DNA of 41,470 bases from positions 1 through 41,470 of the forward strand of contig JAFSNA010000112.1 in assembly GCA_017447645.1 (NCBI GenBank), in the 5' to 3' direction. Made by a program: the position numbers and the translations under genes. Position 1 is the first letter of the stretch. Every line of letters starts with the position of its first letter. The stretch is from Oscillospiraceae bacterium. Its GTDB lineage: Bacteria; Bacillota; Clostridia; Oscillospirales; Oscillospiraceae. Below, one piece after another: positions 1-41,470 of this stretch. Under the pieces are notes generated by a model. That model did not search any database. It saw only the letters and a list, made by a program, of their open reading frames with translations, and was not told the origin of the DNA.

Positions 1-185
1 CTGTCATATACGCGGTGCAGCGCGACCGTAAGCTCGACCACGCCGAGATTGGAAGCCAGATGGCCTCCCGTTTTCGAGACGGACTCGACGAGGAAGCTTC
101 GTATCTCCGCACAGAGAGGCTGAAGCTCCTCGTTATTCAGTTTTTTTACATCATTCGATGATTCTATATTTTCCAGGATACTCAA
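1..185 (-). CDS. dxs: 1-deoxy-D-xylulose-5-phosphate synthase, N-terminal part (runs off the left edge)
   Basis: DXS condenses pyruvate and glyceraldehyde 3-phosphate, the first step of the methylerythritol phosphate route to isoprenoids. Only about 61 codons are in the window. They read from a TTG start (SILENIESS...) into [20 protein letters not shown], the well conserved N-terminal DXS block around the phosphate/TPP-binding GGH. No ATG lies in frame between the stop of ispA and this block; AGAGGTG lies 4 bases before the TTG, so TTG at 185-183 is the best start. It follows ispA by 35 bases and closes the asp23-nusB-xseA-xseB-ispA-dxs operon as usual in Clostridia. The product and ispA are both in isoprenoid synthesis. 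Confidence 0.93.
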
Positions 186-220
186 ATCGCACCTCTGAAG
201 CTGGTATTCAAAAAAGGGGC

Positions 221-1090
221 TCAGTTCGTTCTGACGGCCAGGGAATCCGCAAGGGCGCACAAAAAGGCCGTGTCCGCAAAGACGTCCCGCAAAACGTCTT
301 TTGCCCGCGTCGTCAGTTTTTCGATCATTTGCGCGCAGCGCTCGGCTCCGTAGATCGCCATATACGTGTTTTTCTTTTCCTCCGCGTCCGAGCCGATCGG
401 CTTGCCGAGCTCCTGCTCCGTGCCGATCACGTCCAGCATGTCGTCGCGCAGCTGAAAGGCCGCGCCGATCGCGGCGCCGTACTGCATGGCGGCCTCCTTC
501 TGCGCCTCGCTGCCGCCGCCGGCCGCAACGCCCATCCGGCAGGCCGCGATCAGCAGCGCGCCGGTCTTGCGGGAGTTGATGTCCGTCAGCTCCTCTTCCG
601 TCAGCGTCTTGCCCTCGCCGAGCATGTCGAGGTACTGCCCCCCGCACATGCCGTCGATCCCGGCGGCGTCGGCAAGAGCCTCGGCGCATTCCGCACGGCG
701 CCCGGCGGGGAGATCCGCGCGAAGGATCGAGGCAAAGGCCTCGGCCTGGAGCGCGTCCCCGGCCAGCGTGGCGACGCATTCGCCGAAAACGACATGGTTG
801 GTCGGCCTGCCGCGGCGAAGCGTGTCGTTGTCCATGCACGGCAGGTCGTCGTGGATCAGGCTGTAGGTGTGCAGCATCTCGATCCCGCAGGCAACGGGCA
901 GCGCCGCCTCGACGTCTCCGCCGCAGATGCGGCAGAACTCCAGCAGCAGCATGGGGCGGATGCGCTTTCCTCCGGCGAGCAGGCTGTAGCGCATCGCCTC
1001 GGCCAGCCCTTCAAAAGACATGCCCTTCGCGCCGCGAAAGGATTCTCCGAGCGCGGCGTCGATCATTCTCTTGTATTCTTCCGCCGTCAT
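221..1090 (-). CDS. ispA: Polyprenyl diphosphate synthase (farnesyl/geranylgeranyl type)
   Basis: A 289-residue all-helical prenyltransferase that adds isopentenyl diphosphate units to allylic diphosphates in the cytosol. The first aspartate-rich motif is visible at about residues 80-89 ([10 protein letters not shown]), followed by RRGRPTNH, and the second motif (QLRDDMLD) lies near residue 215; GGKRIRP at residues 40-46 is the usual diphosphate-binding stretch. Length fits IspA (about 290-300). The ATG overlaps the TGA of xseB (ATGA), so the two are translationally coupled. Chain length (C15 or C20) cannot be told from sequence by eye; the position beside dxs and xseB is that of ispA. Confidence 0.95.
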
Positions 1091-1320
1091 GCCTTTTCCT
1101 CGAAGGGCAGCTCGACGGGCGCGCCGTCGGCGCCTTTTTTGAGCATGACGACCTTTTGCTCGGCCTGATCGAGCAGCTCGCTGCAGCGCTTCATCAGCGC
1201 GGTCCCCTCTTCAAAAAGCGTCAGCGAATCGCTGAGGGGGAGATTGCCCTTTTCCAGATCGGTCACGATCCTGTTGAGGCGCTCGATCGCCTGTTCATAA
1301 CTCATGTTTTCCGTATTCAT
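1087..1320 (-). CDS. xseB: Exodeoxyribonuclease VII small subunit
   Basis: A 77-residue helical protein with the XseB pattern SYEQAIERLNRIVTDLEKG followed by LPLSDSLTLFEEG. Several small subunits wrap the C-terminal region of XseA to form exonuclease VII, which degrades single-stranded DNA from both ends. The ATG overlaps the TGA of xseA and its own TGA overlaps the ATG of ispA, so it is coupled on both sides. The C-terminal tail ([14 protein letters not shown]) is acidic and probably disordered. Confidence 0.95.
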   Translation of the reverse strand: MNTENMSYEQAIERLNRIVTDLEKGNLPLSDSLTLFEEGTALMKRCSELLDQAEQKVVMLKKGADGAPVELPFEEKA

Positions 1321-2534
1321 GACAGTTTCTCCTTGTTGACGCTCTCGACCGTGCAGTCCGCGCTGCCGTCGGACAGCCGCAGACGCAGTCTCGAGCCTTT
1401 TCGGATCATGCTCGCGGAGCTCACGATCACGCCGTTTTCATCGGAGGCGACGGCGTAGCCGCGCGTGAGGACGCGCAGCGGGCTCATCGCGTCCAGCGCC
1501 GCGGCCAGACGGACCTGCTCGTGCTTTTTGCGTCCCAGCTCATTTTCCATCACGGAGCCGAGCTTGTCGCGCAGATGATCCAGCTCGACGCGCCGGTCGT
1601 CGAGATAGGCACCCGCGTCGCGCAGCACACGGCGGGCGCGCAGGGTCTCTATCTCGCCGCGCAGCTGTTTGAGACGCTTGTCCATCGCCTGGGCCGAACG
1701 GATCGAAAAGGACGCGAGCGTCTGTCGCTGCTCGGAGGCGTCCGGCACGGCGATCTCGGCCGCATTGGAGGGCGTGGAGGCCCTTTTGTCGGCAACATAG
1801 TCGGAAATGGTCACGTCCGGTTCATGGCCGACGGCGGAGATCACAGGGATCTGAGAAGCATAGATCGCGCGGGCAACGCGCTCGTCATTGAAGGCCCACA
1901 GGTCTTCGATCGAGCCTCCGCCGCGCCCGGTGATGATGAGATCCGCGATCTCGTAAAGGTTGGCGTAGCGCAGCGCTCCGACGATCTCTGCCGGCGCCTC
2001 GGCGCCCTGGACGCGCACCGGCAGCAGGATGACCTTGCTCATCGGCCAGCGTCGGGACAGGATGCGGATCATGTCGTGCACGGCCGCGCCGGCGGAGGAG
2101 GTGATGATCGCGATCCTCTGCGGAAAAAGCGGCAGCGGCTTCTTGTGCGCCTCGTCAAACAGGCCCTCTTCCGAGAGTTTTTTCTTCATTTGCTCAAAGG
2201 CCACCTGCAGATCGCCCGTGCCTTCGGGCATCAGCCCGGTACAGTACATCTGATATGCGCCGTCGCGCGGGAAAACGGAGATCCGTCCGAAGGCCGTCAC
2301 GCTCATGCCGCTCTCCGGGCGGAAGCGCAGATGCGCCGCGCTGCCTTTGAACATCACACAGCGCAGGCTGCTTTCGCTGTCCTTGAGCGTGAAATAGTGA
2401 TGTCCCGAGGGATAGACCTTGTAGTTGGACAGCTCGCCGCGGACGGAGACGTTCTGAAACAGGGAGCTGCGGTCGAACAGCTCCTTGATCAGACCGTTGA
2501 GCTCGCTGACGGAAAAGACCTTCGTCTCGTCCAT
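1317..2534 (-). CDS. xseA: Exodeoxyribonuclease VII large subunit
   Basis: A 405-residue catalytic subunit of exonuclease VII. An N-terminal OB-fold (about residues 1-100; FSVSELNGLIKELFD, then VSVRGELSNYK) binds single-stranded DNA. The central nuclease domain shows RIAIITSSAGAAVHD, LIITGRGGGSIEDLWAFND and PVISAVGHEPDVTISDYVAD, all hallmark XseA blocks. A long charged helical part (about 270-340) should bind XseB. It starts 3 bases after the nusB stop and overlaps xseB by 4 bases. It is a little shorter than the 440-450 residues of E. coli or Bacillus XseA, mostly in the coiled-coil part. Confidence 0.95.
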   Translation of the reverse strand: MDETKVFSVSELNGLIKELFDRSSLFQNVSVRGELSNYKVYPSGHHYFTLKDSESSLRCVMFKGSAAHLRFRPESGMSVTAFGRISVFPRDGAYQMYCTGLMPEGTGDLQVAFEQMKKKLSEEGLFDEAHKKPLPLFPQRIAIITSSAGAAVHDMIRILSRRWPMSKVILLPVRVQGAEAPAEIVGALRYANLYEIADLIITGRGGGSIEDLWAFNDERVARAIYASQIPVISAVGHEPDVTISDYVADKRASTPSNAAEIAVPDASEQRQTLASFSIRSAQAMDKRLKQLRGEIETLRARRVLRDAGAYLDDRRVELDHLRDKLGSVMENELGRKKHEQVRLAAALDAMSPLRVLTRGYAVASDENGVIVSSASMIRKGSRLRLRLSDGSADCTVESVNKEKLS

Positions 2535-2537
2535 CGT

Positions 2538-3005
2538 TCAGCTTTCCAGCGGTCCGGCGCCAGCCGCTTCGCCGCGCATGAAGCCGCCGAGCACGCCGTT
2601 GACGAAGGCGACCGTTTCCGGCTCGTCGTAGTTTTTGTCGAGCTCGACCGCCTCGTTGATGGCGACGGCCGCGGGGATCTCGTCCATGTATAATATCTCA
2701 GCGAGCGCAATGCGCAGGATCGCCCGCGCCGTGCGGGAGATACGCTCGCTTTTCCAGCCGTGCGCATAGCGGCCGATCAGAGCGTCGAGCTCGGCGGCCT
2801 TTTCGCGGCTCAGGGTCGTGAGCGTGCGGATATACGCCATCTGCTTTTCATCGGGAAGCTCGGAGAAAAGCTCGTTTTCCGCCGCGAGGGTCTCGTAATG
2901 CTCCGGCTCAAAAAAAGCGTCCAGCAGCTCGTCCGCTGCGATCTCGTTCGCTGCCGCCGCGAAGCAGAGCTCTACGGCGATCTCGCGCGCTGTCTTTCTG
3001 GTCAT
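2538..3005 (-). CDS. nusB: Transcription antitermination factor NusB
   Basis: A 155-residue helical RNA-binding protein that with NusE (S10) binds boxA RNA to promote antitermination of rRNA operons. Seen: MTRKTAREIAVELCFA at the start, then the C-terminal signature IPAAVAINEAVELDKNYDEPETVAFVNGVLGG written here in part (AVAINEAVELDK; FVNGVLGG), typical of NusB. A longer frame opens at 3032, but ATG at 3005 has GGAGGA 9 bases upstream and avoids overlap with the preceding gene, so I take 3005. It lies between asp23 and xseA as in many Firmicutes. Confidence 0.93.
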   Translation of the reverse strand: MTRKTAREIAVELCFAAAANEIAADELLDAFFEPEHYETLAAENELFSELPDEKQMAYIRTLTTLSREKAAELDALIGRYAHGWKSERISRTARAILRIALAEILYMDEIPAAVAINEAVELDKNYDEPETVAFVNGVLGGFMRGEAAGAGPLES

Positions 3006-3021
3006 GGCAGATGATCCTCCG

Positions 3022-3384
3022 TTATTTGTCAAAGGAAATGCCGGCGACGTGCACGTTGACCTTTGCTTTCTCGAAGCCGGTCACGGACTGAACGGTGGAG
3101 AGCAGTTTTTCCTGCACCTCTCTGGCCACGGCGACGATGCTGCTGCCGTAGCTGACGTTGATGATCACGTCGATAACGATCGTGTCGTCTTCAAAGGCGA
3201 CCTTGACGCCCTTGGAGACCGTCTTGATCCCGATCAGCTCCGCCAGCTCCGCGCCCGCGGCGTTGGAGAGGCCGGAAACGCCTTCGATCTCGGTGACCGT
3301 GGTTTTGACGAGGCTGACGATCACGTCCTCGGAAATATGGATGCTGCCCTTTTCTTCCTGGCAGGTGATGTAATTATCGGCCAT
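3022..3384 (-). CDS. Asp23/Gls24 family envelope stress protein
   Basis: A 120-residue Asp23 (DUF322) protein, the small type often called YqhY and found next to nusB and accBC in Firmicutes. Motifs: GSIHISEDVIVSLVKTTVTE, then GVKVAFEDDTIVIDVIINV and VAREVQEKLLSTVQSVTGF with KVNVHVAGI at the end, all standard for the family. In Bacillus YqhY is linked to control of acetyl-CoA carboxylase; the exact role is unsettled. It has a strong ribosome site (AGGAGG) 7-8 bases before the ATG and is the first gene of the nusB-xseAB-ispA-dxs operon, behind the promoter at 3413-3441. Confidence 0.9.
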   Translation of the reverse strand: MADNYITCQEEKGSIHISEDVIVSLVKTTVTEIEGVSGLSNAAGAELAELIGIKTVSKGVKVAFEDDTIVIDVIINVSYGSSIVAVAREVQEKLLSTVQSVTGFEKAKVNVHVAGISFDK

Positions 3385-3412
3385 GGGAAAACCTCCTAAA
3401 GTTTGTCTTTGT

Positions 3413-3441
3413 ATTTTACCACGCCTGTGGGGAAAAAGAAA
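3413..3441 (-). promoter_or_regulatory. Predicted sigma-A promoter of the asp23-nusB-xseAB-ispA-dxs operon
   Basis: On the minus strand TTTCTT (3441-3436), a 17-base spacer, and TAAAAT (3418-3413) preceded by TGG, an extended -10. The -35 is weak. It lies 28 bases before the Asp23 ATG and behind the terminator of the spoIIIA operon, which fits a separate housekeeping transcript. Confidence 0.55.
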
Positions 3442-3493
3442 GCCTTATCCGCAAAAAATGAATAGAAAAATGAAAAAAGGCCGCCCGATATGC

Positions 3494-3520
3494 AAAAAAG
3501 CCCGGGTCTCCCCGGGCTTT
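3494..3520 (-). terminator. Rho-independent terminator of the spoIIIA operon
   Basis: A perfect 10-base stem (AAAGCCCGGG / CCCGGGCTTT) with loop TCTC on the plus strand; read on the minus strand it is followed by a run of T (3499-3494). It lies 8 bases past the spoIIIAH stop. Confidence 0.9.
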
Positions 3521-3528
3521 CAGGCCTC

Positions 3529-4059
3529 TCATGCTTTTACCTCGATGATGTTCAGCTGTGTAGCGTCGTACTCCGTCTCGGTGCAGATGATGTCCGTGAT
3601 GCGCGCCACGGCTTCCTCGCTCAGCCCTTCGATCGGAGCGGGCACGGCCACCGTTACGGCTCCGTTTCCGATGTACACCACGCAGTCTGCAAATTCCTTC
3701 GCCAGCAGAAGGTTTTCGATCTGCGTCTCCTGCATCGAACACGTCGCCATCGCGGAGATGGCGTTCATCGCGCTGTCGATCGTCTCCTGCGAGGCCGCGT
3801 CCGCAGAAGCCGCCGACTGAAGAAGCTGCAGCGCCTCGTCGCGGGACATCTGCCGCGTCAGCCGCGCCTGTGCGAAGTATCCGGAATTCACGGCGCTGTC
3901 TTTTGTGGCGTTCGCCTCCGCGACCTGTTCGTCCTCCATCGCGACCATGACCCTGTCCGCCTTGCCCCAACGATTGTTGTACGACCAGTTCAGCAGCACG
4001 GCGGCGGCCACGCACATCAGCACAGAGAACAGCGCGATGTTCCTTTTCCTGTTTTTCAT
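3529..4059 (-). CDS. spoIIIAH: Stage III sporulation protein AH
   Basis: A 176-residue mother-cell protein that spans the outer forespore membrane and meets forespore SpoIIQ to build the feeding-tube channel. One N-terminal membrane segment is seen (about residues 8-24, NIALFSVLMCVAAAVLLNW), then the soluble part with helices and the C-terminal ring-building motif fold (residues about 90-176, ending ...YDATQLNIIEVKA). The ATG at 4059 has GAGGAGAGG upstream; a longer frame has no such site. It is shorter than the 218 residues of B. subtilis. Last gene of the operon, directly before the terminator. Confidence 0.9.
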   Translation of the reverse strand: MKNRKRNIALFSVLMCVAAAVLLNWSYNNRWGKADRVMVAMEDEQVAEANATKDSAVNSGYFAQARLTRQMSRDEALQLLQSAASADAASQETIDSAMNAISAMATCSMQETQIENLLLAKEFADCVVYIGNGAVTVAVPAPIEGLSEEAVARITDIICTETEYDATQLNIIEVKA

Positions 4060-4076
4060 GATTCCTCTCCTCCTAC

Positions 4077-4382
4077 TCAACGATTTCTTTTCAATACCGT
4101 TATCTGATCCGCGCCGAAGCCCGTATAGGTCCTGACCGCCATGATGATCTCCAGGCGCGTCGCCGCGTCCTGCGCGCCGTCGCACACCACAACGACGCCG
4201 CTGTCGGAGAGCAGCACATAGGCCTCTCCCACCCCCTGCGTCAAGCTCAGCGCCTCGGCAAGACTGTTCTCCTGCGCCGGGTCGCGCTCCGCCGCGGATG
4301 GCAGGAGCATCAGCGCGACGCCGACGAGGAGGATAAGGAGCGGGAACCTGTACGCTTTGAGCTTTTCAAGTATGTCCTTCAA
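4077..4382 (-). CDS. spoIIIAG: Stage III sporulation protein AG, short form
   Basis: A 101-residue protein: charged start, one membrane segment (about 12-30, RFPLLILLVGVALMLLPSA) and a small domain with LAEALSLTQGVGEAYVLL and GVVVVCDGAQDAATRLEIIM...LKRNR, which match the two halves of the SpoIIIAG ring-building motif. SpoIIIAG forms the large ring in the mother-cell side of the SpoIIIA-SpoIIQ channel. Its usual length is about 180-230 residues; here the segment between the two halves, which in B. subtilis forms the extra beta-triangle, is nearly absent. The start is TTG at 4382 with AGGAG 7 bases upstream, inside the end of spoIIIAF (17-base overlap). Confidence 0.85.
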   Translation of the reverse strand: MKDILEKLKAYRFPLLILLVGVALMLLPSAAERDPAQENSLAEALSLTQGVGEAYVLLSDSGVVVVCDGAQDAATRLEIIMAVRTYTGFGADQITVLKRNR

Positions 4383-4854
4383 TGCTCCACTCCTGTACCT
4401 GCTCGCTGATCCCGAGCTCCGCCTCGATCAGAGAGGCGATCCGCGCACGGCCCGGGCCGTCTTCGGCGAGCGTGATCGAAACGCGCTCCGGCACCCAAAC
4501 GCCCTCGCGGCTCCATCCTGCGCTGACCTTCACGCTGCGTACCGCGAGAGAGAGATCGGCGGCTTTGTCCATAATATATTCCTCACACTCCTGCTCTATG
4601 ACACGTCTGCTGAGCGCGCGTCTCCCCTCTTCCGCATCCGCGCAGATCGCATTCGCGGCGCTTCTCATTTCCGCAAGCGAGACGGCGTAGCCGTCCCATC
4701 TGAAACTGCGGAAAAGACCCAGCAGCATCAGCACCAGCGCGGCCGTCACGCACAGCGAAGCGACGCGCTTCTCGCGTCCCTCAGGCAGAAGCGCGAGGGC
4801 GAGACCGAAAAAGACTGAGGCGGCGCAGATCCCGCGCAGCGTCGGCGCGCTCAT
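4366..4854 (-). CDS. spoIIIAF: Stage III sporulation protein AF
   Basis: A 162-residue protein with two N-terminal membrane segments (about residues 6-23 and 31-48) followed by a soluble helical-to-ring-building domain (EECEEYIMDKAADL is in the linker; VSITLAEDG and IEAELGISEQVQEWSI at the C-end). This is the SpoIIIAF plan: part of the mother-cell channel in the forespore outer membrane. The ATG at 4854 overlaps the TGA of spoIIIAE. Sequence alone is weakly conserved; the call rests on fold pattern plus its fixed place between AE and AG. Confidence 0.88.
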   Translation of the reverse strand: MSAPTLRGICAASVFFGLALALLPEGREKRVASLCVTAALVLMLLGLFRSFRWDGYAVSLAEMRSAANAICADAEEGRRALSRRVIEQECEEYIMDKAADLSLAVRSVKVSAGWSREGVWVPERVSITLAEDGPGRARIASLIEAELGISEQVQEWSIEGHT

Positions 4855-5930
4855 GCGCTCACCGTCCTGATCGCCGCCATGAAAGAGATGAACAGCATGA
4901 TCGTCATCGTCCCGAGCACACCCAGCATCATGCCGAGCGCCGCGGAGATGTCGCCCAAAAGCACGGCCAGCCGCTTGCCCTCCACGGCGGAGGCCACGGC
5001 CGCGCAGAGACGGAAGAGAAGGATCCGCACGCCGATCGCCGCAAAGGGCCCGAGGCACAGCGCGCACACTCCCACGAGGGCAAAGCTGCCGGCCGAGCTT
5101 TTGATGACGGAGGCGCTGGCCAGTACGACCGAGGCCGCGTCCGAGAGGATTCCGCCGACGACCGGCAGTGCGGAGGCGATCACGGTCTTCGCTCCTTTTA
5201 CCGCGGCCGCGTCGGCCCCGCCCGTGAGCGCACCGGTCAGCGAGATATAGGCGCCCACGCCCATCGTGAGCACGCTCATCACAGTGACGCAGGCCCATTT
5301 GAGCGTCGAGGCCGCAGCGCCGAGGACCGCATTCGGGCAGGCACAGCGGCTGATGCAGAGAGCGAGATACGCGTAGATGAGCGGCATCGTGACGCGCTGC
5401 AGCACCTCCATCATGACGTTCAGGCAGAGGTTGACCGCCGCGTATTTCGCTCCCGCCGAGACGACGGCCCCACTGACGGCCGAGGCTGTGAACACGGCCG
5501 GGAGCGCCGCGCGGGCGTAATCGGAGAGTATGCCGATCGCCTCGCACAGCTCAGCGCTCAGCGAATCGAGCGAGCCCACCGTCATGACCACGACGGCCGC
5601 GCAGGCGCAAAGCGAGATGATCTCCGCCGCGCGCCCCTCGCTGCAGACCGTCTCTGCGACAGCACATACGACCGCTATCGCGACGATCCGTGTCAGCTCG
5701 AGCAGCTCTTCTCTCCCCTGTTCGAGCAGCGAGCCCTTCATCCGCTCGAGGAGCCTGCCGATCGCGCCGCCCACGTCGTAGCTGCCGTCGGTGACGAGGG
5801 CGCCGCTGATCTCCTTCGCCTCCTCCGGCAGCGCGTCTTCGACCGACGATACGTCGAGACCATCCTCCTCGGCAAACGCGGGCGTGATCAGCAGAAGGAA
5901 GAACAGCAGCATGCTCAGCAGCCTTCTCAC
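4851..5930 (-). CDS. spoIIIAE: Stage III sporulation protein AE
   Basis: A 359-residue polytopic membrane protein and the largest membrane part of the SpoIIIA channel. It begins with a signal-peptide-like stretch (LLFFLLLITPAFA, cleavage after AFA likely), then a soluble part and about seven to eight membrane segments, with conserved runs such as YAAVNLCLNVMMEVLQRV and LPVVGGILSDA. The start is taken as GTG at 5930, which overlaps the TGA of spoIIIAD (GTGA) with GGAGAG 6 bases upstream; an ATG at 5912 would also leave the signal sequence. The frame stays open further upstream, but that part is the other strand-frame of spoIIIAD. Confidence 0.92.
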   Translation of the reverse strand: MRRLLSMLLFFLLLITPAFAEEDGLDVSSVEDALPEEAKEISGALVTDGSYDVGGAIGRLLERMKGSLLEQGREELLELTRIVAIAVVCAVAETVCSEGRAAEIISLCACAAVVVMTVGSLDSLSAELCEAIGILSDYARAALPAVFTASAVSGAVVSAGAKYAAVNLCLNVMMEVLQRVTMPLIYAYLALCISRCACPNAVLGAAASTLKWACVTVMSVLTMGVGAYISLTGALTGGADAAAVKGAKTVIASALPVVGGILSDAASVVLASASVIKSSAGSFALVGVCALCLGPFAAIGVRILLFRLCAAVASAVEGKRLAVLLGDISAALGMMLGVLGTMTIMLFISFMAAIRTVSA

Positions 5931-6313
5931 AGCAGCTCTCCGATGGCGCTGAGCATGCTTCCGATCAGCGGCATCGCCGCGCCGAGCGCGCAGAGCACGC
6001 CGAGGAACTCCGCCGCCGAGGCGGCAGCGTTCTGCGAGGCCTCGCGGCACAGATCCGCCGTCAGCTTTGCGACGAGCGCCGCCGCGCAGCACTTGATAAC
6101 GGGCTGCAGATACACATCCGAAACGCCGTAGAGCTCCTGCGCCTTCTCCCAGGCGTCCCGCACGGGCCGCAGCAGCGTCAGCGCGGCGCCGAAAACCACG
6201 GTAAGCGCGGCGGCGGAGAGCGTGAGAGACATCTCCGGATTGCTTTTTCGGATCAGCAGGGCCGCGCAGCCGGAGACGAGCAGCACGCCGCAGATCTTGA
6301 TCAGAACATCCAT
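5927..6313 (-). CDS. spoIIIAD: Stage III sporulation protein AD
   Basis: A 128-residue membrane protein with about four hydrophobic segments (residues 3-21, 29-48, 70-88, 103-125) and conserved LIRKSNPEMSLTLSAAA near the start. SpoIIIAC and AD share sequence likeness and help build the membrane base of the channel. It starts 3 bases after spoIIIAC and overlaps spoIIIAE by 4 bases. Confidence 0.93.
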   Translation of the reverse strand: MDVLIKICGVLLVSGCAALLIRKSNPEMSLTLSAAALTVVFGAALTLLRPVRDAWEKAQELYGVSDVYLQPVIKCCAAALVAKLTADLCREASQNAAASAAEFLGVLCALGAAMPLIGSMLSAIGELL

Positions 6314-6316
6314 GCA

Positions 6317-6511
6317 TCACAAATGAAAAAGCGACTTGATCAGCGTGAAGAGCTCGCTGATCTTCTGCACGAGCATCATCAGCACCACGACCAGAGAGGC
6401 GATCGTCGTCATCAGCGCCTGTTCGTCCCGCCCCGATCGCTGCAGCAGGATATTGATCACGGCCGCCAGCAATCCGACTGCGGCGATCTTGAAAATCAGA
6501 TCTACGTCCAT
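6317..6511 (-). CDS. spoIIIAC: Stage III sporulation protein AC
   Basis: A 64-residue protein with two membrane segments (MDVDLIFKIAAVGLLAAVIN and a second from about residue 33) joined by a short loop with LLQRSGRDEQA, as in all SpoIIIAC. The ATG at 6511 has AGAGGA 4 bases upstream. The frame is open upstream of this but only as a shadow of spoIIIAB; the length of 64-68 residues is normal. Confidence 0.92.
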   Translation of the reverse strand: MDVDLIFKIAAVGLLAAVINILLQRSGRDEQALMTTIASLVVVLMMLVQKISELFTLIKSLFHL

Positions 6512-6519
6512 CTTGTCCT

Positions 6520-7035
6520 CTACATCAGTAAGATCACCAGAAAAGCACTGGCGGAAAGCGACAGGCCGAAGCTCAGCTTCCTCTCTGAGCCCAGCTTTTC
6601 CTTTTCCGCGCTCTCCTCTTCCGCAAGAGCGCGCGCAGCCCTCTCCAGCGCTGCGCACTGTCTTTCCAGCTCGCTCCCGCCCAGGCAGGCGCCCAGGGGC
6701 AGCAGCGCGTCGCAGATCCCTTCCCCCGCCGTGTCGAAACATTCCTCTGCGGTCGATCGCCAGATCTCCGCAAAGCCGCGTTCCCCGAGGCGGTCGAGCC
6801 TGGTGCAGAGCGCCGCGAAGAAGGCGCGGACGCAGCTGTTCTCACTCTTCTGAGAGAGAAGGAGGAAGCTCTCGCCCAGGCTTCGCTGACGCTCGGCCAG
6901 CTCGCCGCGCAGCGCGAGAAGGCTCGTTTCGAGCGCGCGCAGCAGCCGGATCCTCTCCTTTTTTTGCCCAAGCCGAAGCAGCGCGGTCAAAAAGCCCGCC
7001 AGCAGGATCGAAACGGCGCCGACAAGCTTTCTCAT
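6520..7035 (-). CDS. spoIIIAB: Stage III sporulation protein AB
   Basis: A 171-residue protein with one N-terminal and one C-terminal hydrophobic segment (residues 4-20 and 153-171) and a long helical middle containing LLRALETSLLALRGELAER, typical of SpoIIIAB. By likeness to type II secretion GspF-like proteins it is thought to help the SpoIIIAA ATPase dock to the membrane. Start overlaps the end of spoIIIAA by 4 bases; spoIIIAC follows after 8 bases. Confidence 0.92.
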   Translation of the reverse strand: MRKLVGAVSILLAGFLTALLRLGQKKERIRLLRALETSLLALRGELAERQRSLGESFLLLSQKSENSCVRAFFAALCTRLDRLGERGFAEIWRSTAEECFDTAGEGICDALLPLGACLGGSELERQCAALERAARALAEEESAEKEKLGSERKLSFGLSLSASAFLVILLM

Positions 7036-7880
7036 GCGATCTTCTCAAGCTCATAGCTTCTTTTCCCGCCCTGCTGCCGGATCACGAGCAGCCGGGAAAA
7101 AACGCCGTTTTCGACAAGGCGGCGGTAGGAGCGCCGCCGCATGAGATCCTCTCTGTCCGCGGCGTGCGCGGTAGCAAGCAGCCCGACGCCGCAGCCAAAC
7201 ACGTCTTCGGCTGCCTGCAGATCCTCCGGCGCGCTGATCTCGTCTGCCGCGACGATCTGCGGATCCATCGAGCGCAGGAGCAGCAGCGCGCCCGAGAGCT
7301 TGTCCATCCCAGCGATCACGTCGCTGCAGCGGCCGAGATCGAACGCGCCGCCGGAGAGCTCGCAGCGCTCATCGATCACGCCGACGCGCCGCCCTCCGTC
7401 CGCGAGCTGACGGATCAGCTCTCGCAGGGCCGTGGTCTTTCCGCCTCCCGGCGGAGCGATGATCAGCGTGTTCGCAAAACCGTCGGCGCAAAGCCTGTCC
7501 GCGATCCCGGGGCAGATCCCCTTATGCTCGCGCGCCATGCGGATGCACAGCGAGGTATACGAACCGAAGCCGCTGCCGGCCCTCCCCGACGTGGCCCGAC
7601 CGCAGATGCCGATGCGCAGCGCGCCGACGCAGAAATATCCCCGGCGCATCGCCTCGGCCGCGCTGTAGAGCGACGCACCCGTCGCTTTTTCCAGAATGCG
7701 GACGAGCTCATCCTCCCCCGGGGGCCCGACGGAGAGAAAATGCTCTCTTCCTCCGTACAGGAGCGAGGGCTCGCGTCCGACGCGCAGCCGCAGTTCCTCC
7801 GGCCGGAAGGCCTCATGCGCTTTCAGCGCCGCTTCGTATTTTCGCGGCATCAGCTCGATCGCCGCCGTGAACGGATCCAT
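7032..7880 (-). CDS. spoIIIAA: Stage III sporulation protein AA (channel ATPase)
   Basis: A 282-residue secretion-type ATPase of the SpoIIIA-SpoIIQ channel. Walker A is seen as IIAPPGGGKTTALRELIR; further on GVIDERCELSGG and VAADEISAPED (Walker B region) and LLATAHAADREDLMRR, all fitting the SpoIIIAA/VirB11-like group. In B. subtilis Walker mutants block sporulation. Two starts are possible: ATG at 7880 (used) or GTG at 7889; neither has a strong ribosome site. It is the first gene of the eight-gene operon, behind the sigma-E-like promoter at 7901-7928. Confidence 0.93.
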   Translation of the reverse strand: MDPFTAAIELMPRKYEAALKAHEAFRPEELRLRVGREPSLLYGGREHFLSVGPPGEDELVRILEKATGASLYSAAEAMRRGYFCVGALRIGICGRATSGRAGSGFGSYTSLCIRMAREHKGICPGIADRLCADGFANTLIIAPPGGGKTTALRELIRQLADGGRRVGVIDERCELSGGAFDLGRCSDVIAGMDKLSGALLLLRSMDPQIVAADEISAPEDLQAAEDVFGCGVGLLATAHAADREDLMRRRSYRRLVENGVFSRLLVIRQQGGKRSYELEKIA

Positions 7881-7900
7881 CGCTCTCACTTCCCGTGGAA

Positions 7901-7928
7901 ACTATATGAGCGCGGTCGGGAATTATTC
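7901..7928 (-). promoter_or_regulatory. Possible sigma-E promoter of the spoIIIA operon
   Basis: On the minus strand GAATAATT (7928-7921), 12 bases, then CATATAGT (7908-7901). The -10 agrees at 6 of 8 positions with the known sigma-E pattern CATACAAT, and the -35 has the A/T-rich form of this class. spoIIIA is a known sigma-E regulon member. Inference from pattern and context only. Confidence 0.5.
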
Positions 7929-7934
7929 TGCTTC

Positions 7935-7963
7935 TTGCAACTTGTGGAGGCTTGTGCTATGAT
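7935..7963 (+). promoter_or_regulatory. Predicted sigma-A promoter for the membrane protein at 7995
   Basis: TTGCAA (7935-7940), 17-base spacer, TATGAT (7958-7963) with TGC before it (extended -10). It lies 31 bases before the ATG and back to back with the sigma-E-like site of the spoIIIA operon. Confidence 0.6.
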
Positions 7964-7994
7964 GCAGAAAGAAAAACGAACGGAGGACTCCACC

Positions 7995-8471
7995 ATGGAC
8001 ATGAAAATCATATGGGCGGCCGCGATCTTTTTCGGCGGCTGGCTCTTTTCCTATCTTTTTGTCAGGCAGCTTGCTTTCAACTTCCGGATCGCCTATCCGA
8101 TGATCAGGAAACTGCGCACGAAGGATAAGGATCTGATCGCTCCGGGCGCCGACAAGTATACGAACATCTCGGTCATCGTCAGCGCGTTTGTGATCCTGCT
8201 CATCTTTTTTGTCGTCACCTTCTTCTGCAGGACCCGTCTGCATCTGCTCATCGGCTTCTATTTCGGCGTGGTCTCCGCCTTCTTGCTCTTCTTGCCCCGT
8301 CTGAAGATCACCGAGCGCGCCACCTTTGATCTGTTCTGCTCGGCTTACTCCCGCTTCATCCCGGACGACGAGCTGCGCACCGCCATGTACGAGCGTGACC
8401 CCAAGGGAATCCGCAGGCGTCTCCGCGCTCTGGACCAGGACGATTCCATCATACCGACCTTTCCCGGCTGA
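7995..8471 (+). CDS. Small membrane protein of unknown function
   Basis: A 158-residue protein I do not recognise. Three hydrophobic segments are visible: about residues 5-21 (IWAAAIFFGGWLFSYLF), 54-74 (ISVIVSAFVILLIFFVVTFF) and 79-98 (LLIGFYFGVVSAFLLFLP). The C-terminal 60 residues are soluble and charged, with YSRFIPDDELRTAMYERDP and an arginine-rich stretch. The ATG at 7995 has GGAGGA 8 bases upstream. It is one of only four plus-strand genes, has its own promoter and a terminator, and thus is a single-gene unit beside the spoIIIA locus. Confidence 0.8.
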   Translation: MDMKIIWAAAIFFGGWLFSYLFVRQLAFNFRIAYPMIRKLRTKDKDLIAPGADKYTNISVIVSAFVILLIFFVVTFFCRTRLHLLIGFYFGVVSAFLLFLPRLKITERATFDLFCSAYSRFIPDDELRTAMYERDPKGIRRRLRALDQDDSIIPTFPG

Positions 8472-8485
8472 ACAATAAAACAAGC

Positions 8486-8520
8486 AAGGCTCACGGTCCG
8501 TTTGAACCGTGAGCCTTTTC
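8486..8520. terminator. Bidirectional terminator between the 7995 gene and the DUF218 gene
   Basis: A 12-base perfect stem AAGGCTCACGGT / ACCGTGAGCCTT (8486-8497 with 8506-8517) followed by TTTTC on the plus strand; the converging DUF218 gene ends at 8542, so it may serve both. Confidence 0.85.
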
Positions 8521-8541
8521 TTTTATCTCCGCAGACGCGGA

Positions 8542-9585
8542 TCAAGTCATGTAAAACAGCCAGTAGAGGATCGGGCCGACCACCAGCAGCAAATACCCGG
8601 CAAGAGAGACCGTCAAATAGCGCTTTCTGCTGTAAACGGCGATGAATTCCCGAATGACGGCGCTCGGCCAGTAATAGGCGGCGACGGGCGCGCCGAAGCC
8701 GGTGCAGGGGAAAGAGAGCTCATGCGCGATCCATACGCATCGGAAAATGTGATAACCGCTCGTGACAAGGGCGATCCGTCCGCCGCCGCCCCGCTCGAGC
8801 AGCAGTTGATCCGTAAAGCGAAGGTTCTCCCTGGTGGAGTGGCTTTGATCCTCCATCAGGATGCGCTCCCCGGGGACGCCCCTCTCCAGGAGATAGCCGC
8901 GCATGGCCGAGGCCTCCGAGACCGTTTCGTCGCTCCCCTTCCCGCCGCTGACGACGAGCAGAGCCTTTTCCCCGCTTCTGCGGTAGAGCTTCAGCGCAAG
9001 ATCCAGGCGGCGCGCCAGGATGCGCGAGATCTGATCGCCGCGGATCAGCGCGCAGCCGTGTACGATCACGGTGTCGAACACTCTCTTCCGCGGCAGGACG
9101 GGCAGCAGCAGCATATACAGCACAAAAGCCAGCAGCAGCGCCGCGGCATAAAAAACGGTGGCTCCGATCAGCAGCAGGACCGGGCGGTGGAGCACGGAAA
9201 GAAAGTCGAAAGAATCCCGCAGGAGACAAAGCACGGAGGCGATCTCCCCCGCCGCGATCACCAGCCCCATCAGCAGCGGCAGGCAGCTGGACAGGCTGAG
9301 GGATTCCCGCCTGAGGATAACGACGCCGTTCCAGATGAGCAGGATCGGCACGAGAAAGAGCATGACGCTGACGGCCAGCACGCTCACGCGCAGGATCTCC
9401 TCCGCGCCGTCGACCATCGCTGAGACCGCCGCCGGGACGAGCGTCAGCAGGCTGAAAAGCAAAAGGAAGCTGTTGCTCAGCCGATAGGGCCGCAGCAGCG
9501 AGAAAAGGAAGAATGCGCACAGAAAAACAAGAAAGATGCCCAGCAATACCCGCGTATCGGCGAGCATGCGCAGCTGCTGCTCCAT
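8542..9585 (-). CDS. Membrane protein with DUF218 (YdcF/SanA-like) domain
   Basis: A 347-residue protein. The N-terminal half has about six hydrophobic segments (residues 10-165). The C-terminal half is the DUF218 domain: FDTVIVHGCALIRGD, then LLVVSGGKGSDETVSEA, MRGYLLERGVP and SHSTRENLRF, with IALVTSGYHIFRC, which is the usual order of blocks in YdcF/SanA proteins. A final hydrophobic segment lies at the C-end. Family members are linked to envelope integrity or vancomycin tolerance, but no enzyme activity is settled. ATG at 9585 has AAAGGAGG 7 bases upstream; a longer frame from 9618 overlaps the promoter and is rejected. Confidence 0.88.
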   Translation of the reverse strand: MEQQLRMLADTRVLLGIFLVFLCAFFLFSLLRPYRLSNSFLLLFSLLTLVPAAVSAMVDGAEEILRVSVLAVSVMLFLVPILLIWNGVVILRRESLSLSSCLPLLMGLVIAAGEIASVLCLLRDSFDFLSVLHRPVLLLIGATVFYAAALLLAFVLYMLLLPVLPRKRVFDTVIVHGCALIRGDQISRILARRLDLALKLYRRSGEKALLVVSGGKGSDETVSEASAMRGYLLERGVPGERILMEDQSHSTRENLRFTDQLLLERGGGGRIALVTSGYHIFRCVWIAHELSFPCTGFGAPVAAYYWPSAVIREFIAVYSRKRYLTVSLAGYLLLVVGPILYWLFYMT

Positions 9586-9616
9586 GCTTTTTCCTCCTTT
9601 CCCGCCGGATATGCTC

Positions 9617-9645
9617 ATTATAGCAGAGCGGTTCGTTCAATTCCA
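9617..9645 (-). promoter_or_regulatory. Predicted sigma-A promoter of the DUF218 gene
   Basis: A consensus TATAAT (9622-9617) on the minus strand with a weak -35 (TGGAAT, 9645-9640) at 17 bases. It lies just past the tRNA terminator and 32 bases before the ATG. Confidence 0.5.
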
Positions 9646-9670
9646 GTCCCAATACGGTCTTTGACCGTTC

Positions 9671-9707
9671 AAAAAAATAAAGCTCCGTGTTAAGAACACG
9701 GAGCTTT
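9671..9707 (-). terminator. Terminator of the tRNA-Thr gene
   Basis: A 13-base perfect stem AAAGCTCCGTGTT / AACACGGAGCTTT (9679-9691 with 9695-9707) with loop AAG; on the minus strand it is followed by a T run (9678-9671). It begins 5 bases after the tRNA 3' end. Confidence 0.9.
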
Positions 9708-9711
9708 ATTC

Positions 9712-9787
9712 TGGAGCTGGCAATGTGACTCGAACACACGACCTGCTGATTACGAATCAGCTGCTCTACCGACTGAGCTATGCCAGC
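9712..9787 (-). tRNA. tRNA-Thr (anticodon CGT)
   Basis: Read on the minus strand: acceptor GCTGGCA pairs with TGCCAGC, D-arm AGCTCAGTCGGTAGAGC, anticodon stem CTGAT/ATCAG with loop TTCGTAA (anticodon CGT, reads ACG), T-arm GTGTGTTCGAGTCACAT, then discriminator T and an encoded CCA (9714-9712). 76 bases with the CCA. It has its own promoter and terminator. Confidence 0.97.
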
Positions 9788-9815
9788 ACGGCGGTCTTTC
9801 CCGACCGCAAGCGGT

Positions 9816-9844
9816 ATTGTAGCATAAAAGAAAACGCAAGTCAA
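9816..9844 (-). promoter_or_regulatory. Promoter of the tRNA-Thr gene
   Basis: TTGACT (9844-9839), a 17-base spacer and TACAAT (9821-9816) with TGC in front (extended -10), 28 bases before the tRNA 5' end. One of the strongest promoter matches in the window. Confidence 0.8.
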
Positions 9845-10230
9845 CCATATCTTATCCGAAAAAAGAGAGAGAAAAGAAAGCCGGCGGCGGGGATCAATTA
9901 CGGTCTGTATTCGCGGGCAAGAAACAGACGTTTGCCGCGAAAAACGCCCGCGGATTTGGTCGTTTTTTCCGAGGGAAAAGAAAAATGCGGGAACTTTTCG
10001 GCGGAGATCAAAGCGATGAAAAGCAGGAAAAAAAGTTACATAATCGAAAAGAGTAATTTGTTTGCAAATAGTTATCAACATTGTCAACAGACTTTTCCAC
10101 ATGCTTTTTTTGTTGAGATCAGTCGCCTCTTATCGTCTTTTACCAAAAAATGTCGAAGCCGCAAGCCGTTGATGGTTACAAAAAAGAAACATCAATTAGT
10201 TTACATAATGTTGCAATCTCTCTTCCGGGA
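9845..10230. other. AT-rich intergenic spacer with three DnaA-box-like sites
   Basis: About 390 bases between the tRNA promoter and the end of radC with no believable gene; base composition is clearly more AT-rich than the neighbours. Three nonamers stand close together on the plus strand: TTATCAACA (10072-10080), TTGTCAACA (10081-10089) and TTTTCCACA (10093-10101). The first and third each differ by one base from the DnaA box TTATCCACA; the middle one by two. I see no other gene or hairpin terminator. Confidence 0.45.
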
Positions 10231-10905
10231 TCACAGCATGCCGGATTGGGCAAAAGACACATAATCCCCGTCCGCGACGACGATATGATCCATCAGGCGG
10301 ATCTCCATCAGCTGAAGGGCTTTTTTCAGCTCCTGCGTAAACATCCTGTCCTCGACCGAGGGGATCGCGAAGCCAGCCGGATGGTTGTGCGCGAGGACGA
10401 CCTTGGCGCTGCGGCGGCGTACGGCCTCGTCGACGATCTTGCGGATGCTGACATTGACGGAGCTGAGCGTACCCGTTGCGACGTGCGTACAGCAGATCAC
10501 GCCGCCGCGCCCGTTCAGGCACAGCAGATAGGCCTTTTCCTCCGTCTCATACTGCAGGATCGGCACAAAGTATTTGCCCGCGTCCTTGCTCGAGCAAATG
10601 AAGCCCTTTTCCTGCGAGGGCGAGTTCACATAGCGGCGCAGCGCCTCGCGCACGGTTTTAAGAAAAAGCGATGCGTTCTCCCCGATCCCCTCGATCTGCT
10701 GCAGGTCGGACACGTCGGCATCCAGAACGCCGCGGAGCGTTACATAGCGGTCCAGCAACGCGTGGGCGAGCTCGTTCGTGTCGCTGCGCGGGATCGCGTA
10801 ATACAACAGCATCTCAAGAAACTGTACGTCGCTCAGGCTCTCGCCGCCGTGTTCGGCGAACTGCCGCTTCAATCTCTGTCGGTGTCCGTCGTGGACCGAG
10901 CTCAT
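10231..10905 (-). CDS. radC: RadC family protein (JAMM/MPN+ domain)
   Basis: A 224-residue protein with an N-terminal helix-hairpin-helix part (about residues 40-90; DLQQIEGIGENASLFLK) and a JAMM domain (about 105-224). The metal-binding pattern is complete: VVLAHNHPAG followed by S-V-E-D (HxHx7SxxD). The family was once tied to repair, but its true role is unknown. ATG at 10905 has AGAGGAG 8 bases upstream, better than the GTG three codons earlier. It is the last gene of the uvrB-polA-rimI-tsaD-radC run, 27 bases after tsaD. Confidence 0.93.
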   Translation of the reverse strand: MSSVHDGHRQRLKRQFAEHGGESLSDVQFLEMLLYYAIPRSDTNELAHALLDRYVTLRGVLDADVSDLQQIEGIGENASLFLKTVREALRRYVNSPSQEKGFICSSKDAGKYFVPILQYETEEKAYLLCLNGRGGVICCTHVATGTLSSVNVSIRKIVDEAVRRRSAKVVLAHNHPAGFAIPSVEDRMFTQELKKALQLMEIRLMDHIVVADGDYVSFAQSGML

Positions 10906-10932
10906 GCTCTTCACTCCTCTGTCTGCGTTCTA

Positions 10933-11949
10933 TTATCGGTAGGATGCGTTCAGGTCCATCGTGGCAAAGGCGTTGAGATCGCTCCCCGCCCGTGTGCCGG
11001 CGAGGTATTCGTAATAGCCCTGCGCGGCGATCATCGCTCCGTTGTCTCCGCAGAGCTTCAGCGGCGGGATGAACAGCTGCAGCCCTTCCTTCTCCGCCGC
11101 GGCCCTGAAGTCGGCGCGGATGCGGGAGTTGGCCGCGACGCCTCCGGCGACGACCAGCTTGTCCCTTCCCTTTTCCTTCGCCGCAGCGATCGTGCGCGGC
11201 ACCAGGCTCTCGCTCACGGCTCGGGTAAAGGATGCCGCCAGCGCGGCGCGGTCAAGCTTCTCGCCCTTCTGCTCGGCGTTGTGGACAAGATTGATCACCG
11301 CGGTCTTGAGGCCGGAAAAGCTCATGTCATAGGGATGGTCGGCCACGTGCGCGATCGGGAAAACGTATTTCGTATCGTCTCCGCCGCGGGACAGCTCGTC
11401 GATCGGCTTTCCGCCGGGATAGGGCAGCCCCAGCACGCGAGCAGTCTTGTCAAAGCACTCGCCCGCCGCGTCGTCGCGCGTCTGGCCGAGGATCTCCATG
11501 TCGGTGTAGTCTCTGACGTCCACAAGCAGCGTGTTGCCGCCGGAGATCGCCAGGCAGAGGAAGGGCGGCTCCAGCTCCGGGTAGGCCAGATAGTTGGCCG
11601 CGATATGTCCGCGGATATGATGCACCGGGATCAGCGGCACGCCCAGCGCGAGCGCGGCAGCCTTGGCGAAATTCACGCCCACCAGCACCGCGCCGATCAG
11701 ACCGGGCGCATAGCTCACCGCCACGGCGTCGATGTCTTTTCTCGTCAGGGACGCGCTCTCGAGCGCTCGATCCGTCAACAGATAGATCGACTCGACATGA
11801 CAGCGCGAGGCGATCTCCGGCACGACGCCGCCGTAAACGGCGTGCAGGTCGGCCTGAGAAAAGATCTGATCGCTCAGGATCCGTCTCCCGTCCTCGACGA
11901 TCGCGGCGGCAGTCTCGTCACAGGTGGATTCAAAGGCAAGTATCTTCAT
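10933..11949 (-). CDS. tsaD: tRNA N6-adenosine threonylcarbamoyltransferase
   Basis: A 338-residue protein that moves the threonylcarbamoyl group to A37 of tRNAs reading ANN codons (t6A), working with TsaB and TsaE, which are not in this window. Seen: MKILAFESTCDETAAAIVED at the start, the metal motif HHIRGHIAANYL, LCLAISGGNTLLV, and FSGLKTAV; VAGGVAANSRIR near the C-end. All are hallmark TsaD blocks. ATG at 11949 is chosen for fit to the family's conserved start (GAGGG upstream); ATG at 11961 is the alternative. It overlaps the end of rimI by 20 bases. Confidence 0.95.
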   Translation of the reverse strand: MKILAFESTCDETAAAIVEDGRRILSDQIFSQADLHAVYGGVVPEIASRCHVESIYLLTDRALESASLTRKDIDAVAVSYAPGLIGAVLVGVNFAKAAALALGVPLIPVHHIRGHIAANYLAYPELEPPFLCLAISGGNTLLVDVRDYTDMEILGQTRDDAAGECFDKTARVLGLPYPGGKPIDELSRGGDDTKYVFPIAHVADHPYDMSFSGLKTAVINLVHNAEQKGEKLDRAALAASFTRAVSESLVPRTIAAAKEKGRDKLVVAGGVAANSRIRADFRAAAEKEGLQLFIPPLKLCGDNGAMIAAQGYYEYLAGTRAGSDLNAFATMDLNASYR

Positions 11950-12412
11950 GTTTTCCCTCATCTTTTCCACGGAAAAATCTTGTCATGAGCAGGGCGTCCT
12001 CTCTGGGACGCTCATAATAATCCCGCCGGAGCCCGACAGGCTGAAAAGCCTCGGCGGCATAGAGCGCGATCGCGCTCTCGTTGTGCGCGCGGACTTCGAG
12101 CGTGACGAAGGAGAGCTCTCTTTTCTCCGCGCGGCGGAGCATCTCCTTTACCAGCGCGCGTCCGATCCCGCGGCGGCGCGCCTCCGGCGCGACGGCGACG
12201 TTGGAGATATAGCCCTCGTCGAGCACCGTCATCATCCCGATATAGCCCAGCACCTCTCCGCCTTCGGAAACGGCGGCGAGGAATTCGTGCCGCTCGTCCG
12301 GCAGCTCGGCGCGCAGCTGTTCGCGCGTTCAGGGCAGCGAGAAGCAGGCTTTTTCCAGCTCTTCCAACGCGCTGAGATCGGCCTCGGCGGCGTTGCGGAT
12401 CAAGTATTCCAT
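11930..12412 (-). pseudogene. rimI: Ribosomal protein S18-alanine N-acetyltransferase, interrupted by an in-frame TGA
   Basis: A GNAT-fold acetyltransferase of 160 codons. From ATG at 12412 (GGAGG 11 bases upstream, 3 bases after the polA stop) it reads MEYLIRNAAEADLSALEE through KACFSLP, then TGA at codon 28 (12331-12329), then without a frame change TREQLRAELPDERHEFLAA and on to GYISNVAVAPEARRRGIGRA (the acetyl-CoA loop) and NESAIALYAAEAF. In RimI the residue after this Pro is nearly always Trp (FPWS in E. coli), so a TGG has become TGA by one base. TGA is a normal stop elsewhere in the window. It could be a real nonsense mutation or a sequencing error. Without readthrough the N-terminal part of the fold is lost. 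Confidence 0.85.
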
Positions 12413-12415
12413 CGA

Positions 12416-14971
12416 TCAGTGCGCCTCCGCCCAGCTTCTGCCCGCCTTGGCCTCGCAGGTCAGGGGGACGGAGAAGGACACCGCGCCCTCCATCTCCTCG
12501 TGCAGGATCGTCTTGACGCGCTCGGTCTCCTCTTCCGGGCATTCGGCGATCAGCTCGTCGTGCACCTGAAGGATCAGCTGCGCCTTCAGCCCCTCCGCCC
12601 GCAGCCGCTCCGCGACATGGACCATCGCCAGCTTGATGACGTCGGCCGCCGTGCCCTGGATCGGCATATTCAGCGCCACACGCTCGCCGAAGGCGCGCAT
12701 GTTGAAGTTGCCGCTCTTGAGCTCCGGCAGCTCGCGGCGACGGCCGAAGAGCGTCGAGACGTAACCGTCCGCCTTCGCCTGCTCCACGACGCGCTTCATA
12801 TAATCGCGCACGCCGTGATACTTTTCGAGATAGGCCTCCATATATTCCTTCGCCTCGTAGGGGCGGACGTGGATGTCCTGCGCCAGCGAAAAAGCGGAGA
12901 TCCCGTAGACGATGCCGAAATTGACCGCCTTGGCGCGGCTGCGCAGCGTGGGCGTGACCTCGGCAAGCGGCACGTTGAAGACCTTCGAGGCCGTGACGGC
13001 ATGGAAATCCTCACCGCTGAGAAAGGCCTCGCGCATCGTCTCGTCGCCGGAGATATGCGCCAGCAGGCGCAGCTCGATCTGGCTGTAATCCGCGTCGACC
13101 AGCATATTTCCGGGCGCGGCGACGAACATGCGGCGGATCTGCGCTCCGAGGGACCTGCGGATCGGGATATTCTGCAGGTTCGGCTCGGTGGAAGAAAGGC
13201 GGCCTGTCGCCGTGACGGTCATCTGAAAGCTGGTGTGTATCCTGCCGTCGGGCGCGATCACCTTCAGCAGGCCCTCGGCGTAAGTCGATTTGAGCTTGGT
13301 GAGCATGCGGTAGTCGAGGATCTCGCCGACGATCTCATGCTTGCCGACGAGTTTTTCCAGCACCTCGGCGTTGGTGCTCCAGCCGGTCTTGGTCTTTTTG
13401 CCCGAGGGCAGCATCAGCTCCTCGAAGAGCACCTCTCCGAGCTGCTTGGGCGAGTTGATGTTGAACTCGTGCCCCGCGCGGCTCCAGATGCTGCGCTGAA
13501 GCTGATCGATCTGCTCGTTGAGGCTTTCTCCGAACTCGTACAGAGCCCGCCGGTCCACCAGAAAACCCTTGCGCTCCATCTCCGCCAGCACGCGGCAGAG
13601 CGGAAGCTCAGCAGAATAATAGAGCTGATCCATCCCCAGCTCCGCAAGCTTTTGCTCCATCGGCGCGTAAAGGCGCCAGATCGCCTCCGCCCCGGCGTAT
13701 TCGCCGCCGAGATAACGCGCGCTGAGGCGCGAGAGCGAATAATCCCCGTCCGTCGCGTCCAGCAGATAGCCGCCGAGCGCCGTGTCGAATACGAAACCGC
13801 CGCAGTCCAGGCCCTCGTCCAGGAGCAGGCGCATGAGATCCTTGACCTGATGCGCGAGGAGCTTCTTTTTCACGATCCGGCGCAGCAGCTCGTTATATGC
13901 ATCGCCGCAGGAGAGAAAGCTCGCCGCCCAGACAGTCTCCCCGTCGCAGAGCTCGACGCTTTCAAGCGCGTCGACTGACCAGAGCGCAAGCGTCTGCTTT
14001 TTTTCAAGCGCGGCGCAGAGGCTCCGCGCCTCCTCTTCGGAAGAGAGCTCGACGCGTTCCATGCGCGCCTGCTTTTCCTCTTCCGCTTCCGCGGCAGCGG
14101 AGGGCGTGATGTTCCATTTTTCGATAAACTTATTGAAACCGAGGCGCTTGAACAGCGGATAGAGCGCGTCGGTATACTCTCCGTGCCAGAGCTCGTCCTC
14201 GGGCGTAAAGCTCATCGGCACCTCGCGGAAGATCGTGGCGAGCCAATACGAGAACTTTGCGCTCTCCTCGCCTTCGGCGAGCTTTTTGCGCACGCCCTCC
14301 TTGATCTCAAGCGCGCCGAGATCGGCGTAGATCTGCTCGATGCCGCCGTAGCGACGCACCAGGTCCATCGCCGTCTTCTCGCCGATCCCGGGCACGCCGG
14401 GGATGTTGTCGGAGCTGTCGCCCATCAGGGCCTTGAGGTCGACCATCTTTCTGCTCGAAAAGCCGTATTCCTCTTCAAAGCGCTGCGGCGTATAGAAGAT
14501 CGTATCCGTCTGTCCCTTCGCCGTCCGCACGTTGCAGACGGTCGTCTGATCGGAGATGAGCTGCAGCGAGTCCTTGTCGCCGGAGACGACCGTACAGCTC
14601 CAGAGCCGTTCCTCGCAGCGGGAAGCGACGGTGCCGAGAATGTCGTCCGCTTCATAGCCCGGGATCTCAAAACGGCGGATCCCCATCGCGTCGAGCACGT
14701 CTTTCAAAACGGGCATCTGCGCGGCCAGCTCCTCCGGCATCGGCCTGCGCTGGGCCTTGTAGCCCTCGTAGGCGCGGTGGCGGAAGGTCGGCTCCCTGCG
14801 GTCGAAGGCGACGCACAGCGCGTCCGGTCTGACCTCGTCGAGCAGGCGCTGCAGGATCGCGAGAAAACCGTATACCGCGTTCGTCGGCGTCCCGTCGGGC
14901 GCGCTGAGCGGCCGCACCCCGTAAAAGGCGCGGTTGACGATGCTGTTGCCGTCCAGGATCATAAGGTTCAT
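12416..14971 (-). CDS. polA: DNA polymerase I
   Basis: An 851-residue protein. N-terminal 5'-nuclease (about 1-290): MILDGNSIVNRAFYG, VAFDRREPTFRH, GYEADDILGTVA, LMGDSSDNIPGVPGIGEKTA. Middle domain (about 300-460) lacks the Asp-x-Glu and other proofreading residues, so it is probably inactive. C-terminal polymerase: motif A DADYSQIELRLLAHISGD, motif B RSRAKAVNFGIVYGIS, motif C LQVHDELIAECP, all intact. It works in Okazaki fragment maturation and excision repair, which fits its place directly after uvrB. ATG at 14971 (GAGGATGTCT before it) is used; GTG at 14983 overlapping the uvrB stop is also possible. Confidence 0.96.
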   Translation of the reverse strand: MNLMILDGNSIVNRAFYGVRPLSAPDGTPTNAVYGFLAILQRLLDEVRPDALCVAFDRREPTFRHRAYEGYKAQRRPMPEELAAQMPVLKDVLDAMGIRRFEIPGYEADDILGTVASRCEERLWSCTVVSGDKDSLQLISDQTTVCNVRTAKGQTDTIFYTPQRFEEEYGFSSRKMVDLKALMGDSSDNIPGVPGIGEKTAMDLVRRYGGIEQIYADLGALEIKEGVRKKLAEGEESAKFSYWLATIFREVPMSFTPEDELWHGEYTDALYPLFKRLGFNKFIEKWNITPSAAAEAEEEKQARMERVELSSEEEARSLCAALEKKQTLALWSVDALESVELCDGETVWAASFLSCGDAYNELLRRIVKKKLLAHQVKDLMRLLLDEGLDCGGFVFDTALGGYLLDATDGDYSLSRLSARYLGGEYAGAEAIWRLYAPMEQKLAELGMDQLYYSAELPLCRVLAEMERKGFLVDRRALYEFGESLNEQIDQLQRSIWSRAGHEFNINSPKQLGEVLFEELMLPSGKKTKTGWSTNAEVLEKLVGKHEIVGEILDYRMLTKLKSTYAEGLLKVIAPDGRIHTSFQMTVTATGRLSSTEPNLQNIPIRRSLGAQIRRMFVAAPGNMLVDADYSQIELRLLAHISGDETMREAFLSGEDFHAVTASKVFNVPLAEVTPTLRSRAKAVNFGIVYGISAFSLAQDIHVRPYEAKEYMEAYLEKYHGVRDYMKRVVEQAKADGYVSTLFGRRRELPELKSGNFNMRAFGERVALNMPIQGTAADVIKLAMVHVAERLRAEGLKAQLILQVHDELIAECPEEETERVKTILHEEMEGAVSFSVPLTCEAKAGRSWAEAH

Positions 14972-14979
14972 AGACATCC

Positions 14980-16953
14980 TCACTTCTCTCCGCGCAGGCG
15001 GATGATCTCGTCACGCAGCTGCGCCGCGATCTCGTATTCGAGCATCTTCGCAGCCTTGCGCATCTTGTTTTCCAGGTCCTCGATCAACTCGCGCCTCTCG
15101 CGCTCGGTCATCTTCACGCCGCCGCGCTTCGCCGCGTCCTCCGCGGCCGAGGCCGAGGAGGAGATCTCCAGCAGCTCGCGCACGTCCTTGGTGATCGTCG
15201 TCGGCGTGATGCCGTGGGCCTCGTTGTAGGCGATCTGCTTTTGTCTGCGCCGGTTCGTCTCGTCGATGCAGGCGCGCATCGAGGGCGTGACGGTGTCGGC
15301 GTACATGATAACGAAGCTGTCGGCGTTTCGCGCCGCGCGGCCTACCGTTTGGATCAGGCTCGTCTCGCTGCGCAGGAAGCCCTCCTTGTCCGCGTCCAGG
15401 ATGGCCACCAGGCCGACCTCCGGGATATCGAGACCCTCGCGCAGCAGGTTGATGCCGACGAGCACGTCGAACTCGCCCAGGCGCAGATCGCGGATGATCT
15501 CCATGCGCTCGATCGTGCCGACGTCGCTGTGCATATAGCGGCAGCGGACGCCGGAGCCCGTCAGATACGACGAGAGCTCCTCGGCCATCCTTTTTGTCAG
15601 CGTCGTGACCAGCACGCGCTGCTTCTTTTCGATCTTGGCGTTGATCTCGCCTATCAGATCGTCGATTTGACCCTCGACCGGACGCACGAAGATCTCCGGA
15701 TCCAGCAGACCCGTCGGACGGATGACCTGCTCGGCGATCTGTCCGGCGCGTTCGCGTTCGTACTCGCCGGGCGTGGCGGAGACATAGATCACCTGGTCGA
15801 TCCTGCGGTTGAATTCCTCGAATTTCAGAGGGCGGTTGTCGAAGGCCGAGGGCAGGCGGAAACCGTACTCCACCAGGCTTTCCTTGCGGGCGCGGTCGCC
15901 GTTGTACATCGCGCGTACCTGCGGTACGGTCACGTGGCTCTCGTCGATGAAGAGCAGAAAGTCCTTCGGGAAATAGTCCATCAGCGTCATCGGCGCGCTC
16001 CCCGGCGCGCGGTTGGAGATCACGCGCGAATAGTTCTCGATCCCGCTGCAGTAGCCCAGCTCCTGGATCATTTCGATGTCGTAGTCCGTTCGCTGACGGA
16101 TGCGCTGCGCCTCGAGCAGCTTGTCGTGTGCCTTGAACCAGGCCTCTCGCTCGTCGCACTCCCTGCGGATGCGCCCGATGGCGGCGTCCAGCTTGTCCCG
16201 CGTCGTGACGTAGTGGCTCGCCGGGTAGATCGCAGCATGACTGAGATAACGGATCGGAACGCCCGTAACGACGTTGATCTCGCTGATGCGCTCGATCTCG
16301 TCGCCGAAGAACTCCACGCGGATCGCGCGGTCGTGCGCATAGGCCGGGAAGATCTCCACCGTGTCGCCGCGTACGCGGAACATGTTTCTGACGAAGGCGA
16401 TGTCGTTGCGCTCATAGCGGATCTCGACGAGGCGGCGCAGAAGATCGCCCATCTCCCAGCTCTGTCCGGGGCGCAGCGATACCGTCATCGAAGCAAAGTC
16501 GTCCGGTTCGCCGAGACCGTAGATGCAGCTGACCGAGCTGACGACGATCACGTCCCGCCGCTCGAGCAGCGAGCAGGTCGCGCTTATGCGGAGCCGGTCG
16601 ATCTCCTCGTTCGTGGAAGCGTCCTTTTCGATATAGGTGTCGGTGTGCGGGATATAGGCCTCGGGCTGGTAATAATCATAATAGGAGACGAAGTATTCCA
16701 CGGCGTTTTCGGGGAAGAATTCCTTGAACTCGCTGCACAGCTGCGCGGCCAGGGTCTTGTTGTGCGCCAGCACGAGCGTCGGGCGGTTGACGCGCGCGAT
16801 GACGTTCGCCATCGTGAAGGTCTTGCCCGAGCCGGTCACGCCGAGCAGCACCTGTTCGTCGAGACCGTTTTCCAGTCCCGCGACAAGCGCGTCGATCGCC
16901 TCCGGCTGGTCGCCGGTCGGCTGATAGGGTGATACGAGTTTGAAGGCGTCCAT
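14980..16953 (-). CDS. uvrB: Excinuclease ABC subunit B
   Basis: A 657-residue damage-verifying helicase of nucleotide excision repair, partner of UvrA and UvrC (not in this window). Walker [18 protein letters not shown] at about 37-52; the beta-hairpin region with [12 protein letters not shown]; helicase motifs [36 protein letters not shown] and [11 protein letters not shown]; and a C-terminal UvrC-binding UVR motif ([20 protein letters not shown]). Length is normal. ATG at 16953 has CGGAGAG upstream. First gene of the repair/tRNA-modification run, with its own strong promoter. Confidence 0.97.
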
Positions 16954-16985
16954 ACTCTCTCCGTGAAAAGCGTTTTAACTTGTTT

Positions 16986-17014
16986 ATTATATCACCTGGG
17001 ACGATACTTCTCAA
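16986..17014 (-). promoter_or_regulatory. Promoter of uvrB and the genes behind it
   Basis: TTGAGA (17014-17009), a 17-base spacer and TATAAT (16991-16986) preceded by TGA (extended -10). It lies 32 bases before the uvrB ATG. I see no clear LexA/DinR site (GAACN4GTTC type) over it. Confidence 0.75.
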
Positions 17015-17066
17015 CAGCGTTTGCAGAAAGTTTTTCCTCCTCTTCCGCCCGGCGCTGCGGTTTTTG

Positions 17067-17096
17067 TGGACAGGAGCGCTTGCAGTGTGGTAAGAT
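17067..17096 (+). promoter_or_regulatory. Predicted promoter of the PAP2 gene
   Basis: TGGACA (17067-17072), an 18-base spacer and TAAGAT (17091-17096), 28 bases before the ATG. Moderate match; it is divergent from the uvrB promoter. Confidence 0.45.
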
Positions 17097-17124
17097 GTGA
17101 AAAAAAGAAAGGACACTCCGTTTC

Positions 17125-17766
17125 ATGGTCGAAACAGCCTCGGCGCTGTGGATCAACAGCGTCTTTGCCGAATTTGACGCCGCCGTCACCATCGCGATAC
17201 ACCGTCTTTACGACATCGGCGGCGGCTTCTTTACGCCTCTCTTCGAGTTTATTTCCATCCTGGGCAAGGGCGGCGCCTTTCTGATCGTTCTCTCCCTTCT
17301 GCTCACCTTATACAAACCCACGAGACGCTTCGGCACGGCGATGTGCCTGGGCCTGCTTCTCGGCGCGCTGGTGACGAACTGCTGTCTGAAGATCGTCATC
17401 GCCCGCGCGCGGCCCTATACGGACGAGAGCAGCATCTATTATCGGTTCTGGCAGCTGGTCGGCATGCACACCGAGAGCGACAAGAGCTTCCCCTCCGGCC
17501 ACACGACGGCCGCCTTCGGCGCCTGTACGCCGGTGTTTCTGATCGGGAAGAAGAAATGGAGCTGGACGGCTCTGCTCTTCGGGGTGCTGATGGGCGTCGC
17601 GCGCATCTATCTGTGCGTTCACTTCCCCTCGGACGTGGTCGCGGGCTTCCTTGTCGGGATGCTTGCGGGCTGCACGGCGGTGATCATTGCCGCAAAGCTG
17701 CCGGCGAAGTGGTATGAGATGGACTTTTTCAAAAGAAAGGCGGGGGCACACGAATGTTCGGATTAG
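17125..17766 (+). CDS. PAP2 family membrane phosphatase
   Basis: A 213-residue integral membrane protein with about five to six membrane segments. The three PAP2 catalytic motifs are complete: KIVIARARP (KxxxxxxRP, near residue 91), FPSGHT (near 127) and ARIYLCVHFPSD (the SRxxxxxHxxxD type with Ala in place of Ser, near 156). Members act on lipid phosphates such as undecaprenyl diphosphate (BcrC type) or phosphatidylglycerol phosphate; which one cannot be said. An unrelated undecaprenyl diphosphatase, uppP, is also in this window. AAAGGA lies 11 bases before the ATG. The end overlaps the next gene by 13 bases. Confidence 0.88.
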   Translation: MVETASALWINSVFAEFDAAVTIAIHRLYDIGGGFFTPLFEFISILGKGGAFLIVLSLLLTLYKPTRRFGTAMCLGLLLGALVTNCCLKIVIARARPYTDESSIYYRFWQLVGMHTESDKSFPSGHTTAAFGACTPVFLIGKKKWSWTALLFGVLMGVARIYLCVHFPSDVVAGFLVGMLAGCTAVIIAAKLPAKWYEMDFFKRKAGAHECSD

Positions 17767-18149
17767 GAAGGATCCGGCTGCGCGGCGTCGACAGGAAATA
17801 TATCACCGACGAGGCGCATGTCGAGGATTATAAAAGCGCTCCGGCCATCGGCCGCGTGCGCTTCGGCTCGCTATGCTTCTATTACCGCGATCTCGGCGTG
17901 AAATACTTCGTCCCCTACGACTATATCGAGCGCGCCTTCATCCGCATCAGCGAGACCCAGCCGGACGACAGCCCCGCCTACTATTATTACCGGCTGATCC
18001 TCGTGCACGGGGAAAATGAGTTTGCAAACCTGATCTTCAGCAAAGAAGAGGAGGCGGACGAGGCGCTGGCTCGTCTGAGCGAGCGCGCGCCGGATATGGC
18101 GGTGGGCTACGTCCCGCCCCCAGGCGGGAAAAAGCCGAGCTTCCGCTGA
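17754..18149 (+). CDS. Small protein of unknown function, paralogue of the gene at 32110
   Basis: A 131-residue soluble protein, function unknown. Its middle and end (GSLCFYYRDLGVKYFVPY, IERAFIRISE, YYRLILVHGENEF, EEEADEALARLSERAP) match position by position the 120-residue protein at 32110 (GSLGVYYRDGFRIKYVPY, LERAFIRVQE, YFRLVLVVGGREW), at roughly one-third identity by eye. The pattern suggests several beta strands followed by a C-terminal helix. The start overlaps the end of the PAP2 gene, so the two are co-transcribed. The C-end (PPPGGKKPSFR) is likely flexible. Confidence 0.85.
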   Translation: MFGLGRIRLRGVDRKYITDEAHVEDYKSAPAIGRVRFGSLCFYYRDLGVKYFVPYDYIERAFIRISETQPDDSPAYYYYRLILVHGENEFANLIFSKEEEADEALARLSERAPDMAVGYVPPPGGKKPSFR

Positions 18150-18155
18150 TACAAA

Positions 18156-18187
18156 AAGGATCGTCATCCGAAAGGATGGCGATCCTT
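18156..18187. terminator. Bidirectional terminator between the 17754 gene and rqcH
   Basis: A 14-base stem (AAGGATCGTCATCC / GGATGGCGATCCTT with one G-U pair) closed by a GAAA loop, followed by TTATTTTTT on the plus strand and with A-rich sequence in front, so it can act for both converging genes. Confidence 0.9.
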
Positions 18188-19904
18188 ATTTTTTCAGCTT
18201 TTCCGCAAGCTCCTCGCTCGCCTCGGCCATGAGCGTGACGTAATCGGTGTAGAGCACCGCCCCGGGGAGCGCGCCCGCGGGCTTTTTGACGCAGCGGACC
18301 TGGGTACAGTCCACGGGGATCCTGCCCGCTTCCCTGCCCTGGGAATACCACGCGGCCAGCGAGGCCGCCTCCTCCAGGGTCCTCTCCGGCGCTTCGAGTC
18401 CGTCTGTGCGCAGGATCACATGACTGCCGTGGATGCGCTGGGTATGCAGCCAGAGGTCCGTCCTGCGGGCTGTTCGGAAGGTGAGCTCGTCGTTTTGGAT
18501 GTTGCTGCGGCCGACCAGGATCTCAAATCCGTCCGAGGAAAGGAAACGCAGCGGAGCCTGCGGCTTGGCGCGGTCTTTCTTCCCGCCGCGCTGTTTTTTC
18601 AGATAACCCGTCTGCAGGAGCTCGTGCCGGATGTCGGCGAGGTCGCGCTCGGTCTCGGCGCGCTCGATCTCGTCGAGCACGGTCGCGAGATATTCGCGCT
18701 GCCTCTCGCCCTCGGCGATCAGCACCGTCAGATGTTCCTGCGCGGCCTTCTTGCGCGAAAAGTCCTTATAGAGCGCGGCGGCGTTCTGCTGCGGCGTCTT
18801 GAGCGGATCGAGCGGGATGCGGATCTCGGGGCTGCCCTCGGAAAAATAATCCTCGCAAACAAGCTCGCCCTGGCCCTTTTTCATGCGGTAGATATTGGCG
18901 GTGATCAGCTCGGCGCGGCGCCGGAGCTCTTCGCGTCCGGCCGTATCGGAAAGCTCCTTTTTCTGTACGGCAAGCTTGCGATCCAGGCGCTCGCAGGCTC
19001 CCTTCACGCTGCGCAGCAGCTCGCGCGAGCGCCGTTTGCGGCTCTCCTCCCGGTCGCGCCGCGCGTAGAACGCGTCCAGAAGGGAGGAAAAATCCTCAAA
19101 GCGCTCCGTCTGCGTGCCGGGTCCGTACTGGTTGATCGCCATGAAGCTGAAATCACGCGGCATGCCGTCAAAGCTGACGAGCGTGGGGACAAGTTCTCCG
19201 GCAGCGACGGTCTCGCGCAGAGCGAAGGCGTTTTCTTTCAACAGCTCCGTATCGCCGCGGCTGCGGAAGGCAAGCTCGCGGCAGATCAGCGGCGAAAGCC
19301 CCGAGAAGCGGCTCAGCAGCTCACGGTCGAGCTCCGCGCCGTTTTCGATCGCCTCCAGACACGCGGCAAGCTCTTCGTCCGCGCAGCCGAAAAAGGGCGT
19401 TTTCTCCTGCCTGGGCGGCAGGCGGTAGAGCATGCCGGGCAGCATGCCCCGTCCTTCTCCGCCGTACTCCATGCGCCGCAGACAGTCGATGATGCGGCCG
19501 TCCTGACCGACGAGCACGATGTTCGCACTGCGGCCGATCAGTTCGACAGCCAGGGTCTTTTCGCTCTCGTCGCCCATTTCGTCCCTCGCGGCGAGCCGGA
19601 AAAGCAGCATGCGCTCCATCTCTGGCTGTTCGATCCGGCGGATGCGCGCGCCGATGAGGTGCTTGCGCAGCAGCATGCAAAACATCGGCGGCTCGGCCGG
19701 GTTTTCAAAGCTCTGTGCGGTAAAATGCACGCGCGCTCCCGAAACGGAGGCGCTGAGGAGCAGCCGGCGGCTGCCCTCGCCGGTGTACAGCGTGAGCAGC
19801 AGCACTTCCTTTTCCGGCTGCTGCACGCGGTCGATCCGCGCGCCCTCGGCGCAGCTTCGCAGCTCCTGCGTCAGGCCGTGCAGCGTTACGGCGTCAAGCG
19901 GCAT
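18186..19904 (-). CDS. rqcH: Ribosome quality control protein RqcH (NFACT family)
   Basis: A 572-residue protein of the NFACT/Rqc2 family, once called fibronectin-binding protein A. RqcH binds split 50S subunits with stalled peptidyl-tRNA and directs alanine tailing. Seen: the NFACT-N domain (about 1-180; MPLDAVTLHGLTQELRSC, PPMFCMLLRKHLIGARI), a helical middle with coiled coils (about 260-430), and the NFACT-R domain (about 450-560; FEILVGRSNIQNDELTFR, DLWLHTQRIHGSHVILR), all typical. At positions 97-98 it has Glu-Arg where B. subtilis RqcH has Asp97-Arg98. AAAGGAG precedes the ATG. It follows mrnC by 3 bases. Confidence 0.94.
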   Translation of the reverse strand: MPLDAVTLHGLTQELRSCAEGARIDRVQQPEKEVLLLTLYTGEGSRRLLLSASVSGARVHFTAQSFENPAEPPMFCMLLRKHLIGARIRRIEQPEMERMLLFRLAARDEMGDESEKTLAVELIGRSANIVLVGQDGRIIDCLRRMEYGGEGRGMLPGMLYRLPPRQEKTPFFGCADEELAACLEAIENGAELDRELLSRFSGLSPLICRELAFRSRGDTELLKENAFALRETVAAGELVPTLVSFDGMPRDFSFMAINQYGPGTQTERFEDFSSLLDAFYARRDREESRKRRSRELLRSVKGACERLDRKLAVQKKELSDTAGREELRRRAELITANIYRMKKGQGELVCEDYFSEGSPEIRIPLDPLKTPQQNAAALYKDFSRKKAAQEHLTVLIAEGERQREYLATVLDEIERAETERDLADIRHELLQTGYLKKQRGGKKDRAKPQAPLRFLSSDGFEILVGRSNIQNDELTFRTARRTDLWLHTQRIHGSHVILRTDGLEAPERTLEEAASLAAWYSQGREAGRIPVDCTQVRCVKKPAGALPGAVLYTDYVTLMAEASEELAEKLKK

Positions 19905-19907
19905 CTC

Positions 19908-20324
19908 TCAGCTCTCCTTTTCCGCGGGAGCGCCGCTGAGGATCGCAAACAGCTCGTTCAGCCGCTCCGTCCTGCCCTGGAGATACAGCCAGCCGAAGAG
20001 CGCCTCCAAAGCCGTCGCAGCGTGGTATTCCCCGACGTTTGCGGCGTGCGGGACGGAATTCACGTGTGTGTTGCGCCCGCGGCGGTAGATCGCGCTCTCC
20101 TCCTCATCCAGATACGGCAGGATGCGCTCCGCCGCCCGCGCCTGGGCCGGAGCGTTCACGCGCGCGGTCGTACGCCTGTGCAGCTCCTGCGCGGCGGTAT
20201 GCCCCTCCGCGCACAGCGACGCGCGCGTCATCAGTTCATAGACCGCGTCGCCGATATGCGCCAGGCCCAGCATGCTGACCGCGCCCAGCGCGGCGGGGCT
20301 CATGTCCGGTTTGAAATAATCCAT
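19908..20324 (-). CDS. mrnC: Mini-ribonuclease 3
   Basis: A 138-residue RNase III-like catalytic domain without a double-stranded RNA-binding domain. In B. subtilis Mini-III trims both ends of 23S rRNA precursor. Seen: LGLAHIGDAVYELMTR (the D in GDAVYE is part of the active centre), RRGRNTHVNSVPHAANVGEYHAATALEALFGWLYL in pieces (RRGRN; YHAATALEALFGWLYL), as usual for the family. It is followed 3 bases later by rqcH, so rRNA maturation and ribosome rescue sit in one unit. Confidence 0.93.
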   Translation of the reverse strand: MDYFKPDMSPAALGAVSMLGLAHIGDAVYELMTRASLCAEGHTAAQELHRRTTARVNAPAQARAAERILPYLDEEESAIYRRGRNTHVNSVPHAANVGEYHAATALEALFGWLYLQGRTERLNELFAILSGAPAEKES

Positions 20325-20346
20325 ACGATCACTCTCTTGAAAGGCA

Positions 20347-20373
20347 AAAAGGGCGTATCGACAACGCCCTTTT
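20347..20373 (-). terminator. Terminator of the ftsK gene
   Basis: A 10-base stem AAAAGGGCGT / ACGCCCTTTT (20347-20356 with 20364-20373), followed on the minus strand by T residues, 4 bases past the ftsK stop. Confidence 0.85.
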
Positions 20374-20377
20374 CCCG

Positions 20378-23029
20378 TTATTCGTCTTCGTCCTCGTTCA
20401 TCTCTGCGGCGAGGGCCAGATCACTGTCGGAGGCGATGCCGAGCTGCGCCTGGATCTCGAGCCAGCCGTTCCTGTCGACCAGCACGCTGCGCGGCTTGGC
20501 GCCCTCGTAAGGGCCGACGATGCCGAGCTCCTCCATCTGGTCGACGATGCGCGCGGCGCGGGAATAGCCCAGCTTGACGCGGCGCTGCAGCATGGAGACG
20601 GAGCACTGTCTGGTCTCGAGGATCGCCTCGACCGCCTGCGGCAGCATCTCGTCGTAGTCGCCCGCGGACGATCCGCTCTCTTCCTCGCGGCCCTTGTCCT
20701 TGGAGCTGTCCTTGCTCTGCTCGGCGCGCGACATGTATTCGCCGATTTCCTGGTTGTTCTCGGGCTTGGCGCCGGGGTTGTTTTCCTTGATGAACTCGAT
20801 CACGCGCTCGCGCTCCTCGTCCGAGACGAAGGCGCCCTGCACGCGCGTGGGCTTGCCAGCGCCGAGCGGAGAATAGAGCATGTCGCCCATGCCGACCAGC
20901 TTTTCCGCGCCGCTCTGATCCATGATGATGCGGCTCTCCATCGCGGAGGAGACCGCAAAGGCGATGCGCGAGGGGATGTTGGCCTTCATCAGACCCGTGA
21001 TGACGTCTGCCGAGGGGCGCTGGGTCGCCACGACGAGGTGCATGCCCGCGGCGCGGCCCATCTGGGCGACACGGCAGATGCTTTCCTCGACCTCCTTGGC
21101 GGCGATCATCATGAGGTCTGCCAGCTCGTCGATCACGACCACGACCTGGGCCAGCTTTTCCTCGCCCGTGATCTCGCAGTGGCGGTTATAGCCGTCGATG
21201 TCGCGCACGCCCGCTTCGGAGAACAGGCGGTAGCGCTTGAGCATCTCGACGACGGCCCACTGCAGCGCGCCGGCGGCCTTTTTCGGCTCGGTCACGACGG
21301 GGGTGAGCATGTGAGGGATGCCGCTGTAAATGCCGAGCTCGACCATCTTCGGGTCGATCATGATGAACTTGACCTCGTCGGGCCGGGCCTTGTACAGCAG
21401 GCTCAGGATCAGCGAGTTCATGCATACCGACTTGCCGGAGCCGGTCGTTCCGGCGATCAGCATGTGCGGGAGCTTGGCGATGTTGCCGACGATGCAGTCC
21501 CCGCCGATGTCCTTGCCGACGGCGAAGGACAGCTTCGACTTGGCCGTCTGGAAGCGCTGCGATTCAAGGATCGTGCGCAGATATACGGTGCTGACGATCT
21601 TGTTCGGCACCTCGATGCCGACGGTGGAGATCTTTTCGGGGATCGGCGCGATGCGCACGTTGATCACGCCGAGAGCCAGCGCCAGATCGCCCGCCAGATT
21701 CGTCACGCGCGAGAGCTTGACGCCCTGCTCGAGCTCAAAATCATAGCGTGTGACCGTGGGTCCGCGGATCACGCCGACGACGGAGGCGTTGATGCCGAAG
21801 CTGCGGATCGCATTCTCCAGCCGTTCGCGGTTGAGCGTGATCTCGTCCCGCGCGTCGGAGCTGCCGGCGATCCCGGCGCTGAGGAGCTCAAGCGGCGGGA
21901 AAACATACTCGTCCGCCGCGTCGGCGTCCGGCTTGATCGGCAGCGCGGCATTTTCCTTTTCTTTTTCGGGCTCTGCGCGTTTGCTCTTTTCTTTTTTCGG
22001 GGGGTCAGAGATCTCGGCCGCTACGGGAACGCTCGGACTGACCTTAACGGTCTTCGGCGCCTTTCCGTCCGCACGGTACTCGGTCCAGTTGTCGCCTATA
22101 TCGCGGCCCACGAGAGCGGGTTTGGTCTCCGCAGTCTCGTCCGGCTCTTCCCTGAGCTCGGCCGCGCCCTTGCGGCGTACCTTGGCGCGTGTGGTCCTGG
22201 ACGTGAAGCTCTGGTCAGGCAGATCGTCCAGCTGGCCGACCGTAAGAGGCTCGCCCTCCTCACCGATCGGGATGTCCTTGGAGTCGGAATATGTACGGAT
22301 CTTCGGCGCCGGAGACGTCGCCACACGCGGATCGGTGACGCGCTGGGGACGGATGGACCGCTTCTCCTGCGGCGCCCTCTCCTGCACGGCGATCTCCTCT
22401 TCCGCATAATCCTCGGGATCATAAGGCACGCTTGCGCGCTCCTTGACTCTTCGGAAGGACGCGGCGATGTCATAGTCGACCGCCTTGATCGCGAAAATGA
22501 TGAACAGGACGATAAACAGGATATAGGCGATCGGGACAGGAAATCCGACTTTGCTTGTGAGCAGCGTGCTCAGCACGCCGACCGCGCCGCCGTTTCTCTT
22601 CTGCAGTCCTTCGCGGTACAGCATGGACAGATACTGCGTCGAGCCGTCGAAGGTATAGGTCCGGGTCAGATTTGCGATATTGGAGAACAGGAACGGCAGC
22701 AGAAGGGCGGAGACGAGCCGGAAGGTCACGGGGCGTCCGTGATGGAAGATCAGCGTCCATGACGCGATCAGCAGGGCCGGGACCAGGATGTAGCAGCCTA
22801 CTCCGAAAAGGCCCAGCATCACGTCCATGAATTGGCCGATAATGGTCTCTTTATCGGTGAAAAAGCCCGCGATGACTACGATGGCGAGAAGCAGACAGAA
22901 GATGCCTCCGATCTCGCGCCGCATCGGCGGAGCCTGTTTTTCCTTTTCGGCCGCCGGAGCGCGCGACGGTTTACCGCCGCCCTTCGGGGCTGCCGTCTTC
23001 TTTTTCGCGCCTTTGGAACTGTTAGCCAT
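20378..23029 (-). CDS. ftsK: DNA translocase FtsK/SpoIIIE
   Basis: An 883-residue septal DNA pump. N-terminal Lys/Ala-rich tail, then four membrane segments (about residues 38-190), a long low-complexity linker (about 195-380), and the motor: LPHMLIAGTTGSGKSVCMNS (Walker A), VVVIDELADLMM (Walker B), LVVATQRPSADVITGLMKAN, and SRIIMDQSGAEKLVGMGDML. The C-terminal gamma domain (QAVEAILETRQCSVSMLQRR, then YSRAARIVDQMEELG) reads KOPS/SRS sequences. In spore formers this type moves the chromosome into the forespore; one protein may also serve division. AAAGGA precedes the ATG. uppP lies 46 bases upstream. Confidence 0.95.
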   Translation of the reverse strand: MANSSKGAKKKTAAPKGGGKPSRAPAAEKEKQAPPMRREIGGIFCLLLAIVVIAGFFTDKETIIGQFMDVMLGLFGVGCYILVPALLIASWTLIFHHGRPVTFRLVSALLLPFLFSNIANLTRTYTFDGSTQYLSMLYREGLQKRNGGAVGVLSTLLTSKVGFPVPIAYILFIVLFIIFAIKAVDYDIAASFRRVKERASVPYDPEDYAEEEIAVQERAPQEKRSIRPQRVTDPRVATSPAPKIRTYSDSKDIPIGEEGEPLTVGQLDDLPDQSFTSRTTRAKVRRKGAAELREEPDETAETKPALVGRDIGDNWTEYRADGKAPKTVKVSPSVPVAAEISDPPKKEKSKRAEPEKEKENAALPIKPDADAADEYVFPPLELLSAGIAGSSDARDEITLNRERLENAIRSFGINASVVGVIRGPTVTRYDFELEQGVKLSRVTNLAGDLALALGVINVRIAPIPEKISTVGIEVPNKIVSTVYLRTILESQRFQTAKSKLSFAVGKDIGGDCIVGNIAKLPHMLIAGTTGSGKSVCMNSLILSLLYKARPDEVKFIMIDPKMVELGIYSGIPHMLTPVVTEPKKAAGALQWAVVEMLKRYRLFSEAGVRDIDGYNRHCEITGEEKLAQVVVVIDELADLMMIAAKEVEESICRVAQMGRAAGMHLVVATQRPSADVITGLMKANIPSRIAFAVSSAMESRIIMDQSGAEKLVGMGDMLYSPLGAGKPTRVQGAFVSDEERERVIEFIKENNPGAKPENNQEIGEYMSRAEQSKDSSKDKGREEESGSSAGDYDEMLPQAVEAILETRQCSVSMLQRRVKLGYSRAARIVDQMEELGIVGPYEGAKPRSVLVDRNGWLEIQAQLGIASDSDLALAAEMNEDEDE

Positions 23030-23075
23030 TACGAATTCCTTTCGTGAATAAAATGCATCGGGAACGATCTTTTTC

Positions 23076-23909
23076 TCAGAAGATCACGGTAAGAATGATG
23101 CTCAGTACGCCGACGACCCAGCAATAATAGGCGAAGCCGCCGAATTTGCCTTTATCGGCGATGCGCTTGAGCAGACTGATCGAAGCGATGCCGGTAAGGA
23201 TCGCCACGACCGTTCCGACCAGATAGGCCGGCAGACAGGACCAGTCGACCCCGTTTTTGATCGCCTTGGCAAAGGCGAGGATGTTTGCGCCGAGCACGGC
23301 CGGAAGCGAAAGCAGGAAGGAGAACTTCACGGCGAAATCGCGCCGCAGCCCGGTGGCAAGGCCCGCGGTGATCGTGGTGCCGGAGCGGGAAAGGCCCGGG
23401 ATCGTGGCCACGGCCTGGCACAGGCCGATGATCACGGCGTCGAGCAGGCCCATGTTCCGCTCGGTCTTTCTCCCCTGGGACATCTTGTCGGCTATGTAGA
23501 GGATGCAGCCCGTGAGGATCAGCATGACGCCGATGAACACGCTTTTATAGTATAAGCCCTCCAGCATGTCGTTTATCGGCAGAATCAGAAACAGCGGCAG
23601 CGTGCCGACGACGATCATGAGAAACAGCCGCGCCGCGGGGTAGCGCTCTCTGCGCTCGCCGCCGAGCGGGCCGACGTGCACGAAGCCGAGCACCTCGTAA
23701 AACATCTGGACGATGTCCTGCCAATAGACGACGCACACCGAGAACAGCGTGCCGAGATGCAGCAGCACGTCGAAGAACAGGTGCCCGTCCTCCGTCGTGG
23801 TCATTTTGAAGAGATTGTTGAGGATGGACAGATGGCCCGAAGAGGAGATGGGCAGAAACTCGGCCACGCCCTGGACAAGACCGAGTATGATCGCGTTGAG
23901 AACAGTCAT
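23076..23909 (-). CDS. uppP: Undecaprenyl-diphosphate phosphatase UppP (BacA)
   Basis: A 277-residue membrane enzyme that removes one phosphate from undecaprenyl diphosphate, recycling the lipid carrier of peptidoglycan synthesis and giving some bacitracin tolerance. Seen: ILGLVQGVAEFLPISSSGHL at the start with the essential Glu and Ser-rich motif, and QAVATIPGLSRSGTTITAGL with the second catalytic block. About seven to eight membrane segments. Length is normal. Its own promoter lies at 23942-23970. Confidence 0.96.
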   Translation of the reverse strand: MTVLNAIILGLVQGVAEFLPISSSGHLSILNNLFKMTTTEDGHLFFDVLLHLGTLFSVCVVYWQDIVQMFYEVLGFVHVGPLGGERRERYPAARLFLMIVVGTLPLFLILPINDMLEGLYYKSVFIGVMLILTGCILYIADKMSQGRKTERNMGLLDAVIIGLCQAVATIPGLSRSGTTITAGLATGLRRDFAVKFSFLLSLPAVLGANILAFAKAIKNGVDWSCLPAYLVGTVVAILTGIASISLLKRIADKGKFGGFAYYCWVVGVLSIILTVIF

Positions 23910-23941
23910 CCTATGACCCCCATGATCTATTTAACTTAGTT

Positions 23942-23970
23942 ATTTTATCACAGTTTTCAGCATAAAACAA
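23942..23970 (-). promoter_or_regulatory. Predicted promoter of uppP-ftsK
   Basis: TTGTTT (23970-23965), a 17-base spacer and TAAAAT (23947-23942) with TGA before it (extended -10), 32 bases before the uppP ATG. Confidence 0.55.
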
Positions 23971-23999
23971 GGCCTTTGAAGAATATTACGTAAACCTTT

Positions 24000-24650
24000 T
24001 CACCTCTTGGCGCCCCTTTCGATCTCGCCGTGCAGATAATCCAGCGCGTCCGAGAGCGTTCCGAGCGAGTCGATCAGGCCCTTTTCGACCGCCTCCTCGC
24101 CGTAGATCACGCTGCCGACATCGTTGGCCAGCTCGTCCGTGTTCGTCATCAGACGCAGGTATTCCTCGCGCGAGCAGTGCGAATGCGCCGTGACGAAGCG
24201 CACGATCCGCTCCTGGATGCGCGCAAAATAGTTATAGGTCTGCGGAACGCCGATCACAACGCCGTTGAGCCGCACGGGATGGATCGTCATTGCCGCCGAG
24301 GGCGCGATGAAGCTGCGCCGCGCCGCCGCCGCGAGCGGCACGCCGATCGAGTGTCCTCCGCCGAGCACAAGCGAGCAGCTCGGCTTCTTCATGCCTGCGA
24401 TCAGCTCCGCGATCGCAAGGCCGGCCTCGACGTCGCCTCCCATCGTGTTGAGCAGGATCAGCAGTCCGCCGATCTCCTCGCTCTCCTCGATGGCGGCGAG
24501 CGTCGGCAGGACGTGTTCGTATTTCGTCGTTTTGGCATCCTCGCCCAACAGCTGATGTCCTTCGATCTGCCCGATGATCGTCAGACAGTGTATCTCGCCC
24601 GCGCGCTTCATGCCGAGCTCCCTGATCTCCGCGTTCTCTTCCACATTCAT
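24000..24650 (-). CDS. tepA: ClpP-class serine protease, TepA/YmfB type
   Basis: A 216-residue ClpP-fold protein. The key blocks are LLILLNTMGGDVEAGLAIAE (oxyanion Gly-Gly-Asp region), CSLVLGGGHSIGVPLAAAA (catalytic Ser in GGHSIG) and MTIHPVRLNGVVIGVPQTYN (catalytic His), as in TepA, the translocation-enhancing protein next to spoIIIE in B. subtilis; here too it sits near ftsK. The ribosome site AAGGAGG lies only 2 bases before the ATG at 24650 but 8 before GTG at 24644 (codon 3), so translation may start at 24644. Confidence 0.9.
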   Translation of the reverse strand: MNVEENAEIRELGMKRAGEIHCLTIIGQIEGHQLLGEDAKTTKYEHVLPTLAAIEESEEIGGLLILLNTMGGDVEAGLAIAELIAGMKKPSCSLVLGGGHSIGVPLAAAARRSFIAPSAAMTIHPVRLNGVVIGVPQTYNYFARIQERIVRFVTAHSHCSREEYLRLMTNTDELANDVGSVIYGEEAVEKGLIDSLGTLSDALDYLHGEIERGAKR

Positions 24651-24691
24651 CCCCTCCTTCGGATAGGATGTCCGATTAAAGCAAAAAAATA

Positions 24692-24716
24692 AAACGGCCG
24701 GAATTTCAGGCCGTTT
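24692..24716 (-). terminator. Terminator of the rnf operon
   Basis: An 8-base stem AAACGGCC / GGCCGTTT with loop GGAATTTCA, followed on the minus strand by TTTATTTTTTT, 19 bases past the rnfB stop. Confidence 0.88.
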
Positions 24717-24735
24717 AATATATCGGGTCTTTGGC

Positions 24736-25539
24736 TTATTCCGCTTTTTCGAACCAGCGGATAACCTTGCGCGGGCAGATGTCGGCGCAGTGGCCGCAGC
24801 CGACGCACTTGGCGCCGTCCACGACCGCGAGGTTGTCGACGACCTTGATGGCGTCGGCCGGGCACTCGCGCTGGCACTTCATGCAGCCGATGCAGCCGAA
24901 GTCGCAGATCTTCATGACGCGGCCGCCCTTGTCCTTGTTCGAGCAGGCAGGCGCGACGCGCTGGGACGCAGGCAGGAGCTTGATGATGCTCTTGGGGCAG
25001 GCCTCGGCGCAGGCGCCGCAGCCGACGCACTTCGAGCGGTCGACCCGGGCGATGCCCTCGACGATATGGATCGCATCGAATTTGCAGGCCTTCGTGCAGT
25101 TGCCGAGACCGATGCAGGCGAAGGTGCAGGTCTTGTTGCTCTTTCCGCCGAAGAGCATAGCAGCGCGGCAATCCTGCGGTCCGGTGTAGTTGAAACGCAT
25201 CTCAGCGTGGCCCTCGCAGCCCGAGCAGGGCACAAAAGCGATCTTCCGCTCGTCCGCGCCCGCGGAAACGCCCATGATCTCGGCGACCTTGGCGGCCGTT
25301 TCCGCGCCGCCGGCGACACACTTGTTGGTCGGCGCCTTGCCCGCGGCGACCGCCGCGGCATAGCCGTCGCAGCCGGGATAACCGCAGCCGCCGCAGTTGG
25401 CGCCCGCGAGACACTGGCGGACCGCCGCCTGCTTGGGATCGACCTCCACATGGAAGACCCTGGAGGCGATGGCGAGCAGCGCACCGAGCACGGCGCCCAT
25501 CACGCCGAGAACGAGAACGGAAAGAAGGATCGTATTCAT
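24736..25539 (-). CDS. rnfB: Rnf complex subunit RnfB (iron-sulphur ferredoxin subunit)
   Basis: A 267-residue subunit that takes electrons from reduced ferredoxin. One N-terminal membrane anchor (residues 3-25), then the RnfB four-cysteine domain (CLAGANCGGCGYPGCDGYA, about 43-61), and a Cys-rich C-terminal half with CTFACIGLGNCTKAC, CVGCGACAEACPK, CIGCMKCQRECPA and CVGCGHCADICPR, i.e. room for several [4Fe-4S] clusters. Last gene of the operon, 17 bases after rnfA, with AAGGAGG before the ATG and the terminator right after it. Confidence 0.95.
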   Translation of the reverse strand: MNTILLSVLVLGVMGAVLGALLAIASRVFHVEVDPKQAAVRQCLAGANCGGCGYPGCDGYAAAVAAGKAPTNKCVAGGAETAAKVAEIMGVSAGADERKIAFVPCSGCEGHAEMRFNYTGPQDCRAAMLFGGKSNKTCTFACIGLGNCTKACKFDAIHIVEGIARVDRSKCVGCGACAEACPKSIIKLLPASQRVAPACSNKDKGGRVMKICDFGCIGCMKCQRECPADAIKVVDNLAVVDGAKCVGCGHCADICPRKVIRWFEKAE

Positions 25540-25556
25540 TTACTCTTCCCTCCTTC

Positions 25557-26141
25557 TCAGAAAACCTTCATGCCGCTGAAGCCCATGAAGGCCAAAGCGA
25601 CCAGCGCGGCGGAAACAAGGCAGATCGGGAATCCCTCGAAGCACTCGGGATACTCGGAGAACTCGACCCGCTCGCGCACGGAGGCGAAGAGCACGATCGC
25701 CAGCAGGAAGCCGATCCCGCCGGTGATGCCGTAGACGACGGACTCGATGAAGTTGTAGTGGTTCTGCACGTTCAGCAGCACCACGCCGAGCACCGCGCAG
25801 TTGGTGGTGATCAGCGGCAGGTAGATGCCGAGCGCGCTGTAGAGCGAGGGGACGGACTTCTTCAGGAACATCTCGACAAGCTGTACCAGCGCCGCGATGA
25901 TCAGGATGAAGGCCAGCGTTCTGAGGAATTCCAGCTGCAGGACCTGGAGGATGTAGGTGTCGATCAGCCAGCAGATCGCGGAGGCGAGGCCCATGACGAA
26001 GATGACCGCGACGCCCATGCCGAAGGCCGTGTCCGTCTTGTTCGAGCAGCCCAGGAAGGGGCAGCAGCCGAGGAACTGGGAGAAGATGAAGTTGTTGATC
26101 AGGATCGCTCCCAGAGAAATGGAGATGATGTTAAACAGCAT
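25557..26141 (-). CDS. rnfA: Rnf complex subunit RnfA
   Basis: A 194-residue membrane subunit with six segments, homologous to RnfE and NqrE. Seen: ILINNFIFSQFLGCCPFLGC at the start with the conserved Cys that helps hold the intramembrane iron centre, LYSALGIYLPLITTNCAVLG in the middle, and ECFEGFPICLVSAALVALAF at the end. Its ATG overlaps the TAA of rnfE by one base. Confidence 0.96.
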   Translation of the reverse strand: MLFNIISISLGAILINNFIFSQFLGCCPFLGCSNKTDTAFGMGVAVIFVMGLASAICWLIDTYILQVLQLEFLRTLAFILIIAALVQLVEMFLKKSVPSLYSALGIYLPLITTNCAVLGVVLLNVQNHYNFIESVVYGITGGIGFLLAIVLFASVRERVEFSEYPECFEGFPICLVSAALVALAFMGFSGMKVF

Positions 26142-26836
26142 TATTCTTCAACCTCCTCTTTCTCCGCCTTGGCGGCGAGGTCTTTTTTCCTTGCGGATTT
26201 CTTCAGCGCATACTGCATCAGCGCGATCAGGACGCCCAGCGTCAGGAAGCCGCCGAAGGGCATCGTCAGCACCTTTGCGCCGTACTCGCCGGAGAAGATC
26301 GTGATGCCGGCGCCGGAGCCGTCCATCGTCAGACGGAAGCCGTCGGTCACGTCGATCAGACCTCCGCCGAAGGTGCCCTTGCCGAGCAGCTCACGCACGA
26401 TCGACATGGCGAGCAGCACAAGCGTGTAGCCCAAGCCCTGGAAAACGCCGTCGAAGAAGCAGGCGCCGACAGGATTTTTCTGGCAGAAGGCCTCCGCGCG
26501 GCCGATGATGATGCAGTTGACGACGATCAGCGGGATGAAGACGCCCAGCGCGTCGGACAGCGCGGGGATGAAGGCCTTGAGCAGCAGATCGACGATCGTG
26601 ACAAAGCCCGCGATGACCACGACGAAGATCGCCAGACGGATCTCCTCGGGGATGATCTTGCGGATCAGCGAGACGACGACGTTGCAGCAGGTCAGGATGA
26701 TCAGGACGGACAGGCCCATGCCCAGGCCGTTGAACAGAGAGGTCGTGATGGCCATTGTGGCGCACATGCCGATCTGCTGGACGAGGACGGGGTTGTTGGT
26801 GATAAGTCCTTCTTTGAACTGATTCTTGATTTTCAT
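26141..26836 (-). CDS. rnfE: Rnf complex subunit RnfE
   Basis: A 231-residue membrane subunit, paralogue of RnfA. Conserved blocks: LVQQIGMCATMAITTSLFNG, IIPEEIRLAIFVVVIAGFVT, FIPLIVVNCIIIGRAEAFC with the Cys/Asn pattern near the intramembrane cluster. The C-terminal tail is Lys/Glu-rich. AGGAGG lies 8 bases before the ATG; rnfG ends 12 bases upstream. Confidence 0.95.
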   Translation of the reverse strand: MKIKNQFKEGLITNNPVLVQQIGMCATMAITTSLFNGLGMGLSVLIILTCCNVVVSLIRKIIPEEIRLAIFVVVIAGFVTIVDLLLKAFIPALSDALGVFIPLIVVNCIIIGRAEAFCQKNPVGACFFDGVFQGLGYTLVLLAMSIVRELLGKGTFGGGLIDVTDGFRLTMDGSGAGITIFSGEYGAKVLTMPFGGFLTLGVLIALMQYALKKSARKKDLAAKAEKEEVEE

Positions 26837-26848
26837 GTCTGCCCCTCC

Positions 26849-27388
26849 TTAACCCAAAGCCTTGACAGCCTCGATCGCGGTGGCGACGGCGCCGGTTACC
26901 GCTTTGGAGGTGATCGTCGCGCCGGTGATGGCGTCGATGTCCTGGATGGTGATGGTCTCGTCCTTGCCGATGAAGGAGCTGCGGAAGCTGACGCCGCGGT
27001 CGGAGGCGCTGGCCGCGACCTCGCCGAGACCGGAGGTCTCGGAATGCTTGATGATCGAAATACCGGCGCACTTTCCGTCGCTGTCTACGCCGACCGCCAT
27101 CGTGATGGACCCCTGCGCGCCGGAGAAGGTCGTCTCGACCACGTAGCCGGCGCCGTTGTCCGCAGCGCTGATCTTGTCGACCGTCGTCTTGAAGTCGGCG
27201 TAACTCGCAGGGTCTATCTCGGTAAAGCTGTCCGCATAGGGCAGAACGGCCTTGTAAGCCTTTTCGGTCTTCTCCTTCTCGCGCGCGGTGATCGGGCCGA
27301 TCGTGACGGCGTTGACCTCGCCGAGCACGGCGGCGACGATCGCGCAGATCAGGAACAGGACGACGGTGAGTTTAAGGATCTTTTTCAT
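26849..27388 (-). CDS. rnfG: Rnf complex subunit RnfG (covalent FMN subunit)
   Basis: A 179-residue subunit with one N-terminal membrane anchor (residues 4-24) and an outer FMN-binding domain. The FMN attachment motif is seen as AITGATITSKAV near residue 157-168, where the second Thr of TGATITS would carry the phospho-diester-linked FMN. GISIIKHSETSGLGE is also typical. ATG at 27388 overlaps the TGA of rnfD; AAGGAGG lies 7-8 bases upstream. The frame is open further upstream, but only as a shadow of rnfD. Confidence 0.95.
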   Translation of the reverse strand: MKKILKLTVVLFLICAIVAAVLGEVNAVTIGPITAREKEKTEKAYKAVLPYADSFTEIDPASYADFKTTVDKISAADNGAGYVVETTFSGAQGSITMAVGVDSDGKCAGISIIKHSETSGLGEVAASASDRGVSFRSSFIGKDETITIQDIDAITGATITSKAVTGAVATAIEAVKALG

Positions 27389-28407
27389 TTCGCCGCCTCC
27401 TTTGCCGCCTTGGCGGCCGCCTTCTGCGCGGCGATGTCCTCCTTGCTCACGCCGAACTGGTGACGGCGGAAGCTCTTGTCGATCGCCCAGGTGCAGATGT
27501 TCATGATCAGTATGGCGTATGTAACGCCCTCGGGATAACTGCCGAAGTAGCGGATCAGCACGGTGATCGCGCCGCAGCCGGCGCCGAAGAGCAGCTGGCC
27601 GGGCAGCGTGACCGGGCTGGTGGCGTAGTCGGTGGCCATGAAGAAGGCCGCCAGGATCAAGCCGCCGGAGAGCAGGTTGTAGATCATCCATTCGACGTTG
27701 CCGTAGCCCTCATGGCCGAAGATGAGCGTCAGTACGGCGACGGTACCGATGAAGCTCACGGGGATGCGCCAGGAGATGATCTTGCGGGCGATCAGATAAA
27801 TGCCGCCGACGAGCAGGGCCAGCTTGCAGGTCTCGCCGAAGCAGCCGGGCATGACGCCGAGGAACATCTTGCCGTATGTGAAATACTCGGGCATCGGCTC
27901 GCCCGCGTAAAGGTAATGCATGGGCGTCGCCATCGAGACGGCGTCCAGCCCCATCGCGCGCGGGGAGACCCAGTTGGTCATGATGCCGGCGTAGGAGGCG
28001 ATCAGGAACGCGCGGGAGGCCAGCGCCGGGTTGACGAAATTCTTGCCCAGGCCGCCGTAGAGCTGCTTGACGATCACGATGGCAAAGAAATTGCCGATCA
28101 GCGGCAGCCACCAGGGCGCCGAGGTGGGCAGCGTCATGGCGACGAGCATGCCGGTCAGGCACGCGGAAAAGTCAAAGATCGTGGGCTCCTTCTTGGTGAG
28201 ACGGCGATAGGCCCACTCGTAAAAGACGGCAGAGCATATCGACACCGCGACCATGAGCACCGGCTTGATACCGAACTCGTAAGCCGCCGCGAGCAGCGAG
28301 GGCAGAAGCGCGAGCATCACGTTGAGCATGATGCGCTTCGTGTCCATATTGGTCCTCACCTGCGGCTGATACGCCACATCGAGGACGATCCGTTCATTTT
28401 TATCCAT
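27385..28407 (-). CDS. rnfD: Rnf complex subunit RnfD
   Basis: A 340-residue membrane subunit, homologous to NqrB, with about ten segments. Seen: TNMDTKRIMLNVMLALLPSL, YGGLGKNFVNPALASRAFLI, and FFMATDYATSPVTLPGQ with the S/T-rich stretch that holds covalent FMN. It is the likely ion-moving part. The C-terminal tail is Ala/Lys-rich. The ATG overlaps the TAA of rnfC by one base (TAATG). Confidence 0.95.
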   Translation of the reverse strand: MDKNERIVLDVAYQPQVRTNMDTKRIMLNVMLALLPSLLAAAYEFGIKPVLMVAVSICSAVFYEWAYRRLTKKEPTIFDFSACLTGMLVAMTLPTSAPWWLPLIGNFFAIVIVKQLYGGLGKNFVNPALASRAFLIASYAGIMTNWVSPRAMGLDAVSMATPMHYLYAGEPMPEYFTYGKMFLGVMPGCFGETCKLALLVGGIYLIARKIISWRIPVSFIGTVAVLTLIFGHEGYGNVEWMIYNLLSGGLILAAFFMATDYATSPVTLPGQLLFGAGCGAITVLIRYFGSYPEGVTYAILIMNICTWAIDKSFRRHQFGVSKEDIAAQKAAAKAAKEAAK

Positions 28408-29759
28408 TACGCTTTCGCCTCCTTTGCCGCGGCTGCCTCGGCCGCCGCCTTTTCCTTGACGGCCTTGGCCTGGAACATGAGCTTCGCGGTCTTGAACGCG
28501 TGGGTCAGAGGCATCCTCGCCGGGCAGTTGAACGCACAGGAGCCGCACTCGAAGCAGTCGGTGATGTGGTACTTCTCCATCATCTCGTAATCGCCCTTGG
28601 AGTAATACATGTACATGAACACGGGCATGAGATTCATCGGGCAGACCGTGATGCACTTGCCGCAGCGGATGCAGCTGGGATTCTCGACGGTCTTGTCCTC
28701 TTTCTCGGTGAAGAAGAGAACGCCGGAGGTGCCCTTGATGGTCGGAGCCTCAAAGCTGGTCGCGCAGATGCCCATCATCGGTCCGCCGAGAACGATCTTG
28801 CGCGGCGTCACGGCGAAGCCGCCGCACTGCTCGGCAAGATAGCCGAGGGGCGTGCCGACGCGCGTGAGGGCGTTGGAGGTCTTGTTCATCGCGCTGCCCG
28901 CGACGGTCACGATACGCTCTATGACCGGCTTGCCCTCATAGCAGGCCTGGTAGATCGCGTAGCAGGTACGGGTCGAGACGACGTTCGCGCCGACGCCCGA
29001 GGGGATGCCGCCGGGCTTGACTTCCCTGCCCGTAACGGCCTTGACCTGCATCTTCTCGGCGCCCTGGGGATACTTGACCTTTTCCGGGACGATCTCGATG
29101 CCGTAGTTCTCGGGATGGAGGGAGTTCAGCAGCTCGATCGCGTCCTTCTTGTTGACCTCGATGCCGTAGTAGGCCTTGTCGACGCCGCTGGCGATCCGGA
29201 CGAGCTCGATGCCCTTGAGGAGCTGTTCGGGGAAGTTCAGCATGGTTAGATGGTCGCCGTTGAGGTAGGGCTCGCATTCCGCGCCGTTGATGATCAGCTT
29301 GTCGACCTTGCCGATGCCGCCGCGGATCTTGAACGCCGTCGGGAACATCGCGCCGCCCATGCCGACGACGCCGGCCTCGCGGATGCGCGTCAGGATGGCG
29401 TCCGGGTCCTTGAGCTGCTCGGCAGTGAGCGGCGGAAGATCTTCGCATGGCGTGTCCTTGTAATCGTTCTCGATCACGACGGACATGATCATATCGCCCA
29501 GGGGATGCGGCCTCGGCTCGATCGCCACGACCTTGCCGGAGACGGAAGCGTGAACGGGCGCGGAGACCGGAGCCGGGTTTTCGCCGATCTTCTGCCCCAT
29601 CTTCACGTAGTCGCCGACAGCGACGATCGGCTTGTCGGGAGCGCCGATGTGCTGGGCCATGGGGATGATCACCTGAGGGGGCGGCGTGACGACCGAGATC
29701 GGGATCTCGGGCGCTTTCATGTAATCGGGATGCACGCCGCGCTTGAAAGTGTGGATCAT
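28407..29759 (-). CDS. rnfC: Rnf complex subunit RnfC (NADH-binding, iron-sulphur)
   Basis: A 450-residue peripheral subunit that reduces NAD+ with electrons that came from ferredoxin. Seen: a start with HTFKRGVHPDYMKAPEIPI, the flavin/NAD-binding region (VVGMGGAMFPTAFKIRGGIG; LIINGAECEPYLNGDH), and two [4Fe-4S] sites CIRCGKCITVCP and CFECGSCAFNCP. Ala/Lys-rich C-end. ATG at 29759 has AGAGGTG about 8 bases upstream; a frame from 29801 is rejected because it runs into the promoter. First gene of C-D-G-E-A-B, the clostridial order. Confidence 0.95.
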   Translation of the reverse strand: MIHTFKRGVHPDYMKAPEIPISVVTPPPQVIIPMAQHIGAPDKPIVAVGDYVKMGQKIGENPAPVSAPVHASVSGKVVAIEPRPHPLGDMIMSVVIENDYKDTPCEDLPPLTAEQLKDPDAILTRIREAGVVGMGGAMFPTAFKIRGGIGKVDKLIINGAECEPYLNGDHLTMLNFPEQLLKGIELVRIASGVDKAYYGIEVNKKDAIELLNSLHPENYGIEIVPEKVKYPQGAEKMQVKAVTGREVKPGGIPSGVGANVVSTRTCYAIYQACYEGKPVIERIVTVAGSAMNKTSNALTRVGTPLGYLAEQCGGFAVTPRKIVLGGPMMGICATSFEAPTIKGTSGVLFFTEKEDKTVENPSCIRCGKCITVCPMNLMPVFMYMYYSKGDYEMMEKYHITDCFECGSCAFNCPARMPLTHAFKTAKLMFQAKAVKEKAAAEAAAAKEAKA

Positions 29760-29791
29760 ATACGCTTCACCTCTCATTTTTGTACCGATAT

Positions 29792-29821
29792 ATTTTAACA
29801 TAAGCTGTCACTTATTGTCTA
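29792..29821 (-). promoter_or_regulatory. Predicted promoter of the rnf operon
   Basis: TAGACA (29821-29816), an 18-base spacer and TAAAAT (29797-29792) with TGT in front (extended -10), 32 bases before the rnfC ATG. One of the TGTCA motifs described for this region (29805-29810) lies inside the spacer. Confidence 0.65.
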
Positions 29822-29917
29822 TGCCTTTATGGCGAAAAAACGTTGAAATTGCTGGACAAGTTTCTGACAAGCCCGTTAAAACGCTGTCAATTTTGTCAGT
29901 CTGCACAAAACTGACAG
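29805..29917. repeat. Five TGTCA/TGACA motifs over and upstream of the rnf promoter
   Basis: CTGTCA at 29805-29810 and 29884-29889, CTGACA at 29864-29869 and 29911-29916, and TGTCAG (the reverse complement of CTGACA) at 29894-29899. The last two form an inverted repeat TGTCAGT-(9 bases)-ACTGACA style arrangement. By base frequency about 0.2 such pentamers would be expected here. Possibly operator sites; no known regulator's pattern is recognised. Confidence 0.45.
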
Positions 29918-29942
29918 AACATCCTTTTCCCTCCTGCGCAAA

Positions 29943-29970
29943 GACGGGACAGAGCGAGCTCTGTCCCGTC
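29943..29970 (-). terminator. Terminator of the flavodiiron gene
   Basis: A perfect 12-base stem GACGGGACAGAG / CTCTGTCCCGTC with loop CGAG, 17 bases past the stop codon. Only TTT follows on the minus strand, so it may be a weaker terminator. Confidence 0.7.
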
Positions 29971-29986
29971 GAAAAGGGTGAAAAGA

Positions 29987-32002
29987 TTATTGCTCCGCGG
30001 GCTCAAAATCCTCACGCGTGTGCTTGCACAGCGGGCAGGTATAGTCCGCCGGCAGCTCGCCGTCGCAGGGCTCGAAGTGACCGCAGATCTTGCAGACCCA
30101 GCCCTTCTGCTTGGGCGTGCTGTCGGGAACGACGTGCTCGAAGTCCTCCTTGCCGTGCTTGCACAGCGGGCAGCTGAAGTCGTCGGGCATTTCCGCGCCC
30201 TCGTGAACGTAGCCGCAGACCTTGCAGACCCAGCATTCCTTCTGCTCGGGCGCCGGGTTTTTCTTGGGCTTGATGTGCGCGTGATAATAGCCGTAGGTGC
30301 AGCTCGGCGCGCCGGAGAGGACCTTCGCCTCGACGACGTTGGCAATGAACAGGATCTGCGTCTCGAGATCGTAGTGCTCGATGACCTCGCAGGAGAGCAC
30401 CGCGTTCGTGTAGAGCGGGTAATAGCGGATGCCGTTTGCCGTCCGGTCGTCGTACGGAGCGTCGGCGAACTTGTCGACGTCGCGTCCGCTCTGGAAGCCG
30501 AAGTGCTGGAACACGGAATAGGGCGCGTCCTCGGTGAGGATCGAGATGTTGAACCTTCCCGCCTTCATGACCATGTCGCAGGTGTGGTTCTTCTTGATGC
30601 AGGAGATCGTGATCTTCTTCGGCTCGCCCGCGGCGACCTGGCCGGCGGTGTTGATGATGCAGCCGTAGTCTTTGCCGTCCACGCGGGTGGTCAGCACCTC
30701 GACGCCGTAGGAGAACTTGTTGAAGGCCTTCGTGTCTACGGCCTCCAGCGAGAAGGCGGCCGGCGCCGCGGCGGGCGCGGGAGCTGCGGTCTCGGCCGGC
30801 GGGGGCAGGATATCCGCGGCCAGCGCCTCTGCAAGCGCTTCAAGCTCGGCCTCCTGGCCGACGGCGAGCGCGGACTTGAGCGTGACGCCGTCGCCGATGT
30901 ACTCGATCTTCTTCAGCGGGGCGAGGATGTCCCGCATGGCCTTGCCGCTCATGGGCGCCCAGCTGCCGTTTTCAATGATCGCGACCTTGCGGTTCTGCAG
31001 GTTGTGCGCGGCGATGTCGTGCAGCAGGTTTTCCATCGTCACAAAGACGCCCGCGTTATAGGTCGTAGCGGCAAAGACGAGGTGGCTGCAGCGGAAGGCG
31101 TCGGATACGATGTTGCTGGCCGGGATGACGGAGGTGTCGTGCATGCGCACGCGCACGCCCTTCTCGGCGAGCCTGGCCGCAAGGATGTTCGCGGCGTTCT
31201 CGGTATGGCCGTAGACGGAGGCATAGGCGATGAGGACGCTCCTCTCCTCGGGGGTGTAGCTGCTCCACAGCAGGTACTTCTCCAGAAAGTCGCCGAAATG
31301 ACTGCGCCAGACGAAGCCGTGCAGCGGGCAGACATATTTGATGTCGAGCTTGGCGGCCTTTTTCAGCACGCTCTGCACCTGCGGGCCGTACTTGCCCACG
31401 ATGTTGGTGTAGTAGCGCCGGGCCTCGTCGAGATGCTCAGTGAAGAAGTCGGTCTCGTCGGCAAACAGTCTGCCGTTGAGGGCGCCGAAAAGGCCGAAGG
31501 CGTCGGCCGAGAACAGCACGCCGTCGGTGGAGTCGTAGGTCATCATGACCTCCGGCCAGTGGACCATCGGCGCGTTGACGAAGTTCAGCACATGACGGCC
31601 GCAGGAGAAGCTTTCTCCCTCCTTGACGATCACGAGCCGGCCGGTGAGGTCGAAATGGAAGAACTGGCCGAGCATGGCCTGGATCTTTGCGTTGCAGATG
31701 ATCTTCACGTTCGGATACCGGACGATCAGATCGCCGATGGTATAGGCGTGGTCGGGCTCCATATGCGAAATGAGCAGGTAATCCAGCTCTCTTCCGCCGA
31801 GCGCGAATTCCACGTTTTCAAAGAAAGTCTGATAGACCGCCTTGTCCACGGTGTCGAAAAGCACGGTCTTTTCATCCAGCAGCAGATAGGAGTTGTAGGA
31901 TACGCCGTCGGGCACGCTATATACGCCCTCGAAGCAGCTAAGGCGTCTGTCGTCCGCGCCCACCCAGATCAGGTCGTTCAATACGTTTCTCGTGCAGTGC
32001 AT
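29987..32002 (-). CDS. Multidomain flavodiiron protein with flavin reductase and two rubredoxin domains
   Basis: A 671-residue soluble enzyme that likely reduces O2 to water or NO to N2O. Domains: metallo-beta-lactamase-like diiron domain (about 1-250) with ligands HMEPDH (80-85), H148, D167 and H228; flavodoxin domain (about 254-395; LIAYASVYGHTENAA binds FMN); a Pro/Ala-rich linker (399-417); a flavin-reductase-like split barrel (about 420-575); then two rubredoxin domains (590-621 and 637-668), each CxxCG-13-CPLC, i.e. the short-spaced form. This packs the whole electron path from NAD(P)H or flavin to the diiron site into one chain. GGGGG lies before the ATG. Single-gene unit beside rnf. 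Confidence 0.93.
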   Translation of the reverse strand: MHCTRNVLNDLIWVGADDRRLSCFEGVYSVPDGVSYNSYLLLDEKTVLFDTVDKAVYQTFFENVEFALGGRELDYLLISHMEPDHAYTIGDLIVRYPNVKIICNAKIQAMLGQFFHFDLTGRLVIVKEGESFSCGRHVLNFVNAPMVHWPEVMMTYDSTDGVLFSADAFGLFGALNGRLFADETDFFTEHLDEARRYYTNIVGKYGPQVQSVLKKAAKLDIKYVCPLHGFVWRSHFGDFLEKYLLWSSYTPEERSVLIAYASVYGHTENAANILAARLAEKGVRVRMHDTSVIPASNIVSDAFRCSHLVFAATTYNAGVFVTMENLLHDIAAHNLQNRKVAIIENGSWAPMSGKAMRDILAPLKKIEYIGDGVTLKSALAVGQEAELEALAEALAADILPPPAETAAPAPAAAPAAFSLEAVDTKAFNKFSYGVEVLTTRVDGKDYGCIINTAGQVAAGEPKKITISCIKKNHTCDMVMKAGRFNISILTEDAPYSVFQHFGFQSGRDVDKFADAPYDDRTANGIRYYPLYTNAVLSCEVIEHYDLETQILFIANVVEAKVLSGAPSCTYGYYHAHIKPKKNPAPEQKECWVCKVCGYVHEGAEMPDDFSCPLCKHGKEDFEHVVPDSTPKQKGWVCKICGHFEPCDGELPADYTCPLCKHTREDFEPAEQ

Positions 32003-32035
32003 GGCTCGTCCCCCTGAAAATAGAATTACAGTTTT

Positions 32036-32064
32036 TTTATATCATATTCCGCTGGCGCGCGCAA
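32036..32064 (-). promoter_or_regulatory. Predicted promoter of the flavodiiron gene
   Basis: TTGCGC (32064-32059), a 17-base spacer and TATAAA (32041-32036) with TGA in front. It lies 34 bases before the ATG and overlaps the upstream region of the divergent gene at 32110. Confidence 0.5.
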
Positions 32065-32075
32065 GGAATATGTGT

Positions 32076-32081
32076 TATGAT
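32076..32081 (+). promoter_or_regulatory. Predicted extended -10 element for the 32110 gene
   Basis: TATGAT preceded by TGT, 28 bases before the ATG; no good -35 is seen 17 bases upstream. Weak call. Confidence 0.4.
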
Positions 32082-32109
32082 CGAAAAAAAGCAATCAGGA
32101 GGTCAAACG

Positions 32110-32472
32110 ATGGCAGACAAAAAATTTTACTCCCCCGCCGGTCCGGTGACAGACGCCGCCGTCACAGCCGATCAGAAAAGCGCCGAGCGCTTTGACAAGG
32201 TCCTCGTCGGCTCTCTCGGAGTCTATTATCGAGACGGCTTCAGGATCAAATACGTCCCCTATTCCGCGCTGGAACGCGCCTTTATCCGCGTCCAGGAGGT
32301 CAACGGCCGTCTATGCTGCGGCAAGGCCGTCTTCGCCTATTTCCGGCTCGTCCTCGTCGTGGGCGGCAGAGAATGGGGCGACGTCATCAGCGAGGACGAA
32401 AAGGCCATGGACGACGCGCTTGCCGCGATCGCGCGGCGCTCCCCCGCCACGGCGATCGGTTTCGTGAAGTGA
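32110..32472 (+). CDS. Small protein of unknown function, paralogue of the gene at 17754
   Basis: A 120-residue soluble protein, function unknown. GSLGVYYRDGFRIKYVPY, LERAFIRVQE, AYFRLVLVVGGREW and DDALAAIARRSPATAIGFV line up with the 131-residue protein at 17754. The N-terminal 35 residues (SPAGPVTDAAVTADQKS) differ. The ATG at 32110 has AGGAGG 8 bases upstream. It stands alone between a divergent flavodiiron gene and a converging DUF364 gene, with its own terminator. Confidence 0.85.
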   Translation: MADKKFYSPAGPVTDAAVTADQKSAERFDKVLVGSLGVYYRDGFRIKYVPYSALERAFIRVQEVNGRLCCGKAVFAYFRLVLVVGGREWGDVISEDEKAMDDALAAIARRSPATAIGFVK

Positions 32473-32487
32473 CAGGCCGGAAAACAG

Positions 32488-32519
32488 AGGCCTCTGCGTT
32501 TTTACGAACGCAGAGGCCT
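32488..32519. terminator. Bidirectional terminator between the 32110 gene and the DUF364 gene
   Basis: A 13-base perfect stem AGGCCTCTGCGTT / AACGCAGAGGCCT with loop TTTACG, then TTTTCTT on the plus strand. The DUF364 stop is at 32524, so it serves both converging genes. Confidence 0.9.
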
Positions 32520-32523
32520 TTTC

Positions 32524-33261
32524 TTATCTCCTTTTCAACAGGAACGGGACGCCCTCGCCGTAGGGCGAGCCGCGCAGGTTTTGTTCCACCCGCGCACGCA
32601 GCGCCTCCCGGTCGGAGATCGCCATGCCGGCGATCCGGTCGATTCCGAAGTCCAGCAGCGCCGGGCACAGCGGTACGGACGGCCCTGTCAGGATCACGGT
32701 CGCCTTTTCACACAGCTCCAGCAGATGCGGCAGCGTCTTGTTGACGAGCGAGCTGCCCGTGATCAGCACCAGGTCGCAGCGCGGAAGCAGCAGGTCGCAG
32801 GCGCTGTCGGGATAGTCTCCCTCCTGCGGCGCGCGCTCGAGGGTATAGACCGCCCTTGCCTGCTCGCGCAGTCCCGCGGGCCCTCGCATGTGGCCAATGA
32901 TCCCGACCGTCAGTCCGTGCAGGTCGATCCCTTCGGTGCTGTAAACGTCCATCGTTGTCAGCGCGTCCAGCGCCTCGATGCGTTCGCGCGTGTTGAAAAA
33001 GGCGTTGGCGGCGGCCAGACCGAGCGAGGCCTCCTCGAAGTTCCAGCTCCTGACGGCCTCCGCCGCCTTATCCAGCGGAAGTCCCTCGAGCGTCGGGAAC
33101 ATCGGCGCGATGCTTTTTCCCTCCGTGAACATCGCTATCCCGGAGGAGGAGGCCGTCTCGGCTAGCGCCCAGCGATCGCCGAGGCGGGCGTATTCGATCC
33201 TCTCGCCGCTTTTGACCTCTGCGATCAGCGCGTCATAGAGCGCAAAGAAATCACGCTTCAT
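32524..33261 (-). CDS. DUF4213/DUF364 protein (putative heavy-metal chelation domain)
   Basis: A 245-residue protein. The N-terminal part (about 1-105) fits DUF4213 (SSSGIAMFTEGKS; SLGLAAANAFFNTRER is the conserved AAxNA block), and the C-terminal part (about 115-240) fits DUF364: VGIIGHMRGPAGLREQA, LITGSSLVNKTLPHLLELC and ILTGPSVPLCPALLDFGID. The family is tied by context to metal and molybdenum-enzyme genes, but no activity is proven. It overlaps the end of xdhC by 11 bases, so the two are coupled, which supports a role with XdhC. Confidence 0.85.
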   Translation of the reverse strand: MKRDFFALYDALIAEVKSGERIEYARLGDRWALAETASSSGIAMFTEGKSIAPMFPTLEGLPLDKAAEAVRSWNFEEASLGLAAANAFFNTRERIEALDALTTMDVYSTEGIDLHGLTVGIIGHMRGPAGLREQARAVYTLERAPQEGDYPDSACDLLLPRCDLVLITGSSLVNKTLPHLLELCEKATVILTGPSVPLCPALLDFGIDRIAGMAISDREALRARVEQNLRGSPYGEGVPFLLKRR

Positions 33262-34267
33262 TTCTTCTTGCCCTGAACTCGATCATCTGCGCGGCGACGG
33301 AGATCGCGATCTCCGCCGGCGTCTCTGCCCTGATCGGCAGCCCGATCGGCGAGGTGATGCGCTCGAAGAGCTCGTCGGGGAAGCCGTATTCCTCCTTCAG
33401 ACGCTGATACACGCCCGCCTTCTTGCGCGCGCTGCCGATCACGCCGATATAGCAGGCCTCCGTCATGAGCAACTGCGCCTGCACGACGGCGTCGAAGGCG
33501 TGGCCGCGCGTCATCACGCAGGCGTAATCCTCGGCTGTGACGGTGATGCTGTCCGACAGATGCTCGAAATCGCAGAGGATGACCTCCTCCGCGTCGGGGA
33601 AGAACTCTTTTCTGGCGAATTCCGGCCTGTCGTCCAGCGCAACACAGCGGAAGCCCACGTGCGCGAGCACGGGGACGAGCTCCTGCGCGACGTGGCCGCA
33701 GCCGAAGACAAAGACGCGCCCGGAGCTGTTGATCTGCTCGACGTAGAGGTCGTGTCCGTCCTTACGGATCCTTTTGGGATGACGGCCGAGCTTTTCCGCG
33801 AGCCACTCCGGCGCGTCGATGCCGATGTATCCGTCCTCGCGGGTGTAAAGCCCAATCCTGCCGTCGTCGTCGATGTCGCTGATCAGCCAGAGATCGCGGC
33901 CGGAGGCGAAGCATTCCTCCGCCTTTTCGGCGATCCGGAGCGTTTTCTCGTCGCCCGCCGGCAGAAAACCGAAGAACACGCTGACCGCGCCGCCGCAGAT
34001 CATGCCGAGCTTCTGCACATCGTCCTTCGTGAGATTGAAGCCGTGCTCGAAGGAGCGCCTGTCCTCCAGCACCTTCGCAGCCATCTGCTGGCTGCGGAAT
34101 TCCACTGCGCCGCCGCCGATCGTGCCGCACAGTCTCCCCTCTTTGCCGACGAGCATGCGCGCACCCGCGCCGCGCGGCGTCGCGCCGGACGAGGCGATCA
34201 CCGTGACGAGCACGAGATCCTCCCCCGCCGAGAGCTTTTCGCAGATCTGACGAAACATCTTCCTCAC
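33251..34267 (-). CDS. xdhC: XdhC/CoxI family accessory protein
   Basis: A 338-residue protein of the family that helps put sulphurated molybdenum cofactor into xanthine dehydrogenase and related hydroxylases. N-terminal XdhC_CoxI domain (about 1-110; VLVTVIASSGATPRGAGARM, GTIGGGAVE, MICGGAVSVFFGF) and a C-terminal Rossmann domain (about 180-320; RVFVFGCGHVAQELVPVLAH, VMTRGHAFD, YIGVIGSARKKAGVY). No hydroxylase gene is near. GTG at 34267 has AAGGAG 9 bases upstream; ATG at 34258 is the alternative. Confidence 0.9.
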   Translation of the reverse strand: MRKMFRQICEKLSAGEDLVLVTVIASSGATPRGAGARMLVGKEGRLCGTIGGGAVEFRSQQMAAKVLEDRRSFEHGFNLTKDDVQKLGMICGGAVSVFFGFLPAGDEKTLRIAEKAEECFASGRDLWLISDIDDDGRIGLYTREDGYIGIDAPEWLAEKLGRHPKRIRKDGHDLYVEQINSSGRVFVFGCGHVAQELVPVLAHVGFRCVALDDRPEFARKEFFPDAEEVILCDFEHLSDSITVTAEDYACVMTRGHAFDAVVQAQLLMTEACYIGVIGSARKKAGVYQRLKEEYGFPDELFERITSPIGLPIRAETPAEIAISVAAQMIEFRARRNEA

Positions 34268-34297
34268 AGAACATCGCTCCTTTTCTGATCTATTTGC

Positions 34298-34326
34298 AGT
34301 ATAGCCTTTCAACGCGTTTTTTGCAA
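34298..34326 (-). promoter_or_regulatory. Predicted promoter of xdhC-DUF364
   Basis: TTGCAA (34326-34321), a 17-base spacer and TATACT (34303-34298), 31 bases before the GTG. The -35 touches the end of the glmM terminator hairpin. Confidence 0.65.
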
Positions 34327-34362
34327 ACGAAAAAGAAGCCCGCCCGGGCTTCTTTTTCGTTT
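34325..34362 (-). terminator. Terminator of the nagB-glmM operon
   Basis: A 17-base perfect stem (34325-34341 with 34346-34362; AAACGAAAAAGAAGCCC and its complement) with loop GCCC, 10 bases past the glmM stop. Its T-rich 3' arm gives the U tract on the minus strand. Confidence 0.92.
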
Positions 34363-34371
34363 TGGGATGTA

Positions 34372-35718
34372 TCAGGCGATGTGGCCCTTGGCCTTGATGA
34401 CCTCGATCACGCTGTCGACGTACTTCTCGCAGATCTCCTTCGAGCCCGCCTCGACCATGACGCGGATCACCGGCTCGGTGCCGCTCTCGCGCACGAGGAT
34501 GCGGCCGGTATCGCCGAGCTCTTCGGCGACTTTGTCGACCGCGGCCTGCACGTCGGGGTCGCTTCTGGCCTCGGGCTTGGATTTGACGCGCACGTTCTTG
34601 AGCACCTGCGGATAGAACACGACCGGAGCTGCCAGCTCGCTCATGGGCTTTTCCTTATCGAGCATGACCTCCATGAGCTTGATGCTCGTGAGGATGCCGT
34701 CGCCCGTCGTCGCGTGCTCGGTGAAGATGACGTGGCCGGACTGCTCGCCGCCGATCTTGTGGCCGTTTTCGACCATGTTCTCATAGACGTATTTGTCGCC
34801 GACCTTGGTCTTTTCATAGCCGATGTCGACCGCGTCGAGCGCCTTGTACAGGCCGAAGTTGCTCATGACCGTGGTGACGACCTTGTTGTTGGCCAGCTTG
34901 CCGTGCTCCTTCATGTAGAGGCCGCAGATATAGATCGTGTGGTCGCCGGTGACGACGTTGCCTTTTTCGTCCACGCAGATGCAGCGGTCCGCGTCGCCGT
35001 CATAGGCGAAGCCGATGTCGAGCTGGTTGCCGACGACGAAGTGCTGCAGATGCTCGATATGCGTGCTGCCGCAGTTGGTGTTGATGTTATAGCCGTCGGG
35101 CTCGTCGTTCATCACATAGGTCTTGGCGCCGAGGGCGTCGAACACGCTCTTCGCGATCTGCCAGGCCGCGCCGTTGGCGACGTCGAGGCCGACCTTCACG
35201 TTTTTGAAGCTGAAGCGGGAGAGCGAGATCAGATAACCGATGTAGCGGTTGCGGCCCGCGACATAGTCCACCGTACGGCCGATCTTGTCCCGCTCCGCGA
35301 GCGGCAGCTCCAGCTTGCCGTCGATGTAGTCCTCGATGCCGAGCAGGGTCTCCTCGTCCATCTTCTCGCCGTTGTTGTTGACGATCTTGATGCCGTTGTC
35401 ATAGAAGGGGTTGTGCGAAGCGGAGATCATGATGCCGCAGTCGAAGTCGTCCACGCGAGCGATATAGGATACGGAGGGCGTGGTCGTGACGTGCATGATA
35501 TAGGCGTCCGCGCCGGAGGCCATCAGGCCCGCGCAGAGCGCGTATTCGAACATATAGCTCGAACGGCGGGTGTCCTTGCCGATGACGACCTTGGCCTTGC
35601 GGTTGAGCCTCGCGCCGTAGTACCAGCCGAGATAGCGGCCGATCTTGATGGCGTGCTCGTAATCGAGCGTCTTGTTCGCTTCGCCGCGGAAGCCGTCGGT
35701 CCCGAAGTATTTGCCCAT
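34372..35718 (-). CDS. glmM: Phosphoglucosamine mutase
   Basis: A 448-residue phosphohexomutase turning glucosamine 6-phosphate into glucosamine 1-phosphate for UDP-GlcNAc and the cell wall. Seen: MGKYFGTDGFRGEANKTL at the start, the phospho-serine loop GIMISASHNPFYDNGIKI, the metal loop AYDGDADRCICVD, EQSGHVIFTEHATTGDG (sugar-binding loop) and the phosphate-binding RESGTEPVIRVMVE at the end. All active-site parts are there and match GlmM rather than general PGM. ATG overlaps the TAA of nagB by one base. Third gene behind the glmS-type ribozyme. Confidence 0.94.
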   Translation of the reverse strand: MGKYFGTDGFRGEANKTLDYEHAIKIGRYLGWYYGARLNRKAKVVIGKDTRRSSYMFEYALCAGLMASGADAYIMHVTTTPSVSYIARVDDFDCGIMISASHNPFYDNGIKIVNNNGEKMDEETLLGIEDYIDGKLELPLAERDKIGRTVDYVAGRNRYIGYLISLSRFSFKNVKVGLDVANGAAWQIAKSVFDALGAKTYVMNDEPDGYNINTNCGSTHIEHLQHFVVGNQLDIGFAYDGDADRCICVDEKGNVVTGDHTIYICGLYMKEHGKLANNKVVTTVMSNFGLYKALDAVDIGYEKTKVGDKYVYENMVENGHKIGGEQSGHVIFTEHATTGDGILTSIKLMEVMLDKEKPMSELAAPVVFYPQVLKNVRVKSKPEARSDPDVQAAVDKVAEELGDTGRILVRESGTEPVIRVMVEAGSKEICEKYVDSVIEVIKAKGHIA

Positions 35719-36509
35719 TACAGTCTCTCCTTCCTTTCGATGTCAAGGAAGTACTTGTAGGTATCGACGGTCAGCTCGCCGCAGGCGGCCTCGTCGCAGG
35801 CGATAATGGCGCCGTTGTGCATCTGCAGCGCGCTGCAGGTCCACTTCTGGCTGACGCCGCCCTCAACGGTCGCGGCCAGGGCGCGGGCCTTGTTGTGGCC
35901 GCTGATGAGGACAAGGACCTCCTTTGAATCGGTCACCGTGCCGATACCGACGGAAAGCGCCTGAGCGGGAACCTTTTCGGGATCGCCGCCGAAGAAACGG
36001 CTGTTGACGATGCGCGTGTCGGTCGTGAGATCGCGCAGGCCCGTGCGGGACGTGAGAGAGGTGAAGGGCTCGTTGAAGGCCAGATGGCCGTCCACGCCGA
36101 TGCCGCCCATGAAGAGGTCGATCCCTCCGTAGGAGGCGATCTTTTCCTCATAGCGGGCGCACTCGCCCTCGGGATCGTCGGTCATGCCGTTGAGGATGTT
36201 GATGTTCTCCGGCTTCATGTCGACGAGGTGGTCGAAGAAGGTGTCGTGCATGAAGTACCAGTAGCTCTGGTCATGCTCGTGCGGCAGGCCGAGATACTCG
36301 TCCATATTGAAGGTCACGACATTGGCGAAGGACAGCTCGCCCGCCCGGTTCATGCGGATCAGCTCCTTGTACACGCCGATCGGGGACGAGCCCGTCGGAA
36401 GGCCGAGCACGAAGGGTCTGTCCTCTTTGTGCGCGTTGATCCTGGCGGCGATATAGGCGGCCGCCCATTTGCTCATCTTATCGTAATTGTCCTGAATGAC
36501 TACTCGCAT
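35718..36509 (-). CDS. nagB: Glucosamine-6-phosphate deaminase/isomerase NagB
   Basis: A 263-residue enzyme for the reversible change glucosamine 6-phosphate + water to fructose 6-phosphate + ammonia. Seen: VLGLPTGSSPIGVYKELIRM (phosphate binding), FNMDEYLGLPHEHDQSYWYF (catalytic Asp), GGIGVDGHLAFNEPFTSLTS (catalytic Asp, His, Glu) and ALSVGIGTVTDSKEVLVLIS. Length is normal (261-266). Known catabolic NagB genes are induced by amino sugars; here the gene lies between a beta-helix acetyltransferase and glmM under a GlcN6P-sensing ribozyme, which suggests the reaction is used in the amination direction. That is inference. Confidence 0.95.
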   Translation of the reverse strand: MRVVIQDNYDKMSKWAAAYIAARINAHKEDRPFVLGLPTGSSPIGVYKELIRMNRAGELSFANVVTFNMDEYLGLPHEHDQSYWYFMHDTFFDHLVDMKPENINILNGMTDDPEGECARYEEKIASYGGIDLFMGGIGVDGHLAFNEPFTSLTSRTGLRDLTTDTRIVNSRFFGGDPEKVPAQALSVGIGTVTDSKEVLVLISGHNKARALAATVEGGVSQKWTCSALQMHNGAIIACDEAACGELTVDTYKYFLDIERKERL

Positions 36510-36540
36510 GTTTTCATACTCCTTGACATTGTGTTTTTAC

Positions 36541-37200
36541 TTACTCATGCTTCTCGACGATCACGCCGTTATCCTTGAAAATGCTGTTTTCCGGGACGAC
36601 GCCGCGAACGCAGGAGGTGGGATAGATATTGCTGTGACGGCCCACGACCGTGCCGGGGTTGCAGACGCTGTTGCAGCCGACCTCGACGTAGTCGCCGAGC
36701 ATCGCGCCGAACTTTTTGATGCCGGTCTCGATCTGCTCGGTGCCGTTGTGGACGACGACGAGCTTTTTGTCCGACTTGACGTTGGAGGTGATGGAGCCCG
36801 CGCCCATGTGAGAGTAATAGCCCAGGATCGAGTCGCCGACGTAATTGTAATGCGGCGTCTGCACATGGTCGAAGAGGATCACGTTTTTCAGCTCCACCGA
36901 GTTGCCGACGACGCAGTTCGCGCCGACCAGCGCCGAGCCGCGGATAAAGGCGCAGTGGCGCACCTCGGTCTCGGGGCCGATGATGCAGGGCGCGCCGAGA
37001 TACGCGCTCGGGAATACCTTTGCCGTCTTATGTACCCATACGTGCTCGGAGACCTCCTCATAGTCCTCCCCCAGCGTCGGGCCGAGCTTCAGGATGAACT
37101 CCTTGATGCCCTTGAGCGCCTCCCAGGGGTAGCTGAACTGCAGAAGATAGTCCTTTGCCAGCGTATGGTCGAGATCATAGAGATCCTTGATGGTATACAT
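36541..37200 (-). CDS. Left-handed beta-helix acyltransferase, GlmU C-terminal-like
   Basis: A 219-residue protein, almost all left-handed beta-helix hexapeptide repeats (about residues 55-205), with no nucleotidyltransferase domain. HYNYVGDSILG (117-127) and HMGAGSITSNVKS (131-143) match the GlmU acetyltransferase blocks in which the His of H-x-x-Y-x-G-D is catalytic and the Asn binds the sugar. It is often named UDP-GlcNAc pyrophosphorylase in databases for this reason. Likely role: acetylating glucosamine 1-phosphate made by GlmM. ATG at 37200 has AAAAGGAG 6 bases upstream; the longer open frame runs into the ribozyme. First gene behind the glmS ribozyme. Confidence 0.85.
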   Translation of the reverse strand: MYTIKDLYDLDHTLAKDYLLQFSYPWEALKGIKEFILKLGPTLGEDYEEVSEHVWVHKTAKVFPSAYLGAPCIIGPETEVRHCAFIRGSALVGANCVVGNSVELKNVILFDHVQTPHYNYVGDSILGYYSHMGAGSITSNVKSDKKLVVVHNGTEQIETGIKKFGAMLGDYVEVGCNSVCNPGTVVGRHSNIYPTSCVRGVVPENSIFKDNGVIVEKHE

Positions 37201-37266
37201 GGCTGTCTCCTTTTCAAACGAGATCGCCGCCGTGCCTTGTAAAACACGGCGTCCTGCGGCGTCGAT

Positions 37267-37394
37267 GCGGGGCTCTGTTACAGTGTCGATTCTGCTTTTT
37301 ATCCCCGCCCTGACGGCTCGCCGCGGGCCGTGGCAGCATCCGCCGAGTCTTTCGACAACTGCCATCCCTCGTCAACCGTATCGGTCCAGGCGCT
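37267..37394 (-). ncRNA. glmS-type self-cleaving ribozyme (glucosamine-6-phosphate sensing)
   Basis: The minus strand reads TTATTA|GCGCC (cleavage between 37394 and 37393), a short P1 (GACCG/CGGTT), GACGAGG, then GGCAG-TTGTCGAAAGACT-CGGCGGATG-CTGCC, the P2.1/core block found in B. subtilis and B. anthracis glmS ribozymes (TCGAAA, CGGCGGATGCC). P3 is ACGGC...GCCGT, and P4 is GCGGGG...CCCCGC (37288-37283 region with 37272-37267) around AAAAAGCAG. Known: glucosamine 6-phosphate is the cofactor for cleavage, after which the mRNA is degraded. It lies in the 5' leader of the beta-helix-nagB-glmM operon, about 66 bases before the first ATG, not before a glmS gene. Confidence 0.92.
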
Positions 37395-37486
37395 AATAAC
37401 GATCCCATGATCCTCCTTCCGAGGACCGTTATTTTATGGAGAAAGCACTGAAAAGATCCATCGATCTTCTCTCGCTTTACTGGTTT

Positions 37487-37515
37487 ATTATAGTCTCGGC
37501 GGGAGCAAAAATCAA
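37487..37515 (-). promoter_or_regulatory. Promoter of the ribozyme-nagB-glmM operon
   Basis: TTGATT (37515-37510), a 17-base spacer and TATAAT (37492-37487). Transcription would start near 37480, giving about 86 bases of leader before the ribozyme cleavage site. The leader holds a short hairpin (GGTCCTC/GAGGATC, near 37409-37427). Confidence 0.75.
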
Positions 37516-37598
37516 TAAAGAAGTTTCCTTCCGGCACGACAAGTTGTGTCGGAGGGAGAAAAAGCATGAATAACGCGCAAAATATGCCTCTTATCGCA

Positions 37599-37629
37599 AA
37601 GGATCCTTCCCCGTCAGGGAAGGATCCTT
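37599..37629 (-). terminator. Terminator of the DUF1015 gene, with the stop codon in its loop
   Basis: A 13-base perfect stem AAGGATCCTTCCC / GGGAAGGATCCTT (37599-37611 with 37617-37629) and loop CGTCA. The TGA of the DUF1015 gene (37616-37614) lies in the loop, so the last four codons make one arm. Only TTTGCG follows on the minus strand. Confidence 0.75.
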
Positions 37630-38810
37630 CTGCATTCGAGATAATAACGTTTTTCCTCCGCGTGGCCCATGGAGAAAGTCTTTCTCGGCAGGGCGCCGCC
37701 GCTCGCGATGCTGCGGAACAGCGCGTCCTTTTCGATCCGCGGAAGGAGAAAGGCGATCGCCCCCTCCTCGCGTCCGAGGCGCAGCGCCACGTCTTCGCCG
37801 TGGATATAGTCGATGCTGCCGCCCTCCGCATCAAGGTATTCGTCCAGCGCGCGCTGCAGCGATTCCAGCGGGAGCGCGTCCCTGTCGAAACGAAGGATGC
37901 CGCCGCCCGTTTTCGTATACCAGAGAACGGGCGTCCCGCCGCGGTCGTATTTTTTCCCCAGCGCCGCAAGAAGCTTTCCCGTATCGACGCCGCGCACGAT
38001 GCGATGGATCGGCTCGAACTGCTGGGCCGGATCGAAGAGGTTCTCCAGCTCGACCATCGCCCAGCGGGCGGGATGCGCCGCGGCCGCCTCGGGATCGAGG
38101 CCCCGCCTGATCTCCTCCCAGCAGGCCTTTGCCGCCGCCAGCGAGTGGTTGCCGTCGCCCACGGCAAAGCAGAAGCCGTCCTCCGCCTCGGCCATATACG
38201 CAGCCATACGCTCGTCGAAGCGGTCGGCCTCTTCGCCGTCCACCAGCCAGCCACTCAGATGCCCGCCGCCCTGCATCAGCTCGAGATCGTAGAGCTTCTC
38301 CCCTTTTCGGATCTGTTCTATCAGTCTTTTTTTGCCGTCGCTGCACAGGAGCAGCACATGCGAGCTTTCGATCGGCGCGCCTGAGCGGATCCGTACGCGC
38401 GGCGGGATGCGGCTTACGACGGTCCTCTCCGTCGCCCGGATCGGTGTCTTTGCCTCGTCCCGATAATCGTAGGCCTCCAGATCGACGACGCCGATCACGC
38501 CCTTGCGGACCGCGCCGTTCTGAAGCGTACGCTCGACGTAGACATAGCATTGCGGGAACGAGCGAAAAACGTCGCCGGCGAGGTATTCCGCCATCGTCCG
38601 GCCGATCGCCATGATCCGCTCTTCCTCATGCGTTCCGAGTTCCGCCTCCGGAAAAATGATATGGTATGCCGAGGGGGCGGAGCCGACCGCTTCGGCCGTC
38701 CGCCGCCAGTATTCGCTCTGCGAGGTGAACTGGTCGCAGGCGACGACCGGCCAGAGGGGCAACAGCTCCTGCCGCGGAATCAAAAGATCCGCGCGCTGAA
38801 AGACCGGCAT
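37614..38810 (-). CDS. DUF1015 family protein
   Basis: A 398-residue protein of the DUF1015 family (widespread, function not established). Seen: PLWPVVACDQFTSQSEYWRR near the start, then a conserved FCFAVGDGNHSLAAAKACW (GDGNHS block, near residue 225) and ARWAMVELENLFDP, followed by a C-terminal part with IHGEDVALRL. The GDGNHS block is the most conserved part of the family and may be an active or nucleotide-binding site; that is inference. ATG at 38810 has AGAGGAG 8 bases upstream. It follows the deaminase-like gene by 42 bases on the same strand and may be co-transcribed with it. Confidence 0.88.
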   Translation of the reverse strand: MPVFQRADLLIPRQELLPLWPVVACDQFTSQSEYWRRTAEAVGSAPSAYHIIFPEAELGTHEEERIMAIGRTMAEYLAGDVFRSFPQCYVYVERTLQNGAVRKGVIGVVDLEAYDYRDEAKTPIRATERTVVSRIPPRVRIRSGAPIESSHVLLLCSDGKKRLIEQIRKGEKLYDLELMQGGGHLSGWLVDGEEADRFDERMAAYMAEAEDGFCFAVGDGNHSLAAAKACWEEIRRGLDPEAAAAHPARWAMVELENLFDPAQQFEPIHRIVRGVDTGKLLAALGKKYDRGGTPVLWYTKTGGGILRFDRDALPLESLQRALDEYLDAEGGSIDYIHGEDVALRLGREEGAIAFLLPRIEKDALFRSIASGGALPRKTFSMGHAEEKRYYLECRRILP

Positions 38811-38852
38811 ATCCGCATCTCCTCTCATTTGATAGAATTCCCGTTTTTTTGA

Positions 38853-41294
38853 TCAGGCTTCGTTGATGGCCGCGATCACGCCCGAGGCGTCGTTCAGAGG
38901 CCTGACATAGCCCTCTAGCATCCTCGCCTTCGCAGCGAGACCGCGCGAGCGCGGGCTGATGAAGATCGTGCATTTTCCCCGCCCGTTCCGTGCCTCCTGG
39001 ATGAGGTTGAGCGCGGCGGAGTTGCCGTCAAAGGCAAGCAGCACAGAGGGCATGCGCTTGAAGATCTCATAGGCGAAGCTCTTATACAGGCCCATCGCCG
39101 AATTCTCGATCGAGATCAATACCTCCACGCCCGACAAGACCAGACGGGCCCGCTCCGCCGCGCTGATCCTGCCCGGCACGATCGCGAAGATGCGGAAGCG
39201 CCCTGCCGCGCTGCGGACGAGATAGCCCTCCTGTCCGGACAGCGAGTGGCCAACGACGAAGACGACCTTCTGCGGGTCGGCCTCGCCGACCAGCGCGTCG
39301 ATCAGCGCGCGGTCCCCGGCCTTGAGCAGCGTGCGGTGGCTGCTGTTGTTGAAGCTGCCGCCCGCTGCGATGACGGGAAGCATACCCTCCGGCAGGACGG
39401 AGATCTGTGTGCGCAGCGCCTCCTCGGCGTCGATCTTCTCCGCGCCGTGCCACAGATCGTCGGCCGCGGGGAGAGCGCCCTCGAGTCGCAGGCGGTAATA
39501 TCTCTCCAGATCTCCGCCCTCGAAGCGGGAACGGAATCGCTCTTCCTTTTCGCGGAACACACGCAGGCTTTCCTGCAGGATCGCATCCTCCGAAAGGCGC
39601 ATACGGCGCAGCTCCTCGTGAGAGAGCCCCAGAAGCTTTTCCAGGCTCAGCTCCTCGTCGATCGAATTCGTCCCGTACAGCGCGCAGCCGTCCGTGCCCT
39701 GCACACAGCTGACGTCGGCGGCCAGATACTGCCGCAGCGGGTGGCGCTTGAGGTGACTGAGGTTGTTCAGTCGCACGTTCGAGGTGATCTGGAATTCCAG
39801 CGTGACACCGTATTTTCTCATGTCCTCCAGAAGCCTCTGCCCGCTCGCGCTTCGCAGATCGCATGCGTACAGGCCGTGGCCCACGCGCATCGGCGGGAAG
39901 CTCTGCCCCGGCTGGAGCGATTCGGCCACGCAGCGGATGCTGTTGGCGATATTGTCGCGCAGGCTGTCGTTCTCGCCCGCGTGGATGCGGATGACGAAGC
40001 CCGGCTCCTCGCCCGCAAGCTTGACAAGCTCGCGGATCACGCTGCGCAGCTCGAGGATGTCGTTGATCTCCTCGCCGACGATGTCGCTGCCGGCCACATA
40101 GGGGTCGGACGCGATCACGCGCAGACAGCGCAGGTTTTCCGCCAGATAGTCGTTCGGCGTCACGCGGTCGCGCACGATCGTCAGCGGGATGCGCCGGATC
40201 CCGGCAAGGAAGCGCAGCAGCACGCCCGTCTCGCGCCGGATCGTCGGCATGATCTCGTGGATCTGGCGCAGCCTGGCGGGGAATTCCGCGCGGTTGAGCA
40301 GCGCCGTGTCGGTGATCTCGGCATATTCGATGCCGTGCTTGCGATACTCTCTCGCGATCCACAGCAGCAGGTCCTGATAGAGGGTATTGGCCCGGTAGCG
40401 GCCGTCCTCGCGGTCGCGGCAGATCTGCGCGGCGTAGGCGCGTACCTCCCGGTCCGGGATGCCGTCGATGTTGACGCCGGAAAAGCGTTCCTCAGAGGGC
40501 TGTCCCTTGGTGAAGACATAGCGGTAGAGATAGACCTTTTCGAGATCTGCAAACACCGCCTGTCCGTCCTTCGGGATCGTGAGCGAGTTGCGCACCCGCT
40601 CGATGTTCCAGGCCGCGTCCTCCGGATCGCCCAGGATCAGTTCGGCGAAATTGATGAAGGTATAGTCGTCGATCCGGCGCTCCCGATGCTTGCCGCTCAG
40701 CGGGATGTCGCCGAGCGCCTTTTCGGTCTCCCGGCGTTTTTCCTCCAGCTGCGCGCGCTGCCCGGCCGTGCAGCGAAGCGAGAGCTTTTTGATATAGTAA
40801 TACGGATAGCGGATCTGATGAACGATGCCCAGGGCGATCAGCGCGTCGGGCGGCAGGATGCCGTTCATATGCGTGTGCAGGTCGGTCCGGAATTTGCAGT
40901 CCGACCGGATATATGTCTTGACGATCGTCTTCTCAACGCCCAGACGGTAGTCCTTGGTCTGGCTCATCAGCGTTTTGGAGATCGCGGGGATCGAGGCCTT
41001 GAGCTCGACCCTCCCGTCGGGATAGATGTTGGCGATCTTGGTGTTGCCCAGCCGCAGGATATACATGCTGCGGTTGTCGCCGTCCACGTAACAGGGGATC
41101 TCGTCGCGGATGACCGTCAATCCGTTTTCGTCCGTGCTTGTTTCAAGATCGCAGAGCCTGGCAAGGTTGCAGATCAGATTGCCCGTACGGTGGTTCGGGG
41201 TGCGGATCACATAAAAAAGCCTCTCCCCGTCGAGAAACAGCTCGACGGCGATGTCCTTTTCCCTGTCAAGATAAAACTGCTGAAAGAAGATCAT
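38853..41294 (-). CDS. Large adenosine-deaminase-like amidohydrolase with C-terminal Rossmann-like domain
   Basis: An 813-residue protein in three parts. Residues 1-125: a beta-rich domain I do not recognise (IFFQQFYLDREKDIAVEL). Residues about 130-560: an adenosine/AMP-deaminase fold with long inserts and a full metal and catalytic set: DLHTHMNG (H140, H142), VIRIHAGEND (H438, E441), RVGHGLYA (H473), TDGCALYGT (D535), plus FQITSNVRLNNL and VAGSDIVGEE. Residues about 636-813: alternating strands and helices starting VIAAGGSFNNSSHR and VVFVVGHSLSGQEGYLV, which looks like a Rossmann/SLOG-type nucleotide-binding domain. Standard ADA is about 340 residues. Substrate is unknown. AAGGGAG lies 6 bases before the ATG; it has its own promoter. 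Confidence 0.85.
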   Translation of the reverse strand: MIFFQQFYLDREKDIAVELFLDGERLFYVIRTPNHRTGNLICNLARLCDLETSTDENGLTVIRDEIPCYVDGDNRSMYILRLGNTKIANIYPDGRVELKASIPAISKTLMSQTKDYRLGVEKTIVKTYIRSDCKFRTDLHTHMNGILPPDALIALGIVHQIRYPYYYIKKLSLRCTAGQRAQLEEKRRETEKALGDIPLSGKHRERRIDDYTFINFAELILGDPEDAAWNIERVRNSLTIPKDGQAVFADLEKVYLYRYVFTKGQPSEERFSGVNIDGIPDREVRAYAAQICRDREDGRYRANTLYQDLLLWIAREYRKHGIEYAEITDTALLNRAEFPARLRQIHEIMPTIRRETGVLLRFLAGIRRIPLTIVRDRVTPNDYLAENLRCLRVIASDPYVAGSDIVGEEINDILELRSVIRELVKLAGEEPGFVIRIHAGENDSLRDNIANSIRCVAESLQPGQSFPPMRVGHGLYACDLRSASGQRLLEDMRKYGVTLEFQITSNVRLNNLSHLKRHPLRQYLAADVSCVQGTDGCALYGTNSIDEELSLEKLLGLSHEELRRMRLSEDAILQESLRVFREKEERFRSRFEGGDLERYYRLRLEGALPAADDLWHGAEKIDAEEALRTQISVLPEGMLPVIAAGGSFNNSSHRTLLKAGDRALIDALVGEADPQKVVFVVGHSLSGQEGYLVRSAAGRFRIFAIVPGRISAAERARLVLSGVEVLISIENSAMGLYKSFAYEIFKRMPSVLLAFDGNSAALNLIQEARNGRGKCTIFISPRSRGLAAKARMLEGYVRPLNDASGVIAAINEA

Positions 41295-41339
41295 GCGCCG
41301 CTCCCTTCCAACCGCGACCGGTATGGCGTCCTTTTATTT

Positions 41340-41368
41340 ATTTTGTCATTCCCGCCGCGACTTGTCAA
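41340..41368 (-). promoter_or_regulatory. Predicted promoter of the deaminase-like gene
   Basis: Consensus -35 TTGACA is at 41368-41363, followed by a 17-base spacer and CAAAAT (41345-41340) with TGA before it. The ATG is 45 bases downstream. Confidence 0.6.
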
Positions 41369-41395
41369 CAAGAAGTCGCCTTCCCTGTCGTCAAC

Positions 41396-41440
41396 AAAGG
41401 CCGCCGCCCGCTGGAAACAGCGGAGCGCGCGGCCTTTTTT
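41396..41440. terminator. Terminator past the right-edge gene
   Basis: A two-part hairpin: outer stem AAAGGCCGC / GCGGCCTTT (41396-41404 with 41429-41437), inner stem CGCTG-GAAA-CAGCG (41409-41422). It lies 12 bases past the stop at 41449; T runs occur on both strands (longer on the plus). Confidence 0.75.
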
Positions 41441-41448
41441 GACGGCTG

Positions 41449-41470
41449 TTATTCCTGTATCACCACGGTC
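41449..41470 (-). CDS. C-terminal end of an unidentified gene (runs off the right edge)
   Basis: Read on the minus strand the last bases give ...TVVIQE and TAA (41451-41449), directly followed by a terminator hairpin, as at the end of a gene. Only about six residues are visible, so the product cannot be named and the frame itself is inferred from the stop and the terminator. Confidence 0.35.

Follow-up and report, generated by a model that had tools for sequence, protein, structure and literature searches.

The window analysed here, a 41,470-nt stretch of DNA, carries on its minus strand a glmS-class ribozyme followed by three genes in the order hex–nagB–glmM (Table 1). A preliminary description had read this region as a promoter, a ribozyme core at 37394–37267, an acyltransferase, nagB, glmM and a terminator, and the reading is borne out: the promoter-like pattern and the ribozyme are present, and profile matches confirm the three genes in the same order. 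The match to nagB exceeds the curated TIGR00502 cut-off (236.9 bits) and that to glmM the TIGR01455 cut-off (447.55 bits). The terminator-like hairpin is visible by eye and absent from the output of the pattern scan that returned the promoter.

Table 1. Features of the operon, in window positions
Feature	Position	Strand	Basis
Promoter-like TTGATT-17-TATAAT	37487..37515	−	Pattern scan, 10/12 matches
Upstream hairpin P0, last nucleotide adjoining A37394	37395..37433	−	Fold and covariation
SD-like GGAGG within P0	37412..37416	−	Kept in related leaders
glmS (GlcN6P-activated) ribozyme	37256..37405	−	RF00234, 60.1 bits; covariation in genus
hex, hexapeptide-repeat acyltransferase	36541..37200	−	TIGR03992 C-terminal half; PDB 2ggo/5z09
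nagB, glucosamine-6-phosphate deaminase family, E. coli-like	35718..36509	−	TIGR00502, 372.7 bits
glmM, phosphoglucosamine mutase	34372..35718	−	TIGR01455, 532.7 bits
Terminator-like long GC-rich hairpin and T-run 3′ of glmM	~34325..34362	−	By-eye reading

The ribozyme and its upstream hairpin

The RF00234 covariance model matches the leader over model positions 1–167, with a score well above the gathering score of 37 (E 1.5e-11), and this copy is the only match in the whole genome. It contains the core segments AGCGCC, GACGAGG and UCGGCGGAUG, and cleavage is presumably between A37394 and G37393, a position taken from the ribozyme class. In an alignment of 15 same-genus ribozymes, 96.0% of the pairing cells pair, versus 25.8–52.7% for partners slid out of register. 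Changes on both sides are found in 41 cells, versus a shuffled mean of 15.6; none of 500 shuffles is as high, and the covariation score exceeds that of all 500. The helices therefore carry compensatory changes, as expected of the RF00234 class. Two measures on the same copies are weaker, namely the number of pairs with a double change (10, reached by 42 of 500 shuffles) and the number of pair types (reached by 378 of 500). The RF00234 score, the covariation and conservation at 63 of 80 nagB loci rule out a chance resemblance. The canonical arrangement, a ribozyme in the leader of glmS, is not found here: hex, nagB and glmM come next, and glmS is on another contig.

The P0 hairpin has a predicted fold of −15.1 kcal/mol (z −2.17; 6 of 200 shuffles are equally stable), and covariation between its arms extends across the 54 leaders, of 62 related ones, that have a TAAAR anchor. 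GGAGG or AGGAG occurs within 60 nt upstream in 58 of 62 nagB-type leaders versus 16 of 35 glmS-linked leaders, in an analysis that drops L077, which is cut, and L132; in related leaders the motif is mostly 19–25 nt ahead of the cleavage site. We liken this GGAGG to the STAB-SD, an mRNA stabilizer known from published work, and the hairpin could protect the message. A leader peptide running over the ribozyme from an ATG at 37408 was considered and rejected, because an SD-like motif with a start codon occurs in just 20 of 63 leaders; GGAGG, rather than an open reading frame, thus seems to be the conserved part.

Distribution of the ribozyme and of glmS

Among 49 same-genus genomes we found 15 ribozymes, all of which lead to nagB, directly or after hex, and none to glmS. 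The 80 closest nagB loci in named genomes include 63 with the ribozyme. Our survey of the class Clostridia gives a different picture: of 106 ribozymes examined, glmS is next in 101, nagB in two and neither in three. McCown is said to have reported in 2011 that nearly all known glmS ribozymes precede glmS. Within the genus, model R1 returned 41 matches, and the context, checked for 23, is nagB in 21 and glmM or hex–glmM in two. Gene order varies across the 63 ribozyme loci, with nagB–hex–glmM (26), hex–nagB–glmM (18) and nagB alone (11) ahead of nagB–hex (2), nagB–glmM (2), glmM–nagB (2), hex–glmM–nagB (1) and hex–nagB (1). The sets overlap in that L067, L068 and L136 share their contigs with G032, G033 and G039, and five genomes bear double handles (G032/G083, G033/G084, G039/G124, G437/G097 and G169/L082). 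A ribozyme is not detectable at 17 of the 80 nagB loci, several of which still have all three genes and four of which (L069, L115, L123 and L126) start near a contig end. A search of ten same-genus genomes in which the ribozyme had no match found no NagB scoring above the TIGR00502 cut-off in eight. The arrangement is conserved within a clostridial group that comes mostly from the ruminant gut.

This variation bears on which gene the ribozyme serves. Two genomes, G164 and G169, have a ribozyme before glmM or hex–glmM without nagB, as expected if glmM and hex were the targets and nagB a passenger; yet both have a further ribozyme for nagB itself (G164 is marked 8% contaminated). Moreover, nagB is the first gene after the ribozyme in 41 of 63 loci, and the 11 loci in which nagB, but neither glmM nor hex, is found within 700 nt come close to refuting the passenger explanation, to which we give very little credence.

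The preliminary description had also taken the genome to lack glmS, which is true of the operon alone: a full-length glmS is present at C104:5090-6919 (764 bits against a cut-off of 418). Contamination is ruled out as its origin by 94.6% protein identity to the near relative G080 and 3 kb of DNA colinear with it; identity to G004 is 92.8%. A glmS is also present in 11 of 15 genus carriers and in 44 of 50 named carriers searched, a search that omits eight ribozyme loci already showing glmS and five on short contigs. NagB would thus not be needed as the sole synthase in most carriers. Ten ribozyme carriers (G034, G035, G037, G041, G045, G088, G093, G100, which is NK3B98, G108 and G119) have no glmS over the cut-off, and the window genome's GlmS as query found no full match in them; these absences rest mostly on incomplete MAGs. 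A possible glmS remnant in G090 was dropped and that genome counted as unclear, because the fragment is at a contig end. A GlmS-free path to UDP-GlcNAc, as originally proposed, therefore fails for the window genome; the few carriers to which it could apply include NK3B98.

A glmS with a ribozyme of its own together with amino-sugar uptake genes tied to nagB, or failure of the covariance model to match the leader, had been named as grounds against an anabolic NagB. The model does match. The glmS exists, but the Rfam scan found no ribozyme match beside it (L001, L063) or beside glmS in 13 carrier loci (12 distinct, L044 and L149 being the same), so we dropped the idea that carriers control glmS by a second copy. 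In six named loci glmS is near nagB; the sole ribozyme in five of these is the operon's own, and L103 has none. In L103 and L135, glmS immediately precedes nagB in the same orientation (71 and 78 nt), a tandem that would create a futile cycle if the two enzymes ran in opposite directions. As for amino-sugar uptake and use, queries with nagA and nagE from E. coli, plus four relatives of nagA, matched none of the 63 ribozyme loci; the single nagA/nagE-type match among the 80 nagB loci is at L133, itself without a ribozyme. Elsewhere, nagA exceeds its cut-off in the window genome and, among the 68 handles searched for it, in 36, so that NagB may also serve salvage and deamination.

Enzymes of the operon

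Hex aligns with positions 211–393 of Arch_glmU (TIGR03992) at 141.5 bits, where the cut-off of 292.1 is for the whole bifunctional protein. It resembles the C-terminal half of PDB 2ggo and 5z09, which we take to be Sulfolobus-type sugar-1-phosphate nucleotidylyltransferase/acetyltransferases, and unlike them it has no nucleotidyltransferase half. Its His117 aligns with His308 of 2ggo, presumably an active-site residue, and is invariant across the 61 sequences of an alignment that omits L124 (stop in the matched stretch). Hex thus has both the similarity and the histidine of a GlcN1P acetyltransferase of the GlmU C-terminal type. Because a full GlmU exceeds the cut-off in only 6 of 46 carrier handles (5 of 45 genomes, G437 and G097 being one), hex may supply this activity, and we regard it as a likely glucosamine-1-phosphate N-acetyltransferase. 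A separate 364-aa protein at C31 resembles the nucleotidyltransferase half, scoring 127.1 bits with TIGR03992 where the cut-off is 292.1.

In NagB (E. coli numbering), D72, D141, H143 and E148, which we take to be the catalytic residues of the E. coli enzyme, are kept in all 81 sequences, as are R172 and K208. The allosteric site, which we assume to include R158, K160, S151 and T161 in E. coli-type enzymes, is altered in every one of the 81: R158 to G, K160 to R, S151 to T, and T161 to D, N or S; S152 and Y254 are kept. Arg158, Lys160 and Thr161 are present in E. coli NagB, with which these proteins share family and catalytic residues. By these residues, they would not be of the GlcNAc6P-activated, E. 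coli type. Identical changes occur at the 17 ribozyme-less nagB loci and so do not track the ribozyme.

Direction of NagB and comparison with known systems

That this ribozyme precedes nagB, usually along with two further genes of the cell-wall sugar pathway, suggests that NagB works in reverse in this group and makes GlcN6P from ammonia, as the preliminary description had proposed. We consider it probable that NagB here performs feedback-controlled, ammonia-dependent GlcN6P synthesis and that the operon serves the synthesis of UDP-GlcNAc, with activity, direction and the roles of hex and of the hairpin all inferred. The comparative evidence favours the anabolic direction: the association extends through the genus and beyond, gene order varies around it, nagB and glmM have separate ribozymes in two genomes, 11 of 63 loci have nagB as the only one of the three genes near the ribozyme, glmS–nagB tandems occur in two loci, the allosteric site is changed and most carriers searched show no full GlmU.

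In the proposed scheme, NagB would act mainly in the aminating direction, forming GlcN6P from fructose 6-phosphate and NH4+; GlmM would convert GlcN6P to GlcN1P, hex would acetylate this to GlcNAc1P, and a separate nucleotidyltransferase would load GlcNAc1P onto UTP. GlcN6P, the product of the first step, would activate the leader ribozyme, and decay of the downstream 5′-OH fragment by RNase J would lower supply when GlcN6P is plentiful. Cleavage would also sever the message from the STAB-SD-like GGAGG hairpin, which might otherwise protect it. In the window genome this ammonia route would operate beside a glutamine route through GlmS without a detected ribozyme; in certain relatives, GlcN6P may be formed by NagB alone. 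We lean, by a little, toward a broader account in which, in a lineage of gut Clostridia, control by the GlcN6P-sensing ribozyme passed from glmS to nagB, whose ammonia-using enzyme became the feedback-controlled entry to cell-wall amino sugars, with the STAB-SD-like hairpin cut off on cleavage and glmS becoming redundant, swapped between unrelated copies and lost in some carriers (NK3B98, for example).

Two other readings concern direction. The NagB reaction is easily reversible, with a constant of 0.2 M (PMC11593775), and the retention of glmS in most carriers and nagA in many would permit flux either way. NagB might then work near equilibrium, with the ribozyme setting capacity and the supply of ammonia or amino sugars setting net direction. 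We think this unlikely, since nagB at ribozyme loci is found beside glmM and hex, with no link to nagA or nagE, GlcN6P feedback would leave least NagB just when deamination is most wanted, and the allosteric site is altered. Alternatively, NagB could be catabolic, as the deaminase names of its family and the nagA of the window genome would have it, with the ribozyme either holding it low or acting inversely, so that cleavage turns the operon on, for example by removing the conserved upstream hairpin, an added element whose effect could have either sign. However, the same control covers GlmM and hex, which would spend GlcN6P on synthesis, the ribozyme lies 5′ of a separate start region belonging to the first gene, and it precedes glmS in most of the class sample, with cleavage repressing in B. 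subtilis (PMC3997798); a catabolic role seems to us quite improbable.

A conserved nagB-controlling branch would argue, by regulation alone, that NagB can be anabolic and assimilate ammonia in bacteria, and it opens the long-standing question of which way NagB works to direct testing. It would bear on gut-bacterial cell wall synthesis at high ammonia, on metabolic models in which NagB is catabolic and glmS essential, and on proposals to use GlcN6P mimics as drugs against glmS ribozymes. Published descriptions give glmS ribozymes the role of feedback control over glmS (PMC2258182) or over genes for GlcN6P production (PMC6154101). Among the full-text matches listed, a set outside which most subscription papers fall, no title or abstract opening describes nagB, or glucosamine-6-phosphate deaminase, as linked to a glmS ribozyme or riboswitch.

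NagB-family enzymes elsewhere differ in direction and context. The neighbours of E. coli nagB (NC_000913) are nagA, nagC and nagE, unlike those of the ribozyme loci. In Akkermansia muciniphila, a gut bacterium in which, as in the carriers with no detected glmS, glmS is absent and NagB is the sole candidate, the enzyme shows no useful amination (Km for NH4 41 mM) and does not supply GlcN6P, so that GlcNAc or GalNAc is required; the accessible part of the paper mentions no ribozyme (PMC5902328). The Giardia lamblia enzyme, also of the NagB family, is termed anabolic, with a Km for NH4Cl of 19–23 mM, a greater Vmax in the aminating direction and no response to tested ligands; that system is protozoan, and its available text mentions no ribozyme (PMC4281351). 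Closest in regulation is the glmS ribozyme of Bacillus subtilis and most Clostridia, which has the same class and core and likewise controls an entry step to UDP-GlcNAc. In B. subtilis, GlcN6P triggers cleavage and RNase J1 degrades the message, repressing expression, a decay logic and ligand that we presume to be shared (PMC3997798). The target there is glmS, whereas here it is nagB with glmM and the putative acetyltransferase; the glmS of the window genome and 12 further distinct carrier glmS loci have no Rfam match, unlike the canonical system, and the upstream GGAGG hairpin of nagB-type leaders is less frequent in glmS-linked ones.

The ribozyme operon and a glmS elsewhere in the genome

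The arrangement proposed in the preliminary description, namely a promoter, a glmS ribozyme, a hexapeptide-repeat acyltransferase gene (hex) followed by nagB and glmM, and a terminator, is borne out by Rfam, profile matches and reading of the sequence. The Rfam glmS model matches at full length, and this ribozyme is the single match of the whole genome. TTGATT-17-TATAAT stands upstream of it in a pattern scan; hex, nagB and glmM follow 3' in that order, with nagB scoring above the curated TIGR00502 cut-off and glmM above that of TIGR01455, and a hairpin with a T-run is visible after glmM.

Coordinates of ribozymes, leader hairpin, neighboring genes and related clusters
Feature	Location	Coordinates	Strand	Observation
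glmS ribozyme	window	37405-37256	(-)	Rfam, full model length, 60.1 bits; gathering score 37
Hairpin directly 5' of expected cleavage site	window	37433-37395		-15.1 kcal/mol, z -2.17
813-aa protein	window	38856-41294	(-)	adenosine-deaminase-like domain only mid-protein (Pfam A_deaminase, 313-566)
671-aa fusion protein	window	29990-32002	(-)	metallo-beta-lactamase/flavodoxin, flavin-reductase and rubredoxin-like domains
Ribozyme	G065, L293	3001-3167	(-)	
353-aa ORF after ribozyme	G065, L293	1773-2831	(-)	no NCBIfam match at E 1e-10
Ribozyme	G217, L306	6285-6451	(-)	
35-residue match after ribozyme	G217, L306	6091-6195	(-)	glmS C-terminus only
Ribozyme, partial nagB, transposase	G316, L309	3335-5937		nagB match to residues 1-111 only; IS1634 family
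Second cluster	G034, L298	4416-7124		NagB, glmM, hex
Second cluster	G027, L299	3557-6336		NagB, glmM, hex
Second cluster	G037, L300	4256-7032		NagB, glmM, hex
Second cluster	G041, L301	4381-5707		NagB (30%), hex (70%)
nagB locus	G001, L169	5972-6757	(-)	no ribozyme match
nagB locus	G008, L170	5148-5837	(+)	no ribozyme match

The same description held that glmS is missing. This is true of the operon only: a genome-wide profile search gives a full glmS on contig C104 (764 bits, cut-off 418), with no Rfam match on the entire 6.9-kb contig, including ~5 kb 5' of glmS. Since the genome is available as a MAG-like draft of 148 contigs (87.2% complete, 6.9% contamination), we tested a foreign origin of C104. 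This was ruled out by 94.6% and 92.8% GlmS identity to two genomes that carry the ribozyme operon (G080 and G004) and by 3 kb of colinear DNA; the C104 glmS is native.

Distribution and gene content of ribozyme–nagB loci

RF00234, the glmS ribozyme class, was matched in 15 of 49 same-genus genomes in a search whose stricter filters lose weak matches (the G044 match is below the gathering score). All 15 ribozymes precede nagB, directly or with hex between, and none precedes glmS. Among eight ribozyme-bearing genomes from other families of the order, the ribozyme lies ahead of glmS in seven and of neither gene in G065, whose glmS is on another contig. A class survey found RF00234 in 107 of 291 genomes (108 matches); 101 of the 106 ribozymes examined lead to glmS, two to nagB and three to neither. 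The two nagB-linked copies come from two further families (G437 and G316), and the nagB of G316 is broken, apparently by an insertion element. The short glmS match in G217 is possibly a remnant of a lost glmS.

A ribozyme model built from the 15 same-genus copies with covariation analysis (R1) matched 39 of 101 genus genomes (41 matches); 21 of the 23 matches viewed in context lead to nagB, and two to glmM or hex–glmM. A named-genome scan, which overlaps the genus set, confirmed at least 468 nagB relatives. At the best 80 of these, chiefly from ruminant-gut MAGs plus the non-MAG-labelled records NK3B98, NK3D112 and YRB3002, a ribozyme is present at 63 loci and was not detected at 17, four of which start near a contig end. 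Eight of ten same-genus genomes checked among those lacking a ribozyme match have no NagB above the TIGR00502 cut-off; the other two, G001 and G015, have one. The ribozyme–nagB association is real and conserved, and the ribozyme itself is of known class; our literature search found no description of the association.

Within gaps of up to 700 nt, the 63 ribozyme loci (from the best 80 of at least 468 relatives) show the orders nagB–hex–glmM (26), hex–nagB–glmM (18), nagB alone (11), nagB–hex, nagB–glmM and glmM–nagB (two each), and hex–glmM–nagB and hex–nagB (one each). Three of the 11 solo loci (L086, L121 and L132) have hex–glmM beyond a ~1-kb gap. Gene order changes across loci while the predicted ribozyme control is retained. 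In G164 and G169 (contamination 8% and 3%), the operon genes are split over contigs, with one ribozyme at nagB and another at glmM or hex–glmM; having its own ribozyme therefore marks nagB as a target in its own right. Queries with nagA and nagE against the best 80 of at least 468 loci matched only at L133, which is ribozyme-less. Two loci with no detectable ribozyme (L103 and L135) have glmS and nagB in tandem on the same strand, 71 and 78 nt apart. At four other loci glmS lies 3' of the operon on the same strand, at least 1 kb away. Second clusters in G034, G027 and G037 join a divergent NagB (27% identity) to glmM (66–68%) and hex (69–72%), and G041 has a divergent NagB with hex; none has an R1 match. 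Here too a NagB is coupled with synthesis genes.

Presence and absence of glmS among carriers

glmS scores above cut-off in 11 of 15 same-genus carriers of the ribozyme–nagB operon and in 44 of 50 named carriers searched (of 63, excluding eight loci that already include glmS and five whose contigs are short). The glmS of G090 is a fragment located where its contig ends. The glmS model gave no more than weak partial matches in named carriers G088, G093, G100 (NK3B98, 3.0 Mb), G108 and G119 and in genus carriers G034 (94% complete), G035, G037, G041 and G045 (92%). The C104 GlmS as query gave nothing in these ten, or weak partial matches (G037 and G093), and found all three positive controls (G080, G004 and G027). 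For NK3B98, 44 tRNA matches suggest a near-complete assembly; most of the other absences are individually weak because the genomes are MAGs. Two non-carriers, G001 (95% complete; NagB 80% identical) and G008 (97%; NagB divergent), also lack a full glmS by both queries and a ribozyme in the filtered genome search.

The C104 GlmS is 92–95% identical to those of G080, G004, G005 and G026 (the R1 search places G005 among the non-carriers). It shares only ~53–54% identity with the GlmS proteins of G082 and G032, two genomes in which NagB (L066 and L067) matches the window protein at 96% identity. Two distinct glmS lineages (L063, L316 and L314 versus L324 and L323; ~53% identical) thus occur among genomes with very similar ribozyme–nagB operons, which suggests that glmS has been replaced.

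A predicted ammonia-dependent route to UDP-GlcNAc

E. coli NagB residues D72, D141, H143, E148, R172 and K208 are kept in all 81 sequences compared. Every one of the 81 has G in place of R158, R in place of K160, T in place of S151 and one of D, N and S in place of T161; S152 and Y254 are retained. We take these six positions to be the E. coli GlcNAc6P allosteric site. Because the 81 include the 17 ribozyme-less loci, the changes are a trait of this NagB lineage and do not follow the ribozyme. Hex aligns with the acetyltransferase half of archaeal-type GlmU and with PDB 2ggo and 5z09, and the His aligned to 2ggo His308 is kept in 61 of 61 sequences. Full bacterial GlmU scores above cut-off in six of 46 genome entries searched, or five of 45 genomes because G437 and G097 are one genome. 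The genome that holds the window has none by profile search and encodes, as a separate protein, a 364-aa nucleotidyltransferase similar to the remaining half of archaeal GlmU, and hex would thus plausibly fill the acetylation step.

GGAGG or AGGAG occurs within 60 nt 5' of the cleavage site in 58 of 62 nagB-type leaders (9.4 expected with letters shuffled), mostly at 19–25 nt, and in 16 of 35 glmS-linked leaders (3.5 expected). The final 8 nt before the cleavage site are 69% paired in nagB-type versus 24% in glmS-linked leaders. In the 54 of 62 leaders where a TAAAR motif anchors the 5' arm, 450 of 540 positions are paired between the arms. In 2,000 between-sequence re-pairings the mean is 353 and the maximum 378, a comparison inflated by relatedness of the leaders; positions 3–8 exceed all re-pairings, and 1, 2, 9 and 10 do not. 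Only 20 of 63 leaders combine a Shine–Dalgarno-like motif with a start codon close to the ribozyme. In Bacillus, a strong Shine–Dalgarno sequence located near the 5' end and unaccompanied by a start codon (STAB-SD) stabilizes mRNA (PMC3997798); by analogy, cleavage would part the message from a STAB-SD-like stabilizer.

PMC3997798 also describes GlcN6P-triggered cleavage in B. subtilis and degradation of the 5'-OH fragment by RNase J1. By this logic, expression of the operon would be highest when GlcN6P is scarce, a state in which deamination would do harm and amination by NagB would help. NagB catalysis is reversible, the constant being 0.2 M (PMC11593775); arithmetic on assumed concentrations of 1 mM Fru6P and 10 mM NH4+ would allow ~50 micromolar GlcN6P, on which GlmM and acetylation would draw. 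The operon is best explained as a feedback-controlled, ammonia-dependent route to UDP-GlcNAc, beside GlmS in the window organism and perhaps the sole route in some relatives. Known systems point both ways: in Akkermansia, which lacks GlmS, NagB does not support synthesis (PMC5902328), whereas the Giardia enzyme is called anabolic, with a higher Vmax for amination (PMC4281351).
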